A stretch of DNA of 64,000 bases from Flavimobilis rhizosphaerae (GTDB taxonomy: Bacteria > Actinomycetota > Actinomycetes > Actinomycetales > Cellulomonadaceae), in NCBI RefSeq assembly GCF_014852685.1, contig NZ_JACZDF010000002.1:62001-126000 (forward strand). The letters are read 5' to 3'. Both the position numbers and the translations under genes were made by a program. Position 1 is the first letter of the stretch. Each line of letters opens with the position of its first letter. Under the pieces are notes generated by a model. The model was not told the origin of the DNA. It saw nothing but the letters and a program-made list of their open reading frames with translations, and did no database searches. This document shows positions 1-64,000 of this stretch, one piece after another.

Positions 1-464
1 CGACCGCGATCGTCATGTTCCTCATCGGCGTCAGCTCGATCATGGGCTGGGTCATGAGCTTCGCGAAGATCCCCCAGATGGTCGCCGAGGCGATGTTCAG
101 CATCAGCGAGAACCCCATCGTCCTCGTGCTGCTCATCCTCCTCATGCTCCTCGTCATCGGGTGCTTCATGGACCCGACGCCGGCCGTCCTCATCTTCGTG
201 CCGATCTTCCTGCCCATCGTCGCAGCCTTCGACATGGACCCCGTGCACTTCGGTCTCATGATGTGCTTCGCGCTCTCGATCGGCACGATCACACCGCCCG
301 TCGGGCCCGTGCTCTTCGTCGGTGCGAAGGTCGCCAACCTCCGCATCGAGGACGTCATCAAGCAGCTCATGCCGTTCTTCCTGGCGCTGCTCGTCGTCCT
401 CCTGCTCGTCGCCTTCATCCCGCAGCTCTCGCTGTGGCTCCCGACGGCCATCGGTCTCCTCTGA
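1..464 (+). CDS. TRAP transporter large permease (DctM type), C-terminal part
   Basis: This is the last ~154 residues of a gene that begins before the window; the reading frame is open from base 3. The residues form several hydrophobic membrane segments with the DctM-type stretch around FMDPTPAVLIFVPIF and SIGTITPPVGPVLFVG, as in the large permease subunit of tripartite (TRAP) sodium-coupled carboxylate transporters. It ends 92 bases before kduI on the same strand, so it probably imports uronates or unsaturated oligogalacturonides for the downstream enzymes. That substrate is inferred from position only. The periplasmic binding protein and small permease would lie upstream, outside the window. 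Confidence 0.9.
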   Translation, partial: TAIVMFLIGVSSIMGWVMSFAKIPQMVAEAMFSISENPIVLVLLILLMLLVIGCFMDPTPAVLIFVPIFLPIVAAFDMDPVHFGLMMCFALSIGTITPPVGPVLFVGAKVANLRIEDVIKQLMPFFLALLVVLLLVAFIPQLSLWLPTAIGLL

Positions 465-477
465 CCCAGGCCTGCCC

Positions 478-511
478 CCTCCGTCACGCTCCGCACGGGG
501 CGTGACGGAGG
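478..511 (+). terminator. Hairpin between TRAP permease and kduI
   Basis: A perfect 12-bp stem, CCTCCGTCACGC paired with GCGTGACGGAGG, around a 10-nt loop that can pair further (CC/GG). It starts 13 bases after the permease stop. There is no T run. It could terminate or attenuate transcription between transporter and catabolic genes, or protect the 3' end of the transporter mRNA. Confidence 0.55.
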
Positions 512-556
512 ACCACCCACCACCCACCTCCCAACACCTCGAGCCAAAGGACCCTC

Positions 557-1384
557 ATGGAACAGCGTTACGCCACGAGCCCCGAGCACATCCCGGGCAT
601 GGACACCGACGAGCTGCGCTCGCGCTACCTCGTCCAGGGACTCTTCGTCCGCGGCGAGGTGAACGTCACCTACACCCACCACGACCGCGTCGTCCTCGGC
701 GGAGCAGCCCCCGGCGACGAGCCCCTCCCGCTCCCGACCTACCCCGAGATCCGCTCGGAGTACTTCCTCGAGCACCGCGAGATCGGCATCGTCAACGTCG
801 GCGCCCCCGCCACCGTGACGACCGACGGCGAGGTCCACGAGATGCCGACCGGCGCGTGCCTCTACGTCGGACGCGGCGTCCGCGACGTCGTCTTCGCCAA
901 CGCGGGCGACGGCCAGGCCGAGCTCTACCTCTTCTCGGCACCCGCGCACACCGCCTACCCGACGGTCCTCACCCTCCCGGGCCAGGGCACCGTCCGCGAG
1001 CTCGGCGACCAGCTGACGAGCAACCGTCGCTCGCTCAACCAGTACATCCACGAGAACGGCGTGAAGTCCTGCCAGATCGTCATGGGTGTCACGCAGCTCC
1101 ACCCAGGCTCGATGTGGAACACCATGCCGGCCCACACGCACGACCGTCGCATGGAGGCCTACCTCTACTTCGACGTGCCCCAGGACGCCCGCGTCATCCA
1201 CATCCTCGGTCGCCCCGACGAGACGCGTCACCTCGTCGTCGCCGACCGTGAGGCGATCATCTCGCCCAGCTGGTCCGTGCACTCCGGTGTCGGAACCGCG
1301 GCATATTCGTTCGTCTGGGCGATGGCCGGGGAGAATCAGTCGTTCGACGACATGGACGGGTTCCCCGTCACCGAGATGCGCTGA
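557..1384 (+). CDS. kduI: 5-dehydro-4-deoxy-D-glucuronate isomerase (KduI)
   Basis: A 275-residue cytoplasmic isomerase that converts 5-keto-4-deoxyuronate, from unsaturated galacturonate, to 3-deoxy-D-glycero-2,5-hexodiulosonate. Length and N-terminus match the family. The cupin-type zinc ligands are visible as H193, H195 and E200 in the segment PAHTHDRRMEAYLYFDV, and H242 in VHSGVG; these keep the spacing of the four ligands known from the E. coli enzyme. The start at 557 is preceded by AAAGGA at a suitable distance. It is followed 28 bases later by an IclR regulator and then by kduD, a typical pectin-degradation arrangement. Confidence 0.95.
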   Translation: MEQRYATSPEHIPGMDTDELRSRYLVQGLFVRGEVNVTYTHHDRVVLGGAAPGDEPLPLPTYPEIRSEYFLEHREIGIVNVGAPATVTTDGEVHEMPTGACLYVGRGVRDVVFANAGDGQAELYLFSAPAHTAYPTVLTLPGQGTVRELGDQLTSNRRSLNQYIHENGVKSCQIVMGVTQLHPGSMWNTMPAHTHDRRMEAYLYFDVPQDARVIHILGRPDETRHLVVADREAIISPSWSVHSGVGTAAYSFVWAMAGENQSFDDMDGFPVTEMR

Positions 1385-1412
1385 CCCTTCGACGACGTAG
1401 GAGACGACAACC

Positions 1413-2192
1413 ATGACCGAGATCCTCGACACCGCAGCCACGGCTGCGAACGCCAGCGCGAGCGAGAAGACGCTGCTCGTGCTCGAGGGCGCACTGTCGC
1501 ACTCCCGGTTCACGGACGTCGTCGAGGCGACCGGGCTGGCCAAGGCCACCGTCCACAGGATCCTCGCGACCCTCCAGGCGCGCGAGTTCATCCTCGTCGA
1601 CGGCGACGGCCACTTCCAGCCCGGTCCCCGCATCCTCGCGCTCGCCGGCCGCGCGCTCGAGAACCTCGACATCTCCGCGATCGCGCGGAGTCACATCGAG
1701 AGGCTCGTCGCCGAGTCGCACTGCACGGTGCACCTCGGTGTCGCGGCCGGCGACGAGGTCGTCTACCTCATGCGCCAGGACTCCGACAAGCCCTACCGCA
1801 TGCCGTCGCGCGTCGGGCACTCGATCCCCATGCACTCCTCGGGGATCGGCAAGGTCATCCTCTCCGACTACTCCGACGACGAGCTCGCGCGCTTCGTCGC
1901 GCGCGCCGGCCTCGAGCGCCGGACCGCGCGCACCATCACGACCCTCGAGGGTCTGCGCACCGAGATCGCCGACGTCCGCGCCAAGGGCTACTCCCGCGAC
2001 CGCGAGGAGAACGTCCCCGGCGTCTCGTGCGTCGCAGCCCCCGTGCGCGACCACACCGGGACGGTCCGCTACGGACTGTCCATCTCCACCCTTGCTCTCG
2101 AGCACACCGACGCCCAGATCGAGGCGATGGCACCCCTCGCGATCGCCACCGCGGACGCCATCTCCGCGGCGCTGGGCTACCAGCCGCGCTAA
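1413..2192 (+). CDS. IclR-family regulator, likely KdgR-like control of uronate catabolism
   Basis: A 259-residue DNA-binding protein with an N-terminal winged helix (about residues 15-80; TGLAKATVHRILATLQ is the recognition region) and a C-terminal IclR effector domain with the typical PMHSSGIGK and GYSRDREENVPGVSCVAAPV stretches. The start at 1413 follows AGGAG. It sits between kduI and kduD on the same strand, so 2-keto-3-deoxygluconate or a related uronate intermediate is the likely effector. TTTCG-N5-CGA operators before eda at 11.56 kb are plausible targets, but the second IclR gene at 9127 is an equal candidate. Confidence 0.88.
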   Translation: MTEILDTAATAANASASEKTLLVLEGALSHSRFTDVVEATGLAKATVHRILATLQAREFILVDGDGHFQPGPRILALAGRALENLDISAIARSHIERLVAESHCTVHLGVAAGDEVVYLMRQDSDKPYRMPSRVGHSIPMHSSGIGKVILSDYSDDELARFVARAGLERRTARTITTLEGLRTEIADVRAKGYSRDREENVPGVSCVAAPVRDHTGTVRYGLSISTLALEHTDAQIEAMAPLAIATADAISAALGYQPR

Positions 2193-2239
2193 GCCCTCAC
2201 CCGGGGCTGCGCGCACACGACAGGAAGAAGCACCCCGCC

Positions 2240-3019
2240 ATGAGCACCACCTCCGCCCACCTCGCCGACCTCTTCTCGCTCGAGGGCCGGACGGCCGTCG
2301 TCACGGGCGCGAACCGCGGCATCGGCCTCGGTATCGCGACCGCCCTCGCGCAGGCCGGCGCCGACATCGTCGGCGTCTCGGTCGAGATGCCCGACGGAGA
2401 GTCCGAGGCCCGCACCGCCGTCGAGGCCACGGGGCGCACCTTCACGCCGATCGAGTGCGACCTCGGCGACCGCGAGGCGCTCACCGCCCTCGCTGCCGAC
2501 CTCCGCGCGCGCGGCGTCGACATCCTCGTCAACAACGCGGGCATCATCAAGCGCACGCCCGCCGCCGAGCACTCCGACGCCGACTTCGACGCCGTCATGG
2601 AGATCAACCTGCGCGCCACCTGGGTGCTGTGCCGCGAGGTCGGCGCGTCGATGCTCGAGCGCGGCTCGGGCCGCATCGTCAACATCGCGTCGATGCTGTC
2701 CTTCCAGGGCGGCATCAACGTGCCCGGCTACACGTCGGCGAAGTCCGCGGTCGCGGGCCTCACGAAGGCGCTCGCGAACGAGTGGGCCGGCCGTGGCGTC
2801 AACGTCAACGCCGTCGCCCCCGGGTACGTCGCGACCGACAACACGGCGCAGCTGCGTGCGGACGCGGACCGTTCCGCCGCGATCCTCGACCGCATCCCTG
2901 CGGGCCGCTGGGCGACGCCCGAGGACATCGCGGGTGCGATCCACTTCCTGTGCTCCGGTGCAGCCTCGTACGTCCACGGCGCGATCGTGCCCGTGGACGG
3001 CGGCTGGCTCGCCCGCTGA
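2240..3019 (+). CDS. kduD: 2-deoxy-D-gluconate 3-dehydrogenase (KduD), copy 1
   Basis: A 259-residue short-chain dehydrogenase. The family function is NADH-dependent reduction of 3-deoxyhexodiulosonate to 2-keto-3-deoxygluconate. It shows the Rossmann motif TGANRGIGLG, the NNAG segment (LVNNAGIIKR), the catalytic Ser followed by YxxxK (YTSAKSAVAGL), and the C-terminus VDGGWLAR shared with the second copy. ATG 2240 is chosen because AGGAAG lies about 12 bases upstream and the preceding residues do not belong to the fold. It follows the IclR gene by 47 bases. A second, divergent KduD lies at 5081, so one copy may act on a different deoxy-uronate. Confidence 0.9.
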   Translation: MSTTSAHLADLFSLEGRTAVVTGANRGIGLGIATALAQAGADIVGVSVEMPDGESEARTAVEATGRTFTPIECDLGDREALTALAADLRARGVDILVNNAGIIKRTPAAEHSDADFDAVMEINLRATWVLCREVGASMLERGSGRIVNIASMLSFQGGINVPGYTSAKSAVAGLTKALANEWAGRGVNVNAVAPGYVATDNTAQLRADADRSAAILDRIPAGRWATPEDIAGAIHFLCSGAASYVHGAIVPVDGGWLAR

Positions 3020-3039
3020 GCCCGGCACGGACACCCGGC

Positions 3040-4053
3040 ATGCGTATCCTCACTACCGAGTGCGACCACGACACGTTCGACGCCGAGCAGGCCGTCGCTG
3101 ACGCGGCGGGTGCCGAGCTCGTCGTCGCCCAGGCGTTCGACGACGACACGCTCGTCGCCAACTGTGCTGACGCGGACGCGATCCTCGTCCAGTACGCCCA
3201 GATCACGGCCGAGGTCATGGACCGGCTGCCGCGCCTCAAGGCGATCGGCCGCTACGGCGTCGGCGTCGACTCGGTCGACGTCGCCGCGGCGACCGCGCGC
3301 GGCATCGCCGTGTGCAACGTGCCCGACTACGGCACGGAGGCCGTCTCCGACCACGCGATCGCGATGGCCCTCGCCGTCGCCCGCGGCATCCCGCGCCTCG
3401 ACCGCGGTGTCCGCGCGGGGTCGTTCGACCTCGTCGCGGTCCGTCCGCTCTACCAGACCCGCGAGCGCGTCTTCGGAGTCCTCGGCCTCGGCCGCATCGG
3501 TGCCGCGACCGCCCGTAAGGCGGCAGGCCTCGGCTACGAGGTCATCGGCTACGACGTGGCGGCCCCAGAGGGCGCCGAGACGTTCCACGGCGTGCGCGTC
3601 GTGAGCCTCGACGAGCTGCTCCGCCGCTCGCAGGTGCTCTCCGTCCACACGCCGCTCACCGACGAGACGCGGGGCCTCGTCGGCCCCGCCCAGATCGCCA
3701 CCATGCGGTCCGACGCGATCATCGTCAACACCGCGCGCGGCGGCATCGTCGACAACGACGCGCTCGTCGACGCGCTCCGCGAGGGCCGTCTCGCGGGCGC
3801 GGCGATCGACTGCCACACGACCGAGCCGATCCCCGCCGAGGACCCGCTGACGGCGTTCGACAACGTCGTCCTCACCCCGCACCTCGCGTGGTACTCCGAG
3901 GAGTCCTACGTCGAGCTCAAGCGCCGCACGATCGCGAACGTCGTCGACGTCGTCGCAGGGCGCCACCCCCGCGACATCCTCAACCCGGAGGTCCTCGGGG
4001 CCCCGGGCCGCAACGCGGCGTTCGGCAGCGCCACCGAAGGAGCAACCCGATGA
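3040..4053 (+). CDS. D-isomer-specific 2-hydroxyacid dehydrogenase (PGDH/CtBP-like)
   Basis: A 337-residue NAD-dependent dehydrogenase. The nucleotide-binding motif GLGRIG is at about residues 149-154 inside VFGVLGLGRIGAATARK. The catalytic-domain stretch TARGGIVDNDALVDALREGRLAGAAIDC and the final EDPLTAFDNVVLTPHLAWYSEES with its His are typical of the D-hydroxyacid dehydrogenase superfamily. No ACT or other regulatory domain follows, so it is not a classical serine-pathway SerA. It is 20 bases after kduD and overlaps the next gene by 4 bases (ATGA), so it belongs to the uronate operon. The substrate is unknown; a 2-hydroxyacid from sugar-acid breakdown is likely. Confidence 0.85.
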   Translation: MRILTTECDHDTFDAEQAVADAAGAELVVAQAFDDDTLVANCADADAILVQYAQITAEVMDRLPRLKAIGRYGVGVDSVDVAAATARGIAVCNVPDYGTEAVSDHAIAMALAVARGIPRLDRGVRAGSFDLVAVRPLYQTRERVFGVLGLGRIGAATARKAAGLGYEVIGYDVAAPEGAETFHGVRVVSLDELLRRSQVLSVHTPLTDETRGLVGPAQIATMRSDAIIVNTARGGIVDNDALVDALREGRLAGAAIDCHTTEPIPAEDPLTAFDNVVLTPHLAWYSEESYVELKRRTIANVVDVVAGRHPRDILNPEVLGAPGRNAAFGSATEGATR

Positions 4054-5084
4054 GCACCATGAGGGCCGCCGTGTGGACGGCCACCGACACCGCCGAGGTC
4101 CGCGAGATCCCGCGGCCCGAGGTTCCCGAGGGCTGGGCACTCGTGAAGATGGCGTACAACGGCATCTGCGGCACGGACCTGGCGATCTACCACGGCAAGC
4201 ACCCGCGCGCGCAGCACGGTCTCGTGCCGGGGCACGAGATGTCCGGCTGGATCGTCGAGCCGGGCGGCTCAGGCCTCGCGGAGGGCACGCTCGTCGTCGT
4301 CGAGCCGCTCATCTCGTGCGGCGACTGCCGCGCGTGCCGCACGGGCGCCGCGCACGTCTGCAACCGTCTCGGCCTCTACGGCATCGACACCCCGGGTGGC
4401 ATGGCCGAGTATGTCGCCCTTCCGCCCCACACGCTCCACGCCGTCCCCGGCGGCGTCGACGCGCGCCTCGCGGCGCTCGTCGAGCCGCTCGCGGTCGCCG
4501 TCCACGCGGTCGCGCTGTCCGGCATGGAGCAGGGCGACACGGTCGCCGTCTTCGGCGCGGGTCCCATCGGAGTCCTCACGGCGCTCGTCGCGCGCGCCGA
4601 GGGCGCGGGCCGCGTCGTCATCACGGAGCCGTCGCCGTGGCGACGTTCCGTCGCGGAGTCGTTCGGCCTCGACGTCGTGCCCGAGGGCTCGACGATGACG
4701 GCGACGCTCCACGCGCTCACGGGCGGCGAGGGTGCGGACACGACGTTCGACTCGGCCGCGCACCCGTCGGTCGCGGCCGAGCTCACGGACGCGACGCGCG
4801 TCCTGGGTCGCATCGTCATCGTCGGCGTCTACAAGGAGCCGACGGCGCTCAACCTGCGCGACGTGTGCTTCAAGGAGCAGTCGATGGTGGGTGTGCGCGT
4901 CTACACGACGGCTGACGTCACGCGCGCGATCGAGCTGCTCGCGTCGGGCGTCCTCGGCCTCGAGAAGTTCCCGACGGTCGCGTACGACCTTGCCGACGTC
5001 TCGGCGGCGTTCGACGCCGCGACCTCGGGCGCGGACGCGCTCAAGGTGCTCGTCACCCCGCTGAAGGACGGAGCCGACCGATGA
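4050..5084 (+). CDS. Zinc-dependent medium-chain alcohol dehydrogenase
   Basis: A 344-residue MDR-superfamily dehydrogenase. The catalytic zinc ligands C40 (NGICGTD), H62 and E63 (GHEM) and the four structural-zinc cysteines C90, C93, C96 and C104 are all present. The cofactor site is FGAGPIGVLTALVARAEGAGRV. It resembles threonine/sorbitol/butanediol dehydrogenases, with no residue pattern that fixes the substrate. It overlaps the preceding gene (ATGA) and the following kduD copy (ATGA), so translation of the three is probably coupled. Context suggests oxidation or reduction of a sugar acid or alcohol. MSTM allows an alternative start 9 bases downstream. Confidence 0.87.
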   Translation: MSTMRAAVWTATDTAEVREIPRPEVPEGWALVKMAYNGICGTDLAIYHGKHPRAQHGLVPGHEMSGWIVEPGGSGLAEGTLVVVEPLISCGDCRACRTGAAHVCNRLGLYGIDTPGGMAEYVALPPHTLHAVPGGVDARLAALVEPLAVAVHAVALSGMEQGDTVAVFGAGPIGVLTALVARAEGAGRVVITEPSPWRRSVAESFGLDVVPEGSTMTATLHALTGGEGADTTFDSAAHPSVAAELTDATRVLGRIVIVGVYKEPTALNLRDVCFKEQSMVGVRVYTTADVTRAIELLASGVLGLEKFPTVAYDLADVSAAFDAATSGADALKVLVTPLKDGADR

Positions 5085-5836
5085 CCAGCATGTTCTCCCT
5101 CGAAGGCCGCACGGCGGTCGTCACGGGCGGTGGCCGGGGCCTGGGTCTCGGTATCTCGAAGGCGCTGCTCGACGCGGGGGCTGACGTCGTCGTCCTCTCG
5201 CGCGGCGGCGTGCCGGACGAGCTCACCGCGCACGCGGCGGACGCGGGCCGGGCCGTGCACCACTACGCGGTGGACCTCGGTGACATGGACGCGATCGAGG
5301 AGGTCGCGTCGGCGGTCCTCGCGGACCACACGGTCGACATCCTCGTCAACAACGCGGGCACGCAGGACCGTTACCCGGCGGTCGACTTCCCGCTCGACGC
5401 GTTCGACGCGGTGCTCGACGTCAACATGCGGGCGGTCTTCCGGCTGTGCCAGCTCTTCGGCCGGCCGATGCTCGAGCGTGGCTACGGCAAGATCGTCAAC
5501 GCGGCGTCGCTGCTGACGTTCCAAGGCGGGCTCAACGTCGTCGCGTACGCGGCGTCGAAGGGTGCCGTCGGGCAGATCACGAAGGCGCTGTGCAACGAGT
5601 GGTCGGGCAAGGGCGTCAACGTCAACGCGGTCGCGCCGGGCTACATGGCGACGGACATGAACGAGGCGCTCCTCGCGGACCCGGTGCGGCTCGAGCAGCT
5701 CTCGGTGCGCATCCCGGCGGGCCGCTGGGGGACGCCCGAGGACATGGGTGGCGCGGTCGTCTTCCTGGCGTCGCGTGCGTCGGACTACGTCCACGGCCAG
5801 ACGCTCGCGGTCGACGGCGGCTGGCTGGCCCGCTAA
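5081..5836 (+). CDS. KduD-type short-chain dehydrogenase, copy 2
   Basis: A 251-residue SDR related to the first KduD: TGGGRGLGLG cofactor motif, LVNNAGTQDR, a YxxxK pair in YAASKGAVGQ, and the same VDGGWLAR C-terminus. The N-terminus MFSLEGRTAVVTG also matches the internal start of copy 1. It overlaps the zinc dehydrogenase by 4 bases and ends the operon, with a repeat element and a strong hairpin directly downstream. Family knowledge supports 2-deoxy-D-gluconate/3-deoxyhexodiulosonate oxidoreductase activity. A distinct substrate, such as a 2-keto-3-deoxy-fuconate related to the fuconate dehydratase gene nearby, is possible. Confidence 0.85.
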   Translation: MTSMFSLEGRTAVVTGGGRGLGLGISKALLDAGADVVVLSRGGVPDELTAHAADAGRAVHHYAVDLGDMDAIEEVASAVLADHTVDILVNNAGTQDRYPAVDFPLDAFDAVLDVNMRAVFRLCQLFGRPMLERGYGKIVNAASLLTFQGGLNVVAYAASKGAVGQITKALCNEWSGKGVNVNAVAPGYMATDMNEALLADPVRLEQLSVRIPAGRWGTPEDMGGAVVFLASRASDYVHGQTLAVDGGWLAR

Positions 5837-5845
5837 CCCCACTTC

Positions 5846-5917
5846 CGCGAGATAGCGCTCCCGGGACGAGATAGCGCGAGATGCGCGCTATCTCGTCCGC
5901 GGGACGCTATCTCGGGG
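5846..5917. repeat. Intergenic hairpin family B, copy 1
   Basis: The word CGAGATAGCG occurs twice direct (within 5846-5857 and at 5867-5876) and twice inverted as CGCTATCTCG (5886-5895 and 5905-5914). The inner arms extend to GGACGAGATAGCGC/GCGCTATCTCGTCC. The element begins 9 bases after the stop of the second kduD. Related copies are at 6483, 34291 and 43560. Confidence 0.9.
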
Positions 5918-5955
5918 GTAGGACGCCGGTCGTCCTGGGGCTCAGGGACCGGTGC

Positions 5956-5993
5956 ACGCAGGGCTCCACGACGACGGTCGTGGAGCCCTGCGT
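5956..5993 (+). terminator. Strong hairpin ending the kdu operon
   Basis: A perfect 17-bp stem, ACGCAGGGCTCCACGAC paired with its complement, with a 4-nt GACG loop. It has no T run, as is frequent in high-GC actinobacteria. It lies 120 bases after the last kdu gene, beyond repeat B1, and before the next gene at 6068. Confidence 0.75.
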
Positions 5994-6067
5994 CATGCCG
6001 AGCGGCACGACGCGACCGTGCCCGGAGGTCCCATGCATCTGACCCGTCCGGGTGATGGTGTGGAGGT

Positions 6068-6475
6068 GTGGACCTCACGACGATGAAGCGCCGGACGACC
6101 TCCGGCCTGCTCGATGACCGCATCGCTCTCGCTGCCGCGCCCGACCTCGACGCGCGCGTCTACGACGAGCTCGCCCACGACCGCTCGGCGCTCGTCCGCC
6201 GCGTGCTCGCGGAGAACGACGCCGTCCCGCGCGACGTCCTCGTCGAGCTCGTCGCCGCGGACCCCGACCTCGCCGAGGTCGTCGCGCTGCGCCCGCAGGC
6301 GCCCGCCGCGCTCAAGGAGCCGTTGCCCGTCACGGAGCACAGCCCTGAGTCGATCGACGTCTACAGCGCGGACCGCGGCGCGTGCCCGGCCGTGCGCGTC
6401 GGCCTTCAGGAGGCCCGCTCGACGTACACGTCGGAGACCCTCGGCGAGGCGTACGCGCGGCTCACGAGCCGCTGA
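6068..6475 (+). CDS. Small protein with leucine-rich-variant/HEAT-like helical repeats
   Basis: A 135-residue soluble protein without signal peptide or membrane segment. The middle has repeating helical units of the form LAAAPDLDARVYDELAHD, VRRVLAENDAVPRDVLVEL and VAADPDLAEVVALRPQAP, the pattern seen in leucine-rich-variant repeat proteins of actinobacteria. The start is GTG 6068; ATG 6083 is an alternative and no strong ribosome site distinguishes them. It is flanked by repeat elements B1 and B2. Function is not known; such repeats usually bind protein partners. Confidence 0.6.
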   Translation: MDLTTMKRRTTSGLLDDRIALAAAPDLDARVYDELAHDRSALVRRVLAENDAVPRDVLVELVAADPDLAEVVALRPQAPAALKEPLPVTEHSPESIDVYSADRGACPAVRVGLQEARSTYTSETLGEAYARLTSR

Positions 6476-6482
6476 CCCCTCT

Positions 6483-6555
6483 CGCGAGATAGCGACTCCG
6501 GGACGAGATAGCGGGTGTGGCGCGCTATCTCGTCCGACGAGCGCTATCTCGCGGG
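6483..6555. repeat. Intergenic hairpin family B, copy 2
   Basis: Outer arms CGCGAGATAGCG (6483-6494) and CGCTATCTCGCG (6542-6553), inner arms GACGAGATAGCG and CGCTATCTCGTC. It fills the space between two convergent genes, 7 bases after one stop codon and 11 bases before the other, so it could serve both as a 3' end. Confidence 0.9.
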
Positions 6556-6566
6556 TTTGGGAACCG

Positions 6567-7238
6567 TTAGGGGAGCTCTCGTTCCGTCTCCAGGAGGTGG
6601 GCCTGGGTGAGGGTGCGCGCCTCGTCCTGGTTCCCTCGCGCCACCGCGTCGAGGATCTGGGTGTGCCATGCGTGCGCCCGCGCGTCCGCGTCCGGCACCG
6701 CCTGGCCGCGCCACCTGCGGTGACGCGTCGTGCGGCCCGCGAGGGCGTCGAGCAGCGCCGTGAGCACCGGGTTGCCCGACCAGCGCGCGAGCGCGCCGTG
6801 GAACGCCATGTCGGCGTCGAGGAAGGCTTCGTGGTCGCCGTCGGTCAGCGCCGCCGACGCTCGCGCGAGCGCCTCGCGCGCCGCCGACGCCGCATCGTCG
6901 TCGGACCTGCGCGCGGCCGCCGCGGCGGCCTCGCCCTCGAGCAGGCGCCGCACCGCGTGCGTGTCCCGCGCGTGCCCCGCGCCCTGGAGCTCGACGAGCA
7001 GCCCGACGGGTCCGAGCAGCCGCTCGGGCGCGAGGCTCGACACGTACGTGCCGTCGCCCTGCCGGACGTCGAGCACGCCGAGGACGGCGAGGGCGCGCAC
7101 GCCCTCGCGCAGCGACCCGCGCGACACCTCGAGGTGCTCGGCGAGCTCGGCCTCGACGGGCAGGCGGTCGCCCGCGGCGAGCTCGCCGTCGAGGATCATG
7201 CGCGTGATCGAGTCGACGACGCGGTCGGTGCGTGACAT
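6567..7238 (-). CDS. GntR/FadR-family regulator, probably of fuconate catabolism
   Basis: A 223-residue regulator with an N-terminal winged helix (DRLPVEAELAEHLEVSRGSLREGVRALAVLGVLDVRQGDGTYV) and an all-helical FadR/FCD effector domain containing the conserved DADMAFHGAL segment. The start is ATG 7238. It lies 29 bases downstream of the L-fuconate dehydratase gene on the same strand, so the two are probably cotranscribed. Its likely role is repression of that operon with a sugar acid as inducer. The site ATCATCTGACGAT at 8694-8706 before the dehydratase fits an operator for this family. Confidence 0.85.
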   Translation of the reverse strand: MSRTDRVVDSITRMILDGELAAGDRLPVEAELAEHLEVSRGSLREGVRALAVLGVLDVRQGDGTYVSSLAPERLLGPVGLLVELQGAGHARDTHAVRRLLEGEAAAAAARRSDDDAASAAREALARASAALTDGDHEAFLDADMAFHGALARWSGNPVLTALLDALAGRTTRHRRWRGQAVPDADARAHAWHTQILDAVARGNQDEARTLTQAHLLETERELP

Positions 7239-7267
7239 GGGTCGATCATCCACGACGAGCGCGCGCC

Positions 7268-8650
7268 TCAGGCGAGCGTCGCCGCGACGGACTCGGCCGC
7301 GGTGCCCGCGGCGACCGCGGCGCGCGCGGCGTCGGCGTGACGCTCGCTCCAGTAGGCGCCGTCGGGGTAGCTGTAGTCGGCGGCGGACGCGGGGTACATC
7401 TCGGTCGAGTAGCCGGGCTTCGACGGCAGGCGGTAGCGGGCGTTCTCGACGACGACGGGGTCGGTGAAGTGCTCGTGGAGGTGGTCGACGAACTCGGTGA
7501 CGCGTCCCTCCATGGAGCCGGAGATCGCGACGTAGTCGAGCATCGACGCGTGCTGGACCATCTCGCACAGGCCGACGCCGCCCGCGTGCGGGCAGACGGG
7601 CTTGCCGAACTTCGCGGCGAGGAGCATGACGGCGACGATCTCGTTCATCGACGCGAGGCGGCCCGCGTCGAGCTGGACGAAGTCGATCGCGTCGGCCTGG
7701 AAGAACTGCTTGAACATCACGCGGTTGTGGCAGTGCTCGCCGGTCGCGACGCCGACGGGGCCGACGCCCTTCTTGATGGCGGCGTGGCCGAGGACGTCGT
7801 CGGGGCTCGTGGGCTCCTCGATCCACAGGAGGTCGAACTCCTGCATGGCGTTCACCCAGTCGATCGACTGCTGGACGTCCCACACCTGGTTGGCGTCGAT
7901 CATGAGGTGGCGGTCGGGGCCGAGGATCTCCCGGGCGATGCGGGCGCGGCGGATGTCGTGCTCGAGGTCGAGGCCGCACTTGAGCTTGACGTGCTGGTAG
8001 CCCTCGTCGACGGCTTCCTGCGCGAGGCGGGCCATCTTCTCGTCGGAGTAGCCGAGCCAGCCGGCGGACGTCGTGTAGCAGGGGTAGCCGACCTCCTCGA
8101 GGTGGGCGATGCGCTCGGCCTTGCCGGCCTCCTGGGCGCGGAGGAGCTCGATGGCCTCGTCGCGCGTGAGGGCGTCGGAGAGGTAGCGGAGGTCGGCGAC
8201 GTCGACGAGCTGCTCGGGTGTCATGTCGGCGAGGAGGCGCCAGACGGGCTTGCCGGCGAGGCGGCCGGCGAGGTCCCAGGCGGCGTTCATGACGGCGGAG
8301 AGGGAGAGATGGACGACGCCCTTCTCGGGTCCGAGCCAGCGCATCTGGGCGTCGGACGTGAGGTAGCGGTAGGTGCCGCCCATGTCGGCGACCATCTCGT
8401 CGACGTCGCGGCCGAGGAGGTGCGCGGCCTGCTGGCGGGCGGCGGAGGCGACGATGTCGTTGCCGCGGCCGGTCGTGAAGGTGAGGCCGTACCCGGCGAG
8501 GGGCTGGCCGGCGGCGTCGGTGCCGTCGGTGCGCAGGACGACGTAGGCGGCGGAGTAGTCGCCGTCCTTGTTCATGGCGTCGGAGCCGTCGGCGGTGAGG
8601 GAGGTGGGGAAGCGGACGTCGTGGACCTCGACGTGGGTGATGCGGGCCAT
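7268..8650 (-). CDS. L-fuconate dehydratase, enolase superfamily
   Basis: A 460-residue enolase-superfamily enzyme that would dehydrate L-fuconate to 2-keto-3-deoxy-L-fuconate. Residues expected for this subgroup are present in order: the K222-x-K224 pair (HVKLKCG), metal ligands D252 (IDANQ), E278 (WIEEP) and E305 (TGEHCHN), and the general-acid/base H355 (CPHAGG). The whole set is offset by +4 from the characterised Xanthomonas enzyme as I recall it. GAAGGACACCTC precedes the ATG. The later steps of fucose breakdown are not obvious here; the neighbouring SDR and kdu genes may supply them. A related acid-sugar substrate cannot be excluded. Confidence 0.88.
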
Positions 8651-8693
8651 GAGGTGTCCTTCGTCGGTGAAGTGGGCTGACACGAGCGTAGCA

Positions 8694-8769
8694 ATCATCT
8701 GACGATTAGGGGAATCCTCCGGTTGCGATCGGCGGAACCGGCGCCCTAATGGGCTATAGATCTGATGAC
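8694..8769 (-). promoter_or_regulatory. Possible GntR operators before the fuconate dehydratase gene
   Basis: ATCATCTGACGAT (8694-8706) matches its own reverse complement at 10 of 13 positions, a common form for FadR-type operators. A related sequence, ATAGATCTGATGAC (8756-8769), lies 62 bases further upstream and shares the TCAGAT core on the minus strand. Assignment to the GntR protein at 6567 is inferred from adjacency. No clear -35/-10 pair was seen. Confidence 0.35.
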
Positions 8770-8871
8770 TTCTCGCGTACGCTCGCCGCTCTTCCGCTCC
8801 GCGCCCTCGCAGCAAGCCCCCGCCTCAAGCACCTCGCCCCCTTCGGCGCTGGCTTCGACGGCATCGTCCCC

Positions 8872-8967
8872 GCCGCGCTCGCCGCCGCGCTCGCCGCCGC
8901 GCTCGCCGCCGCGCTCCCCGCCGCGCTCGCCGCCGCGCTCCCCGCCGCGCTCGCCGCCGCGCTCGCC
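8872..8967. repeat. Eight tandem copies of a 12-bp unit in the fucD-iclR gap
   Basis: GCCGCGCTCGCC is repeated eight times without gaps; copies 4 and 6 read GCCGCGCTCCCC. The 476-base gap 8651-9126 between the divergent dehydratase and IclR genes otherwise holds only the possible operators described above and the ribosome site of the IclR gene. In the IclR frame the tract reads AALA/AALP repeats with no stop, but it lies upstream of the good ribosome site and start, so I treat it as non-coding. Confidence 0.85.
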
Positions 8968-9126
8968 GCCACGGGCACTGCCCCGCGACGACCGTCAACC
9001 CCGACCTCGACGACCTCACGCCACGACAGACGTTCGGCCTGGACCGCTGACCCCCACGGGCGTCCCCGCGTATCGTGGGGGCGCCCGCTCCGGGCACCGC
9101 GCCGACGCCCGTCCCAGGAGACACCC

Positions 9127-9888
9127 GTGCCCGACCCCACCGCGACCGCCCCGCCCGTCGAGGCGATCGACCGCGCGCTCGTCCTCCTCGAGACCCTCGC
9201 GAGCGCCGGGCCGGGCGGCTTGTCCCTCGCCGAGCTCGCCGTGACCACCGGCCTCAACAAGACGACCCTTCACCGGGCCCTCGCCGCGCTGCGCCACCGC
9301 GGCTTCGCCGACCAGGACCCGTCGTCGGGCACCTACGCGCTCGGCGCCGCGGCCGTCGGCCTCGGCGACGCTTTCCTCCGTGAGGACAACCTGCCCGGCC
9401 TCCTCCATCCCGCGCTCCTCGCGCTGTCGCGCGCCGCGGGCGAGCTCGTCCACCTCGGCGTGCTCGTCGGCACGAGCATCGTCTACCTCGACAAGGTCGA
9501 GCCCGAGCGTTCGGTGCGCGTCGTCTCCGCGATCGGCCGCCGCAACCCCGCGGTGACGACCGCGCTCGGCCGCGCGCTGCTCGCCGCGCGCGGTGTCGAC
9601 CGCGACGCGTTCGGTGCGTACACCGTCGGGCACGAGGACATCGCCGAGCGCGCGTGGCACGAGGTGCGGGCAGCGCGCAGCCGCGGCTACGCGGTCGAGG
9701 ACCGCGAGAACGAGCCGGACATCGCGTGCGTCGCCGTCGCGCTCGTCCGCGCGGGCGCGCCCGTCGCGGCCGTGAGCGTCACCGCCCCCGCCGCACGCAT
9801 GGGCGCGGAGCGCGCTGCTGAGCTCTTCGGCGAGATGACCCGGGTGCTTCCCCCGCTCCTGCCCGCCGGGATCGCCCTGGCGGGTTGA
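9127..9888 (+). CDS. IclR-family transcriptional regulator
   Basis: A 253-residue regulator with an N-terminal winged helix (LSLAELAVTTGLNKTTLHRALAALRHRGF) and a C-terminal effector domain (GYAVEDRENEPDIACVAVAL). GTG 9127 is chosen over the longer open frame because AGGAG lies 6 bases before it and the upstream frame is only the 12-bp repeat tract. It is divergent from the fuconate dehydratase gene. It could control that gene, eda-kdgK downstream, or both. It shares general architecture with the IclR protein at 1413 but is a different subgroup. Confidence 0.87.
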   Translation: MPDPTATAPPVEAIDRALVLLETLASAGPGGLSLAELAVTTGLNKTTLHRALAALRHRGFADQDPSSGTYALGAAAVGLGDAFLREDNLPGLLHPALLALSRAAGELVHLGVLVGTSIVYLDKVEPERSVRVVSAIGRRNPAVTTALGRALLAARGVDRDAFGAYTVGHEDIAERAWHEVRAARSRGYAVEDRENEPDIACVAVALVRAGAPVAAVSVTAPAARMGAERAAELFGEMTRVLPPLLPAGIALAG

Positions 9889-9960
9889 GCGTCCGCCGGC
9901 GCTCCCAGCCGCGGCTGGTATGTTCGGCGCATTCCGCCGCCGCCTCGACGAGGAGCCCCC

Positions 9961-11481
9961 ATGCCCGTCGCACCCCGCCCCACCGGACCTGCCCGCCGCA
10001 CGCGGCTGCTCGCGCTCGGAGCCGCCGCGACCGTCGGTGTGCTCGCGCTCGCAGGCTGCACGAAGAGCGAGGAGGCGCCCGAGCCGCTGACGATCGACGT
10101 CGTCGGCGGGGCGTTTCCCGACGCGCTCGAGGCCGGCATCCTCGAGGTGCTCGGCAAGAACCTCGACACGGGCTACTCGACGGCGATGCTCGACGACGGC
10201 GCGATCCTCGTGCCGGGCTCGAGCGACGGCGTCGTCGACGACTCGGTGGGGGTCCTCGACCCGACGACGGGCGAGGTCGACTGGGTCGTCACCGCTGACG
10301 TCGCCGAGGGCACCTACGTCATGCCCGGCGACGTCACCGAGCGGTGGGTGACGTGGTCCGTCGAGAGCGACGAGGGCGTGACGCCCGAGGACGCGATCCC
10401 GTTCGTCTATGCGCTCGACCGTGAGTCCCAGAAGACGTACGTCCTCGCCGACGGCACGAGCGAGGGCGGCTTCGCGCCCGGGACGACGGGCAGCCGCGTG
10501 CTCATCGCGGGCGACCTCGCAGTGTGGGAGGGGGCGCTCCCGGTCGAGGGTGCGGACGGTGCCGCCGGCGGCGGCACGGGATCTGATGAGGGGGAGTCGG
10601 GCGACGACGCGACGGATGCGGACGAGCTGCTCGACGGCGAGGAGCTGCCGCTCGACGAGGGCGACCCCGTGACGTCGTCCGTCTTCGCGCGTCCGCTCGA
10701 CGCGAGCGGCGGCGTCGTCACCGTCGCCGCCGAGGCGGGCGCGCTCGTCCGCGACGACTGCCTCGACGGCTCGCCGATCACGGCGCAGGTGACGACGGAC
10801 GTGACGGCCGAGCGGCGCACCGTGACGGCGGAGGGTGCGCTCGGGGCGGTTCTCGCGCCGCTCGCTCTCGGGGACGGCGAGGAGGTGTCGCTGCGCTGCG
10901 GTGCGGGCGGTGCCGTCGAGACGTACTCGGAGGACGGTGGCGTCGCCTCGAAGGTGGTGCTGCGCGGCGGGGAGCGGGACATCGTGCTCATGGGCGACGG
11001 CGTCGCGGACCTCCAGGTCGTCGGGATGACGACGGAGTGGGCGGCCGTGTGGGTCGGTGACCTCGACACCGCGCTCGGGCAGCAGCTCGTCGTCCACCGT
11101 CCATCGGGCAAGGTCTTCTCGCTCGGCGAGTCGGAGTCGCAGCTGCTTGTCGTGCGTCCGGGCGTCGTGGCGTTCGGCGGGCCGGTCGACCTGGCGTCGC
11201 TCGGCGAGGAGGGGCTCGAGGACGAGGGGCTCGAGGACCTGGGTGAGGCCGGCGACGACGACGGCTCCGAGCCGGAGGCCACCGAAGGGGAGGCCGGCGG
11301 GAGTGACGGCGGGTCCGAGGAGTCGTCCGACGAGGCGTCCGACGACGCGTCCGCGACCGAGGGTGATGTCGAGATCGTCGAGGAGGACGACGTCGACCCG
11401 GAGGGTGAGGATCTCTTCGAGGACGACTTCTCGGGCGGTGCGCTCACGACCGTCGGGCGTCTGGTGGCGCCGAAGGCCTGA
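9961..11481 (+). CDS. Lipoprotein with probable beta-propeller-like body and acidic tail
   Basis: A 506-residue exported protein. The signal peptide ends in the lipobox LALAGC with C33 as the lipidation site, so it should be anchored on the outer face of the membrane. The body is rich in short beta-type repeats (DLAVWEGALPVEG, TEWAAVWVGD). A Ser/Asp/Glu-rich low-complexity region fills roughly residues 415-490. GAGGAG precedes ATG 9961, and TATGTT at 9919-9924 is a possible -10 box. It resembles in style, and weakly in sequence, the lipoproteins at 25199 and 28497. Function unknown. Confidence 0.75.
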   Translation: MPVAPRPTGPARRTRLLALGAAATVGVLALAGCTKSEEAPEPLTIDVVGGAFPDALEAGILEVLGKNLDTGYSTAMLDDGAILVPGSSDGVVDDSVGVLDPTTGEVDWVVTADVAEGTYVMPGDVTERWVTWSVESDEGVTPEDAIPFVYALDRESQKTYVLADGTSEGGFAPGTTGSRVLIAGDLAVWEGALPVEGADGAAGGGTGSDEGESGDDATDADELLDGEELPLDEGDPVTSSVFARPLDASGGVVTVAAEAGALVRDDCLDGSPITAQVTTDVTAERRTVTAEGALGAVLAPLALGDGEEVSLRCGAGGAVETYSEDGGVASKVVLRGGERDIVLMGDGVADLQVVGMTTEWAAVWVGDLDTALGQQLVVHRPSGKVFSLGESESQLLVVRPGVVAFGGPVDLASLGEEGLEDEGLEDLGEAGDDDGSEPEATEGEAGGSDGGSEESSDEASDDASATEGDVEIVEEDDVDPEGEDLFEDDFSGGALTTVGRLVAPKA

Positions 11482-11504
11482 GCCGCCGCGCGGCGGCGTG
11501 ACGT

Positions 11505-11541
11505 GGACGACCCCGGGAGGGCTTGCCTCCCGGGGTCGTCC
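11505..11541 (+). terminator. Terminator hairpin after the lipoprotein gene
   Basis: A perfect 16-bp stem, GGACGACCCCGGGAGG with its complement CCTCCCGGGGTCGTCC, and a 5-nt GCTTG loop, followed by a moderately T-rich stretch (CATCCTTGTTT). It separates the lipoprotein gene from the eda promoter region. Confidence 0.85.
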
Positions 11542-11554
11542 CATGTCATCCTTG

Positions 11555-11592
11555 TTTCGTTCAGCGACATCTTCATTTCGGAGAGCGAAATG
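11555..11592 (+). promoter_or_regulatory. Paired operators before eda-kdgK
   Basis: Two TTTCG-N5-CGA sites. The first is TTTCG-TTCAG-CGAC at 11555-11568. The second is the longer perfect repeat CATTTCG-GAGAG-CGAAATG at 11574-11592. Their TTTCG halves are exactly 21 bases apart, two helical turns, so bound dimers would lie on the same face of the DNA. One of the two IclR proteins in this region is the natural candidate binder. Confidence 0.65.
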
Positions 11593-11622
11593 GCAACGAA
11601 GCCGTTGCCGGAAGGACGGGAC

Positions 11623-12264
11623 ATGACCTCCCCCACCCCCCAGCAGGTTCTCGACACCCTGAGCGCCGGCCGCCTCGTGCCCGTCGTCGTCCTCGACGAC
11701 GCCGCCCACGCCGACCCGCTCGCCGCCGCGCTCGTCGCCGGCGGCCTCCCGGTCGCCGAGGTCACCTTCCGCACCGCCGCCGCCGCCGACTCCATCCGCG
11801 CCATGGCCGACCGCGGCGACATCGTCCTCGGCGCCGGCACCGTCCTCACCCCCGCCCAGGTCGACACCGCCGTCGCAGCCGGCGCCTCCTATGTCGTGAG
11901 CCCCGGCCTCTCCCGCGCCGTCGTCGAGCGCTGCCAGGAGCACGGCATCCTCGCGCTGCCCGGCGCCGTCACCGCGACCGAGATCCAGGCCGCCCTCGAG
12001 CTCGGCCTCACGACCGTGAAGTTCTTCCCCGCCGGCACCTCCGGCGGCGCGCCCGCCATCAAGGCCCTCGCCGCGCCCTTCGGCGGCGTGCGCTTCGTCC
12101 CCACGGGCGGCGTCGGCCCCAAGAACCTCGCCGAGTACCTCGCGATCCCCGCTGTCGCTGCCGTCGGCGGCTCGTGGATGGTCCCCGCCGACCTCGTCCG
12201 CGCCGGCAAGTTCGACGAGGTCGAGCGCCTCACGGCCGAGGCCGTCGCGCTCGCTGCCGCCTGA
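11623..12264 (+). CDS. eda: 2-dehydro-3-deoxy-phosphogluconate aldolase
   Basis: A 213-residue class I aldolase of the KDPG/KHG family, which splits 2-keto-3-deoxy-6-phosphogluconate into pyruvate and glyceraldehyde 3-phosphate. The Schiff-base lysine is K133 in TTVKFFPAG, and the catalytic glutamate is E46 in AEVTFRT. GTVLTPAQV and PTGGV are the usual phosphate- and substrate-binding stretches. ATG 11623 is chosen because GGAAGGACGG precedes it at good spacing; residues further upstream would run through the operator region. It starts an operon with kdgK, 32 bases downstream, completing the route begun by kduI/kduD. Confidence 0.93.
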   Translation: MTSPTPQQVLDTLSAGRLVPVVVLDDAAHADPLAAALVAGGLPVAEVTFRTAAAADSIRAMADRGDIVLGAGTVLTPAQVDTAVAAGASYVVSPGLSRAVVERCQEHGILALPGAVTATEIQAALELGLTTVKFFPAGTSGGAPAIKALAAPFGGVRFVPTGGVGPKNLAEYLAIPAVAAVGGSWMVPADLVRAGKFDEVERLTAEAVALAAA

Positions 12265-12296
12265 GCACCACCACCTCCGAAGAAAGAGTGACATCG

Positions 12297-13421
12297 ATGT
12301 CCACCCTTCCCCCCGAGATCGCCGCCCTCAACATCCGCCCGGCCTCCGAGTGCCGCTACGACGCCGTCTCCCTCGGCGAGGTCATGCTCCGCCTCGACCC
12401 CGGCGCCGGCCGCATCCGCACCACGCGCCAGTTCGCCGCCTGGGAAGGCGGCGGCGAGTACAACGTCACCCGTGGCCTGCGCCGCGCGTTCGGCCTCCGC
12501 ACCGCGGTCGTCACCGCGCTCGCGGACAACGAGGTCGGCCGCCTCGTCGAGGACCTCATCCTCCAGGGCGGCGTCGACACCCAGTTCATCCAGTGGCGCG
12601 ACTACGACGGCATCGGCCGCACCGTCCGCAACGGCCTGAACTTCACCGAGCGCGGCTTCGGCGTCCGCGGCGCCGTCGGCGTCTCCGACCGTGGCCTCAC
12701 CGCCGCGTCGCAGCTCGGGCCGGACGACGTCGACTGGGACCACCTCTTCGGCGAGCTCGGCGTCCGCTGGCTCCACACGGGCGGCATCTACGCCGCGCTC
12801 TCCGAGACGTCCGCGCAGACCGTCATCGCCGCTGTGACGGCCGCGAAGAAGCACGGCACGATCGTCTCCTACGACCTCAACTACCGCCCGTCGCTGTGGA
12901 AGTCCATCGGCGGCATCGACAAGGCGCGTGAGGTCAACCGCGAGATCGCCCAGTACATCGACGTGATGATCGGCAACGAGGAGGACTTCACCGCCTCGCT
13001 CGGCTTCGAGATCGAGGGCGTTGACGAGAACATCTCCGAGATCGAGGTCGACTCCTTCGCGAAGATGGTCGAGACCGCGGCCGCCGCGTTCCCGAACTTC
13101 AAGGTCGTCGGCAACACCCTGCGCACCGTGCACTCCGCGTCCGACAACGACTGGGGCGCGCTTGCCTGGTCGCGCGACACGGGCATCGTCCACGCGACGA
13201 TGCGTGAGCACCTCGAGATCTTCGACCGCGTCGGCGGCGGCGACTCGTTCGCGTCCGGCCTCATCTACGGCATGCTCGACGGCCAGCCGCTCCAGACGGC
13301 CGTCCAGTACGGGGCCGCGCACGGCGCCCTCGCGATGACGACCCCGGGTGACACGACGATGGTGACGAAGGCCGAGGTCCTCAAGCTCGCAGGCGGCGGC
13401 TCGGCCCGCGTCGACCGCTGA
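12297..13421 (+). CDS. kdgK: 2-keto-3-deoxygluconate kinase, PfkB family
   Basis: A 374-residue sugar kinase. The PfkB features are the N-terminal GEVMLRLDPG, the substrate-lid glycines of WEGGGEYNVTRGL, and the C-terminal signature RVGGGDSFASGLIYG with the catalytic Asp. It would phosphorylate KDG to KDPG, which eda then cleaves. It is longer than typical KdgK (about 310-340 residues) because of an extended N-terminus and an insertion near residues 235-260. ATG 12297 has only a weak upstream purine stretch; GTG 12288 is a possible alternative. Function rests on adjacency to eda plus family. Confidence 0.88.
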   Translation: MSTLPPEIAALNIRPASECRYDAVSLGEVMLRLDPGAGRIRTTRQFAAWEGGGEYNVTRGLRRAFGLRTAVVTALADNEVGRLVEDLILQGGVDTQFIQWRDYDGIGRTVRNGLNFTERGFGVRGAVGVSDRGLTAASQLGPDDVDWDHLFGELGVRWLHTGGIYAALSETSAQTVIAAVTAAKKHGTIVSYDLNYRPSLWKSIGGIDKAREVNREIAQYIDVMIGNEEDFTASLGFEIEGVDENISEIEVDSFAKMVETAAAAFPNFKVVGNTLRTVHSASDNDWGALAWSRDTGIVHATMREHLEIFDRVGGGDSFASGLIYGMLDGQPLQTAVQYGAAHGALAMTTPGDTTMVTKAEVLKLAGGGSARVDR

Positions 13422-13444
13422 CCCGTCCCCTCCCCACCCCCCCA

Positions 13445-13499
13445 CCCGGGAATCCGCGCAGATGGTCGCTCCCAGGAGCCATCTGCGCGGATTCCCGGG
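13445..13499. repeat. Intergenic hairpin family A, copy 1
   Basis: A perfect 21-bp inverted repeat (left arm 13445-13465, right arm 13479-13499; core AATCCGCGCAGATGG). The 13-nt loop itself pairs as CTCC-CA-GGAG. It begins 23 bases after the kdgK stop. The loop and arms match the element at 35711 on the opposite strand. The 374-base gap 13422-13795 otherwise holds only the hairpin at 13665. Confidence 0.9.
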
Positions 13500-13664
13500 A
13501 CGACTCCCTGCCGCCGGAGGTCTCCCGGCCGGCAGGACAACCTCCCGCAGGGCGCGCACCCGGTGGGAGGGACGGCCTCGCCGAGGTGGTCACGGTGAGG
13601 CCGGAACGTCGGGCCGCTGACACGGCCCCTCCTGTGGCCGACGGACCCGAGACCGTCGGCCCCG

Positions 13665-13700
13665 GACGGCGCCCCCCGAGTACGCGCGGGGGGCGCCGTC
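13665..13700 (+). terminator. GC-rich hairpin downstream of kdgK
   Basis: A perfect 14-bp stem, GACGGCGCCCCCCG with its complement, and an 8-nt loop AGTACGCG. There is no T run. It lies between kdgK and the SDR gene at 13796 and may be the distal terminator of eda-kdgK. Confidence 0.6.
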
Positions 13701-13795
13701 GTCGTCTCCGACGGGTCGACGCTTTCCCTCCGTCGAACGGGGTGGAGGCGTCGATCGGTCCGAGGATCCTGGCGGGGCGGGCGGTAGCGTGAGGC

Positions 13796-14578
13796 ATGAC
13801 CTCGACGCCAGGATCCGACGGCCAGCTCTCCTTCGACCTCGACGGGCGCCGCGCGCTCGTCACCGGCGGCGGAACCGGCATCGGCCGGACCGTCGCGCTC
13901 GCGCTCGCCCGCGCGGGCGCGGACGTCGCCGTGACGTTCCGGACGCACGACGGCGAGTCCGTCGCCGACGAGATCCGGGCGCTCGGCCGACGGTCCGCGG
14001 CTTTCGCGCTCGACGCGACCGACGAGCACGCGGTGCGCGACGTCGTCCCCCGGGCGGCCGATGCCCTCGGCGGGCCCGTCGACACGCTCGTCAACAACGC
14101 GGGCGGCCTCGTCGGGCGCGTGGCGATCGGGGAGATGAGCCTCGACCACTGGCGGAACGTCATGGACGTCAACGTCACGTCGGCGTTCCTCGTGACGCGC
14201 GAGGTCATGGCGACGATGCCCGACGGCGGACGCATCGTCATGCTCGGCTCGATCGCGGGGGAGACCGGCGGATCGACGGGCTCGGCCGCCTACGCGGCGT
14301 CGAAGACCGCGCTCGAGGGCCTCACGCGCGGGCTTGCGCGCGAGCTCGCGCCGCGCGGCACGACCGTCAACCTCGTCGCGCCCGGGTACATCACGGACAC
14401 GCCGTTCCACGAGACGTTCTCGACGCCCGCCAAGCGCGCCGCGACCGTCGAGGGCATCCCGCTCGGCCGCGCGGGCCACCCCGACGACGTCGCAGCGGCG
14501 GTCCGCTGGCTCGTCTCACCCGCGGCGTCGTTCGTCACGGGCACGATGACCCACGTCAACGGTGGTGCCTGGTTCTAG
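13796..14578 (+). CDS. Short-chain dehydrogenase/reductase (FabG-like)
   Basis: A 260-residue SDR with the NADP-type motif TGGGTGIGRT, LVNNAGG, the catalytic Ser in MLGSIAGE, YAASK, and the conserved VNLVAPGYI. It ends in VNGGAWF. It fits the large 3-oxoacyl-ACP reductase-like subgroup, where most members act on unknown carbonyl substrates. It is separated from eda-kdgK by two hairpins, so it is a single transcription unit. Membership of the sugar-acid pathway is possible but unsupported. The ATG has only GAGG close upstream. Confidence 0.85.
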   Translation: MTSTPGSDGQLSFDLDGRRALVTGGGTGIGRTVALALARAGADVAVTFRTHDGESVADEIRALGRRSAAFALDATDEHAVRDVVPRAADALGGPVDTLVNNAGGLVGRVAIGEMSLDHWRNVMDVNVTSAFLVTREVMATMPDGGRIVMLGSIAGETGGSTGSAAYAASKTALEGLTRGLARELAPRGTTVNLVAPGYITDTPFHETFSTPAKRAATVEGIPLGRAGHPDDVAAAVRWLVSPAASFVTGTMTHVNGGAWF

Positions 14579-14662
14579 GTCGGCCGCGGCTCCACCTCTC
14601 CTGACACGTGGGCCCCGAGCACCGTTCGACGGCGCCTGCACGCCACGAGCCGTTGAGGTCTG

Positions 14663-15283
14663 TCAGCTCGGGAGCGCGCCCAGCGGCACGTTGTAGCCGT
14701 GGAGCGCTGCGGTGCCGTCGTCGGCCAGGTCGAGCGTCGTCACCGTGCCGTTGCCGAGGTACGGCATGACCGTCCGGAACGTCGTGGGGTCGATGCCGAG
14801 GAGGACGCACAGGACGAGGCGCGTCGTCATCGAGTGCCCGACGACGAGGACGCGCCCGTCGGGGTGCGCTGCGCAGACGTCGCGGAAGGCGGCGGCCGCG
14901 CGCCCGACGACCTCGAGGCCGTTCTCGCCGCCAGGGAACGCGCGCTGCATGGGGTCGGCGAGGTGCGCGGCGAGCTCGGCCGGCATGTCGACCTCCATGT
15001 CCGCGCGCGTGCGCCCCTCGGCGACGCCGAAGTCGACCTCCGCGAGGCGCGCGTCGATGCGCAGGTCGAGCCCGCACGCGTCGGCTGCGGGCCGTGCGGT
15101 CTCGACGGCACGCGTGAGCTGGGAGGACACGATCGCGTCGAGCCCGGCCGACGGCGCCCACGCCGCGAGCTGCTGCGCCTGGGCGCGCCCGAGGTCGGTG
15201 AGCCCGACGTCCGACGAGCCCGCGTAGCGCGGACCCTCGTGCCAGACGGTCTGGCCGTGGCGGACGAGCAGGAGCGTCGTCAT
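14663..15283 (-). CDS. Histidine phosphatase family protein (phosphoglycerate-mutase-like)
   Basis: A 206-residue cytoplasmic phosphatase. The phospho-acceptor motif LVRHGQT is at the N-terminus, and the second histidine is in VVGHSMTTR. An Arg in QLTRAVETA and E in AEVDFG complete the active site of the branch-1 histidine phosphatases. The ATG overlaps the TGA of trmL by one base (TGATG), so translation is coupled. The substrate is unknown; the family covers sugar phosphates, cofactor intermediates and RNA-related phosphates. AGGCGAGTG upstream is a modest ribosome site. Confidence 0.87.
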   Translation of the reverse strand: MTTLLLVRHGQTVWHEGPRYAGSSDVGLTDLGRAQAQQLAAWAPSAGLDAIVSSQLTRAVETARPAADACGLDLRIDARLAEVDFGVAEGRTRADMEVDMPAELAAHLADPMQRAFPGGENGLEVVGRAAAAFRDVCAAHPDGRVLVVGHSMTTRLVLCVLLGIDPTTFRTVMPYLGNGTVTTLDLADDGTAALHGYNVPLGALPS

Positions 15284-15762
15284 CACTCGCCTCCCGGGAA
15301 GCCGAGCTGGCGCCACGCCTCGTAGATCGCGATGGACGCGGAGCTCGTGATGTTGAGCGAGCGGCGCTGCGGCAGCATGGGGATGCGCACTTGCGCGCTG
15401 ATGCGCGGGTGCGCGAGGACCTCGGGCGGCAGGCCTGTCGGCTCGGGGCCGAAGAGGAGGACGTCGTCGTCGCGGTAGGCGATGTCGCTGTAACGGTCGG
15501 TCGTGTGGGTCGTGAACGCGAGGATTCGGGCGTCGCCCCACGCGGCGATCGCGGTCTCGAGGTCCTGGTGGACCGTGACGAGCGCGAGGTCGTGGTAGTC
15601 GAGGCCGGCGCGGCGCAGCTTGGGCTCGGAGAGGTCGAAGCCGAGGGGTTCGACGAGGTGGAGCTCGGCGCCGGTCACGGCCGCGAGGCGGATCGCGTTG
15701 CCGGTGTTCTGGGGGATGCGGGGCTCGAAGAAGGCGATGACGGGCACGCTCCATGGTCCCAC
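15283..15762 (-). CDS. trmL: tRNA (cytidine(34)-2'-O)-methyltransferase TrmL
   Basis: A SpoU-family knotted methyltransferase of about 159 residues, the minimal size typical of TrmL. It has the N-terminal FFEPRIPQNTGNAIRLA, the motif DDDVLLFGPEPTGLP, and the C-terminal knot RIPMLPQRRSLNITSSASI. It methylates the ribose of the wobble base in tRNA-Leu. ATG 15762 is given as the start, but GTG 15747 (VPVIAFFEP) would give the more usual N-terminus and cannot be ruled out. It is coupled to the downstream phosphatase and is divergent from the aldo/keto reductase. Confidence 0.9.
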   Translation of the reverse strand: MGPWSVPVIAFFEPRIPQNTGNAIRLAAVTGAELHLVEPLGFDLSEPKLRRAGLDYHDLALVTVHQDLETAIAAWGDARILAFTTHTTDRYSDIAYRDDDVLLFGPEPTGLPPEVLAHPRISAQVRIPMLPQRRSLNITSSASIAIYEAWRQLGFPGGE

Positions 15763-15803
15763 GCGCCGCGGGAGTGTCGGTGGCCGGGGCTAGGGTCAGG
15801 GGC

Positions 15804-16886
15804 ATGACGACGTCGTCCTGGACCGCCGACCCCGCCCGTTACGAGACCGCCACGTTCCGCCGCTGCGGGCGCTCAGGCCTCGACCTGCCCGCCCTGTCCC
15901 TCGGCCTGTGGCACAACTTCGGTGACACCAAGCCGTTCGACGAGCAGCGCGCGGTCGTGCGCCGCGCGTTCGACCTCGGCATCACGCACTTCGACCTCGC
16001 GAACAACTACGGTCCGCCGTACGGTTCCGCCGAGGAGAACTTCGGCCGCATCCTCGCGAAGGACTTCCGCGCGTACCGCGACGAGCTCGTCATCACGTCG
16101 AAGGCGGGCTACGACATGTGGCCGGGCCCGTACGGCGACGGCGGCTCGCGCAAGTACCTGCTCAGCAGCCTCGACAGGTCGCTCGAACGCATGGGCCTCG
16201 ACCACGTCGACATCTTCTACTCCCACCGTCCCGACCCGTCGGTGCCGATCGCGGAGACGATGAGTGCGCTGCACACCGCGGTGACGTCGGGCCGTGCGAC
16301 GTACGTGGGCCTGTCGAACTACACGCCCGCACAGACCCTCGAGGCACACCGGGTGCTCGCGGAGATGGGCACGCCGCTGCTCGTCCACCAACCGAGCTAC
16401 TCGATGTTCAACCGTCACGTCGAGCTGCCCGACGCGGGCTCGAGCCAGGACGCCGACGCGGCCGAGGCGGGCGCGTTGTTCGCGCCTGCGCCCGTCGGGC
16501 GTCCGCTGCTCGACGTCACCGACGAGCTCGGCATGGGCGTCGTCGTCTTCTCGCCGCTCCACCAGGGCCTGCTCACCAACCGGTACCTCGACGGCGTGCC
16601 TGAGGGGTCTCGTGCGGCCGTCGGCCACTTCCTGCGGCCCGAGCGCATCACTGACGACTACCTGCGTCGCATCCGCGGCCTTGCCGAGATCGCCGACGCG
16701 CGCGGACAGTCCGTCGCGCAGCTGGCGCTCGCGTGGGTGCTGCGGGACCGCCGCGTGACGTCCGCGATCATCGGGGCGAGCTCGGTCGCACAGCTCGACG
16801 ACAATGTCGGCGCGCTCGCGGCGCCCGTGTTCACGGACGACGAGCTCGCGGCGATCGACGAGCTCGCGGAGCACGGTGCGGTCTGA
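15804..16886 (+). CDS. Aldo/keto reductase (YghZ-like)
   Basis: A 360-residue NADPH-dependent reductase. The catalytic tetrad can be read as D in THFDLANNYG, Tyr in NNYGPPYGSAEENFG, Lys in ITSKAGYDMWPGPYG and His in FYSHRPD. The phrases following the Lys and the C-terminal IIGASSVAQLDDNV are characteristic of the YghZ/GpsA-like subgroup (L-glyceraldehyde 3-phosphate and methylglyoxal reduction) and of Kv-beta-like reductases. ATG 15804 has AGGGG upstream. It stands alone, divergent from trmL and followed by a marR gene. Confidence 0.88.
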   Translation: MTTSSWTADPARYETATFRRCGRSGLDLPALSLGLWHNFGDTKPFDEQRAVVRRAFDLGITHFDLANNYGPPYGSAEENFGRILAKDFRAYRDELVITSKAGYDMWPGPYGDGGSRKYLLSSLDRSLERMGLDHVDIFYSHRPDPSVPIAETMSALHTAVTSGRATYVGLSNYTPAQTLEAHRVLAEMGTPLLVHQPSYSMFNRHVELPDAGSSQDADAAEAGALFAPAPVGRPLLDVTDELGMGVVVFSPLHQGLLTNRYLDGVPEGSRAAVGHFLRPERITDDYLRRIRGLAEIADARGQSVAQLALAWVLRDRRVTSAIIGASSVAQLDDNVGALAAPVFTDDELAAIDELAEHGAV

Positions 16887-16916
16887 GGCCACAGGATCGA
16901 TCCACCGAGACTTAGT

Positions 16917-16932
16917 TGTCAACTGGTTGACA
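16917..16932 (+). promoter_or_regulatory. MarR operator overlapping a -35 box
   Basis: TGTCAAC-TG-GTTGACA has perfect 7-bp arms. Its right arm contains the consensus -35 hexamer TTGACA at 16927-16932, 29 bases before the GTG start of marR. Such an arrangement suits autorepression. No good -10 hexamer is visible at the expected place, so the promoter itself is less certain than the operator. Confidence 0.7.
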
Positions 16933-16961
16933 CAGCCGAGAGGGCACGGCACTCTCAGCAT

Positions 16962-17453
16962 GTGACCACCCCTGCACAGACACGGTCCGGCCGCGTCGTC
17001 GTCGCCCTCCACCGCCTCGTCGGTGCGGTCGACGCTGCCTCGGACGCGCTCCTCCGCGCCCGCACCGACTACGACCTCGCGACCGTCACCTTCCTCTCCG
17101 TCCTCGCCGACGCCGAGCGTCCCGATGCTCTCGGCGACCCCGTGGACGGCCCTGCCGAACGCTGGGTGCCGGACCTCACGACGCTCGCCGAGTGTCTCGG
17201 CGTCACGCGGGCCGCCGTCTCTAAGCGGGTCCCCGCGCTCGTCGCACGCGGCCTCGTCCGCACGTCCGCAGACCCGCACCACGCCCGACGCGTCCGGCTC
17301 GCGCTAACCGACGAGGGCGCCGCCGTCGTCGCGACGTCGACCGCACTCCTCGAGGAATGGCTCGCCGGTGAGCTCGCCGGTCGCCTCGACCTCGAGGCGC
17401 TGCACACCGCCCTCACCGACGCCCTCGCCGCCCTCGCGCCCCAGGAGCTCTGA
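16962..17453 (+). CDS. MarR-family transcriptional regulator
   Basis: A 163-residue winged-helix regulator: LTTLAECLGVTRAAVSKRVPALVARGLVRTSADPHHARRVRLALTDEGAAVV contains the recognition helix and the beta wing. GTG 16962 begins the protein with MTTPAQ. No ribosome site is seen, so the transcript may have a very short leader. A perfect operator-like repeat lies just upstream. Its stop overlaps the start of the NAD(P)H reductase gene (TGATG), which marks that gene as its probable target. The ligand is likely a reactive electrophile or quinone, judging by the partner enzyme. Confidence 0.88.
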   Translation: MTTPAQTRSGRVVVALHRLVGAVDAASDALLRARTDYDLATVTFLSVLADAERPDALGDPVDGPAERWVPDLTTLAECLGVTRAAVSKRVPALVARGLVRTSADPHHARRVRLALTDEGAAVVATSTALLEEWLAGELAGRLDLEALHTALTDALAALAPQEL

Positions 17454-18079
17454 TGCCCCGCACCCTCGTCATCGTCGGCACCCCAGTGCCCGGATCGTTC
17501 ACGCACGCGCTCGCCGACGCCTACACCAGCGGGCTGCGCGCTGCGGGCGAGAGCGACATCGTCGTGCGCGATCTTGCGACGACCGACCTTCCGCACGACC
17601 CGCCCGCGCGCACCGCCCTGCGCGCCCCGGACGGCGCGACGGACCACCTCGAGCCCGTCGTCGCCGCGCTCGTCGACGAGCTGCTCGCGGCCGAGCACGT
17701 CGTCGTCCTCTTCCCGCAGTGGTGGGGCGGGCAGCCTGCCGTCCTCAAGGCGTGGCTCGACCGCGTCGTGCTCTCGGGGGTCGCGTTTCGCTCGATGGGC
17801 GCGGGACTGCCCGAGAAGCTGCTGCGCGGCCGCACCGCGCGCGTCGTCATGACGATGGACTCCCCACGTTGGTGGAACCAGCTCGTCTACCGGGACTCGG
17901 CCGTCGTCCAGCTGACGCGCGCGACGTTCTGGTACACCGGAGTCAAGGTCGTCGGCGTCGATCGGCTCACCGTCGTCAAGACGTCGACCCCAGAGCGCCG
18001 AGCGGCGTGGCTGGCGCGCCTCGAGGCGCGCGGTCGGCGCGACGCGCGGCTGAGCCCTGCCGCGGCGGGGCGACGGTAG
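17453..18079 (+). CDS. Flavodoxin-like NAD(P)H oxidoreductase (quinone-reductase/KefF-YwrO type)
   Basis: A 208-residue cytoplasmic flavoprotein. It has an N-terminal FMN-binding stretch VGTPVPGSFTHALADAY, the YwrO/MdaB-type FPQWWGGQPAVLKAWLDRVVLSGVAF, and MDSPRWWNQLVYRDS. These are the usual elements of the two-electron quinone and azo-compound reductases. It overlaps marR by one base and is presumably repressed by it. A detoxification role is inferred from family and pairing. Confidence 0.87.
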   Translation: MPRTLVIVGTPVPGSFTHALADAYTSGLRAAGESDIVVRDLATTDLPHDPPARTALRAPDGATDHLEPVVAALVDELLAAEHVVVLFPQWWGGQPAVLKAWLDRVVLSGVAFRSMGAGLPEKLLRGRTARVVMTMDSPRWWNQLVYRDSAVVQLTRATFWYTGVKVVGVDRLTVVKTSTPERRAAWLARLEARGRRDARLSPAAAGRR

Positions 18080-18168
18080 TGGTCCGCACGGGCGACCTCA
18101 ACGGGACCGGCTGGTGAGGCCGGCGGTGGGGGCTTGCCGCGCCGCGGCACTCGCGTCAGGGTGGGGTC

Positions 18169-18501
18169 ATGGAGAAGCACTCGCTCGTCGCCCTCGCCCG
18201 TGAGCTGCTCGTCGACGCGCGCGTCGCGTCGGCAGGTCGCGCCGCCCGCACTGTCGTCGGCGGTCACGAGAGGGTCCTGCGCCAGACGGTCGTCGCGCTG
18301 CGCGCGGGCGCGACGCTCGCCGACCACGACAACCCGGGGGAAGCGACAGTTCACGTCCTCGTCGGGAGGCTCGTCCTGCGTTCGGGCGACGTCGCGTGGG
18401 AGGGGACGGAGGGCTCGCTCCTCGAGGTGCCGCAAGCGCGGCACGCCGTCGAGGCTCTCGAGGACACGGCGTTCGTCCTCACGGTCGCGAAGGCCCCCTG
18501 A
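18169..18501 (+). CDS. Small cupin-domain protein
   Basis: A 110-residue single-domain cupin. The conserved beta-barrel motifs are recognisable as VVALRAGATLADHDNPGEATVHVLVGRLVL and LLEVPQARHAVEALEDTAFVLTV, with histidines that could bind a metal (H73, H97 by rough count). AGGGTGGGGTC precedes the ATG. Proteins of this size are often sensors or small isomerases. No substrate can be assigned. It is separated from the preceding reductase by 89 bases and may be cotranscribed. Confidence 0.78.
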   Translation: MEKHSLVALARELLVDARVASAGRAARTVVGGHERVLRQTVVALRAGATLADHDNPGEATVHVLVGRLVLRSGDVAWEGTEGSLLEVPQARHAVEALEDTAFVLTVAKAP

Positions 18502-18552
18502 CCTTCTCCGGGCCGCACCGGGCCGCGGCGCGCGGAGCCGGCGCGTGCAGGC

Positions 18553-18969
18553 TCAGACGGCTGCGGGGATGTCCTGGTGCGCGGCAGTGGGTGGCTCGAC
18601 GAGCGAACTTTCGTCGTCGGTGCTCTCGTCCGACGAGACGACGCGGAGCCGCTCGGTGAGCCCGAGCATGTCGAGGACGTCACGCATGGCCTGAGGCGGG
18701 TCGACGAGCCGGAACGTCCCGGCCCGCTCCTCGACCGCGAAGCACAGCTGGACGACGAACCCGACGCCCGAGGAGTCGATGAACGTCACGCCGCTCGCGT
18801 CGACATCGACGGGAAGGTCGGACGTGATGACCGTCGTGAGCACCGCGCTCGCGTCGTCCCGCAGCGCCGCGTCGATCTCGCCAGCGAGCACCACCCGGAG
18901 CAGGCCGCCGGAAACTGAGTGCGTCAACGACCCCGGGGGAGTGTCTGCCGGGCCCTGAGGTTCTGTCAT
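18553..18969 (-). CDS. STAS-domain anti-sigma-factor antagonist
   Basis: A 138-residue protein with one STAS domain (about residues 15-110). The phosphorylatable Ser lies in VDASGVTFIDSSGVGFVVQL, the exact context used by SpoIIAA/RsbV proteins. The extra acidic tail (SSDESTDDESSL) is unusual. AGGTGG precedes ATG 18969. It lies 71 bases downstream of the phytochrome-PP2C gene, same strand. That phosphatase would be expected to dephosphorylate this protein, which would then bind an anti-sigma kinase. No RsbW-like kinase or sigma factor is found in the window. Confidence 0.9.
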   Translation of the reverse strand: MTEPQGPADTPPGSLTHSVSGGLLRVVLAGEIDAALRDDASAVLTTVITSDLPVDVDASGVTFIDSSGVGFVVQLCFAVEERAGTFRLVDPPQAMRDVLDMLGLTERLRVVSSDESTDDESSLVEPPTAAHQDIPAAV

Positions 18970-19040
18970 GTCGTCCACCTGCCCAGAGTCGCACACCCGG
19001 GCCGTCCCGGCACGACGAGAGGACACCGTCCCGCCGGCCG

Positions 19041-21314
19041 TCACGGCTCGCGTGCGAGGACGAGCAGCGTGACGTCGTCGACGCTCGAGTCGTCCCGGCA
19101 CAGGTCGAGCACGATGTCGACGGTGCGTGGATCCATCGCGTCCTGCCCGTCGAACGCCTCCACGAGCCGGGCAAGACCTGCCCGCAGGTTCGTCTCGCGA
19201 GAGTCGACGAGCCCGTCGCTGTAGAGGACGAGCGCACCGCCCGGCTCGATGCGTACGCGCGTCGTCGGCGGGTGTCCCGTGCCGATGCCGAGGGGACGGT
19301 CGGCGTCGGCGTCGAGGAGATCCGCGGATCCGTCGGCCGCGAGCGTGAGCGGGCGCGGGTGCCCCGCGACCGTGAGCTCGACCTCCCCCGACGTGATGTC
19401 GACCGCGGCGACGACGAGGGTCGCCATGCCGAAGTCCATCGTGCGCCGCGCGACCGTGTCCGTCCAGCGGACGGCCTCCGCCGGGGAGTCGCCGCGCAGC
19501 AGGTAGGCACGCAGGGCGTTGCGGAGCTGGCCCATCGCGGCCGCGGCTGTGAGACCGTGCCCGGCGACGTCGCCGACGACGATCGCGAGCCTGCCGTCGG
19601 GCAGCATGAGCGCGTCGTACCAGTCGCCGCCGACCTCCCCTCCCGCGGACGGGCGGTAGCGGGCCTCGAGCGCCCACCCCGGCACCTGGGGCAGCCGTGC
19701 GGGCAGGAGCGAGCGCTGCACGTCGAGCGCAGCCTGGACGTTCCAGCGTGAACGCAGCAGGAGAGTCTCGAGAAGACGTCGGCGCAGGGCGGTGACGGCC
19801 TGCACCTGCTGGTCGGACCACGGCACCGACGTCTCGCGTACCGTCTCCGTCCAGCGGTCGAACGACGTGCGTGGCGCGATCCGAGGCGCCCCGCCGTCGA
19901 CGACGATGCGGTGCTCGTGCGGGTGGCCGGCCCACGTGACGACCTCGATGTCCTCGGCGCGCAGCCACACGAGTGCCCGCTGCTCAGGGAGCCGGACAGC
20001 GAGGATCCCGGCGACGCCCGGAAGTGCGGCGGCGAGCTCGGGATGGTCGGCGGCGAGGTGCGCGGACGAGACGACCTCCGGTCCGGGGGCCTCCACCCAG
20101 GCACGCAGCGCCTCGAGATCGTCGGGGACCGTGCCCACCGTCTCGCAGCGGCCGTCCCCGACAGCGACGGCGCCGACGGCCGGCACGAGGTCGAGAAGCG
20201 TCACGCCGGACGCGGCCTGACCCGTGAGCGTCTCGCCGAGCGTGCGGTCCGCGTCGCGCGACGCGATGAGCAGCTGGACGAGCGTGCTCTCGGTGCGGCG
20301 GGCGATCTGGACCTCGGTCTCCTCGGCGCGCGCGCTCAGACGTTCGGAGAGGGTCGTGCCGATGAACTCGGCCGCAGAGCGCACCCCGAACGGCAGGTGC
20401 CGCGGTCCCGACGTGTGGTGGCACGTGATGAGCCCCCAGAGCCGGCCCTCGGACATGAGGGACACCGACATCGATGCCGCGACGCCCATGTTCCGCAGGT
20501 ATTCGAGGTGCGTGGGGGAGACGGACCGGAGACCGGCGTGGGTGAGGTCGAGCGGCTCGCCCGTCGCGCGGTCGATGCCCGGCAGGACGCGCGCGGGCGT
20601 GTAGCGGGCGTCGGTGATGAGCCGCACGCGGCTCTTCTCGTAGAGCGCGCGGGCCTGCGCGGGGATGTCGGACGCCGGGTAGCGCAGGCCGAGGAACGGC
20701 TCGAGGTCGGGGGCGCGGGACTCGGCGACGACCTCGCCGTCGTAGCTCTCGGTGAAGCGGTAGACCATGACCCGGTCGAAACCGGTGAGCGCCCGCACCT
20801 CGGCGACGGCGACCTCCGCCATCGCGTCGACGTCACGCAGCTCCGCGAGGACGTCGGCGACGTGGCGGACCGTCTGGTAGAGGTCGGGGAACGTCGAGGC
20901 GGCGAGGTCGGTGGTGGGCTCGAGCTCAATGACGAGGAGGGTTCGCGCGCCCAACGGCAGGCGGTGGAGGACCGCGTCGACGTCGACGAGCCCGTCGGAC
21001 GTGGGGATCTGCAGCGGCAGCGGGTTGCGGGCCCGCAGCTCGACGAACGTCTCGACGTGGTGGCGCACCTGGGCGGTGGTCTCGGCGCCGACGAGCTCGG
21101 CGAGGTGGACGCCGAGGAGGTCGTCGACCGCATGGCCCCACAGGTCGGTGATGTTCTCGGAGACGTGCTCGATGACGAGCGTCGCCTCGTCGACGGCGAC
21201 GAGCAGGCCGTGCGGCTGGATCGCGCCGGGGATGTGGATGGGCTCGAGCGCGCACGTCGCCGGGTCGAGCGTCGTCGTCGTGGGGAGCAGGGAGGGTGAC
21301 GCGTCGTTGCGCAC
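19041..21314 (-). CDS. Bacteriophytochrome with PP2C (SpoIIE) phosphatase output
   Basis: A 757-residue protein with order PAS-GAF-PHY-PP2C. The biliverdin-attachment cysteine is C21, directly before the EPIHIPGAIQPHG motif. The GAF domain has YPASDIPAQAR (Asp near 216), H269 in SPTHLEYLRNMGV, and CHH near 299. The PHY tongue has PRTSFDRW at about 481-488. The C-terminal phosphatase has GGDWYD (562-567), GDVAGHG (581-587), YSDG (698-701) and DDVTLL (746-751), covering the metal-binding acidic residues. GTG 21314 is chosen for the GGAG 6 bases upstream; TTG 21332 would add 6 residues. It should sense red/far-red light and act on the STAS protein. No heme oxygenase gene is present nearby. Confidence 0.93.
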   Translation of the reverse strand: MRNDASPSLLPTTTTLDPATCALEPIHIPGAIQPHGLLVAVDEATLVIEHVSENITDLWGHAVDDLLGVHLAELVGAETTAQVRHHVETFVELRARNPLPLQIPTSDGLVDVDAVLHRLPLGARTLLVIELEPTTDLAASTFPDLYQTVRHVADVLAELRDVDAMAEVAVAEVRALTGFDRVMVYRFTESYDGEVVAESRAPDLEPFLGLRYPASDIPAQARALYEKSRVRLITDARYTPARVLPGIDRATGEPLDLTHAGLRSVSPTHLEYLRNMGVAASMSVSLMSEGRLWGLITCHHTSGPRHLPFGVRSAAEFIGTTLSERLSARAEETEVQIARRTESTLVQLLIASRDADRTLGETLTGQAASGVTLLDLVPAVGAVAVGDGRCETVGTVPDDLEALRAWVEAPGPEVVSSAHLAADHPELAAALPGVAGILAVRLPEQRALVWLRAEDIEVVTWAGHPHEHRIVVDGGAPRIAPRTSFDRWTETVRETSVPWSDQQVQAVTALRRRLLETLLLRSRWNVQAALDVQRSLLPARLPQVPGWALEARYRPSAGGEVGGDWYDALMLPDGRLAIVVGDVAGHGLTAAAAMGQLRNALRAYLLRGDSPAEAVRWTDTVARRTMDFGMATLVVAAVDITSGEVELTVAGHPRPLTLAADGSADLLDADADRPLGIGTGHPPTTRVRIEPGGALVLYSDGLVDSRETNLRAGLARLVEAFDGQDAMDPRTVDIVLDLCRDDSSVDDVTLLVLAREP

Positions 21315-21364
21315 AGGTCGCTCCAGACTCAAGGGGTGTGCCGCACGGAGGTGGCAGCGACTCG

Positions 21365-21370
21365 ATCGTA
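21365..21370 (-). promoter_or_regulatory. Possible -10 box of the phytochrome gene
   Basis: TACGAT on the minus strand fits the TAnnnT form and would place transcription start about 45 bases before the GTG. No convincing -35 was seen. The 111-base gap to the polymerase gene's end holds nothing else recognisable. Confidence 0.3.
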
Positions 21371-21425
21371 CGTTGTCACGAGGGTTGTGGCGGCCTGCTG
21401 CAGGTCCGACGGCGGACTCGTCCGC

Positions 21426-23240
21426 CTACTTCGCGTCTGCGTAGCTCGTCACGGACGTTGCGGTGAGGCGGAACTCGACGCCGTCGTCGCCGGACGGGCC
21501 GAAGAGGATGCGTCCGGCCTCGATCGCGGACTCCTCGACGATCCGCACGACCTCGTCGGCGAGGTGCTCGGGCGTGTGGACGACGACCTCGTCGTGGAGG
21601 AAGAACACGAGGTGAGGGCCGGCGGTCGCGCCAGGCACGCCGATGCCGTCGCCCGCCGTGTCCGGTGGCGCGTCCGCGACCGCGAGCGCGCGGAGGCGCT
21701 GCCGGAGCACCGCCATCCAGCACAGCGCCCACTCGGCGGCGGTGCCCTGGACGACGAAGTTCCGGGTGAAGCGACCCCAGGCGCGGGCGCGCGCGGTCTC
21801 GGCGGACGCCGACGAGCGTTCGGCGCGCTCCGCCGCACGCTCGTCCGACGGCACCTCGTGCGCTCCCTCACCGGGCGGCTCGGCCTGCACGCCGGCGGGC
21901 ACGGTGCCCGGACGCCCCCACGCGCCGCCGCCGGGTGTCACGGTGCCGGACCCGGGCAGCGGTGACGTCCGTCCGAGCCACGTCATCACCTGCTCGCCGC
22001 GCTCGCCCGCGGCGGCGGCGCGCTCGACGAGACCGATCGCGGCGGGGAACGCGCGCCGCAGTTGCGGCAGCACCTGCCCCGAGACGCCCTGCGTGCCGCC
22101 GTACATCGCGCCGAGCATCCCGTACTTCGCGTGCTTCCGGTCGACGACGGCGCCCGACGCGACGATGCCCTCGTACATGTCGGCGGCGCGTCCCGCGCGG
22201 GCCATCGCCGTGTCCCCGCTCATCGCGGCGAGCACGCGGGGCTCGAGCTGGGCGGCGTCGGCGACGACGAGCCGCCAGCCGTCGTCGGCCTGCACGGCGT
22301 CCCGCACGACGTGGGGGAGCTGGAGGGCGCCGCCGCCGTCGGACGCCCAGCGTCCGGTGACGACGCCGCCGACGACGTAAACGGGACGGAACCGACCCTC
22401 GTGCACCCACGTGTCGAGCCACGTCCAACCGTTCGCGGTGAAGAGCCGGGACATGGACTTGTACTCGAGGAGGGGCGCGACGACGGGGTGGTCGACGGCC
22501 TGGAGCTCCCACTTCGACGTCGAGGTGACGGGCAGGCCGGCGCGGCGCAGGGCGCCGAGGAGGTCGACGGGCGAGTCGGGATTGACAGGTCCGACGCCGA
22601 GCGCGTCGCGCACCTCGGCAGCCTTGGCCTCCATGCGGGCCGGCCGGTAGCCGTCGGGCACGCGCGCGCCGAGCTCGCGCGTGAGGATCGCGTCGTGGAC
22701 GTCGGCGCGCCATGGCAGTCCAGCCGCGTGCATCTCCGCGGCGACGAGCGCCCCGACGGACTCGGCGGCGAGGAGCGTGCCGAGGCGCGCAGCGTGGCGG
22801 CCCGCGGTCTGCAGCGCCATGAGCTGGGCGCGGAGCTCGACGACAGGGTCGGGCGGCGCGGTGGCGCGGCCGAGCTCGAAGAGCGGCTCGGCGGTCGCGG
22901 GCGCACCGGGTGCGGGGGCGGGGCGGCGGGGTGCGTCCCACGCGTCGGGGGCGCTGCGCGCGAGGACCGACGACGCCGTCCACAGCGAGTGCCGGAGGAT
23001 CGCCCTGCACAGACGCAGGTCGTGGCAGCGGTCGACGCGCACACCCGCGGCGAGCAGCGGCGGGTAGACGTGCTCGGTGTCTGACCACGTCCAGCGAGGG
23101 TGGAGCGTGCGCTCGAGCTCGGTGATGCTCGAGGCGAGCGCGTCGTCGTCGACCGTGCGCAGGATGCGCGGCGGGCCGTCCGCGCTCACGGTCGTGAGCG
23201 CGGTGCGACCGTCCGGTCCGGGGACGACGACGACGTACAT
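21426..23240 (-). CDS. Family-A DNA polymerase without 5'-3' exonuclease (bifunctional exonuclease/polymerase type)
   Basis: A 604-residue protein. Residues 1-160 form a reduced 3'-5' exonuclease-like region in which I do not see the canonical acidic set. The polymerase part has motif A VVADAAQLEPRVLA (D328), motif B R368-K372-Y380 in RKHAKYGMLGAMYGG, and motif C HDEVVVH. Leu376 occupies the place of the Phe/Tyr that influences dideoxynucleotide discrimination in other family-A enzymes. A low-complexity Gly/Pro/Glu-rich insertion follows the O-helix region. GGAGAA precedes ATG 23240. Such second PolA-like genes are widespread in actinobacteria; a repair role is presumed. Confidence 0.87.
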   Translation of the reverse strand: MYVVVVPGPDGRTALTTVSADGPPRILRTVDDDALASSITELERTLHPRWTWSDTEHVYPPLLAAGVRVDRCHDLRLCRAILRHSLWTASSVLARSAPDAWDAPRRPAPAPGAPATAEPLFELGRATAPPDPVVELRAQLMALQTAGRHAARLGTLLAAESVGALVAAEMHAAGLPWRADVHDAILTRELGARVPDGYRPARMEAKAAEVRDALGVGPVNPDSPVDLLGALRRAGLPVTSTSKWELQAVDHPVVAPLLEYKSMSRLFTANGWTWLDTWVHEGRFRPVYVVGGVVTGRWASDGGGALQLPHVVRDAVQADDGWRLVVADAAQLEPRVLAAMSGDTAMARAGRAADMYEGIVASGAVVDRKHAKYGMLGAMYGGTQGVSGQVLPQLRRAFPAAIGLVERAAAAGERGEQVMTWLGRTSPLPGSGTVTPGGGAWGRPGTVPAGVQAEPPGEGAHEVPSDERAAERAERSSASAETARARAWGRFTRNFVVQGTAAEWALCWMAVLRQRLRALAVADAPPDTAGDGIGVPGATAGPHLVFFLHDEVVVHTPEHLADEVVRIVEESAIEAGRILFGPSGDDGVEFRLTATSVTSYADAK

Positions 23241-23293
23241 GCCGTCATTCTCCGCCGAGCCACCGACATCGCCTGCAGGAGTACCCTCGTCCC

Positions 23294-23335
23294 ATGACGT
23301 CGAACGCATGGTGGTGGCTGCAGCCGCAGCCGTGA
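23294..23335 (+). CDS. trpS leader peptide with three consecutive Trp codons
   Basis: A 13-codon open frame, MTSNAWWWLQPQP, begins at ATG 23294 and contains TGG-TGG-TGG at 23309-23317. It ends 88 bases before trpS. Three adjacent Trp codons in so short a peptide are very unlikely by chance and are the hallmark of ribosome-mediated attenuation. AGGAG lies 12 bases upstream, which is rather far. TACCCT at 23282-23287 could be a -10 box that would make the mRNA nearly leaderless. Confidence 0.8.
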   Translation: MTSNAWWWLQPQP

Positions 23336-23367
23336 CCTGACGTGTCCACCGAGCTGCCCCGCGCAGC
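23316..23367 (+). promoter_or_regulatory. Putative Trp attenuator before trpS
   Basis: Four short complementary segments follow the Trp codons: 1 = GGCTGC (23316-23321), 2 = GCAGCC (23326-23331), 3 = GCTGC (23353-23357), 4 = GCAGC (23363-23367). Pairing 1:2 with 3:4, or alternatively 2:3, is possible. A ribosome stalled at the Trp codons would cover segment 1 and favour 2:3, preventing 3:4. The 3:4 hairpin is short and lacks a T run, so whether it terminates is uncertain. Confidence 0.55.
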
Positions 23368-23423
23368 CTCGGCAGGTGACCGGTGCGACGGGACGCTCCC
23401 CTCGAGAATCCTGGAGAAGCACC

Positions 23424-24485
23424 ATGTCCGAGACCACGACCCTCGACGCCGCGCGCGCCCGCAGCGCCCGCCTCGAGCAGCAGATCGCCGAGAACCCCGG
23501 CCGGTTCCGCGTCCTCACGGGCGAGCGGCCCACGGGCCCGCTGCACCTCGGCCACTACGTCGGCACGCTCGCCAACCGGGTGCGGCTGCAGCAGTCGGGC
23601 GTCGAGCTCATGCTCATCCTCGCGGACTACCAGGTCATCACCGACCGCGACGACATCGGCGACCTGCGCGCGACGATCCGGGAGATCCTCCTCGACTACG
23701 TCGCGGTGGGCATCGACGTCGAGAAGGCGACGATCTTCACGCACTCGGCGGTGCCCGCGCTCAACCAGCTCATGCTGCCGTTCCTCTCGCTCGTCTCGGT
23801 CGCGGAGCTCGACCGCAACCCGACGGTCAAGGCGGAGACGGCTGCGACGGGTGGCCGCGCGATGAGCGGCCTCATGCTCACCTACCCGGTCCACCAGGCG
23901 GCGGACATCCTCTTCTGCCACGGCAACCTCGTGCCCGTCGGGCAGGACCAGCTGCCGCACCTCGAGATGACGCGCGTCGTCGCCCGCCGCTTCAACCAGC
24001 GCTACGCGACCGACGCCCCGTACTTCCCGGAGCCCGACGCGTTGCTCGCGCCGACGCCGATCGTGCTCGGCACGGACGGCACGAAGATGAGCAAGTCGCG
24101 CGGCAACGCCCTCATGCTCTCGGCGACCGAGGACGAGACGGCACGCTGGGTGAAGCGCGCGAAGACCGACGCCGAGCGGCACATCACCTACGACCCGCAG
24201 AGCCGCCCCGAGGTCGCGAACCTCCTCGACCTCCTCACGCTCGCGACGGGCGAGGACCCGGCGCTCGCGGCGGAACGCATCGGCGACGGCGGCGCGGGTA
24301 CGCTCAAGCGCGAGCTCACCGAGGCCCTCGTCGAGCACCTCCGGCCGCTCCGGGAGCGGCGTGCCGCCGCCGCGTCCGCGGGCGACGACGTGCTCGAGGT
24401 CCTGCGGCGCGGCAACGAGCGCGCGAACGAGCTCGCGGACGCGACGCTCGCCGACGTCCGACGACTTATGGGGACCGACTACTGA
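23424..24485 (+). CDS. trpS: Tryptophanyl-tRNA synthetase
   Basis: A 353-residue class I aminoacyl-tRNA synthetase. The HIGH-type motif is HLGH at 41-44 (RPTGPLHLGHYVG), and KMSKS is at 221-225 followed by RGN. Further landmarks are DYQVITD and the tryptophan-pocket segment PVGQDQLPHLEM. It is the usual length. TGGAGAAG precedes ATG 23424. It is preceded by a Trp-rich leader peptide, so charging level of tRNA-Trp probably sets its expression. Its stop overlaps the next gene (TGATG). Confidence 0.96.
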   Translation: MSETTTLDAARARSARLEQQIAENPGRFRVLTGERPTGPLHLGHYVGTLANRVRLQQSGVELMLILADYQVITDRDDIGDLRATIREILLDYVAVGIDVEKATIFTHSAVPALNQLMLPFLSLVSVAELDRNPTVKAETAATGGRAMSGLMLTYPVHQAADILFCHGNLVPVGQDQLPHLEMTRVVARRFNQRYATDAPYFPEPDALLAPTPIVLGTDGTKMSKSRGNALMLSATEDETARWVKRAKTDAERHITYDPQSRPEVANLLDLLTLATGEDPALAAERIGDGGAGTLKRELTEALVEHLRPLRERRAAAASAGDDVLEVLRRGNERANELADATLADVRRLMGTDY

Positions 24486-25099
24486 TGGCTGACCATCCTC
24501 GTCACTCGGCCGCCGTCGACCTCGCGCTCCTCGAGGGCGCGGTGCACGTCTGGTACCGCGAGCGGTCGGTGCTGAGGTTCCGTGCGCGGGCCCTGCTCGT
24601 CGTCGGAGCCGTCGTGGCGCTGCTCGTGGTGGGCCTCGCCGTCGAGTCGCTGCGGGTCCCGGCGGTCCTCGTGGTCGTGTTGCTCGCGCCGGCCGCTCTC
24701 GCGGCCGGCGCGGTCATCGCCCGCGCCGGGGACATGTGGGGACTCGACGAGGGGTTCGCGCTCGCGGTGCGCGCCGACGGGTTGGTGCTGCCGCGCTTCG
24801 GTTTCGTGCCGTGGGAGCAGGTGACGGGGGTGCGGGTCGTCGACGCCGAGGCGTCGGGCGTCGTACCGCGTTTCCAGATGTGGCTCGGCGTGCGGTCGGC
24901 GCGGATCCTCCACGTCTACGTCGACGACGTCGCGGCGCTCGCGTCGCGTGCGCCGGCCCGCTGGGCACGGCAGGTTGCCACGGATCCGGCGGCGCGACGG
25001 CGCGGCTGGGCGTTCGCGCCCGAGGCGCAGGTCGAGGACGGCGCGTACGCGGAGGTGCTGTCCGCGGTGAGGGAGCACGCACCGCATCTCGTCGGCTGA
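24485..25099 (+). CDS. Membrane protein with PH-like domain, function unknown
   Basis: A 204-residue protein with two adjacent hydrophobic helices at about residues 36-80 and a following soluble part in which LAVRADGLVLPRFGFVPWEQVTGVRVV resembles bacterial PH-like domains. Start 24485 overlaps the trpS stop (TGATG), so translation should be coupled to trpS, an uncommon partner. No catalytic motif was seen. Confidence 0.7.
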   Translation: MADHPRHSAAVDLALLEGAVHVWYRERSVLRFRARALLVVGAVVALLVVGLAVESLRVPAVLVVVLLAPAALAAGAVIARAGDMWGLDEGFALAVRADGLVLPRFGFVPWEQVTGVRVVDAEASGVVPRFQMWLGVRSARILHVYVDDVAALASRAPARWARQVATDPAARRRGWAFAPEAQVEDGAYAEVLSAVREHAPHLVG

Positions 25100-25160
25100 G
25101 CCCGGCCGTGCCCCGCGCGAGCAGGGACACGAAGGCTGCCGCGCACGCCTGGGAATGCGG

Positions 25161-25166
25161 TACATT
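25161..25166 (+). promoter_or_regulatory. Possible -10 box of lipoprotein gene
   Basis: TACATT, 33 bases before the GTG of the lipoprotein gene. Similar boxes, TATGTT (9919) and TATGGT (28449), precede the two other lipoprotein genes of this type. No clear -35. Confidence 0.3.
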
Positions 25167-25198
25167 CATCCCCAACGGGACAACGATCGGGGGACTCG

Positions 25199-26443
25199 GT
25201 GCGACTGTCGGAGGCAACGGTGCGGGGGGTCCTCGTCTGCGCGGTTCTCGTCGCATGCACGCCGCACCAGGGCGAGACGCCGCCTGCCACCCGGCCCACG
25301 ACGCTCGAGGTCCCGACGGTGTCGGCGGCACCCCCGAGCCCCACGCCCACGGCTGGTCCGCCGGACCGGTCCGAGGCCCCTTCCGACGGCCCGCCGGACC
25401 GGTCCGAGGCCCCTTCCGACGGCCCGACGGGCCGCGCGGAGGTGCTCGTCTGGGCGGACGGGACGATCGTCGACGGTCCGTCGCTCGACCTCGGCGAAGC
25501 GCGTCGGGTGCGGCTCGGCAGCGATGTCGAGCACGTCCGCGACGTCCCCGCCGAGCCCGGGAAGCTCGTCTATCTCTACGACCTACGACCAGACGGTTCG
25601 TTCCTCACGGTCGCCGGCGACGCCGGGCTCACAGGTGGTGGCGGGGGGTCGGTGGGTGCGCTGCGCGAGGTGACGGAGGGGCGCTCAAGGACGCTGACCT
25701 CACCGCACGACGAGCACGCCGACATGCGCGAGTCGATCTCTCAGGCACGGCGCGTCGACGGTGGTGTCGCCTGGGTCGAGCCGTACTTCGAGCTGGCCGG
25801 GCAGCGGCTCGTGCTCGCCCCGGCAGGCTCGTCGCGGGGGCGTCTCGTGCACCAGCTGTGGGCCGTGGACGGGCGGATCGCGGCGCTTGCACGCTGGGGC
25901 GCGGTCCTCGCTGACGGACGTGTCGTCGGCTGGGACGGCAAGGTCTCGGGCGAGCCTGCGGACCTTGACCTCGAGGTGTCCCACCGGGTGGCGGGCGACG
26001 ACGTCGTCGAGACACGGTGCTCCCCGCAGGGCTGCGAGATCGCACTCCTCACCGAGGGCGGGAAGCGGCAGCCGCTTCTGCGCGGGCCGTCCGGGACGTG
26101 GGTCGACGACTCGGACGGGCGATTCCTGCTCGTCCACGTCGACGGCGGCGACGGCGTGTCGGAGCTCTGGGGCGTCGACATCGTCGACCGCACGGCGGTG
26201 CGCATCGTCGGCGAGCTGTATGCGCAGTCGATGAGCGATGGCAGGATCGTCGACCAGGACCACCCGGCGACCAGGGCTGTCGTCGTCGATCTCGTCGCGC
26301 GGACCGTCGAGCAGCTCGCCGTCGACGGGTCTGCGTCGGTCGCGGGAATCGCGGGCGGACTCGTCGCTCTCACCTCGCACGACGGCGAGGGGGCCGGGAC
26401 GGACGGTGACGGCGGCGACATCCTGCGCTGGCCTCGTCGCTGA
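25199..26443 (+). CDS. Lipoprotein with beta-propeller-like repeats, paralogue of 28497
   Basis: A 414-residue exported protein beginning at GTG 25199. A short signal peptide ends in LVAC (C20). A Pro/Ser/Thr-rich linker contains a duplicated 11-residue unit PPDRSEAPSDG. The body holds repeated beta-type units such as EVLVWADGTIVDGPSLDLG, SELWGVDIVDRTAVRIVG and AVVVDLVARTVEQLAVDG, which resemble propeller blades. It aligns in order with the lipoprotein at 28497 (VLRWADGTEVVGEMLDTG) and is thus a paralogue. A surface sensor or binding role is possible; no enzyme motif was seen. Confidence 0.75.
   Translation: MRLSEATVRGVLVCAVLVACTPHQGETPPATRPTTLEVPTVSAAPPSPTPTAGPPDRSEAPSDGPPDRSEAPSDGPTGRAEVLVWADGTIVDGPSLDLGEARRVRLGSDVEHVRDVPAEPGKLVYLYDLRPDGSFLTVAGDAGLTGGGGGSVGALREVTEGRSRTLTSPHDEHADMRESISQARRVDGGVAWVEPYFELAGQRLVLAPAGSSRGRLVHQLWAVDGRIAALARWGAVLADGRVVGWDGKVSGEPADLDLEVSHRVAGDDVVETRCSPQGCEIALLTEGGKRQPLLRGPSGTWVDDSDGRFLLVHVDGGDGVSELWGVDIVDRTAVRIVGELYAQSMSDGRIVDQDHPATRAVVVDLVARTVEQLAVDGSASVAGIAGGLVALTSHDGEGAGTDGDGGDILRWPRR
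25358..25423 (+). repeat. Perfect 33-bp tandem duplication inside lipoprotein linker
   Basis: The 33 bases at 25358-25390 are repeated exactly at 25391-25423 and a third partial unit follows. In frame they encode PPDRSEAPSDG twice in the linker between lipid anchor and body. Sequence identity at all positions indicates a recent duplication or slippage. Confidence 0.95.
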
Positions 26444-26464
26444 CAGCGCTCAGGCCAGGACGGA

Positions 26465-27298
26465 TCACCCGTCGACCGGCAGGTCCTGCCCCGTGAGGAC
26501 GCCCGCGTCGACGACGTCGACGGGCCCGCCCTCGGGCAGGGGGCGCGGGGCGTCGGACGGCAACGGAGCGTCGTCGTCGGCGACGGGCGCACGCAGCAGC
26601 GACACTGTCGCCCACCCGCGCGAGAGCAGCCCCGCGTCCGAGCGGGGCTCGCTCGAGGCGTCCGTGCCCGTGTACGTGAGCGTGAGGTGACCCTGGTCGA
26701 GCTCGCGGATGCGAGCGTGGACCATGCCGAAGCTCGCGAGCGGCGCCTGCCGCAGCCCGAGGACGTCGGCGAGCGGCCGGTCGGGCACGTTGAGGTTGAC
26801 GACGCCGCTCGGGTCGGGGTGCTCGAGCAGCCACGCGAGCATGCGGGCCGCGAAGTGCCCCGCGGTGTCCCAGTGCTGCGGGTCGGCGGAGTTGAGCGAC
26901 ACGGCCATGCCGAGGATCCCGTGGGTGCTCGCGGCGTGCGCGGCACCGACCGTCCCCGAGTGCAGCGTCGCGTGCCCCGTGTTCGCACCGCGGTTGACGC
27001 CCGAGAGCACGAGGTCCGGCGGGCCGCCGAAGCCGCCGTGGGCGGCGACCATCGTGATGAGCGCGGGCGTCGCGCGGACCCCGAACGCGTCGACCCCGTC
27101 CGGCAGCCCGGGCGGCGTGCGGCGCTCGACGACGAGCCGACCGTCGTCCTCCGCGCCCATGAGGGACGCGCTCGCGCCCGACGACTCGCGGCGCGGCGCC
27201 ACGACAACGACGTCGTGACCTGCCTCGAGCGCGACGCGCGCGAGCACGGTGAGCCCGGGTGAGTCGATGCCGTCGTCGTTCGTGATGAGCGTGCGCAC
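26465..27298 (-). CDS. surE: 5'/3'-nucleotidase SurE
   Basis: A 277-residue metal-dependent nucleotidase of the SurE family, which removes phosphate from nucleoside monophosphates and short polyphosphate. The family start TNDDGIDSPGL (metal-binding DD), SGVNRGANTG, and SGTVGAAHAASTHGILGMAVS are clear. GTG 27298 is chosen as start with GGAGG 8 bases upstream. It is longer than typical (about 250) because of an acidic Pro-rich C-terminal tail. It lies downstream of a PfkB kinase gene on the same strand, with a hairpin between. Confidence 0.92.
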   Translation of the reverse strand: MRTLITNDDGIDSPGLTVLARVALEAGHDVVVVAPRRESSGASASLMGAEDDGRLVVERRTPPGLPDGVDAFGVRATPALITMVAAHGGFGGPPDLVLSGVNRGANTGHATLHSGTVGAAHAASTHGILGMAVSLNSADPQHWDTAGHFAARMLAWLLEHPDPSGVVNLNVPDRPLADVLGLRQAPLASFGMVHARIRELDQGHLTLTYTGTDASSEPRSDAGLLSRGWATVSLLRAPVADDDAPLPSDAPRPLPEGGPVDVVDAGVLTGQDLPVDG

Positions 27299-27327
27299 GA
27301 TGGGGCCTCCTCGCTGTGTCGTCCTTC

Positions 27328-27361
27328 CACCCTGCCCCGGCCCGCGGGATCCTGCAGGGTG
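27328..27361 (-). terminator. Hairpin between pfkB-type kinase and surE
   Basis: CACCCTGC pairs with GCAGGGTG (8 bp) around an 18-nt loop with internal pairing. It lies just after the kinase stop on the minus strand and ahead of surE. Confidence 0.45.
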
Positions 27362-27372
27362 ACGGACCCGGC

Positions 27373-28305
27373 TCAGTCCATGAGCGGGTCGACGCGGATC
27401 TCGCGTGCCCACCTCTCGACCTGCTCGCGCCGGCCTGTGCCGAGGCCGTGACGAGTGACGTTGAGCGCACCCGCCGCCGCCCCGAGCCGCACCGCCTCGG
27501 AGAGCGACTCGCCCCGGGCGAGACCGACGGCGATGCCTGCGGTCATCGAGTCGCCCGCGCCACGATGGTCGACCGTCGTCATGGGAGGGGTGGTCGTGAG
27601 GAACGCTTCGTCGGCCGCGACGACGAGCGCGGGCTCCCCTGCCCGCGAGACGACGAGCGCCCGGAGCCCCGCGGCGACGAGCTCGCGCGCGGCCGCCCTG
27701 AGCGCCGGGAGGCTCGCGTCCGCGGCGAACCCGCCGTCGACGAGCTCCTCGTGGCTCATCTTGAGGACGACCCCCTCGACGGATGCGACCGCGCGGGCCT
27801 GCGGGCCGGAGAGGTCCGCGACGACCGTCCTGCCCGCGGCCCGCAGGTCGCGCGCGAGCCTGCCGAGGACGTCGGGTGCGAGCGTCGGGTCCTGCGTGCC
27901 GGTGAGGACGCACACGTCGGCGTCGAGCGACGCGACGAGGAACGTTCCGGCGAGGTCGTCGACGCTGTGCCGGTCAAGGGTGCGCGACGGCTGCCGTGCG
28001 ACCTCGAGGCGGTCGCCGCCGCGCCGGTCGTGGACGTACGCGCCCGTCGGCGGGCCGGGCGTCGTCCGCAGGTCGATGCCTTCCTCGCGTGCGAGGTGGG
28101 CCGCGACCGTGCCGGTCTCCCCGCCGACAGGCGTGCACGCCGTGACGGTGGCGCCGAGCGATCGCGCCATGCGTGCGAGCCACAGGCCCTGCCCGCCTGC
28201 GTGCACGTGGATCTCCGGCACGTCGGTCTCGGCCGACACCTCGACGGTGACGGTGAGCAACGGGTCGGGTGCGAGGACGACGACGTGGGGCGCGGTGGGT
28301 TCCAT
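27373..28305 (-). CDS. PfkB-family carbohydrate kinase (1-phosphofructokinase-like)
   Basis: A 310-residue kinase with the N-terminal glycine pair HAGGQGLWLARMARSLGA, SGPQARAV, KMSHEEL, and the C-terminal anion-hole motif DHRGAGDSMTAGIAVGLARG with the catalytic Asp. The overall pattern is close to the hexose-phosphate kinases (FruK, LacC, PfkB). No sugar transporter or partner enzyme adjoins it, so the substrate is open. ATG 28305. The gene is divergent from the lipoprotein at 28497. Confidence 0.83.
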   Translation of the reverse strand: MEPTAPHVVVLAPDPLLTVTVEVSAETDVPEIHVHAGGQGLWLARMARSLGATVTACTPVGGETGTVAAHLAREEGIDLRTTPGPPTGAYVHDRRGGDRLEVARQPSRTLDRHSVDDLAGTFLVASLDADVCVLTGTQDPTLAPDVLGRLARDLRAAGRTVVADLSGPQARAVASVEGVVLKMSHEELVDGGFAADASLPALRAAARELVAAGLRALVVSRAGEPALVVAADEAFLTTTPPMTTVDHRGAGDSMTAGIAVGLARGESLSEAVRLGAAAGALNVTRHGLGTGRREQVERWAREIRVDPLMD

Positions 28306-28448
28306 GCCAGAGCCTAGGCACGGGTGGGCGTGGGTCGCGCGTCATACGAAGGGTTCCGCGTCCTCTATGAGGACGAGGATCGAGACGGGCGTCTGCTCGG
28401 CGGGCCGCGAGGGGAATGTCGGCGCCGAGCGTCTCGCGGCCCGTCCGC

Positions 28449-28454
28449 TATGGT
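28449..28454 (+). promoter_or_regulatory. Possible -10 box of second lipoprotein gene
   Basis: TATGGT, 43 bases before GTG 28497; similar in position and form to the boxes before the other two lipoprotein genes. No -35 was identified. Confidence 0.3.
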
Positions 28455-28496
28455 CGACTCGTCGCCGGTGACGCAGCCGGCGCGGAGGGGGCGACG

Positions 28497-29831
28497 GTGC
28501 AGGACGAGGCGCGCAGGGGCGCGGCCACCCGCAGGAGCGGCGCGGTGTGCACCGCCGCGCTCGCGCTGAGCCTCGCGATGCCCGGGCTCGCCGCGTGCAC
28601 GCCGTCGAAGCCTCCCCTGACCGCCCCGACGACGGCATCCTCGCCGAGCGCGCCAGCACCGTCGACGCCCCCCGACCCGCTGCCCGGTCTCCCGACAGAC
28701 GCCCCGGCGACCGAGTGGCGGAGGTACTCGGTCCTCCGGTGGGCGGACGGCACCGAGGTCGTCGGCGAGATGCTCGACACCGGCACGGCGCGCCGCGCCG
28801 GTCCCGACGCGCTCACCGTCGTCCGCAGGATTGAGACGCCGAAGGACCGCATGCTCACGGTCATCGACGTCGCGGCGGACGGCTCCGCGCTCGTCACGGA
28901 GAGCAGCGAGCGTGAGTACGACGACGACGGGGCCGTCGTACCGGGGTCCGTCGTGCCGACCGTCGTCCGGCTCGTCGGGCCGCAGGGCTCACGGGTCCTC
29001 GTCGGGGAGCACAGGCGCCTCGAGGACGTCTACTCGGGACGGCTCGTCCGCGACGGCGCAGCCGTGTGGATCGGGCAGGACGTGGAGCCAGGCACGACCG
29101 ACGACATGACGTCGAACGCCTACCGCGCACCGGCCGGGCGCTCCACCGGCGTGCGGATCGACGTCCCCGACGGGATCCGCGGCGTGCTCGACGACGGTCT
29201 CGTCCTCGGTGACGGCACGTTCCGTGCCTGGGACGGAAAGACGCGCAACCTCGGGCTGCCGCAGCTCGACAACGCGGGGGTCGCGCCGGTCGTGTGCGAG
29301 CGCGACGTGTGCCCTCTCGTCCTCCAGAAGTTCGAGATGCCCGACGACAACTCACCGTCGGACGGGAGTGCACCGGGCAGCACCGTGCGCGCACACCTGT
29401 CGTACGTCGAGGACGGCGAGATCACGCCCGTCCTCACGATCGAGGGTTCGGGCTCGCTGGTCGCCGCGTACGACCGCTGGCTCGTCGTCCATGTCGCGGG
29501 CCCGGACTTCAGCATCCGTACCTGGATCATTGACACGGCGAACCGGACGGCACGCTACGTCGACGGCATGCCCGAGGTTGCGGTGGCGGGTTCCCGGCTC
29601 GTGTGGGGCGCGGACCCGACCTGGACGGGCGACGGCGCCGTGCCGCTCGCAGGCACCGGCGACCTCCACGTCCTCGACCTTCCGACGGGGGACCTCGCAC
29701 GCATCATCGTTGGCGACGCCATCGTCAGTCCTGTCGCCGAGGGCGACTTCATCGCTTGGGTTCCCTTCGGGAACGACCTCGCCCCGGGCCCCGCCGCCGT
29801 CGTCGCGCGGCTCGGCGAGGACGTCCCGTGA
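28497..29831 (+). CDS. Lipoprotein with beta-propeller-like repeats, paralogue of 25199
   Basis: A 444-residue exported protein. GTG 28497 is preceded by GGAGGGGG; the signal peptide ends in PGLAAC (C34). A Pro/Ser/Thr-rich linker is followed by beta-type repeats: YSVLRWADGTEVVGEM, RTWIIDTANRTARYVDG, GDLHVLDLPTGDLARIIVGD, GDFIAWVPFG. The order of units matches the lipoprotein at 25199. CERDVCPLVL has two cysteines that could form a disulphide. A degraded copy of its last repeats follows directly. Function unknown. Confidence 0.76.
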   Translation: MQDEARRGAATRRSGAVCTAALALSLAMPGLAACTPSKPPLTAPTTASSPSAPAPSTPPDPLPGLPTDAPATEWRRYSVLRWADGTEVVGEMLDTGTARRAGPDALTVVRRIETPKDRMLTVIDVAADGSALVTESSEREYDDDGAVVPGSVVPTVVRLVGPQGSRVLVGEHRRLEDVYSGRLVRDGAAVWIGQDVEPGTTDDMTSNAYRAPAGRSTGVRIDVPDGIRGVLDDGLVLGDGTFRAWDGKTRNLGLPQLDNAGVAPVVCERDVCPLVLQKFEMPDDNSPSDGSAPGSTVRAHLSYVEDGEITPVLTIEGSGSLVAAYDRWLVVHVAGPDFSIRTWIIDTANRTARYVDGMPEVAVAGSRLVWGADPTWTGDGAVPLAGTGDLHVLDLPTGDLARIIVGDAIVSPVAEGDFIAWVPFGNDLAPGPAAVVARLGEDVP

Positions 29832-29836
29832 CGGGG

Positions 29837-30118
29837 CCGCTCCGGGGACGTGCACGTGCTCGACGTCTCGAGCGGAACGCTCCTGCGCGTGCGGCACAGC
29901 GGCGCCGTCGGTGCTGTGCTCGTCGCGGGGACGTTCCTCGCGTGGACGTTCGCGGCTCGGACGACGCGGGGCCGACGCGCGGACTCGTCGTCGACATCGC
30001 CGACGCGCTGCACGACCGGGAGGGTGCCGGCCGACGCCGGGGACGGGGCGGGCTCGCGCGTGATCGTCGTCGGGCGGTCGCCGCGCGGGGCGAGCGCAAG
30101 CTCGGCCTCGGCTGACGC
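29837..30118 (+). pseudogene. Remnant of a third lipoprotein copy (C-terminal fragment, frameshifted)
   Basis: Six bases after the intact lipoprotein gene, the sequence encodes VHVLDVSSGTLLRVRHSG then AGTFLAWTF, parallel to LHVLDLPTGDLARIIVGD and EGDFIAWVPF at the end of the intact protein. Near 29955 the similarity continues in another frame (SDDAGPTRGLVVDIADALHD). There is no start, signal peptide or N-terminal part. This accounts for the 315-base gap before pckG. It is most likely the tail of a tandem duplicate lost by deletion and frameshift. Confidence 0.55.
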
Positions 30119-30146
30119 GGCCGCCACCCCCTCTCGGGGGCGCCTG

Positions 30147-32051
30147 TCAGCGAGACAGCCGGTCGCGGAGCGCCGCGAGCTCCCTGCGGAGGGCCGCAGG
30201 GACGCGGTCCCCGAAGGTTGTGAAGAACTCCTCCGTGAGGTCCGCCTCGCGCCGCCACGCCGCCGGGTCGACGCGGAACAGTTCGGCGAGCGCGCCCTCG
30301 GCGAGGGCGAGGCCCGTGACGTCGAGCGCCCCGTCCGCGGGGACCCGCCCGACGGCCGTCGGGCGCGCCTCCGGCACGGGACCGCCCCACGGCCGCGCGT
30401 CGTCCTCGGCGTCGGGACGCTCCGTGCCCGCGCCCTCCGGGCGCGTCCGCAGGTCCGTCCGACGCAGCAGCCACTCGACGACGCGCGAGTTCTCGCCGAA
30501 CCCCGGCCACAGGAACCGCCCATCCGAGTCCTTGCGGAACCAGTTGACCTGGAAGATCATCGGCCTCCGCTCGGCGTCGAGCGACGCGCCCACGTCGAGC
30601 CAGTGCTGCCAGTGGTCGGCCATGTTGTAGCCGCAGAACGGCAGCATCGCGAACGGGTCGCGGCGCAGCTCACCAACCGTGCCCTCCGCGGCCGCCGTCT
30701 GCTCGGACGACACCGTCGCGCCCATGAGCACGCCGTGCTCCCACGAGAACGCCTCGGCGACGAGCGGCACGTTCGACGCCCGCCTGCCACCGAAGACGAT
30801 CGCGTCGATCGGCACCCCCTCGGGGGCCTCCCAGTCGGGCGAGATCGTCGGGCACTGCGCCGCCGCGACCGTGAAGCGCGCGTTGGGATGCGCGGCCGGA
30901 CGGCCGCAGCCGGGCGTCCAGTCCTGGCCCTGCCAGTCGACGAGGTGCGCGGGCGGCTCGTCCGTCATGCCCTCCCACCACACGTCGCCGTCGTCCGTGA
31001 GCGCGACGTTCGTGAAGATCGTGTCCCGCGCGACCGTGCGCATCGCCGTCGGATTCGTCGACCAGCCCGTGCCTGGGGCGACGCCGAAGAACCCGGCCTC
31101 GGGGTTGATCGCGCGAAGCCGGCCGTCGGGCCCGGGGCGCATCCACGCGATGTCGTCGCCGATCGTCTCGACGGTCCAGCCGGGCATCGTCGGCTCGAGC
31201 ATCGCGAGGTTCGTCTTGCCGCACGCCGACGGGAACGCGGCGGCGAGGTGGTAGTCGCGGCCCTGGGGGCTCGTCGCGCGGATGACGAGCATGTGCTCGG
31301 CGAGCCACCCCTCGGCGCGGCCCATCGTCGACGCGATGCGCAGCGCGAAGCACTTCTTGCCGAGTAGAGCGTTGCCGCCGTAGCCGGAGCCCGTCGACCA
31401 GATCTCGCGGGTCTCGGGGAAGTGCGCGATGTACTTCGTCGGGCTGCACGGCCACGGGACGTCGGCCTGCCCGGGCGCGAGCGGCGCGCCGACCGTGTGG
31501 ACGGCTGGAACGTACGGCGCACCGTGGTCGACGAGGCGCAGCACCTCGCGCGAGACGCGCGTCATGACGTGCATGGAGACGACGACGTACGGGGAGTCGG
31601 TGATCTCGATGCCGAGCTGCGAGATCGGGCCCCCGACGGGCCCCATGGAGAACGGGACGACGTACATCGTGCGGCCGCGCATGGCGCCCGCGACGACGCC
31701 GTGGAGCTCACGGCGCATCTCGGCAGGCTCGCGCCAGTTGTTCGTCGGGCCGGCATCGGCCCGCTCGCGCGAGCAGATGAACGTGCGGGACTCGACGCGG
31801 GCGACGTCCGACGGGTCGGAGCGCGCGAGGTACGAGCCGGGACGCTTCGCGGGGTCGAGAGGGACGAGGGTGCCCTGGGCGACCATGAGCGCGGTGAGGC
31901 GGGCGCGCTCGTCGGCGGAACCGTCGCACCAGACGATCTCGTCAGGCTCGAGGAGGTCGGCGACGGCGGAGACCCACGCGCGGGCCGCGAGCTGGCGGCC
32001 GTCGCACGTCGTCGTCGTGGGCAGCGTGGGGGCGGGGGCGGTGATGCTCAT
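30147..32051 (-). CDS. pckG: Phosphoenolpyruvate carboxykinase (GTP)
   Basis: A 634-residue enzyme of gluconeogenesis that converts oxaloacetate and GTP to PEP. The P-loop FPSACGKTN (273-281) with its hyper-reactive Cys is the signature of the GTP-dependent class. [31 protein letters not shown] and the C-terminal [26 protein letters not shown] and [10 protein letters not shown] are all typical. There is a Pro/Ala-rich insertion near residues 540-560. It is divergent from ramB across 147 bases containing a perfect operator-like repeat. Confidence 0.96.
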
Positions 32052-32163
32052 CGGCCTCTCCTCGTCGTCGGGCGGTCCCGGCGCCGCGGCCGGGGGCGGG
32101 GCCGGAACCCCGCCATGCCCTCAGCCTCACCGCGCCCCTGCGCGGCTTCACCGACGAATCTCT

Positions 32164-32185
32164 GGAAAGATTCGAGGATCTTTCC
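32164..32185. promoter_or_regulatory. Operator-like inverted repeat between pckG and ramB
   Basis: GGAAAGAT-TCGAGG-ATCTTTCC has perfect 8-bp arms and a 6-base spacer. It ends 14 bases before the ramB ATG and lies about 113 bases upstream of pckG, so one bound dimer could control both genes. RamB itself is the most obvious binder, by autoregulation; this is inferred. Confidence 0.6.
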
Positions 32186-32198
32186 GTATGGTGAAGCG

Positions 32199-33635
32199 AT
32201 GGACCTCCTCATCCTCGGCCGCCGCATCCGGCACTTCCGCACCACCGCGGGTCTCACGCTCGACGACGTCGCCGCGACGACGGGCCTTGCCCCCTCCCAG
32301 CTCTCGCAGATCGAGAACGGCAAGCGCGAGCCGCGCATCAGTGCGCTCGGCGCGCTCGCGGAGGCGTTCGGCGTCACCGTCCCCGACCTGCTCTCCGAGG
32401 AGCCACCGTCGCAGCGCGCCGCGCTCGAGATCGAGCTCGACCGTGCGCAGCGCGGCTCGACGTACGGCAGGCTCGGCCTGCCCGAGGTCAAGGCGTCGCA
32501 GAAGCTTCCGCAGCCCGTCCTCGAGAGCCTCGTCGGCCTCCACCGCGAGCTCGCCAGGCGCGACCGCGAGGCGGTCGCGACCCCCGAGGCCGCGCGCGCG
32601 GCCAACCTCGAGCTGCGCACCGCGATGCGCGAGCGCGACAACCACCTGCCAGAGATCGAGGCGGCCGCCGAGGACCTCGTGCGCCGCGCCGGCTACGTCG
32701 GCGGGCCGCTCACGCACCGCACCGTCGCGCGCGCCGCCGAGCTCCTCGGGTTCGAGATCCTCCACACCGACGAGCTGCCGCGCTCGACGCGCACCGTCAC
32801 CGACCTCGCGTCCGGCCGCATCTACCTGCCGCCCGCGTCGATCCCCGGCGGGCACGGGCTGCGCGCCCTCGCGCTCCAGGCGCTCGCGCACCGCGTGCTC
32901 GAGCACCGTCGACCCGAGTCGTACAAGGACTTCCTGCGGCAGCGGCTCGAGATCAACTACTTCGCGTCCGCGTGCCTTGTGCCGCGCTCGGTCGCGGTGC
33001 CGTGGCTGCTCGAGCGCAAGAAGGAGCGGGACCTCGCGGTCTCCGACTTCCGGGACGCGTTCGGCGTCTCGCACGACGCGGCCGCGCAGCGCTTCACGAA
33101 CCTCGCGACCGTCGACCTCGGCATCCACCTCCACTACCTGCGCGTCACGGGCGAGGGCATGCTCCTGCGCGGCTACGAGAACGACGGCGTGCGTTTCCCG
33201 ACGGACGTCACGGGCGCGATCGAGGGGCAGACGGTGTGCCGCAGCTGGGCGGCCAGGCAGGCGTTCGCGTCGCGCGACCGCACGAGCGAGTACTACCAGT
33301 ACACGGACAAGCCGGGCGGCACGTACTGGTGCTCGACGCAGACGGGCACCGCCGAGAACGGCGAGTTCTCGATCTCCGTCGGCGTGCCGTTCGCGGACGT
33401 CCGGTGGTTCCGCGGCCGCGAGACGGACCGGCGCAGGACGTCGACGTGCCCCGACGTCGCATGCTGCCAGCGGCCCGCGTCCGCGCTCGAAGAACGGTGG
33501 TCCGAGGCGGCGTGGCCGAGTGCGAAGATGCACCAGCACGTCCTCGCGGCACTCCCGACCGGTCGCTTCCCGGGCGTCGACGACGCCGAGGTCTACCGCT
33601 TCCTCGAGAGCCACGCGCCGGTGGCCGAGGGTTGA
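32199..33635 (+). CDS. RamB-like XRE-family regulator of acetate/short-chain fatty acid metabolism
   Basis: A 478-residue regulator. The N-terminal helix-turn-helix is LGRRIRHFRTTAGLTLDDVAATTGLAPSQLSQIENGKREP (about 6-46). The central region has an ImmA/IrrE-like section (YLPPASIPGGHGLRALALQALAHRVLEH), and the C-terminal domain has the cysteine-rich TCPDVACC typical of ScfR/RamB proteins, where four-cysteine sets may hold an Fe-S cluster. In corynebacteria RamB represses acetate-activation genes. Its placement opposite pckG suggests control of gluconeogenesis as well. GGTGAAG upstream of ATG 32199 is a fair ribosome site. Confidence 0.88.
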   Translation: MDLLILGRRIRHFRTTAGLTLDDVAATTGLAPSQLSQIENGKREPRISALGALAEAFGVTVPDLLSEEPPSQRAALEIELDRAQRGSTYGRLGLPEVKASQKLPQPVLESLVGLHRELARRDREAVATPEAARAANLELRTAMRERDNHLPEIEAAAEDLVRRAGYVGGPLTHRTVARAAELLGFEILHTDELPRSTRTVTDLASGRIYLPPASIPGGHGLRALALQALAHRVLEHRRPESYKDFLRQRLEINYFASACLVPRSVAVPWLLERKKERDLAVSDFRDAFGVSHDAAAQRFTNLATVDLGIHLHYLRVTGEGMLLRGYENDGVRFPTDVTGAIEGQTVCRSWAARQAFASRDRTSEYYQYTDKPGGTYWCSTQTGTAENGEFSISVGVPFADVRWFRGRETDRRRTSTCPDVACCQRPASALEERWSEAAWPSAKMHQHVLAALPTGRFPGVDDAEVYRFLESHAPVAEG

Positions 33636-33707
33636 CGCAAGCCGGACGACGTGTGCGACACAGGCACGGTGGAGGGCGACCCTCGTCCCCCGTGAGGAGG
33701 GATCGCC

Positions 33708-34157
33708 ATGTCGTCGTCCGCCGCAGTCCCCGCGTACGTCCTGCCGCTCCCACCCGAGGGGGAGGCGTGGCTGCGCGTCGCCGACGTCCTCGCTGCGTCG
33801 TGGCTCGTGCTCGTTCCCCTCGCGCTTCTCGCGGCCGCGCTGTGTGTCCGCCGGCGCGTGGACCGGATCGCTCTCGCAAGCGTCTGGGTGGGTTCTCTCG
33901 TCGTCGTCGCGCTGCTCGTCACCGTCACTCTGCGAGCCTGGCTCGTGCCGACGCTGTGGCCAGCGTCCTACTTCAACGACGTCGGTGGCGCCGGGCAGCC
34001 GACGACGTTCCGCCCGACGCTCGGCTCGGCGTTGGGCGAGGTCGCGGCGCCGCTCGTGGCGGCCGTGCTCGCCGTCGTCGTCGGCGTCGTGACCGAGCGG
34101 TGGGGGCGCCACCGCTCTGCCCGGGTGCGTGGCGTCGACGTGCGAACCGCCGCCTGA
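33708..34157 (+). CDS. Small membrane protein, function unknown
   Basis: A 149-residue protein with three hydrophobic helices (about residues 23-48, 54-76 and 107-128) and short charged loops; the C-terminus is Arg-rich. GAGGAGG lies 6 bases before ATG 33708, a strong ribosome site. It does not resemble a family I can name. It may be cotranscribed with ramB, 72 bases upstream. The 212 bases after it hold only repeat B3. Confidence 0.65.
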   Translation: MSSSAAVPAYVLPLPPEGEAWLRVADVLAASWLVLVPLALLAAALCVRRRVDRIALASVWVGSLVVVALLVTVTLRAWLVPTLWPASYFNDVGGAGQPTTFRPTLGSALGEVAAPLVAAVLAVVVGVVTERWGRHRSARVRGVDVRTAA

Positions 34158-34290
34158 GCGGCGACGTACCTGGGACTGGTGCGATACCGGGGTCTACTTC
34201 CTGACCTTCTTGAACCCCCGGAGGGGACAACCCGTGTACCGCCTTACCGCCAGGTCGACCAGCCCACAGCACCCTAGCGCCCTCACCCCC

Positions 34291-34363
34291 CCGCGAGATA
34301 GCGCTCTGGCGTCGAGATAGCGCGTGGCACGCGCTATCTCGACGCTGAGGCGCTATCTCGCGG
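34291..34363. repeat. Intergenic hairpin family B, copy 3
   Basis: Outer arms CGCGAGATAGCG and CGCTATCTCGCG, inner arms GCGTCGAGATAGCGCG and CGCGCTATCTCGACGC. The flank of the inner word is CGT/ACG here instead of GGA/TCC in the other copies, so both sides of the stem have changed together. It ends 6 bases from the stop of the minus-strand hydrolase gene. Confidence 0.9.
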
Positions 34364-34369
34364 GAAGGG

Positions 34370-35677
34370 TCAGAGGCCTTCGTCGAGGAGATTGAGCAGG
34401 TGCGTGAGAGTTCCGCCGACGCGGAGCCCGTCGTGCTCGTGCTCGTTCGTGACCCATGTGCGGACGTTGCCGACCTCCGACGCCGTCGCGAGCGAGAGGT
34501 CCGCAGGCACGAACATGTCGTCGTGGTAGACGGCCGCGACCACCGGAACGTCGTTCGACGCGAGCCGGTCGACGTCGTAGAGCTCAGGCCACTCCGTGCG
34601 CGCGTGCAGCGCCTCCGTCGCGGCACGGAACGGTCGCAGCTCGCTCATCTCCTCGAACATCCAGGGCAGGATCATCTCGCCCGTGAGGTGCAGGGGCCGG
34701 GCGTCCGGCGCGAAGTCATCCGGCATCGTCGCGTGCGCGGCCCACGGCCGCACGTCGTCGCCGCTCGCGTAGATCGACTCGTGGAGCACCGCGTACATGG
34801 GGTTGCTGCGGAAGCCCGTCGCCGCCTCGAGCCCCGCGAGGAAGGTGTCCGAGAGGCGCTCGTCCGAGTCCGGTGAGCCGTCGGGCAGGAACGCGTCGTC
34901 GAGCAGCCAGTGGATGCGGTCCGCGCCCTGCTTCATCCCGAGGTCCATGCCGAGCGACTGCAGACGACGCGTCGAGACGACGTCGCCGTTCGGGAGCGTC
35001 GTCGTGCCGGCGTCGAGCACGTCGGCGACGCGCGCGAGCAGCGCGACGTCCTCGGGGTGCCGGGCCCGGAAGGCCGCGTTCTTGCCGCGCGTGCGCGCCC
35101 ACGTGTTCGTGTAGAGCGCCGTCGCGTCCGGGCGCAGGCTCGCGAGGCCGCCCGTGACGAGGCACGCGTCGAGCGCCTCCGGGTGTCGCGACAGGTACGC
35201 GAGCGTGAGGAAGCCGCCGTACGACTGGCCGAGCGTGGTCCACTTTCGCCCACCGAACACCTGGGTGCGCACCGCCTCCGCGTCCGCGACGATCGCGTCC
35301 GCCCGGAAGTGCGTGAGGTACTCGGCTTGGGCGGAGGTCGCCTCCGCGGGCGTGCGGCCATCGGCGAGCGTCGCCATCGTCGCGGCCGTCACCGGCGTCG
35401 ACCGGCCCGTGCCGCGCTGGTCGAGCAGCACGACGCGGAAGCGCTCGAGCGCCGTCCCAACCCAGCCCTCCGCACCCAGCGGACGCGGCGAACGGCCGCC
35501 CGGACCGCCCTGGAGGAACAGCAGGAGCGGCAGGTCGTCGCCCGCACGCGTCGCCGTGACGACCTCGCGCGCGAGGACCTGGATCGTGCGAGGGTCCGCG
35601 GGATCGCCGTGGACGAGGGGGACGGTGACGACGTGGTCGGTCACGCGGACGCCGGGAAGTCGGTGGAGGGTGCTCAC
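34370..35677 (-). CDS. Proline iminopeptidase-like alpha/beta hydrolase (peptidase S33)
   Basis: A 435-residue hydrolase. LQGGPGGRSPRP is the oxyanion-hole stretch, VLLDQRGTGRSTPV the family signature, GQSYGG the nucleophile elbow with the catalytic Ser, and NEHEHDGLR near the C-terminus supplies the His. The size and RGTGRST signature match actinobacterial prolyl aminopeptidases that release N-terminal proline from peptides. GTG 35677 (VSTLHRLPG) is preferred; an in-frame ATG lies 51 bases upstream. No signal peptide, so cytoplasmic. Confidence 0.87.
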   Translation of the reverse strand: MSTLHRLPGVRVTDHVVTVPLVHGDPADPRTIQVLAREVVTATRAGDDLPLLLFLQGGPGGRSPRPLGAEGWVGTALERFRVVLLDQRGTGRSTPVTAATMATLADGRTPAEATSAQAEYLTHFRADAIVADAEAVRTQVFGGRKWTTLGQSYGGFLTLAYLSRHPEALDACLVTGGLASLRPDATALYTNTWARTRGKNAAFRARHPEDVALLARVADVLDAGTTTLPNGDVVSTRRLQSLGMDLGMKQGADRIHWLLDDAFLPDGSPDSDERLSDTFLAGLEAATGFRSNPMYAVLHESIYASGDDVRPWAAHATMPDDFAPDARPLHLTGEMILPWMFEEMSELRPFRAATEALHARTEWPELYDVDRLASNDVPVVAAVYHDDMFVPADLSLATASEVGNVRTWVTNEHEHDGLRVGGTLTHLLNLLDEGL

Positions 35678-35710
35678 CCCCTCATGGTCCCACCCGTGCA
35701 CCTCCCCGCA

Positions 35711-35763
35711 CCAAGATTCCGCGCGCATGGCTACTGGGAGCAGCCAGATGCGCGGACTCTCGG
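35711..35763. repeat. Intergenic hairpin family A, copy 2
   Basis: In reverse orientation it matches the element at 13445: shared TCCGCGCA and GCGCGGA arms and the near-identical loop GCTCCCAG(G/T)AGCCAT. The arms are less perfect than in copy 1. It lies between two minus-strand genes, 34 bases from the S33 peptidase start. Confidence 0.8.
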
Positions 35764-35797
35764 ACCGACTCCGGGAGCGGGGTGAGAGGCTCGGCGG

Positions 35798-36949
35798 TCA
35801 CAGGCGCGGCGTGCACCGTCCTGCACCGAGTGCCGCGAGGCCTTCGACCTCACCGGGCCCCCACGTCGAGACGCTGTTCGCGCCCCCGTACATGAGGGCG
35901 GCCGGCTCGTCGACGTGCCCGAGCCCGAGCAGGTGCCCGACCTCGTGCCGCAGCACCCCGACGTACGCGGGCTCGCCGCGTTGGCGCGCGGCGCGCAGCA
36001 GCTCGACGTCGAGCGCGACGCCTCCCGTGACGTAGCCCGTCTGGTTCCCGCGCGTGAGCTGCTGCGCACCGCCGAGGCCTGCGACGTTCCCGACGAGCTC
36101 GGGGATCTCCGCGTCGCTCGCCCACCCGATGATCGCGGGGGCCCAGCGCTCTCCGTAACGGCTCGGCTGGTAGGGCTCGCGGTCGAAGCTCACGCGCTCG
36201 TCGGTCGTCCCCTCGAGGACGATCGACAGGCCGGAGAGCGACGACGCCTCGGCGAGCACCTGACCCACCCAGCCCTCGAACCCCACCGGAGCGTTGGTCG
36301 GGTCGATGACCACACGGATCGTGCGGCACGGCGACCACGTGGCTCCGTCGGACAACGTTGCGTACGGCCCGGACTGCGTCGTCGTCACGGCGGGCAGGAT
36401 CCGCTCGCGCTGCTCACCCTCGCCCGGACGCGGTGCGTCGCCGCCCACGGCACGCGGGTCACCGAGCCACTGCGCACGCGGCACGTCGAGCGTCGGCGAG
36501 AGGCGGTCGGTGCCGAGGCCGCGGTCGAGGACGACGATGGTGAGGACGACGACGAGCACGAGGACGAGCCACCCGCCGCGCCGCCGCGGCTTCGCAGGAG
36601 GCACCGACCAGCCGCGCGGGTCACCGTACGGGGACGCCGGCGGCCCGACGACGCGCAGGTGGGCGCGCGACGGAGGCTCCCAGCCCGCCGCCGCCCGCTC
36701 GATCTCGGCGAACGCCCGCTCGTAGGCCTCGTCCGACAGCTGCGGTGCGCCTCGGGACGCCTGGGGCATCCACGACGCAGGCTCGGCAGCGCCCGACGGC
36801 GGCGTGGCCGGCACCTGAGGTGGGTCGTAGGGCGACCGTGCCGGATCCTGGGGCGGTCCGGACGGCAACGATCGCGACGGATCGGCCGCATGGCGCCCAC
36901 GGGGCCAGGCGTCGTCGGGAAGGTCGTCGGACGTCGTCACGGGACCCAT
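35798..36949 (-). CDS. Membrane-anchored matrixin-type metalloprotease
   Basis: A protein of about 383 residues. Residues 1-123 are Pro-rich and charged and would stay in the cytoplasm. A single membrane helix lies at about 126-141, and the outer domain carries the complete metzincin zinc motif HEVGHLLGLGH (335-345) followed by the Met-turn ALMY (353). GYVTGGVALDVE is also typical of matrixins. This gives a type II membrane protease facing outside. The start is uncertain: ATG 36949 is used, ATG 36970 and GTG 36940 are alternatives and none has a good ribosome site. Substrates unknown. Confidence 0.82.
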   Translation of the reverse strand: MGPVTTSDDLPDDAWPRGRHAADPSRSLPSGPPQDPARSPYDPPQVPATPPSGAAEPASWMPQASRGAPQLSDEAYERAFAEIERAAAGWEPPSRAHLRVVGPPASPYGDPRGWSVPPAKPRRRGGWLVLVLVVVLTIVVLDRGLGTDRLSPTLDVPRAQWLGDPRAVGGDAPRPGEGEQRERILPAVTTTQSGPYATLSDGATWSPCRTIRVVIDPTNAPVGFEGWVGQVLAEASSLSGLSIVLEGTTDERVSFDREPYQPSRYGERWAPAIIGWASDAEIPELVGNVAGLGGAQQLTRGNQTGYVTGGVALDVELLRAARQRGEPAYVGVLRHEVGHLLGLGHVDEPAALMYGGANSVSTWGPGEVEGLAALGAGRCTPRL

Positions 36950-37024
36950 CGTGCCGCACGCCACCGACATCCGGGCCGACGGACGGCGGCAGGTGCCGCC
37001 CTCACCAGGAGCCGCGCACGACGC

Positions 37025-37063
37025 AGGCCCCCGTCCGTCGCGTTGCGCGACGGACGGGGGCCT
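37025..37063 (-). terminator. Terminator hairpin after glpK
   Basis: A perfect 17-bp stem, AGGCCCCCGTCCGTCGC with its complement, and a 5-nt loop GTTGC, starting 22 bases downstream of the glpK stop on the minus strand. There is no T run. It would end the glpD-glpF-glpK transcript before the protease gene. Confidence 0.8.
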
Positions 37064-37084
37064 CCTCCCCAGGAACCTGTGGTG

Positions 37085-38602
37085 TCAGAGCACGTCGTCG
37101 TCGACCCAGTCGAGGGTCTTCGTCACGGCCTTCTTCCACAGGCGGTACTGGCGGTCGCGCTCGTCGGCCTCCATCGTCGGCTTCCAGCGGCCGCCCTCGG
37201 CCCAGTTGTCGCGGACGTCCTGCTCTCCGTTCCAGAAGCCGACGGCGATGCCCGCGGCGTAGGCGGCGCCGAGCGCGGTCGTCTCGGCGACCTTGGGCCG
37301 GACGACCTCGACGTCGAGGATGTCCGCCTGGAACTGCATGAGCAGCTCGTTGGCGACCATGCCGCCGTCGACCTTGAGCTCCTTGAGCGGCACGCCCGAG
37401 TCCGCGTTCATCGCGTCGAGCACCTCGCGCGTCTGGAACGCTGTCGCCTCGAGTGCGGCGCGCGCGATGTGGTTCTTGTTGACGAACCGGGTGAGGCCGA
37501 CGAGCGCGCCGCGCGCGTCGGCCCGCCAGTGCGGGGCGAAGAGACCGGAGAACGCGGGCACGAAGTACGCGCCGCCCGAGTCCTTGACCTTGCGCGCGTA
37601 GTGCTCGATGTCGGCGGCGTCCTCGAAGAACCCGAGGTTGTCCCGCAGCCACTGGACGAGCGAGCCCGTCACAGCGATCGACCCCTCGAGCGCGTAGACG
37701 GTCGGCTGGTCGCCGATCTTGTAGCAGACGGTCGTGAGCAGGCCGTTCTCGGAGCGGACCGGCTCGGTCCCGGTGTTGAGGAGCATGAAGTTGCCCGTGC
37801 CGTACGTGTTCTTCGCGGTGCCGGGCTCGAAGCACGCCTGGCCGAACGTCGCGGCCTGCTGGTCGCCGAGGATGCCGGCGATCGGCACGCCCGGCAGCAT
37901 GCCGCGCTGACGGCCGTGGCCGTACACCTCGGACGACGAGCGGATCTCGGGGAGCATCGACATGGGAATGCCCATGTCCTTCGCGATGTCCTCGTTCCAC
38001 GTGAGCGAGTCGATGTTCATGAGCATGGTGCGTGACGCGTTGGTGACGTCGGTGATGTGCACGCCGCCCTCGACGCCGCCGGTCATGTTCCACAGCACCC
38101 ACGTGTCGGTGTTGCCGAACATGAGGTCGCCGCGCTCGGCGGCCTCGCGCGCGCCCTCGACGTTGTCGAGGATCCACTTGACCTTGGGGCCGGAGAAGTA
38201 CGTCGCGAGGGGCAGGCCGACGATCGCCTTGTACTTGTCCGCGCCCTCGTCGCCGCCGAGCTCCTCAACGATCTTCTGCGTGCGCGTGTCCTGCCAGACG
38301 ATCGCGTTGTAGACGGGCTTGCCGGTCGTGCGGTCCCACACGACGGCGGTCTCGCGCTGGTTGGTGATGCCGACTGCCGCGATGTCCTCGTGGGACGCGT
38401 TGCCGCGGGTGAGGGCGATACCGACGGCCTCGCGGACGTTGTTCCAGATCTGCTCGGGGTTGTGCTCGACCCAGCCGGCCTGCGGGAAGATCTGGTCGTG
38501 CTCGAGCTGGCCGACCGAGTGGATCATGCCGTCGTGCGTGAAGAGGATCGCGCGCGAGCTGGTCGTGCCCTGGTCGATCGCCAGGACGTACTTCTTCTCC
38601 AT
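37085..38602 (-). CDS. glpK: Glycerol kinase
   Basis: A 505-residue FGGY-family kinase that phosphorylates glycerol to glycerol 3-phosphate. Landmarks are the N-terminal phosphate-binding [73 protein letters not shown], and [24 protein letters not shown] precedes ATG 38602. It is the last gene of the glpD-glpF-glpK cluster, 99 bases after glpF with a strong hairpin between, which may set its expression apart from glpF. Confidence 0.97.
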
Positions 38603-38667
38603 GGTGGGTTTCCTTCACGTCGTCGTGGTCGGACGGGGTGCGGTGGTGCGCCCGAGGGGCGCGGGGT

Positions 38668-38695
38668 GCGGGCGGCGCGCACGCGCGCCGCCCGC
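38668..38695 (-). terminator. Hairpin between glpF and glpK
   Basis: A perfect 13-bp stem, GCGGGCGGCGCGC with its complement, separated by only AC. It lies 6 bases after the glpF stop on the minus strand. It probably acts as an attenuator or a 3'-end stabiliser inside the glp operon rather than a full terminator. Confidence 0.6.
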
Positions 38696-38701
38696 GGGAG
38701 A

Positions 38702-39451
38702 TCAGATGTACGCGGTGCCGACGAGACCGCCGACGACGCCACCGATGAGCGGGCCGACGACCGGCACCCACGCGTAGCCCCAGTCGCTGCCGCCCTTGCC
38801 GCGGATGGGCAGGAGGGCGTGCGCGATGCGCGGGCCGAGGTCACGGGCGGGGTTGATCGCGTACCCGGTCGGTCCACCGAGGGACGTACCGATGACGACG
38901 ACGATGAGGGCGACCGCGAGCGGCCCGATCTGCGTCGGGGTCTTGCTCTGGATGACGACCCAGAACACGAGGACGAACGTCGCGATGATCTCGGTGAGGA
39001 GGTTCCAGCCGTAGGAGCGGATGCCGGGGGCGGTCGAGAACACGGCGAGCTTCGCGCCCGGATCGGCGTCCTCGTCAAAGTGCTTCTTGAACGCGAGGAA
39101 CATGAGGACGGCACCGATGAAGGCGCCGAGCATCTCCGCGCCGAAGTAGACGAACATGTTGCCGATCGTCGGGTCGATCGTGGCGCCGTCGGCGCCCGTG
39201 TAGAACGGCTCGCCCGCGGCGAAGAGACCGATCGTCACGGCCGGGTTGAGGTGGGCGCCGGACTTGAAGGCGACGTACACACCGGCGAAGACCGCGAGGC
39301 CCCAGCCGAAGTTGATGAGGAGCCAGCCCCCGTCGAAGCCCTTGGACTTCGGCAGGAGGACGGTGGCGACGACGCCGCCACCGAGGAGCAGGAGGATCGC
39401 GGTGCCGAGAACCTCGGACCAGAAGGCATCCATCAGCATGAGGGTGCTCAC
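38702..39451 (-). CDS. glpF: Glycerol uptake facilitator (aquaglyceroporin)
   Basis: A 249-residue MIP-family channel with six membrane helices and both pore half-helices: NPA at 69-71 (AHLNPAVTIG) and NPA at 200-202 followed by RDLGPR. The Asp after the second NPAR is the feature that separates glycerol facilitators from water-selective aquaporins. The start is GTG 39451; ATG 39439 (MLMDAFW) is an alternative. It lies between glpD and glpK, which metabolise the imported glycerol. Confidence 0.95.
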   Translation of the reverse strand: MSTLMLMDAFWSEVLGTAILLLLGGGVVATVLLPKSKGFDGGWLLINFGWGLAVFAGVYVAFKSGAHLNPAVTIGLFAAGEPFYTGADGATIDPTIGNMFVYFGAEMLGAFIGAVLMFLAFKKHFDEDADPGAKLAVFSTAPGIRSYGWNLLTEIIATFVLVFWVVIQSKTPTQIGPLAVALIVVVIGTSLGGPTGYAINPARDLGPRIAHALLPIRGKGGSDWGYAWVPVVGPLIGGVVGGLVGTAYI

Positions 39452-39478
39452 TTTCAGGGGTGGACTTCGTTGTCACGT

Positions 39479-39502
39479 CCCGGACGCGTCGGTGCGTCCG
39501 GG
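39479..39502 (-). terminator. Hairpin between glpD and glpF
   Basis: A 9-bp perfect stem, CCCGGACGC/GCGTCCGGG, with a 6-nt loop in the 128-base gap between glpD and glpF. It may be an attenuator or processing signal; evidence is limited to the structure. Confidence 0.4.
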
Positions 39503-39579
39503 TGGGCGCCGCCCGGGTGGGCGGGGCAGGTCGGTGCTGGCGGATGCTGCCGGGAGCGGTGCTCGCGCTCCGCGACCGG

Positions 39580-41331
39580 TCAGCGTCCGAGCGGCTTGAG
39601 GGGTGCGACGTCGGCGGCAGCGAGGCGGGTGCGCTCGGCCGACGCGTCGTCGGGCTCGAGCTCGGCGGCAGCTTCGGCCTCCGCGCGGGCGGTGTAGGAG
39701 GCGACCTCGTCGATGCGGCGGGACTCGTCCCAGCCGAGCCGGTCCGCGGCGATGCGGGAGATCTCCTCGAGGGCGGCGAGGCCGCGGTCGCGGACCTCGT
39801 AGTTGAGGCGGGTGCGGTGGAGCAGGAGGTCCTCGAGGTGGAGGACACCCTCGGCGTCGACCGCGTAGGCGATCTCGGCGCGGAGGTAGGCGGGTGCGTG
39901 CTCGAGGGGCTTGGCGAGGTCGGGTTGGGCCTCGCACAGGGCGACGAGGTCGCCGACGAGCGAGCCGTAGCGGTGGAAGAGATGGTCGAGCATCGCGCGG
40001 TCCCACCCGTAGGTGCGGGCGTGGCGGCGGGCCCAGTTGCGTTGCGCGTCGAGCCCGACGGCGCCGAGCAGCGGCGTCTGCGCGGTGACGGACGGACGGG
40101 TGCGGGCCTCGGCGCCGAGCGCGAAGTCGACGGCGTCCTCGGCCATGACCCGGTAGGTCGTGAGCTTGCCGCCGGCGATGACGGTGAGGCCGGGGGTCGG
40201 GGAGGCGACGGTGTGCTCGCGCGAGACCTTCGCGGAATTCGTGCCTTCCTTGGTGCCGGGCTGGAGGAGGGGCCGCAGGCCGGCCCACGTGCCGATGATG
40301 TCGTCGCGCGTCAGCGGGTCGGCGAGGACGGCGTTGGCGTGGTCGAGGACGTAGTCGATGTCGGCGGCCGTCGCGACGGGGTGGGTGAGCTCCTGCTCCC
40401 AGGGGGTGTCGGTCGTGCCGATGACCCAGTAGCGGGACCACGGGATGACGAAGAGCACGGACTTTTCGGTCTGGAGGATGAGGCCGACGGAACCGCGGAT
40501 GCGCTCGCGGGGTACGACGATGTGGATGCCCTTGGACGCGAGGACGCGCAGGCCGCCGTCGGAGCCGGCGAGGGCCTCGGTCTCCTCGGTCCACACGCCG
40601 GTCGCGTTGATGACGTGGCGTGCCTTGACGGGGAATCGTTCGCCGGTCTCGAGGTCCTCGAGGACGGCGCCGTCGACGCGTCCGGAGGGGCTGGTCGTGA
40701 GCTCGACGACCTGGGTGCGGGTTGCGGCGTGCGCGCCGTACTCGGCGGCGGTGCGGACGAGGGTGAGGACGAGGCGCGCGTCGTCGACGGACGCGTCCCA
40801 GTAGCGGAGGGCGCCGACCGCGGCGTCGTGGCGGAGGTCGGGGAAGAGCTTCTCCATGCCGGTGCGCGTGAGATGGCGGTGCCACGGCATCGCACGTTTG
40901 CCGGGGGCGAGGGTTGCGAGCCCGTCGTAGAGGGCGACGCCTGCGCCGACGTAAGCACGTTCCCAGACCTTGTGCTCGAGCGGGTAGAGGAAGGACACGG
41001 GCTTGACGAGGTGGGGCGCGAGCTTGTTGATGAGGAGGTCGCGCTCGGTGAGTGCTTCCTTGACGAGGTGGAAGTCGAGCATCTGGAGGTAGCGCAGGCC
41101 GCCGTGGACGAGCTTGGAGGATCGGGAGGAGGTGCCTGACGCCCAGTCCTGGCCCTCGACGACCGCGGTCGTGAGGCCGCGGCTCACGGCGTCGAGCGTG
41201 ATGCCGGCGCCGGTGACGCCGCCGCCGACGACGAGGACGTCGAGCGGCTCGGTGACCGAGGCGCGGAGAGCGTCGAGGGACGCGCGGCGTGTCGCCGGGG
41301 TGAGTCGGGATGCGGCTCCGGAGACGGACAT
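39580..41331 (-). CDS. glpD: FAD-dependent glycerol-3-phosphate dehydrogenase
   Basis: A 583-residue flavoprotein that oxidises glycerol 3-phosphate to dihydroxyacetone phosphate and feeds electrons to quinones at the membrane. The FAD motif is DVLVVGGGVTGAGITLDAVSRG, followed by the family signature SSRSSKLVHGGLRYL; VIAGGKLTTYRVMAEDAVD is the second FAD contact. GAAAGGTG precedes ATG 41331; the open frame further upstream is not conserved-looking. It is the first gene of the glp cluster, divergent from a SorC regulator. Confidence 0.96.
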   Translation of the reverse strand: MSVSGAASRLTPATRRASLDALRASVTEPLDVLVVGGGVTGAGITLDAVSRGLTTAVVEGQDWASGTSSRSSKLVHGGLRYLQMLDFHLVKEALTERDLLINKLAPHLVKPVSFLYPLEHKVWERAYVGAGVALYDGLATLAPGKRAMPWHRHLTRTGMEKLFPDLRHDAAVGALRYWDASVDDARLVLTLVRTAAEYGAHAATRTQVVELTTSPSGRVDGAVLEDLETGERFPVKARHVINATGVWTEETEALAGSDGGLRVLASKGIHIVVPRERIRGSVGLILQTEKSVLFVIPWSRYWVIGTTDTPWEQELTHPVATAADIDYVLDHANAVLADPLTRDDIIGTWAGLRPLLQPGTKEGTNSAKVSREHTVASPTPGLTVIAGGKLTTYRVMAEDAVDFALGAEARTRPSVTAQTPLLGAVGLDAQRNWARRHARTYGWDRAMLDHLFHRYGSLVGDLVALCEAQPDLAKPLEHAPAYLRAEIAYAVDAEGVLHLEDLLLHRTRLNYEVRDRGLAALEEISRIAADRLGWDESRRIDEVASYTARAEAEAAAELEPDDASAERTRLAAADVAPLKPLGR

Positions 41332-41404
41332 GTGGTGCACCTTTCGTCGTCGTCGGCCTGGTGAGGTCCACGCAACCAGTGCGAGCACGGACGCGCAACC
41401 GGGC

Positions 41405-41418
41405 TGCACAGATGTGCA
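41405..41418. promoter_or_regulatory. Operator-like repeat between glpD and the SorC regulator
   Basis: TGCACA-GA-TGTGCA, perfect 6-bp arms, 73 bases before glpD and 59 bases before the regulator. A related GGTGCACC palindrome lies next to the glpD start. The site is the natural target of the SorC-type protein; this is inferred from position and symmetry. Confidence 0.6.
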
Positions 41419-41477
41419 AGGCTAGGACCTAGATCCCCGGGGAAAACCCCCGGCTACCGGGCAAGAAAGGTCAAGGG

Positions 41478-42497
41478 GTGGCCATGCGTGCACGTGGGAG
41501 GGACGTCCTCGCAGCAGCGTCGATGTACTACCTGCAGGACATGACGATGGAGACGATCGCGCGCCAGCTCGGCACGTCGCGCTCGACCGTCTCCCGGCTC
41601 ATCAAGGAGGCGCGGGAGACCGGCGTCGTCGAGATCACCCTGCGGCCCACGCAGTCTCGCGCCCCCGGCCTCACGCAGCGCATCCGCGACCGCTACGGGA
41701 TCGACGCGTACGTCGCCCCCGTCCCCGACTCCGCGACGCAGGCCGACCGCCTCGACCACGTCGCCCGCTCCGCCGCGCGGCTCGTCGGCTCGTGGTTCGA
41801 CTCCGAGATGGTCCTCGCGATCGCGTGGGGCACGACGATCCACGCGATCGCCGAGCACCTCCAGAAGAAGCCGACGCGCGGCTCGGCCGTCGTCCAGCTC
41901 AACGGTGCCGCGAACACGCGCTCGAGCGGCGTTGACTACGCGGGCGACCTCATCTCCGGCTACGGGCGCGCGTTCGGCGCGCACGTCCACCACTTCCCCG
42001 TGCCCGCGTTCTTCGACTACGCCGAGACGCGCGACGCCATGTGGCGCGAACGGTCGGTGCGGCGGGTCCTCGACGTCCAGCGCCGCGCCGACATCGCGCT
42101 GTTCTCCGTCGGGGCGCTCGAGGGCGAGCTGCCGAGCCACGTCTACTCCGCCGGGTACCTCGAACCGTCGGACGTCGAGATGCTCGAGCTCGAGGGCGTC
42201 GTCGGCGACGTCTGCACGGTGTTCCTCCGGGCCGACGGCTCGTACGCCGACGTGGCGATCAACGCGCGCGCGACGGGCCCGACGCCTGCGCAGCTACGGC
42301 TCATCCCGCGCCGCGTGTGCGCAGTTGCAGGCGACACGAAGGCCGTGCCGCTGCGGGCCGCGCTGCTCGCGGGCATCCCGACGCACCTCATCACGGACGA
42401 GCTCACCGCCCAGCGCCTGCTCGAGCTCGACGACGACGTCGACGACGACCCGACGTGGACGAACGTCCGCGACCCCCACCCCTCGCGCGACTCGTAG
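41478..42497 (+). CDS. SorC/DeoR-type sugar-binding regulator of the glp genes
   Basis: A 339-residue regulator. The N-terminal helix-turn-helix is YYLQDMTMETIARQLGTSRSTVSRLIKEARETG, and the C-terminal sugar-phosphate-binding domain has VLAIAWGTTIHAIAEHLQ and LFSVGALEG. The family usually responds to phosphorylated sugars. Divergent placement to glpD suggests glycerol 3-phosphate or a downstream triose phosphate as ligand, replacing the DeoR-type GlpR used elsewhere. GTG 41478 is used; ATG 41484 is 2 codons later. Confidence 0.88.
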   Translation: MAMRARGRDVLAAASMYYLQDMTMETIARQLGTSRSTVSRLIKEARETGVVEITLRPTQSRAPGLTQRIRDRYGIDAYVAPVPDSATQADRLDHVARSAARLVGSWFDSEMVLAIAWGTTIHAIAEHLQKKPTRGSAVVQLNGAANTRSSGVDYAGDLISGYGRAFGAHVHHFPVPAFFDYAETRDAMWRERSVRRVLDVQRRADIALFSVGALEGELPSHVYSAGYLEPSDVEMLELEGVVGDVCTVFLRADGSYADVAINARATGPTPAQLRLIPRRVCAVAGDTKAVPLRAALLAGIPTHLITDELTAQRLLELDDDVDDDPTWTNVRDPHPSRDS

Positions 42498-42522
42498 GTC
42501 CGGTGCACCGTTCGATGGTGCT
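42496..42522 (+). repeat. 27-bp direct repeat, copy 1 (family D)
   Basis: Begins AGGTCCGGTGCACCG and ends TTCGATGGTGCT. It is identical over all 27 bases to 42968-42994. Inside it, GCACC-GTTCGAT-GGTGC is an inverted repeat. It overlaps the last two bases of the SorC gene stop codon. A weaker match, GCACCGTTCGACGGCGC, is at 14619-14635. Confidence 0.9.
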
Positions 42523-42555
42523 GGGGGCCAGCGAGTCGGACGGCGTGGCCTCGGG

Positions 42556-42846
42556 TCAGGCCGCGGCGTTCTCCTCCGGGTCGAGGATCAGCCAGTCCGG
42601 CCACAGCTCTGACGACGCGAAGAGCGCCAACCCCCAGCCGACGACGACGAGCGTGACCGCGAGGATCCATAGGACCCGCATCTCACGAGGCGCTCGGCGC
42701 AGGGGCGTGGCAAGCGCCGCGAGCGGTCCGACGAGCGCGACGGGTGCCATGACCGCTGTGAGGACGAGCATCGCGACGAACCAGCGCTCGCGGCTTCGCG
42801 GAACGGCGGGCGGTGGCGCGGGCGGCGTGACGGCGATTTCGGCCAA
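42556..42846 (-). CDS. Small two-helix membrane protein
   Basis: A 96-residue protein with a Pro-rich N-terminus (VTPPAPPPAVP), two membrane helices (about 24-46 and 60-80) and an acidic C-terminus ending ILDPEENAAA. TTG 42846 is chosen because AGAGGAG lies 6 bases upstream; other in-frame starts lack this. It is flanked on both sides by the identical 27-bp repeat. No family recognised. Confidence 0.6.
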   Translation of the reverse strand: MAEIAVTPPAPPPAVPRSRERWFVAMLVLTAVMAPVALVGPLAALATPLRRAPREMRVLWILAVTLVVVGWGLALFASSELWPDWLILDPEENAAA

Positions 42847-42967
42847 GGGGAGCTCCTCTGGTGCCGGTCGGTCGACCGTGCGCGACCACTCTCCCACGAT
42901 GACTGACGACGCCTGGATGCTCCGTGTGCGCGTTCCGAGGAGAAAGAGCGAACCGCTGCCGACGCGG

Positions 42968-42994
42968 AGGTCCGGTGCACCGTTCGATGGTGCT
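42968..42994 (+). repeat. 27-bp direct repeat, copy 2 (family D)
   Basis: Exact copy of 42496-42522, 472 bases apart. It lies 38 bases before the GNAT gene start, so here it may sit in a promoter, whereas copy 1 is at the 3' end of a gene. Confidence 0.9.
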
Positions 42995-43032
42995 CTGGCC
43001 CTTCGAGTCGCGGGGAGGAGTAGCGTGCTCGG

Positions 43033-43548
43033 GTGACTTCCGCCCTTCCGTCGTTCGCCGTCCGCCCCGCCCTGCCCGCCGACGTCCACGCGATCCGCGA
43101 GCTCGTCGAGCCGTACGCGCACCGACGCATCCTCATCGCGAAGGAGCAGGTCACCTACTACGAGGCCGTGCAGGAGTTCGTCGTGGCCGTCGACCGCGCG
43201 GGCACCGTCATCGGGTGCGGGGCGCTCCACGTCATGTGGTCGGACCTCGCGGAGATCCGCACGCTTGCCGTCGCCCCGGGCTGGGTCGGCGCGGGCGTCG
43301 GGCACGCGGTCCTCGACACGCTGCTCGACCGCGCCCGGGCGCTCGGACTCGAGCGCGTCTTCTGCCTGACGTTCGAGGTCGACTTCTTCGCGCGCCACGG
43401 CTTCGCGGAGATCGAGGGCACGGTCGTCACGCCCGAGGTCTACGCGGAGCTGCTGCGCTCGCACGACGACGGCGTCGCGGAGTTCCTCGACCTCGCCAGG
43501 GTCAAGCCGAACACCCTAGGCAACACCCGCATGCTCCTCCACCTCTGA
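43033..43548 (+). CDS. Amino-acid N-acetyltransferase (ArgA-like, short GNAT type)
   Basis: A 171-residue GNAT protein whose composition matches the short N-acetylglutamate synthases of actinobacteria: VRPALPADVHAIRELVEPYAHRRILI at the N-terminus, GCGALHVMWSDLAEIRTLAVAPGWVGAGVGHAVLDTLLDRAR with the acetyl-CoA loop, and FEVDFFARHGF. It would acetylate glutamate, the first step of arginine synthesis. No other arg genes are in the window, as is usual for this type. GTG 43033. Confidence 0.88.
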   Translation: MTSALPSFAVRPALPADVHAIRELVEPYAHRRILIAKEQVTYYEAVQEFVVAVDRAGTVIGCGALHVMWSDLAEIRTLAVAPGWVGAGVGHAVLDTLLDRARALGLERVFCLTFEVDFFARHGFAEIEGTVVTPEVYAELLRSHDDGVAEFLDLARVKPNTLGNTRMLLHL

Positions 43549-43559
43549 CACCTGCCCGT

Positions 43560-43634
43560 CTCGCGAGATGGCGCTCCTCGGACGAGATAGCGCGTCTCTC
43601 GCGCTATCTCGTCCGGTGGCCGCTATCTCGCGAG
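43560..43634. repeat. Intergenic hairpin family B, copy 4
   Basis: Outer arms CGCGAGATGGCG and CGCTATCTCGCG; the single change in the left word creates a G-U wobble, so the RNA stem is kept. Inner arms GGACGAGATAGCGCG and GCGCTATCTCGTCC. It fills the gap between two convergent genes, 11 and 12 bases from their stop codons. Confidence 0.9.
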
Positions 43635-43646
43635 CAGGTGGGGTGG

Positions 43647-44531
43647 TCAGGTGGGGAGGTGGAGGCCCTCTGGGGACTCCTCCGCGAGGTGGTCCTCGAG
43701 GAGGCTCGCGATGCAGCGGTCGAGCTGGGCGGCGTCCGGCCAGAGAGGCGCCAGGTCAGAGCGGGGGACCGGGGACGACGCCTCGCGCAGCACGGCCATG
43801 ACACGGCCGCGGCACTGCCGGTCCGTGCCGTGCCACGCCTGCGTCCGGCGCCGCCCCGCGTGCTCGTCGGGCGGCGACCCGGCGAGCCGCCACGTGCACA
43901 GGTCCGCGACCGGGCACTCGCCGCAGCGCGGCGCGCGCGCCGTGCAGACGAGCGCCCCGAGCTCCATCGACGCTGCCGACCACGCGGCCGCCGACGCGTC
44001 GTCGTCGGGCAGGACCGACTCCGCGAGCCGCACCTCCGCGGCACTCTGGTGCGGGTGCGGAAGCGCCGTGCCCGCGACGGCGCGTGCGAGCACACGCCGC
44101 ACGTTCGTGTCGAGGACGACGGCCCGACGCCCGAACGCGAACGCCAGCACCGCGCCCGCGGTGTAGGGGCCGATGCCGGGCAGCGCGAGCAGGTCCTCGT
44201 ACGACGACGGCACCTCGCCGCCGTGACGCTCGACGATCGCCCGCGCACAGTCCTGCAGCCGCAGCGCACGGCGCGGGTAGCCGAGCGTGCCCCACATCCG
44301 CAGGACGTCGGCGGCCTCGGCCGTCGCGAGGTCCGCAGGCGTCGGCCAGCGTTCGAGCCAGGCGTGCCACGACGGCTCGACGCGTGCGACGGGCGTCTGC
44401 TGCGACATCACCTCGGAGACGAGCACGCCCCAGGGCGTGCGGTCGGGCGCCCGCCACGGCAGGGGCCGCGCCTCGCGCGCGAACCACTCGACGACGCGGG
44501 CGCGCAGGAGGGCGGGGGAGGTGGTGGTCAC
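43647..44531 (-). CDS. mutY: A/G-specific adenine glycosylase
   Basis: A 294-residue base-excision repair enzyme removing adenine mispaired with 8-oxoguanine. Catalytic residues are E40 (SEVMSQQT) and D141 (VVLDTNVRRVL), the helix-hairpin-helix is LPGIGPYTAG (117-126), and the 4Fe-4S cysteines are C196, C203, C206 and C212 with spacing 6-2-5. The C-terminal MutT-like 8-oxoG recognition domain of longer MutYs is reduced to about 80 residues here. GTG 44531. It is flanked by repeat elements B4 and B5. Confidence 0.94.
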   Translation of the reverse strand: MTTTSPALLRARVVEWFAREARPLPWRAPDRTPWGVLVSEVMSQQTPVARVEPSWHAWLERWPTPADLATAEAADVLRMWGTLGYPRRALRLQDCARAIVERHGGEVPSSYEDLLALPGIGPYTAGAVLAFAFGRRAVVLDTNVRRVLARAVAGTALPHPHQSAAEVRLAESVLPDDDASAAAWSAASMELGALVCTARAPRCGECPVADLCTWRLAGSPPDEHAGRRRTQAWHGTDRQCRGRVMAVLREASSPVPRSDLAPLWPDAAQLDRCIASLLEDHLAEESPEGLHLPT

Positions 44532-44584
44532 GGAGCCATGGTCGCACCCGGCGGGCCGTCGGCCCGACGAGCACGGCCCGCGAG

Positions 44585-44664
44585 CTAGTCCTCCCGACGC
44601 GAGATAGTCGCCGGCGCGTCCTATCTCGCGTTGAGAGGACTACGTCGGCGCAGAGGGACTAGTT
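44585..44664. repeat. Hairpin element related to family B (B5)
   Basis: CGCGAGATAG (44598-44607) pairs with CTATCTCGCG (44621-44630), and outside it TAGTCCTC (44586-44593) with GAGGACTA (44635-44642); a further GGGACTAG (44654-44661) could compete for the same outer arm. It shares the GAGATAG word but not the rest of family B. It lies 54 bases upstream of mutY. Confidence 0.7.
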
Positions 44665-44848
44665 CGGCGCACGGCAGCTCGGCCGGCGCCGAGGGTCGGA
44701 TGCCCCCGGCAGGGTGGCATCGCGGGAGAAAGCCCTCGGGTCGAGGGGTCCTGGCACCTCGCCCCGCCAGTGCCCGCGGACGGGTGCCGGGTGACGTCCA
44801 GGGCGAACCCTGGCGCGCCACTGTGAACGCTGCTCGGCTGGCATGACC

Positions 44849-44886
44849 GCCGGGCGACGGTGCCCGGCTCCGCCCGACGGGAGCCG
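44849..44886 (+). promoter_or_regulatory. Two competing 5'-UTR hairpins that can hide a ribosome site
   Basis: Hairpin 1 pairs GCCGGGC (44849-44855) with GCCCGGC (44862-44868). Hairpin 2 pairs CGGCTCC (44865-44871) with GGAGCCG (44880-44886), and its right arm contains the GGGAG ribosome site of the gene at 44889. The two share GGC and exclude each other. The rest of the 357-base gap 44532-44888 contains B5 and nothing else recognised. Confidence 0.4.
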
Positions 44887-44888
44887 TC

Positions 44889-45731
44889 ATGCGCCTGCAC
44901 CACCGGACCATCGCCCTCCTCGGGGCACTCGCCCTCGCCCTGCCTGCCATGCTCGTCGCGAGCCCGGCGCACGCTGCAGAGCTCGTCGAGTCCGAGCCGA
45001 ACGACGGCTCCGGAGGGGCGCGCGGGTCGTGGGAGCTCGAGGGGACTGACTCTGCGGGCGCGTGGGGGAGGGCGCAGGCGATCTTCGTGCCGGCGGGCAA
45101 GGTCAGGGTCCTCGTCAAGGCGCGGAGCACGGACGCCGTGTGGGGCAAGGAGTACCGCATGCGCCTCGACCCGGTGGTGACGGCGGCCCGGCCGCGGGTG
45201 TCGGGAACTGCGAAGGTCGGCAAGCGGCTCACGGCGGTCCCCGGCACGTGGACGTCCGGGGCGCGGCTCACGTACCAGTGGTTCCGGTCCGGCAAGGCGA
45301 TCACGGGTGCGACTGCACGCACGTACGTCGTGCGCCCGTCCGACGCGGGTCTTCCGCTCACGGTGCGCGTCGCGGGCTCGCGCTCGGGGTACCTCCCCGC
45401 GAGCTCGACGTCCGCGAAGGTGACGGTCGCGCGTCTCACACCGAAGGTCACAGCGTCGAAGGCGACCGTGAAGAGAGGCGCGACGGCCCGACTCTCGGTG
45501 TCCGTGGCGACGTCGGCGACCTCCCGCCCGACGGGCACCGTCACGGTGAAGGTCGCCGGGAAGACCGTCCGGGTCAAGGTTGCTGCGAAGGCGAAGGGCA
45601 CGGTGAGGGTGACGCTCCCGAAGATCACCAAGCGCGGCACCCACAAGGTGACGGTGACGTTCTCGCCGTCGGGCTCGACGAAGGTCTCGACGAAGGCGCG
45701 GACGGTGACGACGACGGTGCGCGTGCGCTGA
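44889..45731 (+). CDS. Secreted protein with Ig-like beta domains
   Basis: A 280-residue exported protein. A signal peptide of about 29 residues ends in SPAHA before AELVE. After a short acidic Ser/Gly region come two beta domains. PRVSGTAKVGKRLTAVPGTWTSGARLTYQWFRSGKAITGATARTYVVRPSDAG is a typical actinobacterial Ig-like unit found in cell-surface proteins, followed by a Ser/Thr/Lys-rich Ig-like domain (RPTGTVTVKVAGKTVRVKVAAKAKGTVRVTLPKI). No sorting signal or enzyme domain was seen. It may bind cell wall or matrix. Confidence 0.83.
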   Translation: MRLHHRTIALLGALALALPAMLVASPAHAAELVESEPNDGSGGARGSWELEGTDSAGAWGRAQAIFVPAGKVRVLVKARSTDAVWGKEYRMRLDPVVTAARPRVSGTAKVGKRLTAVPGTWTSGARLTYQWFRSGKAITGATARTYVVRPSDAGLPLTVRVAGSRSGYLPASSTSAKVTVARLTPKVTASKATVKRGATARLSVSVATSATSRPTGTVTVKVAGKTVRVKVAAKAKGTVRVTLPKITKRGTHKVTVTFSPSGSTKVSTKARTVTTTVRVR

Positions 45732-45741
45732 GTGCTTCGCG

Positions 45742-45790
45742 GGAGGGGCAGGCGCGCCCGGGTCGCACGATCCGGCGCGCCTGCCCCTCC
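45742..45790 (+). terminator. Terminator hairpin after the Ig-like protein gene
   Basis: A perfect 17-bp stem, GGAGGGGCAGGCGCGCC with its complement, and a 15-nt loop, starting 10 bases after the stop codon. There is no T run. Confidence 0.8.
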
Positions 45791-45842
45791 GGTGTCGGTG
45801 GCCCGCACTACCGTGGGTCGCAGGACCGAGCGAGGAGGACCG

Positions 45843-46433
45843 GTGAGCACGCTGCTCAGACCCACGGGGTCATTGCCGCCAAGCGTCTACTGGCGTCGCC
45901 GCCTCGTCGTGCTCGTCGTCCTCGTAGCGGTCGTCGCGCTCGCTGTCGTCGTCGTCCAGAAGATTGGCGGCGGCCCGACGGCACCCAAGGACAAGCCGGC
46001 GGCCGGTGCCACGTCGACGCCCTCCGAGACGCCGTCGGCGGGCGTCCCCATCTGCACGAAGGACGTCCTAGCGACGAAGCTCGAGGCGAACGGCAGCGAG
46101 TTCGCGGCCGGTGCCGAGCCCGCGTTCACGGTGACGATGACGAACACGTCGAAGGTTCCCTGCCTCGTCGACGTCTCCCACGAGACCCGGGTCGTCACCG
46201 TGACGTCGGGGCCCGCCCGCGTGTGGGGCAGCGGTGACTGCGTGAAGTCGAGCAAGCCGAAGACGTTGCTCGTCGGCGCCGGCAAGTCCGAGGCGTCGAC
46301 GCTCACGTGGGACCGCACGCGCTCCGAGGAGGGCTGCCCCCGCACGGGTGTCGTGGCGAAGGCCGGCACCTACCGGGCGTCGGCGACCGTCCTCGGCGTC
46401 GCGTCGAAGGAGATCGTCTTCCGCCTCAAGTGA
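45843..46433 (+). CDS. Membrane-anchored extracellular protein, function unknown
   Basis: A 196-residue protein starting at GTG 45843 with GGAGGA upstream. One membrane helix at about 20-40 (RRLVVLVVLVAVVALAVVVV) is followed by a Pro/Ser/Thr-rich linker and a beta-rich domain with three cysteines after the linker plus one more (VPICTKD, PCLVD, GDCVKS, EGCPRTG) that can form two disulphides. The fold resembles actinobacterial DUF4232-like or intracellular-proteinase-inhibitor-like beta sandwiches (TMTNTSKVPCLVDVSHETRVVTV). Function unknown. Confidence 0.7.
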   Translation: MSTLLRPTGSLPPSVYWRRRLVVLVVLVAVVALAVVVVQKIGGGPTAPKDKPAAGATSTPSETPSAGVPICTKDVLATKLEANGSEFAAGAEPAFTVTMTNTSKVPCLVDVSHETRVVTVTSGPARVWGSGDCVKSSKPKTLLVGAGKSEASTLTWDRTRSEEGCPRTGVVAKAGTYRASATVLGVASKEIVFRLK

Positions 46434-46454
46434 GGCGCGGCCCGGCGGGCGACG

Positions 46455-47540
46455 TCAGACGTACCGCTCGAGGATGCTCGACTCCGCGAGGCGCGAGAGG
46501 CCCTCGCGGACGGCGCGGGCTCGCTGCTCGCCGACGCCGTCGACGCCCATGAGCTCCTCGATCGTCGCGGCGAGCAGTCGCTGCAGACCACCGAAGTGTG
46601 TGACGAGACGCTCGACGATCGTCGCGGGCAGGCGTGGAACCTTCGAGAGCAGGCGGTAGCCGTGCGGTGCGACGGCGGCGTCGAGCGCGTCGCCGCCGCC
46701 GGGCAGGCCGAGGACGCGACCGATCTGCGAGAGGTCGAGGAGCTGCGTCGAGTCGAGCAAGGACAGGGCCTGGAGGACGTCGGAGATCGAGCGGTCCTTG
46801 GCGCGCAGCTCGACGTAGTCACGGATGACGGCGTCGCGGTCGGAGCCGAGGCCGCCGACGAGCTCGTCGAGCTGGAGCGCGAGGAGGCGGCCGTCGGTGC
46901 CGAGCTCGATGACGTACCCGGCGATCTCCTCGTGGATGCGGGAGACCATCTCGAGGCGCTGGACGACCGCGCACACGTCGCGCACGGTGACGAGGTCCTC
47001 GATCTCGAGGGCGGACAGCGTGCCGGACACCTCGTCGAGGCGCGCGCGGTAGCGCTCGAGCGTCGAGAGGGCCTGGTTGGCACGGGACTGGATGACCTCG
47101 GTGTCCTCGAGGACGTGGCGGCCGCCGCCGGTGTAGACGGCGACGATCCGCATGGACTGCGAGACGGAGATGACGGGGAAGCCGGTCTGCTTGGCGACGC
47201 GCTCCGCGGTGCGGTGCCGCGTGCCGGACTCGGACGTCGGGATCGTGGCGTCGGGGAGGAGCTGGACGGCCGCGCGGACGATGCGGGAGCTGCGCGGGTC
47301 GAGGACGATCGCGCCGTCCATCTTCGCGAGCTCGCGCAGGCGGGTCGCGGAGAAGTCGACCTCGAGCTCGAAGCCGCCGGAGCACAGGGTCTCGACGAGA
47401 GGATCCATGCCCATGACGATGAGCGCGCCCGTGCGTCCGCGGAGGATGCGTTCGAGCCCATCGCGCAGCTCGGTGCCGGGCGCAACGGCCATGAGGGTGT
47501 CGCGCAGCTGGGCGTCCATGTGGGCGGAGATCTGGGGCAC
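46455..47540 (-). CDS. disA: Diadenylate cyclase DisA
   Basis: A 361-residue protein that makes cyclic di-AMP from two ATP and scans DNA for damage. The DAC domain has the catalytic DGA (75-77, MDGAIVLD) and RHRTAE (108-113); a helical linker follows, and the C-terminus has a RuvA-like helix-hairpin-helix (IEELMGVDGVGEQRARAVREGL). GTG 47540, with AGGAT upstream. It is 31 bases after radA on the same strand, the common actinobacterial and firmicute order. Confidence 0.96.
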   Translation of the reverse strand: MPQISAHMDAQLRDTLMAVAPGTELRDGLERILRGRTGALIVMGMDPLVETLCSGGFELEVDFSATRLRELAKMDGAIVLDPRSSRIVRAAVQLLPDATIPTSESGTRHRTAERVAKQTGFPVISVSQSMRIVAVYTGGGRHVLEDTEVIQSRANQALSTLERYRARLDEVSGTLSALEIEDLVTVRDVCAVVQRLEMVSRIHEEIAGYVIELGTDGRLLALQLDELVGGLGSDRDAVIRDYVELRAKDRSISDVLQALSLLDSTQLLDLSQIGRVLGLPGGGDALDAAVAPHGYRLLSKVPRLPATIVERLVTHFGGLQRLLAATIEELMGVDGVGEQRARAVREGLSRLAESSILERYV

Positions 47541-47571
47541 GTCGCGATCCTATCCGGCTGACCCGCAGAAC

Positions 47572-48975
47572 TCAGCGGGTGGCGCGCTCGTCGGCGTCGG
47601 CGAAGAAGAGCTCGGCGACCTCGGCGACGTGGTGGACGGGCCGCAGGGTGAGTCCGGCGGGCAGCCGGGCGGGGTCGAGCTGGGCGGCGGAGCTAGCGGG
47701 GACGACGGCGGTGCGGAGCCCGAGCCGTGCGGCCTCGCCGAGGCGGCGGGCGAGCGCGGCCACGGGCCGGAGCTCGCCCGAGAGCCCGACCTCGCCGATC
47801 GCGAACGTGCCGCGCGGCAGGGCACGGTGGCGGGCTGCGCTCATGACGGCGAGCGTCACGGCGAGATCGGCGGCGGGCTCCGAGACGCGCAGGCCGCCGA
47901 CGGTCGACGCGTAGACGTCCTGCTGGTCGAGCCGTAGGCCCGCGAAGCGGTGCATGACGGCGAGGAGCATCGCGAGGCGGGAGGAGTCGAGCCCGTTGGT
48001 GGTGCGCCGGGGGTTGGGGACGGTCGAGGGGACGGCGAGTGCCTGGACCTCGAGCGGCAGCGGCCGTCGTCCCTCGAGGGTGACGGTGACGCACGTGCCG
48101 GGGACGTCCTGGACGGCCGCGGAGACGAAGAGCCCTGACGGGTCGGCGAGCCCGACGATGCCGCCCTCGGTGAGCTCGAAGCACCCGACCTCGTCGGTGG
48201 GCCCGTAGCGGTTCTTCACGGCGCGCACGAGCCGGAGGCTCGAGTGTCGGTCGCCCTCGAACGTGCAGACGACGTCGACGAGGTGCTCGAGGGTGCGGGG
48301 GCCTGCGACGGAGCCGTCCTTCGTGACGTGGCCGACGAGCAGGACGGGCATGTTGCGGGACTTGGCGGCCTGGATGATCGCCGACGCGACCTCGCGGACC
48401 TGCGCGACGCCGCCCGGCCCGCCCTCGACGGCGGTCGAGGCGATCGTCTGGACGGAGTCGAGGACGAGCAGGTCGGGCTCGTTCGACTCGACGTGGCCGA
48501 GGACGGTGCCGAGGTCCGTCTCCGAGGCGAGGAGGAGCGACGGTGCGAGCGCCCCGATGCGCTCGGCGCGCAGCCGCACCTGCCCCGCGGACTCCTCGCC
48601 GGAGACGTAGAGGACGGTGCGGCCGCCCATCGCGGCGATCGCGGCGACGTCGAGGAGGAGGGTGGACTTGCCGACGCCGGGCTCGCCCGCGAGGAGGACG
48701 ACGGCGCCGGGCACGAGGCCGCCGCCGAGCACGCGATCGAGCTCGTCGACGCCCGTCGGCACGGCGCGTGCGGCCTCAACGGGGACGTCGGCAATAGGGA
48801 CGGCGGGCGCGCGGGAGGGTGAGGTGGCGGCGGTGCGCGGCCCCGCGGCCGCGTCGGCCTCGACAACCGTGCCCCATTCTTGGCACTCGCCGCAGCGTCC
48901 CACCCACTTCACGGTGGTCCATCCGCACTCGGTGCAGCGGAACGCGGGGCGGGGTCGGGAGGTGCGGCTGGCCAT
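47572..48975 (-). CDS. radA: DNA repair protein RadA
   Basis: A 467-residue RecA-like ATPase that assists branch migration in recombination. It has a four-cysteine zinc finger (C14, C17, C28, C31), Walker A GEPGVGKST (97-105), the RadA-specific KNRYG (254-258), and a C-terminal Lon-protease-like domain without the proteolytic Ser (RHRALPRGTFAIGEVGLSGELRPV). ATG 48975. Probably cotranscribed with disA, whose product is known to interact with RadA in other bacteria. Confidence 0.96.
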   Translation of the reverse strand: MASRTSRPRPAFRCTECGWTTVKWVGRCGECQEWGTVVEADAAAGPRTAATSPSRAPAVPIADVPVEAARAVPTGVDELDRVLGGGLVPGAVVLLAGEPGVGKSTLLLDVAAIAAMGGRTVLYVSGEESAGQVRLRAERIGALAPSLLLASETDLGTVLGHVESNEPDLLVLDSVQTIASTAVEGGPGGVAQVREVASAIIQAAKSRNMPVLLVGHVTKDGSVAGPRTLEHLVDVVCTFEGDRHSSLRLVRAVKNRYGPTDEVGCFELTEGGIVGLADPSGLFVSAAVQDVPGTCVTVTLEGRRPLPLEVQALAVPSTVPNPRRTTNGLDSSRLAMLLAVMHRFAGLRLDQQDVYASTVGGLRVSEPAADLAVTLAVMSAARHRALPRGTFAIGEVGLSGELRPVAALARRLGEAARLGLRTAVVPASSAAQLDPARLPAGLTLRPVHHVAEVAELFFADADERATR

Positions 48976-49071
48976 GGCGACACGGTAGCCGGGGCCACCG
49001 ACATTCATACGAGAAGCCGGGAACCTGCCATAGTGGGGTCTCGTCCGCGGGAAGCGGACGGGAGGAGGGTG

Positions 49072-50112
49072 ATGATGGCCGAAAACCCAGGTGCGCAAGG
49101 ACGCGCGCCGTCCATGGCAGACGTCGCAGAGGTGGCCGGTGTCTCGCACCAGACCGTTTCGCGCGTGCTCAACGATCACCCCAACGTCCGCGAGGAAACA
49201 CGGGCGGCGGTGCTGGCGGCGATTGAGCAACTCGGGTACCGGCGCAATAGCGCGGCGCGGGCGCTCGTCACGCGGCGTTCGGGCGTGCTCGGCGTGGTGA
49301 CGACGGGATCGGCGCTCTTTGGGCCCTCGTCAACCCTCCTCGGCATTGAGCTCGCGGCGCGCGAGCACGGCTATGTCGTCACGGTGGCGACGGTGACGTC
49401 GTTTGAGCCCTCGACGATGTCCGCGACGGTTGAGCAGTTCCTGGAGCAGCGGGTTGAGGGCATCATCGTCGTCGCGCCGCAGGTGGACGCGACGCGGGCG
49501 ATCCTCGACCTGGGGGCGCCGGTGCCGATCGTCATGGTGTCGTCGTCGTTTGTGGACGCGCGGGGTGCGGGCGTTTCCCCCGTGCGCTCGGTGAGCGTTG
49601 ATCAGGTCGCGGGCGGACGTCTGGCGACCGAGCACCTGCTGGGCCTGGGGCACCGCAATGTGTTGCATGTTGCGGGACCGGGGGACTGGTTTGATGCGCG
49701 GGCGCGTCTGGTGGGGTGGCGTGCGGCGCTCGAGACGGTTCCGGGTGCATCAGGGGAGATGGTTCAGGGCGACTGGACCGCGGACTTTGGGTATGACCTG
49801 GGGCTCAGGCTTGCGCGGGAGGGAGCGCCGTCGGCCGTGTTCGCGGCGAACGACCAGATCGCTCTGGGCCTGCTCCGGGCGTTCTGGGAATCCGGGCTCG
49901 TGGTGCCGCGGGATGTCTCCGTGGTGGGCTTTGACGATGTTGCGGGTGCGGACCACTTTATTCCGCCGCTCACGACGGTGCGGCAGGACTTTGAGGCGCT
50001 GGGACGTCATGCGCTTGCGGTGACCGATCGCATGGTTGAGGGCGAGGATCCGGATACCTCGCCGCTGGTTCCGGAGCTTGTTGTGCGCGCGTCAACGACC
50101 GCCTGGGGCTAA
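49072..50112 (+). CDS. LacI-family regulator, likely arabinose repressor
   Basis: A 346-residue regulator. HTH and hinge are in MADVAEVAGVSHQTVSRVLNDHPNVREETR, and the rest is a periplasmic-binding-protein-like sugar domain ending VVGFDDVAGADHFIPPLTTVRQDFEALG. GGAGGAGG precedes ATGATG. It lies 58 bases ahead of araB on the same strand, with a LacI operator in between, so it should repress araBDA. Its codon use differs sharply from genes before it: 8 of 11 Phe codons are TTT. This marks the left edge of the arabinose island. Confidence 0.9.
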   Translation: MMAENPGAQGRAPSMADVAEVAGVSHQTVSRVLNDHPNVREETRAAVLAAIEQLGYRRNSAARALVTRRSGVLGVVTTGSALFGPSSTLLGIELAAREHGYVVTVATVTSFEPSTMSATVEQFLEQRVEGIIVVAPQVDATRAILDLGAPVPIVMVSSSFVDARGAGVSPVRSVSVDQVAGGRLATEHLLGLGHRNVLHVAGPGDWFDARARLVGWRAALETVPGASGEMVQGDWTADFGYDLGLRLAREGAPSAVFAANDQIALGLLRAFWESGLVVPRDVSVVGFDDVAGADHFIPPLTTVRQDFEALGRHALAVTDRMVEGEDPDTSPLVPELVVRASTTAWG

Positions 50113-50133
50113 TCACAGAGGCTTTCGTTGCTC

Positions 50134-50163
50134 TTGCGTTCGCGCCATTGTGAACGCTAACAT
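50134..50163 (+). promoter_or_regulatory. araB promoter with overlapping LacI operator
   Basis: TTGCGT (50134-50139), 18-base spacer, TAACAT (50158-50163), then the araB ATG 8 bases later. The operator TGTGAACGCTAACA (50149-50162) has the LacI-type central CG with TGT/ACA ends and overlaps the -10 box, so a bound repressor would block RNA polymerase. The distance implies a leaderless mRNA. Confidence 0.65.
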
Positions 50164-50170
50164 CGTGCAC

Positions 50171-51877
50171 ATGGAGCAACGAAGCCCACTGTCTGACGCC
50201 GCCCGCACCCTCGCCGAGGGGCGAGCAGTTCTGGGAATCGAGCTTGGCTCGACCCGCATCAAGGCGGTCCTCGTCGGACCCGACCTTGCCCCCCTCGCCC
50301 AGGGTTCTCACGTCTGGGAAAACAAACTCGTTGGCGCCACCTGGACGTACTCCCTCGAGGACGTCGAGGCCGGAGTTCAGGACGCGGTGGCGGCTGTCCT
50401 CGGCGACGCCGAGGTCCGCCACGGCGTGCGCCCGCGCGACCTCGCCGGGCTCGGCGTCTCCGCGATGATGCACGGGTACCTCGCGCTCGACGCGGCAGGC
50501 AACGCGCTCGTCCCGTTCCGCACGTGGCGCAACACCTCGACGGGCCCGGCTGCAGCCCTCCTCACCGAGGCACTCGGCGTCAACATACCGCTGCGCTGGT
50601 CCGTGAGCCACCTCGTCCAGGCGGTGCTCGACGACGAGCCGCACCTTGCCCACCTCGCTCGCCTCACGACGCTCGCCGGGTACGTCCACGGCCGACTCAC
50701 CGGCCAGCACGTCCTTGGCGTCGGCGACGCGTCGGGCATGTTCCCCATCGCCGCCGGATTCAGCGCGGACCCGACGCTCGGCTACGACGCGGACCGCGTC
50801 GCGACCGTCGACGCCCTGCTTGCCGAGCGCGGCCACGCGCTGCGCCTCGCCGACCTCCTGCCGACCCCGCTCGCCGCGGGCGCCGACGCCGGCACCCTCA
50901 CGGCGGAGGGCGCCGCCTACCTCGACCCGAGCGGAACCTTGCAGCCCGGCGCGCCCGTCGCGCCGCCCGAGGGCGACGCGGGCACAGGCATGGTCGCGAC
51001 CGCGGCCGTGCGGCCGCGCACGGGCAACGTCTCCGTGGGCACGTCGATCTTCGCGATGGTCGTCCTCGAGCAGCCCCTCGCGCGGGTCCACCCCGAGATT
51101 GACGTCGTGACAACGCCCGCGGGCGACCCGGTCGCGATGGTCCACTGCAACAACGGCGCGAGTGAACTCGGCGCGTGGGCAGGGGTGTTCGGAGAGCTTG
51201 CGTCCGCGCTCGGCTCACAGGCAACGGCCGACGACGTCTTTGGCGCGTTCCTGCGCGCGGCACTCGACGGCGAGCCCGACGCGGGCGGCGTCTACGCCTA
51301 CAACCAGCTCTCGGGCGAACCCGTTGCCCACCTCGACGAGGGCGCACCGCTCGTCGTGCGCACCCCGGGCAGCCAGCTCACGCTCGCCAACCTTGCACGC
51401 GCCCACGTCTACGGCGTCTTCGCGACGCTGAGCCTCGGCCTGCGCGCACTTGCCGACGAGGGCGTCGCGATTGACGCGCTCCGCGCACACGGCGGAATCT
51501 TCCGCACCGCGGGCATTGCGCAGCGCTTCTGCGCGGCCGCGGTGGGCGCGCCCGTGTCCGTCGGCCAGAGCGCGGGGGAGGGTGGTGCCTGGGGCATGGC
51601 CGTGCTCGCGTCGCTGCGCCACGCGGTCGCGTCGGGCACGTCGGCCACGGACGCGTCGGGCACGCCCGACCTTGCCGCGTACCTCGACGAGGTTGTCGGC
51701 GGAGCCGCAACCGTCGTCGCACCCGATCCGGCGGACGTCGCCGGATACACGACGTACCTCGCACGCTACGAGGCCGGGCTTGAGTCCGTCCGTGCCGCGG
51801 CACGGACGCTCACGGAGCCCGACGCCACCACCACCGTCGCGGCCACCGCCGCGACCTCCGGAAGGACCGACGCATGA
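50171..51877 (+). CDS. araB: Ribulokinase
   Basis: A 568-residue FGGY kinase that phosphorylates L-ribulose. N-terminal phosphate-binding stretch VLGIELGSTRIKAVLVG, SAMMHGYLALD, TWRNTSTGPAA, GDASGMFPI, the SVGTSIFAM loop, and GGIFRTAGIAQRFCAAAVGAPV near the C-terminus. No ribosome site precedes ATG 50171, consistent with a leaderless start just after the promoter. It overlaps araD by 4 bases (ATGA), and araA follows, giving the order BDA. Confidence 0.93.
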   Translation: MEQRSPLSDAARTLAEGRAVLGIELGSTRIKAVLVGPDLAPLAQGSHVWENKLVGATWTYSLEDVEAGVQDAVAAVLGDAEVRHGVRPRDLAGLGVSAMMHGYLALDAAGNALVPFRTWRNTSTGPAAALLTEALGVNIPLRWSVSHLVQAVLDDEPHLAHLARLTTLAGYVHGRLTGQHVLGVGDASGMFPIAAGFSADPTLGYDADRVATVDALLAERGHALRLADLLPTPLAAGADAGTLTAEGAAYLDPSGTLQPGAPVAPPEGDAGTGMVATAAVRPRTGNVSVGTSIFAMVVLEQPLARVHPEIDVVTTPAGDPVAMVHCNNGASELGAWAGVFGELASALGSQATADDVFGAFLRAALDGEPDAGGVYAYNQLSGEPVAHLDEGAPLVVRTPGSQLTLANLARAHVYGVFATLSLGLRALADEGVAIDALRAHGGIFRTAGIAQRFCAAAVGAPVSVGQSAGEGGAWGMAVLASLRHAVASGTSATDASGTPDLAAYLDEVVGGAATVVAPDPADVAGYTTYLARYEAGLESVRAAARTLTEPDATTTVAATAATSGRTDA

Positions 51878-52572
51878 CCGCGCTCGACAACCTGCCCCCC
51901 GAGGTCCGCGACGACGTCGCGCGTGCCCGCGAGAAGGTCGCCCGCCTCCACGCCGAGCTGCCCCGCTGGGGCCTCGTCGTGTGGACCGCGGGCAACGTCT
52001 CCGAGCGCGTGCGCGTTCCGGGTGGCGAGGACCTCCTCGTCATCAAGCCGTCAGGCGTGACGTACGACGAGCTCACGCCGGAGTCGATGGTCGTGTGCGA
52101 CCTCGACGCCAACCTCGTTGACGGCGACCGCGGGCCGTCGTCGGACACCGCCGCACACGCGTACGTGTACCGGCACATGCCCGAGATCGGGGGCGTCGTC
52201 CACACGCACTCGACGTACGCGACGGCCTGGGCCGCGCGCGGCGAGGAAATTCCGTGCGTGCTGACGATGATGGCCGACGAGTTTGGCGGCCCCGTGCCGA
52301 TTGGACCGTTCGCGCTCATCGGTGATGACTCGATTGGCCGCGGCATCGTCGAGACCCTGTCCGACTCCCGCAGCCCCGCGGTGCTCATGCGCAACCACGG
52401 CCCCTTCACGATCGGCCGCGACGCGACCGCAGCCGTCAAGGCCGCGGTCATGGTCGAAGAGGTTGCCCGCACCATCCACATTTCCCGCCAACTCGGTGAG
52501 CCCGTCCCCATTGCGGCCGAGCACATTGATTCCCTGTACGCCCGCTATCAGAACGTCTACGGCCAGCACTGA
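51874..52572 (+). CDS. araD: L-ribulose-5-phosphate 4-epimerase
   Basis: A 232-residue class II aldolase-like epimerase converting L-ribulose 5-phosphate to D-xylulose 5-phosphate. It has the substrate loop TAGNVSERV, the phosphate-binding [10 protein letters not shown], and zinc ligands in the [17 protein letters not shown] stretch (HTH) with a third His in [11 protein letters not shown]. It overlaps araB by 4 bases and precedes araA by 23 bases. Size matches E. coli AraD. Confidence 0.95.
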
Positions 52573-52595
52573 CGCTGACCATCACGGAGCACACC

Positions 52596-54101
52596 ATGAC
52601 AAAGCCTTATGCCGACCGCGAGATCTGGTTCTTCACCGGAAGCCAGGATCTCTACGGTCCCGAAACGCTTGAGCAGGTCGCCGCGCAGTCCCAAGAGGTT
52701 GCGCGCGTCCTCGACGAGTCCGCCGATGTTCCCGCGCGCATTGTGTGGAAGCCCGTCCTCAAGGACGCCGCCTCGATCCGCCGCGCGATGCTCGATGCCA
52801 ACAGCGACGACCGTGTTCTTGGCGTCATCACCTGGGCGCACACCTTCAGCCCGTCGAAGATGTGGATTCAGGGCCTCGACCTGCTGCGCAAGCCGCTGCT
52901 GCACCTGCACACCCAGGCGAACGTCGAGCTCCCCTGGGACACGATCGACTTCGACTTCATGAACCTCAACCAGGCCGCGCACGGTGACCGCGAGCACGCG
53001 TACATCCAGACGCGCCTGGGCCTCGCCCGCACGACCGTCGTCGGCCACGTCTCCAACCCCGCCGTCACCGCACGCGTGGGTACCTGGGTGCGCGGCGCGG
53101 CTGGCTGGGCCGCCACGCACGAGCTGCGCCTTGTCCGCTTCGGCGACAACATGCGCGACGTTGCCGTCACCGAGGGCGACAAGACCGAGGCCGAGCTGCG
53201 CTTTGGTGTCTCGGTCAACACGTGGGGCGTCAACGACCTCGTTGAGGTCGTTAACGCGGTGACCGACGCCGAGATCGACGCGGTCGTCGCCGAGTACGAA
53301 GAGCTCTACGACGTCGTGCCGGAGCTGCGCCGCGGCGCCGAGCGCCACGACTCGCTGCGTTACGCCGCGAGCCAGGAGATCGCCATCGAGCGGATCCTCA
53401 CGGACCTCGGCGCGAAGGCCTTCACGACGAACTTCCAGGACCTTGGCGGGCTGCGCCAGCTTCCCGGCATCGCCGTGCAGCGCCTCATGGCCAAGGGCTA
53501 CGGCTTTGGTGCCGAGGGTGACTGGAAGACCGCCGTGCTCGTGCGCGCCGCGAAGGTCATGGGCGAGGGCCTGCCCGGTGGCGCCTCCCTCATGGAGGAC
53601 TACACGTACGACCTCACGCCCGGTGACGAGCGAATCCTCGGCGCGCACATGCTCGAGATCTGCCCGTCGCTGACGACGTCGAAGCCGCGCGTCGAGATCC
53701 ACCCGCTCGGCATTGGCGACCGCGAGGACCCCGTGCGCATGGTCTTCGACACCGACCCCGGCGTGGGCGTCGTCGTCTCGCTTGCGGACATGCGTGAGCG
53801 TTTCCGCCTCACCGCGAACGTCGTCGACCTCGTCGAGCACCCGCCGCTTCCGCACCTGCCCGTCGCGCGCGCAGTGTGGCGTCCGCGCCCCGACCTCGCG
53901 ACGTCCGCCGAGGCGTGGCTCACCGCGGGCGGCGCGCACCACACGGTGCTCTCGACCGCGGCCGACATCGACGCCTTCGAGGTCTTCGCACAGATCGCCA
54001 AGACCGAGCTGCTCGTCATTGACGAGTCCACGACGCGTCGCGGCTTCGCCGACCAGGTCCGCTGGAACCAGGTGTACTACCGCGTCGCTCAGGGGCTGTG
54101 A
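52596..54101 (+). CDS. araA: L-arabinose isomerase
   Basis: A 501-residue manganese-dependent isomerase that converts L-arabinose to L-ribulose. Start [21 protein letters not shown] is typical, [13 protein letters not shown] is the sugar-binding region, and the active-site acidic residues lie in [20 protein letters not shown] and [15 protein letters not shown] precedes the ATG. It overlaps the next GH43 gene by 4 bases (GTGA), linking intracellular arabinan hydrolysis with arabinose metabolism. Confidence 0.96.
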
Positions 54102-55090
54102 GTAGCCCTGTGAGCAGCACGGACGCGCCGGTCGGGGGTCTCCCGGCCGGCGCGTCCGGTTATCTGCTGGTGCACTTCGTCGAGGATCCGCGCGGTCACG
54201 AGGAGCGGATCTGGTATTCCCTCGCACGCGACGGTGACCCGACGCGCTGGGAGCGGCTTGGGCCCGTGCTGGAATCGCATCTGGGCACGACGGGCATGCG
54301 CGACCCGCACATTGTGCGGGTGCCCGACGGCTCCGGCTTCTATCTTGTCGCCACGGACCTGCGGGTCTTTGGCGGGGACGACGCGGGCTGGGATGCCTGG
54401 ACGCGGCACGGCTCGCGCTCGCTGGTCTGCGCCTTCTCACCCGACCTCGTCACCTGGTCCGAGCCGTGGCTTGTGCCCGTGGCCCCGCCCGAGGCGGGGA
54501 TGGCGTGGGCGCCCGAGGCCTTCTGGGACGCGGGTGCGGAGCGCTTCGTCGTCACGTGGTCGTCGACCCTCTATAGCCCCGACGACCCCGGCCACACCGC
54601 GGAGTCGTATGCCCGGCTGCTCATGGCGACGACGCGCGATTTCCGGGAGTTCTCGGCGCCGGAGGTGTTGCTCGACACGGGCCGCACGACGATTGATACG
54701 ACGATGGTCGCCGACTCCGGACGCGTCTACCGCTTCCACAAGGACAATTCCCCGGGTGGGCGCGGCCTCTACCAGGACGAAGTCAGTGATCCTCAGTCCT
54801 CCGACGGAGCGCGCGTGCTCACCGAGCACATCGGCGCCGAGCTGTGGGGCGATGTCGAAGGTCCGCTCGTCTTCCGCGACGTCGTGAGCGGCCGCTGGTA
54901 CCTGTGGGTTGACCAGTACGGGGACCGCGGGCAGGGCTACCGGGCTCTTGTCACCGATGACCTTGGCTCGGGGCGGTGGGAGCGTGCGGCCGACGTTGAT
55001 CTGCCGGGCGCCACCAAGCATGGCGTTGTGCTGCCGATCACCGCGGCCGAGGAAGCACGGATTCGCGCGGCCCTTGTCGAGGGTGCGTGA
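54098..55090 (+). CDS. GH43-like five-bladed propeller glycosidase
   Basis: A 330-residue protein without signal peptide. The general-base Asp is in [11 protein letters not shown] (D69), the pKa-modulating Asp is probably in [12 protein letters not shown], and the acid Glu in [33 protein letters not shown] is typical of GH43 propellers. It begins at GTG 54098 overlapping araA, so it is the last gene of the ara operon. A role as intracellular arabinosidase on short arabino-oligosaccharides is inferred. Confidence 0.82.
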
Positions 55091-55160
55091 GTCCTTCTGA
55101 GCACGGGGAGACGCTTGGTGGATCGGCTCGACACCCTCCGTTCGATGCGTCGGCCCCGCG

Positions 55161-55198
55161 GCGGTCCGTCCGCGCCCTGAGGGGCGCGGACGGACCGC
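55161..55198. terminator. Bidirectional terminator between the ara operon and abfA
   Basis: A perfect 17-bp stem, GCGGTCCGTCCGCGCCC with its complement, and a 4-nt loop TGAG, followed on the plus strand by GTTGTTT, one of the few hairpins here with a T-rich tail. It lies between convergent genes and can serve both. Confidence 0.9.
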
Positions 55199-55211
55199 GT
55201 TGTTTGCTGCG

Positions 55212-56738
55212 TCAAGCTCGGGACGACGTCCCCGCGAACGCCGTCCAGGACTCGGGCGGCAGCACGATGGTGGTGCGCGTGTCGGCCGCGCGGGCGGGCG
55301 GGGTGACCTCGGACCAGCAGGCCTCGGTGACGGCTGCGGCATGCGCCGGGCCCTCGACGGCGGGAATTGCGTCGGCGAGCATCTGCCAGCCGCCCGTGAA
55401 CTCGATGTCCAGGCCGAGGTGATCGACGTCGACCTCAACCGGCTCCGCGCCCCGGTTGGTGACAAAGAGCGCGAGCGCGCCGTCGTCGTCGAGCGTGGCT
55501 GCGGCCGTGACAAGCGGAACCTCGCCGTGTTGGGCCGTGGTCGTCGGCGGAGTCTCGAGGCGCACGTCGAGTGCCGTGCCGCGCGCGAGCCGCGCTGCGG
55601 TGGCAAACGGGTGGAAGGTCGGCTGGCGCCAGGCGGCGCCGCCCGGCTCGGTCATGATGGGCGCGATGACGTTGACGAGCTGCGCCAGGCACGCGACCGG
55701 GATGCGGTCGGCGTGGTTGAGCAGGGTGACGAGCAGATCGCCGACGACAACCGCGTCGAGCCCTGAGTAGACGTCCTCGATGATGCGCGGCGCATCGCGC
55801 TGAATCGGCAGCGCAGCCTCGCCCACAAAGCGTGAGACGCGGTACCAGACGTTCCATTCGTCAAAGCTCATCGTGATGGTTTTGTCCGAGCGGCGCTCGG
55901 CGCCGACCGCGTCGGCTGACGCGGCCACGCGACGGATGAAGCGGTCCATCGCGGTGCCCGAGGCGAGGAACGAGGCACGGTCGCCCTCGAGCTCCTCGTA
56001 GTACGCGTGCATCGAGATGTGGTCAACGATGTCGTAGGAGTGCGAGAGCACCGTGCGCTCCCACGAGCCAAAGGTGTCCATCTCCATCGAGGAGGAGCCG
56101 CACACGATGAGCGAAATCGACGGGTCGACGAGCTTCATCGCCTTGCCGGCCTCGGCCGCGAGGCGGCCGTAGGCGTCGGCGTCCTTGTGGCCAATCTGCC
56201 ACGGCCCGTCCATCTCGTTACCGAGGCACCACAGGTGCACGCCGTAGGGCTCGGTGCGGCCGTTGGCGATGCGCATGTCGGCCCAGCGGGTGCCGGCCTC
56301 GCCGTTGCAGTACTCGACGAGCGCCGCGGCGGCCTCAACGCCGCGGGTGCCGAGGTTGACGGCCATCATCGGGGTGATGCCCTCGCGCTCGGCCCACTGG
56401 AGGAACTCGTCGGTTCCGACGAGGTTGGGCTCGACGGTGCGCCACGCGAGGTCAAGGTAGGGCTTGCGCTCGGAGACCGGGCCGACGCCATCTTCCCAGC
56501 GGTAGCCGGAGACGAAGTTGCCGCCGGGGTAGCGCACGATCGTCACGCCAAGCTCGCGGGTGAGGTCGGCGACGTCGCTGCGGAAGCCGTGGTCGTCGGC
56601 TGTGGCGTGCCCGGGTTCGTAGATGCCCGTGTACACCGCGCGGCCGAGGTGTTCGACGAACGAGCCAAAGAGGCGTCGGTCAATCTCGCCGACGCGGAAC
56701 TCGGGATGCAGGGTGAGCGTGGTGCGGGGGAGCGTCAT
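55212..56738 (-). CDS. abfA: Alpha-N-arabinofuranosidase, GH51
   Basis: A 508-residue retaining glycosidase that removes L-arabinofuranose from arabino-oligosaccharides. The acid/base is E175 (CLGNEMDGPW) and the nucleophile E294 (SFDEWNVWY), the usual pair for GH51. There is no signal peptide, so it acts inside the cell on imported oligosaccharides. GVTIVRYPGGNFVSGYRWEDG is the family start region. It is divergent from the second LacI gene with a perfect LacI-type operator 38 bases before the ATG. Confidence 0.95.
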   Translation of the reverse strand: MTLPRTTLTLHPEFRVGEIDRRLFGSFVEHLGRAVYTGIYEPGHATADDHGFRSDVADLTRELGVTIVRYPGGNFVSGYRWEDGVGPVSERKPYLDLAWRTVEPNLVGTDEFLQWAEREGITPMMAVNLGTRGVEAAAALVEYCNGEAGTRWADMRIANGRTEPYGVHLWCLGNEMDGPWQIGHKDADAYGRLAAEAGKAMKLVDPSISLIVCGSSSMEMDTFGSWERTVLSHSYDIVDHISMHAYYEELEGDRASFLASGTAMDRFIRRVAASADAVGAERRSDKTITMSFDEWNVWYRVSRFVGEAALPIQRDAPRIIEDVYSGLDAVVVGDLLVTLLNHADRIPVACLAQLVNVIAPIMTEPGGAAWRQPTFHPFATAARLARGTALDVRLETPPTTTAQHGEVPLVTAAATLDDDGALALFVTNRGAEPVEVDVDHLGLDIEFTGGWQMLADAIPAVEGPAHAAAVTEACWSEVTPPARAADTRTTIVLPPESWTAFAGTSSRA

Positions 56739-56775
56739 CGATATCCTCGCGTGTCAGGGGCCTAGAGGCCTGTTC

Positions 56776-56787
56776 TACAACGTTGTA
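56776..56787. promoter_or_regulatory. LacI-type operator before abfA
   Basis: TACAACGTTGTA, a perfect 12-bp palindrome with the LacI-type central CG, 38 bases upstream of abfA and about 170 upstream of the divergent LacI gene. A second hairpin-type repeat GTCGATGC-ACCGC-GCATCGAC lies at 56852-56872. The 220-base gap contains nothing else recognised. Confidence 0.7.
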
Positions 56788-56958
56788 CAGTGGTGTCGAC
56801 GGTACCCCGATCTCGACGGGAAGATCAATGACGAACCCCTCCGCGCCACGTGTCGATGCACCGCGCATCGACGCGGCGCGCCGGTGGTCCAAGGTCGTGG
56901 CTGTGCCGTGTCACAGTAGATGCGGGCTCAGCCGCACAACGAGGAAGGGGGCCGCGAC

Positions 56959-58053
56959 GTGGCGGTGACGATGCACGACGTGGCAGCACGCGCAGGGGTG
57001 TCGGTGAAGACGGTCTCCAACGTCGTCAACGGGTATCCGCATATCCGGCCTTCGACGCGCGACCGAGTGGAGGCGGCGATTGCCGAGCTCGGCTACCGGA
57101 TGAACGTCACGGCGCGGAACCTGCGCACCCGCCGCACGGGCATGATTGCGCTCGCGGTCCCGGAACTCTCCCTGCCCTACTTTGCCGAGCTTGCCGACTC
57201 GGTCATCCGCGCCGCGGAGACGCGTGGGCTCACCGTGCTCATTGAGCAGACGAGTGGTTCGCGGCAGCGTGAGATTGACGTGCTCGCCGGGCGGCACCGT
57301 GACACGACCGACGGCCTCATCATCTCCCCGCTTGAGCTTGAGCCCGACGACCTGGGGCTCTTTGACGTTGACTTCCCGCTCGTCGTCCTCGGCGAGCGGA
57401 TCTTTGGCGCTCCGGCCGATCACGTGACGATGAACAACGTCGCCGCGGCCCGCGCCGTCACAGAACACCTCCTGGCCTTGGGGCGGCGCCGCATCGCGGT
57501 CGTTGGCGCCCACGCGGGGGAGTCGGTGGGCTCGGCTGCGCTGCGTTTGCAGGGCTACACCGAAGCGCTCGAGGCCGCGGGCATTGACGTCGATCCCGCG
57601 CTCATCGGTGAGGCCGGGCTGTGGCATCGCAGCACCGGTGCCGAGACGATGGGTCGCCTGCTGGATTCAGGCACCGAGATCGACGCGGTCTTCGCGCTTA
57701 ACGACGCGATGGCGCTCGGTGCGCTGCACGCGCTGCACGCGCGTGACATTGATGTGCCGGGGCAGATTGCGCTCGTGGGCTTCGACGACGTCGACGACGT
57801 GCGCTACTCGGTGCCGACGATTACGTCGGTCTCACCGGGTCGGGAGCAGATCGCTGGGAGCGCCGTCGACCTGCTCGTCGCGCGTATCGCCGAGCGCGAC
57901 GGCGACGAGCGCGCCCCCTTCCGCAGGGTGGTGCCGGACTCGTCGATCATCGGTCGCGAGTCGACGGGCGATGTCCCGCGGCGCGGCGAAGAGCGTGTTG
58001 TCTCGGTGCAGCACGGCAGCACCGAAGACTTCGAGCCGCTGCCTTCGTCCTGA
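56959..58053 (+). CDS. LacI-family regulator, likely of arabinan utilisation
   Basis: A 364-residue regulator with HTH and hinge MHDVAARAGVSVKTVSNVVNGYPHIRPSTRDRV and a sugar-binding domain (LALGRRRIAVVGAH, VFALNDAMALGALHAL, ALVGFDDVDDVRYSVPTITSVSPG). GTG 56959 is chosen for the GAGGAAGGGGG ahead of it; ATG 56920 is in frame. The acidic C-terminal tail is longer than usual. It probably controls abfA and the ABC transporter genes, whose operators contain TACAACGTTGTA or CATCGATG; which of these it binds cannot be told from sequence. Confidence 0.9.
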   Translation: MAVTMHDVAARAGVSVKTVSNVVNGYPHIRPSTRDRVEAAIAELGYRMNVTARNLRTRRTGMIALAVPELSLPYFAELADSVIRAAETRGLTVLIEQTSGSRQREIDVLAGRHRDTTDGLIISPLELEPDDLGLFDVDFPLVVLGERIFGAPADHVTMNNVAAARAVTEHLLALGRRRIAVVGAHAGESVGSAALRLQGYTEALEAAGIDVDPALIGEAGLWHRSTGAETMGRLLDSGTEIDAVFALNDAMALGALHALHARDIDVPGQIALVGFDDVDDVRYSVPTITSVSPGREQIAGSAVDLLVARIAERDGDERAPFRRVVPDSSIIGRESTGDVPRRGEERVVSVQHGSTEDFEPLPSS

Positions 58054-58097
58054 CTCGTGCCGCCGGGGTGTGTCACTCGCCCAGCCCGCTTCTTCGC

Positions 58098-58165
58098 CGA
58101 GGTCGCTGCCCAGAGCCGAGGTCGCTGATCCAGATCAGCGACCTCGACTCTGGGCAGCGACCTCG
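58098..58165. repeat. Long intergenic hairpin with quadruple word (family C)
   Basis: CGAGGTCGCTG occurs twice direct (58098 and 58117) and twice inverted. Outer arms are 18 bp (CGAGGTCGCTGCCCAGAG with its complement at 58148-58165), inner arms 14 bp (58117-58130 with 58133-58146), with one C/A mismatch between and a 2-nt loop, so 32 of 33 positions pair. It lies between convergent genes. The layout matches family B although the word differs. Confidence 0.9.
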
Positions 58166-58330
58166 CGGCGGGGAGTGGCGATTGTTGAGGCCCGTCGTCG
58201 GCGTCGAGGCGAGCCGCGCTTCAAATGTCGGCTCCAGCCACCTTTCAAAGCATCGGTGGGTGGATGTGATGTGAGTCGGGGGCTGCGCCACCATGTGAAG
58301 CAGACAGCGAGAGAGGGCGTGACACGCGCC

Positions 58331-59065
58331 CTAGTGGACCGGGGAGTGGTTCGCCTTCGGAGCGTCCGCTGCCGCAGCCTCTTCGGTCTCGTCGGCGTCC
58401 TCGGTCTCATCGATGCGTTCGAGGCGGGCATCGAGGAACGGGGCCGTCGCCCACAGCGGGAAGGACACGCCCATGAGCACCGCAACCACCGGAACACCGA
58501 GCGCCAGCAGCCCCATCGCGCCGAGGACGACGAGCGCGCCGAGCGACGGACCCGGCGCGAGGAGCGGCGCAAGGAGCGTGAAGCGCACGGTCTCGCCGAC
58601 GCTCGCATCGGGGTAGCGCCGCACAACCCGCGGCCACCACGCGAGAGCCATCGTCCACCACACGCCGAGCACGGTGAGGGCGACGAGCAGCGCCGCCCGC
58701 ACGGGCCCGGACATGATGCCGACGGCAACGCCGTCGAACCACAGCAGCACGCCCGTAATGAGCAGCGGGGCGAACGTGAGGTTCGTGTGCCGCCAGCGGG
58801 AGCGCCACGCGCGCCAGAAGGTGCGCCACACGTCCGCGGCCGGGTCCGTCACCGGCTGCGCGAGCACCGCGGCACCGCCGTGGAGTGAGGGGCCCAGCCC
58901 GCAGACGACGGCGCCCGCGAGCGTTCCCAGAGCAACAAGAAGGTTGACCGCAACGAGCCGGGTGACCCACCGCAGCGCGGTCATGACGCCGCCGGCCCAC
59001 CCGGGGACCTCGTCGATCGTCGAGCGTTCCTCACGCGGGTCACGCGGTCGTTGCGTCGTCATCAT
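58331..59065 (-). CDS. DUF624 (YesL-like) membrane protein
   Basis: A 244-residue protein with about five membrane helices. The family features include an N-terminal helix with VNLLVALGTLAGAVVCGLGPSLHG, a Trp/Arg-rich loop (TFWRAWRSRWRHTN), and FDGVAVGIMSGPVR. YesL-type proteins regularly accompany ABC importers for plant polysaccharide oligomers, and this one overlaps the GH43 gene (ATGATGA with GAGGAGG ahead). It is the last gene of the transporter operon. Its biochemical role is not known in the family. Confidence 0.85.
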   Translation of the reverse strand: MMTTQRPRDPREERSTIDEVPGWAGGVMTALRWVTRLVAVNLLVALGTLAGAVVCGLGPSLHGGAAVLAQPVTDPAADVWRTFWRAWRSRWRHTNLTFAPLLITGVLLWFDGVAVGIMSGPVRAALLVALTVLGVWWTMALAWWPRVVRRYPDASVGETVRFTLLAPLLAPGPSLGALVVLGAMGLLALGVPVVAVLMGVSFPLWATAPFLDARLERIDETEDADETEEAAAADAPKANHSPVH

Positions 59066-60474
59066 TCCTCCTCGAGGTGCTGCGTGCGCGGCGCAAGGCG
59101 AGTCCCCGCAACAACGCGGCCCGTCTCGTCAACCGACACGAGGCACCATGCGGGTTGGTCCCTCACAGCGTCCCACGCGGGCGCCACAACCGCGTCGACC
59201 GTCTGACCCGCTGCACGCCAGCGGAACCGGCCCCGGCCGAGAGCCACGACGTCAGACGCCGCGATCTCACCCACGTGCGTTGGTTGCACCCGGCACGGGT
59301 CAGCGCCCCATTCAACGAGTTCCCACTCGCCGTCAAGAACCGACGCCGACGACGGCCACAACGCCTCGTCGTCGACTTCCCGCCCGACGCCAGCCCACGG
59401 CTGGGGCACGACGAGTGGCCAGCCATGCGCGGTCCACACGAGCCGACGCAGTTCCGCACGGTGCTGCAGCGGAGCATCGGCATCACGGACGTGATGCACG
59501 AGAAGCTGGCGCTCAGGCGTGGTGAGCACGGAGGCATGCCCCGGGGCGAGAAGCCCCGGCCCGCCAGAGTGCCGGACCCCGCTGAGCACGGGCACACCGA
59601 CGGACCACGGGTCAGCGTCGAGGTCCGTGAGCGGGTGCCCCGCGAGGTCGCGGTAGGGGCCCGTCACGGCATCGGCGACACCAACGCGCAGGTGATACGT
59701 GCTCGCAAGGGAGTCGTAGGCGACGATCATCGCCCAGCCGCCGCCCGGCCGGGGCACAACGTAGGCGCCTTCGACGGCGCCGTCGGCCGCACGCGACCGC
59801 TTGGCCAGGAGCGTTCCCGGCGCCAGATGCAGCTCGCCGGGCGCGGGTGCGTCCGGAACAAAGCCCGTGGCGGGATCGAGGGGGAGCGCGTAGATCCCGC
59901 CGAAGAACGATCCGTAGACAAAGCACTGAGCGTCGCCGTCGGTCACGACGGCCGCGTCAATCGCGTTGGGATCCCCAAGCCCGACGGGCTCGGGCCGGTG
60001 CTCGGAGGCGACAACGATGCCCCGATCCGTCCACGGACCCGCGGGATGCGGCGCCTCGGCAAGGCCGATCGCGCTGCGGCGCGAGCCGAAGCTTGAGGCC
60101 GAGTAGTACAGGCGCCACACGGGGCCGTCGGCCGTTGTCACGCGCACCACCTCGGGAGCCCAGAGCCCTACGGCCCCGGACCACGCGGCAGCCGGGGCAG
60201 GGACGCCATCGAGGGCCCAACCGGCAACGGTCCACGAGACCAGGTCATCGGAGTACCGAACGGCGACGCCACCACGCACAGGCCCGTCGGCGTCGGCATC
60301 AGTGGAGAACATCCACAAGCCGCCGTCATCGTCGCGAACAACGGTGGGGTCGTGCGCGTTGCGCGTTCCCCACGCTGCGATGGCGTCGTCGGCCAACACC
60401 GCAAGGCGGTGCGTGGCGTCACTCGGTGCCCCGGCGCCGGTGTGCTCACCGGCGCCGGGGATCGTCGTGCTCAT
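59062..60474 (-). CDS. Arabinan endo-1,5-alpha-L-arabinosidase-like GH43 protein
   Basis: A 470-residue propeller glycosidase. Catalytic residues in the expected order: D42 (NAHDPTVVRDDDG), D173 (DPNAIDAAV) and E235 (AVEGAYVVPRPGG). The last ~110 residues form a beta-rich extra domain (WELVEWGADPCRVQPTHVGEIAASD) like that of several arabinanases. There is no signal peptide, so it should cleave imported linear arabino-oligosaccharides inside the cell. It lies 5 bases after the permease gene and overlaps the DUF624 gene. Confidence 0.88.
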   Translation of the reverse strand: MSTTIPGAGEHTGAGAPSDATHRLAVLADDAIAAWGTRNAHDPTVVRDDDGGLWMFSTDADADGPVRGGVAVRYSDDLVSWTVAGWALDGVPAPAAAWSGAVGLWAPEVVRVTTADGPVWRLYYSASSFGSRRSAIGLAEAPHPAGPWTDRGIVVASEHRPEPVGLGDPNAIDAAVVTDGDAQCFVYGSFFGGIYALPLDPATGFVPDAPAPGELHLAPGTLLAKRSRAADGAVEGAYVVPRPGGGWAMIVAYDSLASTYHLRVGVADAVTGPYRDLAGHPLTDLDADPWSVGVPVLSGVRHSGGPGLLAPGHASVLTTPERQLLVHHVRDADAPLQHRAELRRLVWTAHGWPLVVPQPWAGVGREVDDEALWPSSASVLDGEWELVEWGADPCRVQPTHVGEIAASDVVALGRGRFRWRAAGQTVDAVVAPAWDAVRDQPAWCLVSVDETGRVVAGTRLAPRTQHLEEE

Positions 60475-60479
60475 GGCGC

Positions 60480-61340
60480 TCAGCCCTTGGTTCCGGTGAG
60501 AGCGACCGACTCGATGATCTGCTTCTGGAAGATGAGGAAGACCGCGAGGATCGGCAGCAGGGCCACGAACGAGGCCGCCATGATGAGCGGGTAGTCACGC
60601 TGCGTCGCGTACTGGACGTTCATGTTCGCGATGACGACCTGAAGGGTCTGCTTCGAGGGCGTGTTGAGGTAGAGGATCGGTGCGAGGTAGTCGTTCCACA
60701 CCGCCATGAACCACAGGATGAACTGCGCGGCGACTGCGGGTCGGATGATCGGCATGATCATCCGCCAGAAGATCTGCCAGTACGACGCACCGTCGATCTT
60801 GGCGGCCTCGATGAGCGAGTTCGGAACGCTCTCAAGGTACTGGCGCAGGAAGAAGATCATGACGATGTTGCCGAAGATCGCCGGGACGATGAGCGGGAGC
60901 AGGGTGTCGACCCAGCCGATCGTCGAGAACATGACGAACTGCGGAATCATGAGCGTCGGGAAGGGGATCATGATCCCCGCGAGAAGCCCAAAGAAGATGA
61001 AGTTCCGGGCCGGCAGGCGCATCTTCGCCAGGGCGAAGGCAGCGAGCGAGCAGGTGAGGGTTCCGATGACTGTCACCGAGAGCGACACGATGAGCGAGTT
61101 GCGGAAACCGGAGAGGACCAGGGAGTCCTCCCACATCCGCACGTAGGTGTTCCACTGCGGCTCGGCGGGAATCCAGACGGGGGGAAGAGCGAAGACCTCA
61201 AGCTTGGTCTTCAGGGAGGTCGAGACCATCCAGAGCAGCGGGGCGATCATGACGACCGCGCCGATGGCGAGGGCGATCCAGACGGCGATGTCTGCGATGG
61301 TGCGGCTGACGTTTCGGTTCATGGGTGTGCGGCGCTTCAT
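60480..61340 (-). CDS. Carbohydrate ABC transporter permease, MalG type
   Basis: A 286-residue inner-membrane permease with six helices. The EAA loop that contacts the ATPase is EAAKIDGASYWQIFWRMIMPIIRPAV. An N-terminal first helix IAVWIALAIGAVVMIAPLLWMVSTSLK followed by a large outside loop is usual for MalG proteins. ATG 61340 gives MKRRTPMNRN; ATG 61322 is an alternative. It lies 11 bases after its partner permease. No ATPase gene is in the cluster, so a shared MsiK-like ATPase encoded elsewhere is probably used, as is common in actinobacteria. Confidence 0.93.
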   Translation of the reverse strand: MKRRTPMNRNVSRTIADIAVWIALAIGAVVMIAPLLWMVSTSLKTKLEVFALPPVWIPAEPQWNTYVRMWEDSLVLSGFRNSLIVSLSVTVIGTLTCSLAAFALAKMRLPARNFIFFGLLAGIMIPFPTLMIPQFVMFSTIGWVDTLLPLIVPAIFGNIVMIFFLRQYLESVPNSLIEAAKIDGASYWQIFWRMIMPIIRPAVAAQFILWFMAVWNDYLAPILYLNTPSKQTLQVVIANMNVQYATQRDYPLIMAASFVALLPILAVFLIFQKQIIESVALTGTKG

Positions 61341-61351
61341 GGTTTCCCGCC

Positions 61352-62344
61352 TCAGTCGATGATGAAGCTGTTGCGCCGGTTGAGGCGGAACTGGATGAGG
61401 GTGATGACAAGGATGAGCAGGCCGAGCACGACCGCCATGGCGGTGGCGTAACCCATCTGCTGATACCGGAAGGCCTGGCGCCAGATGTACCAAACGGCAG
61501 AGGCGGTCGAGAACTCGGGCCCACCGGTGGGCGTCATGATGTTGATTTCCGTGAAGATCTGCGCGCCACCAATGACGTTGGTGACGACGAGGAAGAACGT
61601 CACGGGACGGACCATCGGCAAGGTGATCGCGCGGAACCTCTGGAAGGCGGAGGCGCCGTCGAGGCTTGCGGCCTCATAGAGCGAGCGCGGCACGGACTGG
61701 ATCGCCGCAAGGTAGAGGAGCATCGAGTATCCGAGGCCCTTCCACACGGCCATGATGATGATGGCCGGCTTGGCCCAGGTGGTTGAGGCGAGCCAGTTGG
61801 GGCCGTCGATGCCGAAGAGCGCAAGCACCTGGTTGACGAGGCCGAAGTCGCCGTTGTACGCCCACTGCCAGAGGATCGCGATCGCGGCGAGCGAGGAGAT
61901 CACGGGGATGTAGTAGATCGTGCGGAAGACTGTGCGTCCCGGGATCTTGCGGTTGAGCGCGAGCGCGAGGAGGAGCGAGAGCGCAAGCCCGATCGGGATA
62001 CCGATCATGTAGAAGAAGGTGTTGAACAGTGCTTTGTGGAAGTACTGGTCGTTGAAGAGCTGGACGTAGTTGTCGAAGCCGATGAAGACCTGCAGGCCAA
62101 GCCCGTTCCAGCGCGTGAACGACGCGTAGATGGCGTAGCCCAGCGGGTAGGCGGTGAAGAGCAGGAAGCCCAGGACCGGTGCCGCGACGAAGGCGAGCGC
62201 CCACCGGCGCTCGGTGCGGTGCAGTGGTGAGCGGGGGTCGTCCTTGTGGAGACGTGACTTCTTCTCGCGGCGATGGGCGCGAGTGGCGCTCTCACCCGCG
62301 ACGGCGCTGGCCTGCGCGTGCGTGGTGCTGGGTGTGAGGGGCAT
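61352..62344 (-). CDS. Carbohydrate ABC transporter permease, MalF type
   Basis: A 330-residue inner-membrane permease. A charged N-terminal tail of about 50 residues is followed by six helices; the EAA loop is EAASLDGASAFQRFRAITLPMVRPV. IYYIPVISSLAAIAILWQWAYNGDFGLVN is typical of the family. GAAGGAG precedes ATG 62344. It is separated from the solute-binding protein gene by a strong hairpin. Substrate inferred as arabino-oligosaccharides from the surrounding hydrolases. Confidence 0.94.
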   Translation of the reverse strand: MPLTPSTTHAQASAVAGESATRAHRREKKSRLHKDDPRSPLHRTERRWALAFVAAPVLGFLLFTAYPLGYAIYASFTRWNGLGLQVFIGFDNYVQLFNDQYFHKALFNTFFYMIGIPIGLALSLLLALALNRKIPGRTVFRTIYYIPVISSLAAIAILWQWAYNGDFGLVNQVLALFGIDGPNWLASTTWAKPAIIIMAVWKGLGYSMLLYLAAIQSVPRSLYEAASLDGASAFQRFRAITLPMVRPVTFFLVVTNVIGGAQIFTEINIMTPTGGPEFSTASAVWYIWRQAFRYQQMGYATAMAVVLGLLILVITLIQFRLNRRNSFIID

Positions 62345-62364
62345 CGGTGTGACTCCTTCGTCGT

Positions 62365-62397
62365 GGGCGTGGCCGCCGCGTTGCGGCGGCCACGCCC
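62365..62397 (-). terminator. Attenuating hairpin between binding-protein and permease genes
   Basis: A perfect 15-bp stem, GGGCGTGGCCGCCGC with its complement, and a 3-nt GTT loop, 78 bases after the binding-protein stop. In such operons hairpins at this place lower permease expression relative to the binding protein or stabilise the upstream mRNA. Confidence 0.75.
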
Positions 62398-62474
62398 GGT
62401 CTCACGTCCGCGAGCCCCGTGGGCGTGAGCTGGGTGCCCTTGATGCCAAGGGCGGTGTGCCGTGGATGCTCAGA

Positions 62475-63806
62475 TCAGCCAGCCTGCTCGGAGGCGACGA
62501 TCGACTCGTCGAGCAGCGCCTGCATGCGCGGCTGGACCTCGGCAAGGTACTCGGCGGCGGTCTGGTTGCCGTCGAGAACCGGCTGGATGTTCGTGTAGAA
62601 CTCGTCGTACCAGGCGGTGTTGTACGTGAACGCGGCCGGCATCGCGCGACCGTAGTCCTTGGCGATGTCGAGGAACTCCTGGCGGTTCTGGGGCTTGCGC
62701 GGCTCTTCCGCTGCCCAGGCGTCGGCGGTGTCGATGCGGTTAGGGATCTGGATGTTCGCGTCGACGAGCGTCTTCTGTGCGTCCTCGTCGGTTGAGAGGT
62801 ACGCGGCGAGCTTGACGGCGGCGTCAACGTTCTTCGACGACGCCGAGACGCCAATGCCGAGGGAGCCGAGCCAGGTGGCGGACTTGCCGGTGGATCCTGC
62901 CGGGAACGGCATGAGGTCGTACTCAAAGTCGAGTTCGTTGTAGACACTCATGTCCCACGGGCCCACGGGGAAGAAGGCGATCTGGCCCGCCATGAACCGC
63001 TGGTAGGTGTCGAGCGTCGCGGCCTGCTCGCTGTTGGGCGTGACCTTGTCGACGTTCGTGAGGTCCGCGAAGAACTGCAGCGCCTCGGCGAACTCGGGGG
63101 TGTCGACCGTGACCTTGGTGTGGGTGGGGTCGGTGAAGTCGGCGCCGTTGGACCAGATGAAGCCCTGGGAGTTCCACGCGATGTTGAGGCCGGTGCCCCA
63201 CTGGTCGATTTCGCCGTCGCCGTCGGTGTCGGTGGTGAGCTCCTTCATGACGGAGACCCAGTGGTCCCAGCCCCAGGGCTCGTCCTCGTCGGGCAGCTCA
63301 ATGCCGGCCTTCTCGAGCATGGTGCGGTTGTAGCCCATCGCGAACGGGCCGATGTCCTTGGGCAGTGCGTAGAGCGCGCCCGCGGACGTGCCCTGGACCT
63401 TGCCGTCGAAGCGGTAGGAGTTGACGCCGTACTCCCAGATGTTGGTGAGGTCGACGCCCGCCTCGTTGATCTTGTCGGTGATGTCGAGGAGGATCCCGGA
63501 CTTCACGTAGGACTGCAGTGAGCCCTGCTCAACGTAGAAGACGTCGGGGACGTTCTTGCCGGAGACTGCGGCCTGGAGCTTGGTGCCGTACTGGTCGGCG
63601 TCGGTGACGATGACGTTGACCTTGACGCCCGTGTCTTCGGTGAAACGGTTGATGGCGGCCTGGTAGGCGGCCTTCTCGTCGTCGCCGCCGCGGAACATGT
63701 AGGTGAGGGTGTCGGCGTCGCCGCTGCCTCCGCCCGAGCTGCAGGCTGCGGTTGCCGCCAGGAGAAGTCCGGCGACGGTGCCGGCGATAAGACGTGACTT
63801 CTTCAT
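62475..63806 (-). CDS. Sugar ABC transporter solute-binding lipoprotein
   Basis: A 443-residue exported protein. The signal peptide has KKSR at its start and the lipobox LAATAAC with C22 lipidated, so it is tethered outside the membrane. GGDDEKAAYQAAINRFTEDTGVKVNVIVTDADQYGTKLQAAVSGKNVPDVFYVEQG is the family-1 (MalE-like) binding-protein start; aromatic residues (WGWDHW, FIWSNGADF) would line the sugar site. GAGAGGACC lies upstream of ATG 63806. Two CATCGATG operators lie before it. Ligand inferred as arabinan oligosaccharides. Confidence 0.93.
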   Translation of the reverse strand: MKKSRLIAGTVAGLLLAATAACSSGGGSGDADTLTYMFRGGDDEKAAYQAAINRFTEDTGVKVNVIVTDADQYGTKLQAAVSGKNVPDVFYVEQGSLQSYVKSGILLDITDKINEAGVDLTNIWEYGVNSYRFDGKVQGTSAGALYALPKDIGPFAMGYNRTMLEKAGIELPDEDEPWGWDHWVSVMKELTTDTDGDGEIDQWGTGLNIAWNSQGFIWSNGADFTDPTHTKVTVDTPEFAEALQFFADLTNVDKVTPNSEQAATLDTYQRFMAGQIAFFPVGPWDMSVYNELDFEYDLMPFPAGSTGKSATWLGSLGIGVSASSKNVDAAVKLAAYLSTDEDAQKTLVDANIQIPNRIDTADAWAAEEPRKPQNRQEFLDIAKDYGRAMPAAFTYNTAWYDEFYTNIQPVLDGNQTAAEYLAEVQPRMQALLDESIVASEQAG

Positions 63807-63902
63807 CACGATGGTCCTCTCGGTATGCCAGGTGGTCCAAGCCGGTCTCGGGTACCGGGGCGAGGGGAGGTTCTCGCTGCCCAGTGTCGTCGTCGACCCA
63901 GG

Positions 63903-63918
63903 TTTACATCGATGGAAA
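63903..63918 (-). promoter_or_regulatory. LacI-type operator O1 before the ABC transporter
   Basis: TTTACATCGATGGAAA around a perfect CATCGATG core (63907-63914), 97 bases before the binding-protein start. Apart from one mismatched pair outside the core it is symmetric. Confidence 0.7.
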
Positions 63919-63981
63919 GCACCGACTGCACAGGAGCGTGGCACACGGCTGCGGACGGGGTCAAGTGGCGCGGGTCACGAA

Positions 63982-63999
63982 TTTGCATCGATGTAGAAA
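63982..63999 (-). promoter_or_regulatory. LacI-type operator O2 before the ABC transporter
   Basis: TTTGCATCGATGTAGAAA with the same CATCGATG core (63986-63993), 79 bases from O1 centre to centre. Two sites at this distance allow a DNA loop across the promoter. TTGACC on the minus strand near 63958-63963 is a possible -35, but no -10 was seen. The window ends here, so a divergent gene may lie just outside. Confidence 0.65.
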
Positions 64000-64000
64000 C

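Follow-up and report, generated by a model that had tools for sequence, protein, structure and literature searches.

The second trpS gene of Flavimobilis rhizosphaerae is very probably controlled by a ribosome-mediated tryptophan attenuator: a transcription-level switch, working through four short RNA segments (segments 1–4), placed in front of a gene for a backup tryptophanyl-tRNA synthetase (TrpRS). The features observed here on which this reading is built are (i) the leader frame, (ii) the conservation of that leader, (iii) the alternative pairings kept among relatives, (iv) the kept geometry of the region, and (v) the presence of a second copy of the gene. The window (that is, the whole 64,000-nucleotide stretch of DNA analysed) had previously received a first-pass annotation, in which a Trp-codon leader peptide and an attenuator were proposed upstream of trpS. 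The attenuator interpretation gains support from the relatives: of 64 family loci, 60 carry a leader with two adjacent Trp codons (a WW leader), and the capacity for alternative pairing has been preserved. The annotation requires amendment in that leader control of trpS had already been published, the trpS in question is a second copy, and the leader is probably transcribed without a 5' untranslated region.

Translation of the region yields the frame originally described, with 13 codons, three adjacent Trp codons and a stop lying 88 bases before the trpS start (Table 1). The segments GGCTGC, GCAGCC, GCTGC and GCAGC likewise lie where they had been placed, with segment 1 overlapping the last Trp codon. 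The 3:4 hairpin is present and no T run was found after it in the window, both as annotated, but its arms are longer than had been noted: the hairpin spans positions 23349–23372 and consists of 9 pairs and one bulged C, with a computed energy of -12.8 kcal/mol. In the window alone, the 2:3 pairing compares with shuffles at z -1.95 (p 0.057). Energy-based folding that placed a model ribosome on the Trp codons kept the window's 3:4 hairpin in every state, and the switch was not seen; since 3:4 is preferred even then, switching would have to depend on the order in which the segments are synthesised. An Rfam scan of the window returned no family, T-box included, at gathering score, and a further Rfam search returned nothing relevant (one weak chance match).

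Table 1. Features of the trpS leader region, in window positions; peptides are given up to the stop codon.
Feature	Sequence	Position	Strand	Remarks
Possible Shine-Dalgarno of the leader	AGGAG	23277–23281	+	Borders the -10 box, 12 bases ahead of the leader ATG; badly spaced
-10 box	TACCCT	23282–23287	+	Ends 6 bases before the leader ATG
Leader peptide frame	MTSNAWWWLQPQP	23294–23335	+	Based on translation and conservation in relatives
Three adjacent Trp codons		23309–23317	+	The first two are the conserved ones
Segment 1	GGCTGC	23316–23321	+	Overlaps the last Trp codon (23315–23317)
Segment 2	GCAGCC	23326–23331	+	Partner is segment 1 or segment 3
Segment 3	CCGAGCTGC	23349–23357	+	Contains GCTGC (23353–23357)
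Segment 4	GCAGCCTCGG	23363–23372	+	One bulged C; contains GCAGC (23363–23367); forms the presumed terminator hairpin with segment 3
Position of the relatives' segment 5	GGGACGCTCC	23390–23399	+	Pairing with segment 3 no better than shuffles (z -0.10)
Shine-Dalgarno of trpS	GGAG	23413–23416	+	From the sequence
trpS, second (auxiliary-type) tryptophanyl-tRNA synthetase gene		23424–24485	+

The Trp codons could, hypothetically, belong to a functionless, GC-rich spacer. The sequence TGGTGGTGG is indeed frequent in the genome, occurring at 50 places (the reversed pattern at 66). In the window it occurs twice, compared with 0.32 expected occurrences; 4 of 100 shuffles match this, and so little can be concluded from the Trp run on its own. 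Shuffling the region upstream of the window's trpS 2000 times gave a short frame containing two neighbouring Trp codons in 1.6% of cases, and such a frame with a -10 box 6–7 bases ahead in none. The spaced pattern -10/ATG/TGGTGG is present a single time in the window and absent from all of 100 shuffles. The chance reading, to which we assign a negligible probability, is refuted by conservation of the leader in the family, where shuffles lead to an expectation of 0.38 such frames, and by the Trp leaders of ten further families.

Within a sample of 150 genomes from the same family (f1; the window's own genome included), 63 carry the window's type of trpS, at 64 places. The 60 loci with a short frame containing two adjacent Trp codons also carry TAnnnT 6–7 bases ahead of it, a combination for which the shuffle expectation is 0.000 of 64. 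The other four loci consist of two with one-Trp leaders (L137, L139) and two with none (L141, L143). Conservation of Trp-rich frames before trpS in relatives had been set in advance as the check on the leader; the frames proved to be conserved, with two constant Trp codons and a variable third (TGG in 35 of the 60 family rows, CGG in 22, CTG in 2 and CAG in 1). Leaders are present in records named Sanguibacter hominis, Oerskovia, Cellulosimicrobium, Promicromonospora, Isoptericola, Puerhibacterium and Antribacter, and were not found in records named Brachybacterium, Actinomyces and Georgenia, among others. Two records, L067 (Sanguibacter keddieii) and L065 (Xylanimonas cellulosilytica), have no leader and a trpS that is 62% identical, as in the Actinomyces records; the names of these two records may be wrong.

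RNA model searches together with protein searches uncovered Trp leaders before the same trpS type in the ten further families (f2, f4, f5, f6, f80, f81, f82, f84, f86 and f87), and a Trp leader was also seen in a Streptosporangiaceae MAG (L090). The letters of the leaders in other families are different: examples include WWPSSRRP, WWRSS, WWWPTS, VLIVRTGWWPSSRRP, MTSVPCRNWWRSS and MMIHTAQWWWPTE, and, among leaders with one Trp, VLTIPCTRWQSL and VKKFSGAWRLS (each followed by a stop codon). Most of these leaders come from a search that required a -10 box, and hence their -10 boxes are not independent evidence. A phylum-wide RNA model search, in which the best 10 candidates per genome were scored and misses are expected, matched 4 of 396 genomes. 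Besides the match in the window's own genome, there were three (L148–L150) with no trpS of this type downstream, and these were rejected as spurious. The order-wide equivalent matched 27 of 396 genomes. Leader-peptide control of auxiliary trpS thus appears to extend, in the sample searched, to no fewer than 11 actinobacterial families. One order-wide match lies before another gene: in G677 (L165:1501-2107), a WW leader with hairpins (MRNDRANWWRLQ, then a stop codon) precedes a 158-aa GNAT acetyltransferase rather than trpS, in a genome with one trpS.

Pairing was compared across 87 sequences in 20 hand-defined groups of very unequal size. Dropped before these counts were L165 (no GGAG before the start), L247 (a doubtful one-Trp leader), the spurious L148–L150, L163 and L164 (repeats of L144 and L145), and L216 (same genome as L171); leader loci L128, L129, L137, L251 and L252 are outside the 87. 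At least one pair within the sample is the same strain twice (L058, L132), a one-Trp match of 29 codons (L200) was counted as no leader, and the place and hairpins of five one-Trp leaders (f2 and f87) led to their inclusion. Every one of the 20 groups has a 2:3 pairing superior to its dinucleotide shuffles, the mean group z being -2.09. When segments were swapped between groups, using one sequence per group, a foreign segment 2 paired equally well or better in 0.35 of cases, against 0.5 expected. Judged by eye, the stem letters differ (GGCTGC/GCAGCC in f1, GGCCGTC/GACGGCC in f81, GCGCTCC/GGAGCG in G256). Conservation of the mutually exclusive pairings (1:2, 2:3 and 3:4) goes beyond the sequence itself. 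In an alignment of 37 family sequences (A1), pairing is possible in 92.2% of cells, a share attained by 2 of 500 shuffles, and the covariation score is likewise attained by 2 of 500. Only 2 pairs show two-sided changes, a number reached by 25 of 500 shuffles; with so little variation in the core stems, the covariation cannot stand on its own as evidence.

The spacing between leader and hairpins is also kept. In 53 of the 60 family rows, the window's included, segment 2 starts at a distance of 17 bases from the first Trp codon, and in six more the distance is 14–20; no exact GCAGCC was found in L135 in this 60-row count, and the window has an overlapping GCAGCC that starts 11 bases after the first Trp codon. 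The leader stop codon, meanwhile, moves among the family rows (WWLR, WWWLP and WWxLxxQP, each ending in a stop), from which we infer that the RNA, rather than the tail of the peptide, is under selection. Going by usual ribosome footprints, segment 2 would stay accessible while a ribosome sits on Trp codon one or two, whereas a ribosome on the third would probably cover part of it, and this fits with the third codon often being something other than TGG.

TAnnnT ends 6 or 7 bases before the leader start in all 60 distinct family rows; the start search required this motif 4–8 bases ahead of the leader start, and every instance fell at 6 or 7. As described in the accessible part of PMC8079986, the -10 of S. 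lividans takes the form TAnnnT with a mean spacer of 6.3, and 17% of the transcripts of this species are leaderless. The position of the -10 box predicts a transcription start at or next to 23294, and, because the box ends 6 bases before the leader ATG, the leader mRNA probably is leaderless, i.e. it would have no 5' untranslated region. The AGGAG 12 bases ahead of the ATG would, as a Shine-Dalgarno, speak against a leaderless start and could indicate a leadered one; Shine-Dalgarno-like words occur at its position in 4 of 60 rows, the window's included. No -35 element stood out by eye in position counts of the family rows. On the minus strand, a divergent frame beginning MYVVVVPGPDG starts at window position 23240, 53 bases from the leader ATG; it presumably resembles a DNA polymerase I-type gene.

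The genome of F. rhizosphaerae contains two trpS genes, and the pair is 35% identical. The window's copy scores 238 bits against the TIGR00233 model, compared with 336 for the other. Its closest solved relative is PDB 1yi8 (E 6.7e-65), which we take to be Deinococcus TrpRS II, an auxiliary enzyme. The window's TrpRS has ADYQ at the position of VDLH in the other genome copy; the His of VDLH presumably matters for indolmycin, and the window's enzyme may have a role in inhibitor resistance.

Leader presence among the relatives goes with two trpS genes. In f1, 59 of 61 leader-bearing genomes have two or more, and the genomes without a leader have one (G015) or two (G039). Sixty genomes were checked outside f1. 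All 28 with a leader (23 WW, five with one Trp) have two trpS over the cut-off, and 28 of the 30 in which none was found before trpS have one (G554 and G595 have two); the remaining two are G599 (a doubtful one-Trp leader, one trpS) and G677, where the leader is before the other gene. G731 and G741 were chosen because of their two trpS copies, and both then showed a WW leader. Several individual genomes stand out. In G001 and G003 (L005, L006), both of the window's genus, the sole trpS is auxiliary-type with a leader; G788 (L160, L245) has two auxiliary-type trpS on one contig, one with a leader and the other without; and at L246, L241 and L233, three loci at which no leader precedes trpS, the gene's own start follows immediately on TAnnnT, such that trpS itself may be leaderless.

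We propose the following mechanism. A ribosome would load on the leaderless 5' end of the transcript, the start of which, from the -10 position, would be at or beside the leader ATG. When Trp-tRNA is ample, the ribosome would run to the stop codon at 23333 and cover segments 1 and 2; segment 3 would then pair with segment 4, and transcription would stop early, presumably at a hairpin without a U run and with or without the help of Rho. When Trp-tRNA is low, the ribosome would stall on the first or second Trp codon, covering segment 1 and leaving segment 2, whose start is 17 bases past the first Trp codon, available to segment 3 once the latter is made. Segment 4 would thereby be left without a partner, and trpS would be transcribed. 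Given that the gene codes for a divergent second TrpRS, the most likely use of the circuit is to supply a backup whenever the main enzyme is starved or inhibited, as is the case in Streptomyces.

A classical intrinsic terminator with a U run was not found in the window; among the 87 relatives, 13 have a T run of at least four just after the 3:4 hairpin and 74 have none. Ten of the 13 belong to the Promicromonospora group, where T runs of 4–6 occur in 10 of 17 rows and point to termination in that group. The candidates for the way in which termination would work are Rho, a hairpin without a U run, and translation. A Rho-dependent variant of the attenuator, in which the leader ribosome or its release gates Rho and the 3:4 hairpin only pauses the polymerase, agrees with the missing T run and has been proposed for actinobacterial cys leaders without terminators (accessible part of PMC1262725). 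By itself, it leaves unexplained why families with different letters retain 1:2, 2:3 and 3:4, and we consider it unlikely.

Translational attenuation, by which the leader would set the opening of the trpS Shine-Dalgarno while 3:4 is no terminator, overlaps partly with the transcriptional attenuator, and both layers could act. It draws on a fifth segment of the relatives, which pairs with segment 3 or with the Shine-Dalgarno. The letters of this segment are GGGCGGCTC in f1 and GTGCAGCCC in f80, pairing with arm 3 and its loop, and in many groups it lies about 8–12 bases before the Shine-Dalgarno. In the set of 87 sequences, 17 of the 20 groups have a 3:5 pairing superior to that of shuffled versions (mean group z -1.51). 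A CTCC stands no more than 22 bases from the Shine-Dalgarno in 56 sequences, where 17.7 would be expected. Shuffling leaves the Shine-Dalgarno more open than it really is in 17 of 20 groups (mean 0.19 in the real sequences vs 0.33). A foreign segment 5 is as good in 0.26 of swaps (0.5 expected), and most relatives, as noted above, have no T run. The window and its genus point the other way. The mean z of 3:5 in the genus is +0.39, the best duplex of the window's GGGACGCTCC region ends 14 bases before the Shine-Dalgarno, and the Shine-Dalgarno of the window is more open than in shuffles (0.63 vs 0.30). Further points against are the lack of 3:5 in G256 (z +1.78) and G751 (z 0.01), the weakness of one or the other sign in f80, f81 and a number of single rows, and the T runs of the Promicromonospora group. 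The fifth segment thus appears to be a feature of many relatives, unsupported in the window, and we regard translational attenuation as unlikely. A further reading, tentative and less likely than not, is a five-segment switch, in which arm 3 would also act as a sponge for an anti-Shine-Dalgarno segment 5, with a translational layer that would have decayed in the window's genus, and which in two relatives would control the only TrpRS. If true, one stalled ribosome would free both the transcription and the translation of the backup TrpRS.

The four-segment attenuator that we favour is, as a well-supported reading of the sequence, of the known Streptomyces trpS kind, here in another lineage. Vecchione and Sello reportedly carried out experimental work on the trpRS1 attenuator of S. 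coelicolor in 2010. An attenuator was predicted before trpS2 of S. avermitilis (Seliverstov 2005, PMC1262725, accessible part), and trpL2 was reported before trpS in S. lividans; the latter leader, MMTRTCTQLWRAA followed by a stop, is described as leaderless, with two hairpins and no U-rich stretch (PMC8079986, accessible part). As far as these partial texts go, the Streptomyces attenuators are like the window's in having a short Trp-codon leader before trpS and competing hairpins, and that of S. lividans also in its lack of a U run. The window differs from S. lividans in lineage and in its three adjacent Trp codons (S. lividans has one), and the likeness is one of layout. T-box control likewise makes a synthetase gene react to its own uncharged tRNA; the window's element, by contrast, gave no T-box match in the Rfam scan and would need a translated leader instead. 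The likeness to Deinococcus TrpRS II (PDB 1yi8) concerns the enzyme alone.

In E. coli trpL, four segments form 1:2, 2:3 and 3:4 with Trp codons at segment 1, and mycobacterial Cys-codon leaders are leaderless and regulatory. The trp operon attenuators of E. coli, Corynebacterium and Streptomyces share the window's four-segment logic (for the actinobacteria, as given in the accessible part of PMC1262725), but they control biosynthesis, whereas the window's element would control a synthetase; actinobacterial trp terminators are, moreover, published there with U runs, which the window's lacks. The mycobacterial leaders resemble the window's as actinobacterial upstream frames that sense one amino acid, albeit a different one, and in 2005 no conserved terminator hairpins were reported for them (same part of PMC1262725). 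In Caulobacter crescentus, ribosome profiling placed a small frame on the trpS mRNA (PMC4117421, accessible part); this is likewise a frame before trpS, but in a proteobacterium and likened here by frame position alone, and the accessible part of PMC4974804 makes no mention of a trpS leader frame. In a search of mainly open-access literature, no title among the matches listed dealt with a trpS leader element in actinobacteria outside Streptomyces.

These results indicate that auxiliary TrpRS genes are under leader control outside Streptomyces as well. The leader was not found in most sampled genomes that have an auxiliary-type trpS as their only trpS; it goes with a second trpS, and can thus serve as a marker for inducible backup synthetases. 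The relatives, with and without a U run and with and without segment 5, form a natural series for testing how attenuators terminate in GC-rich actinobacteria.
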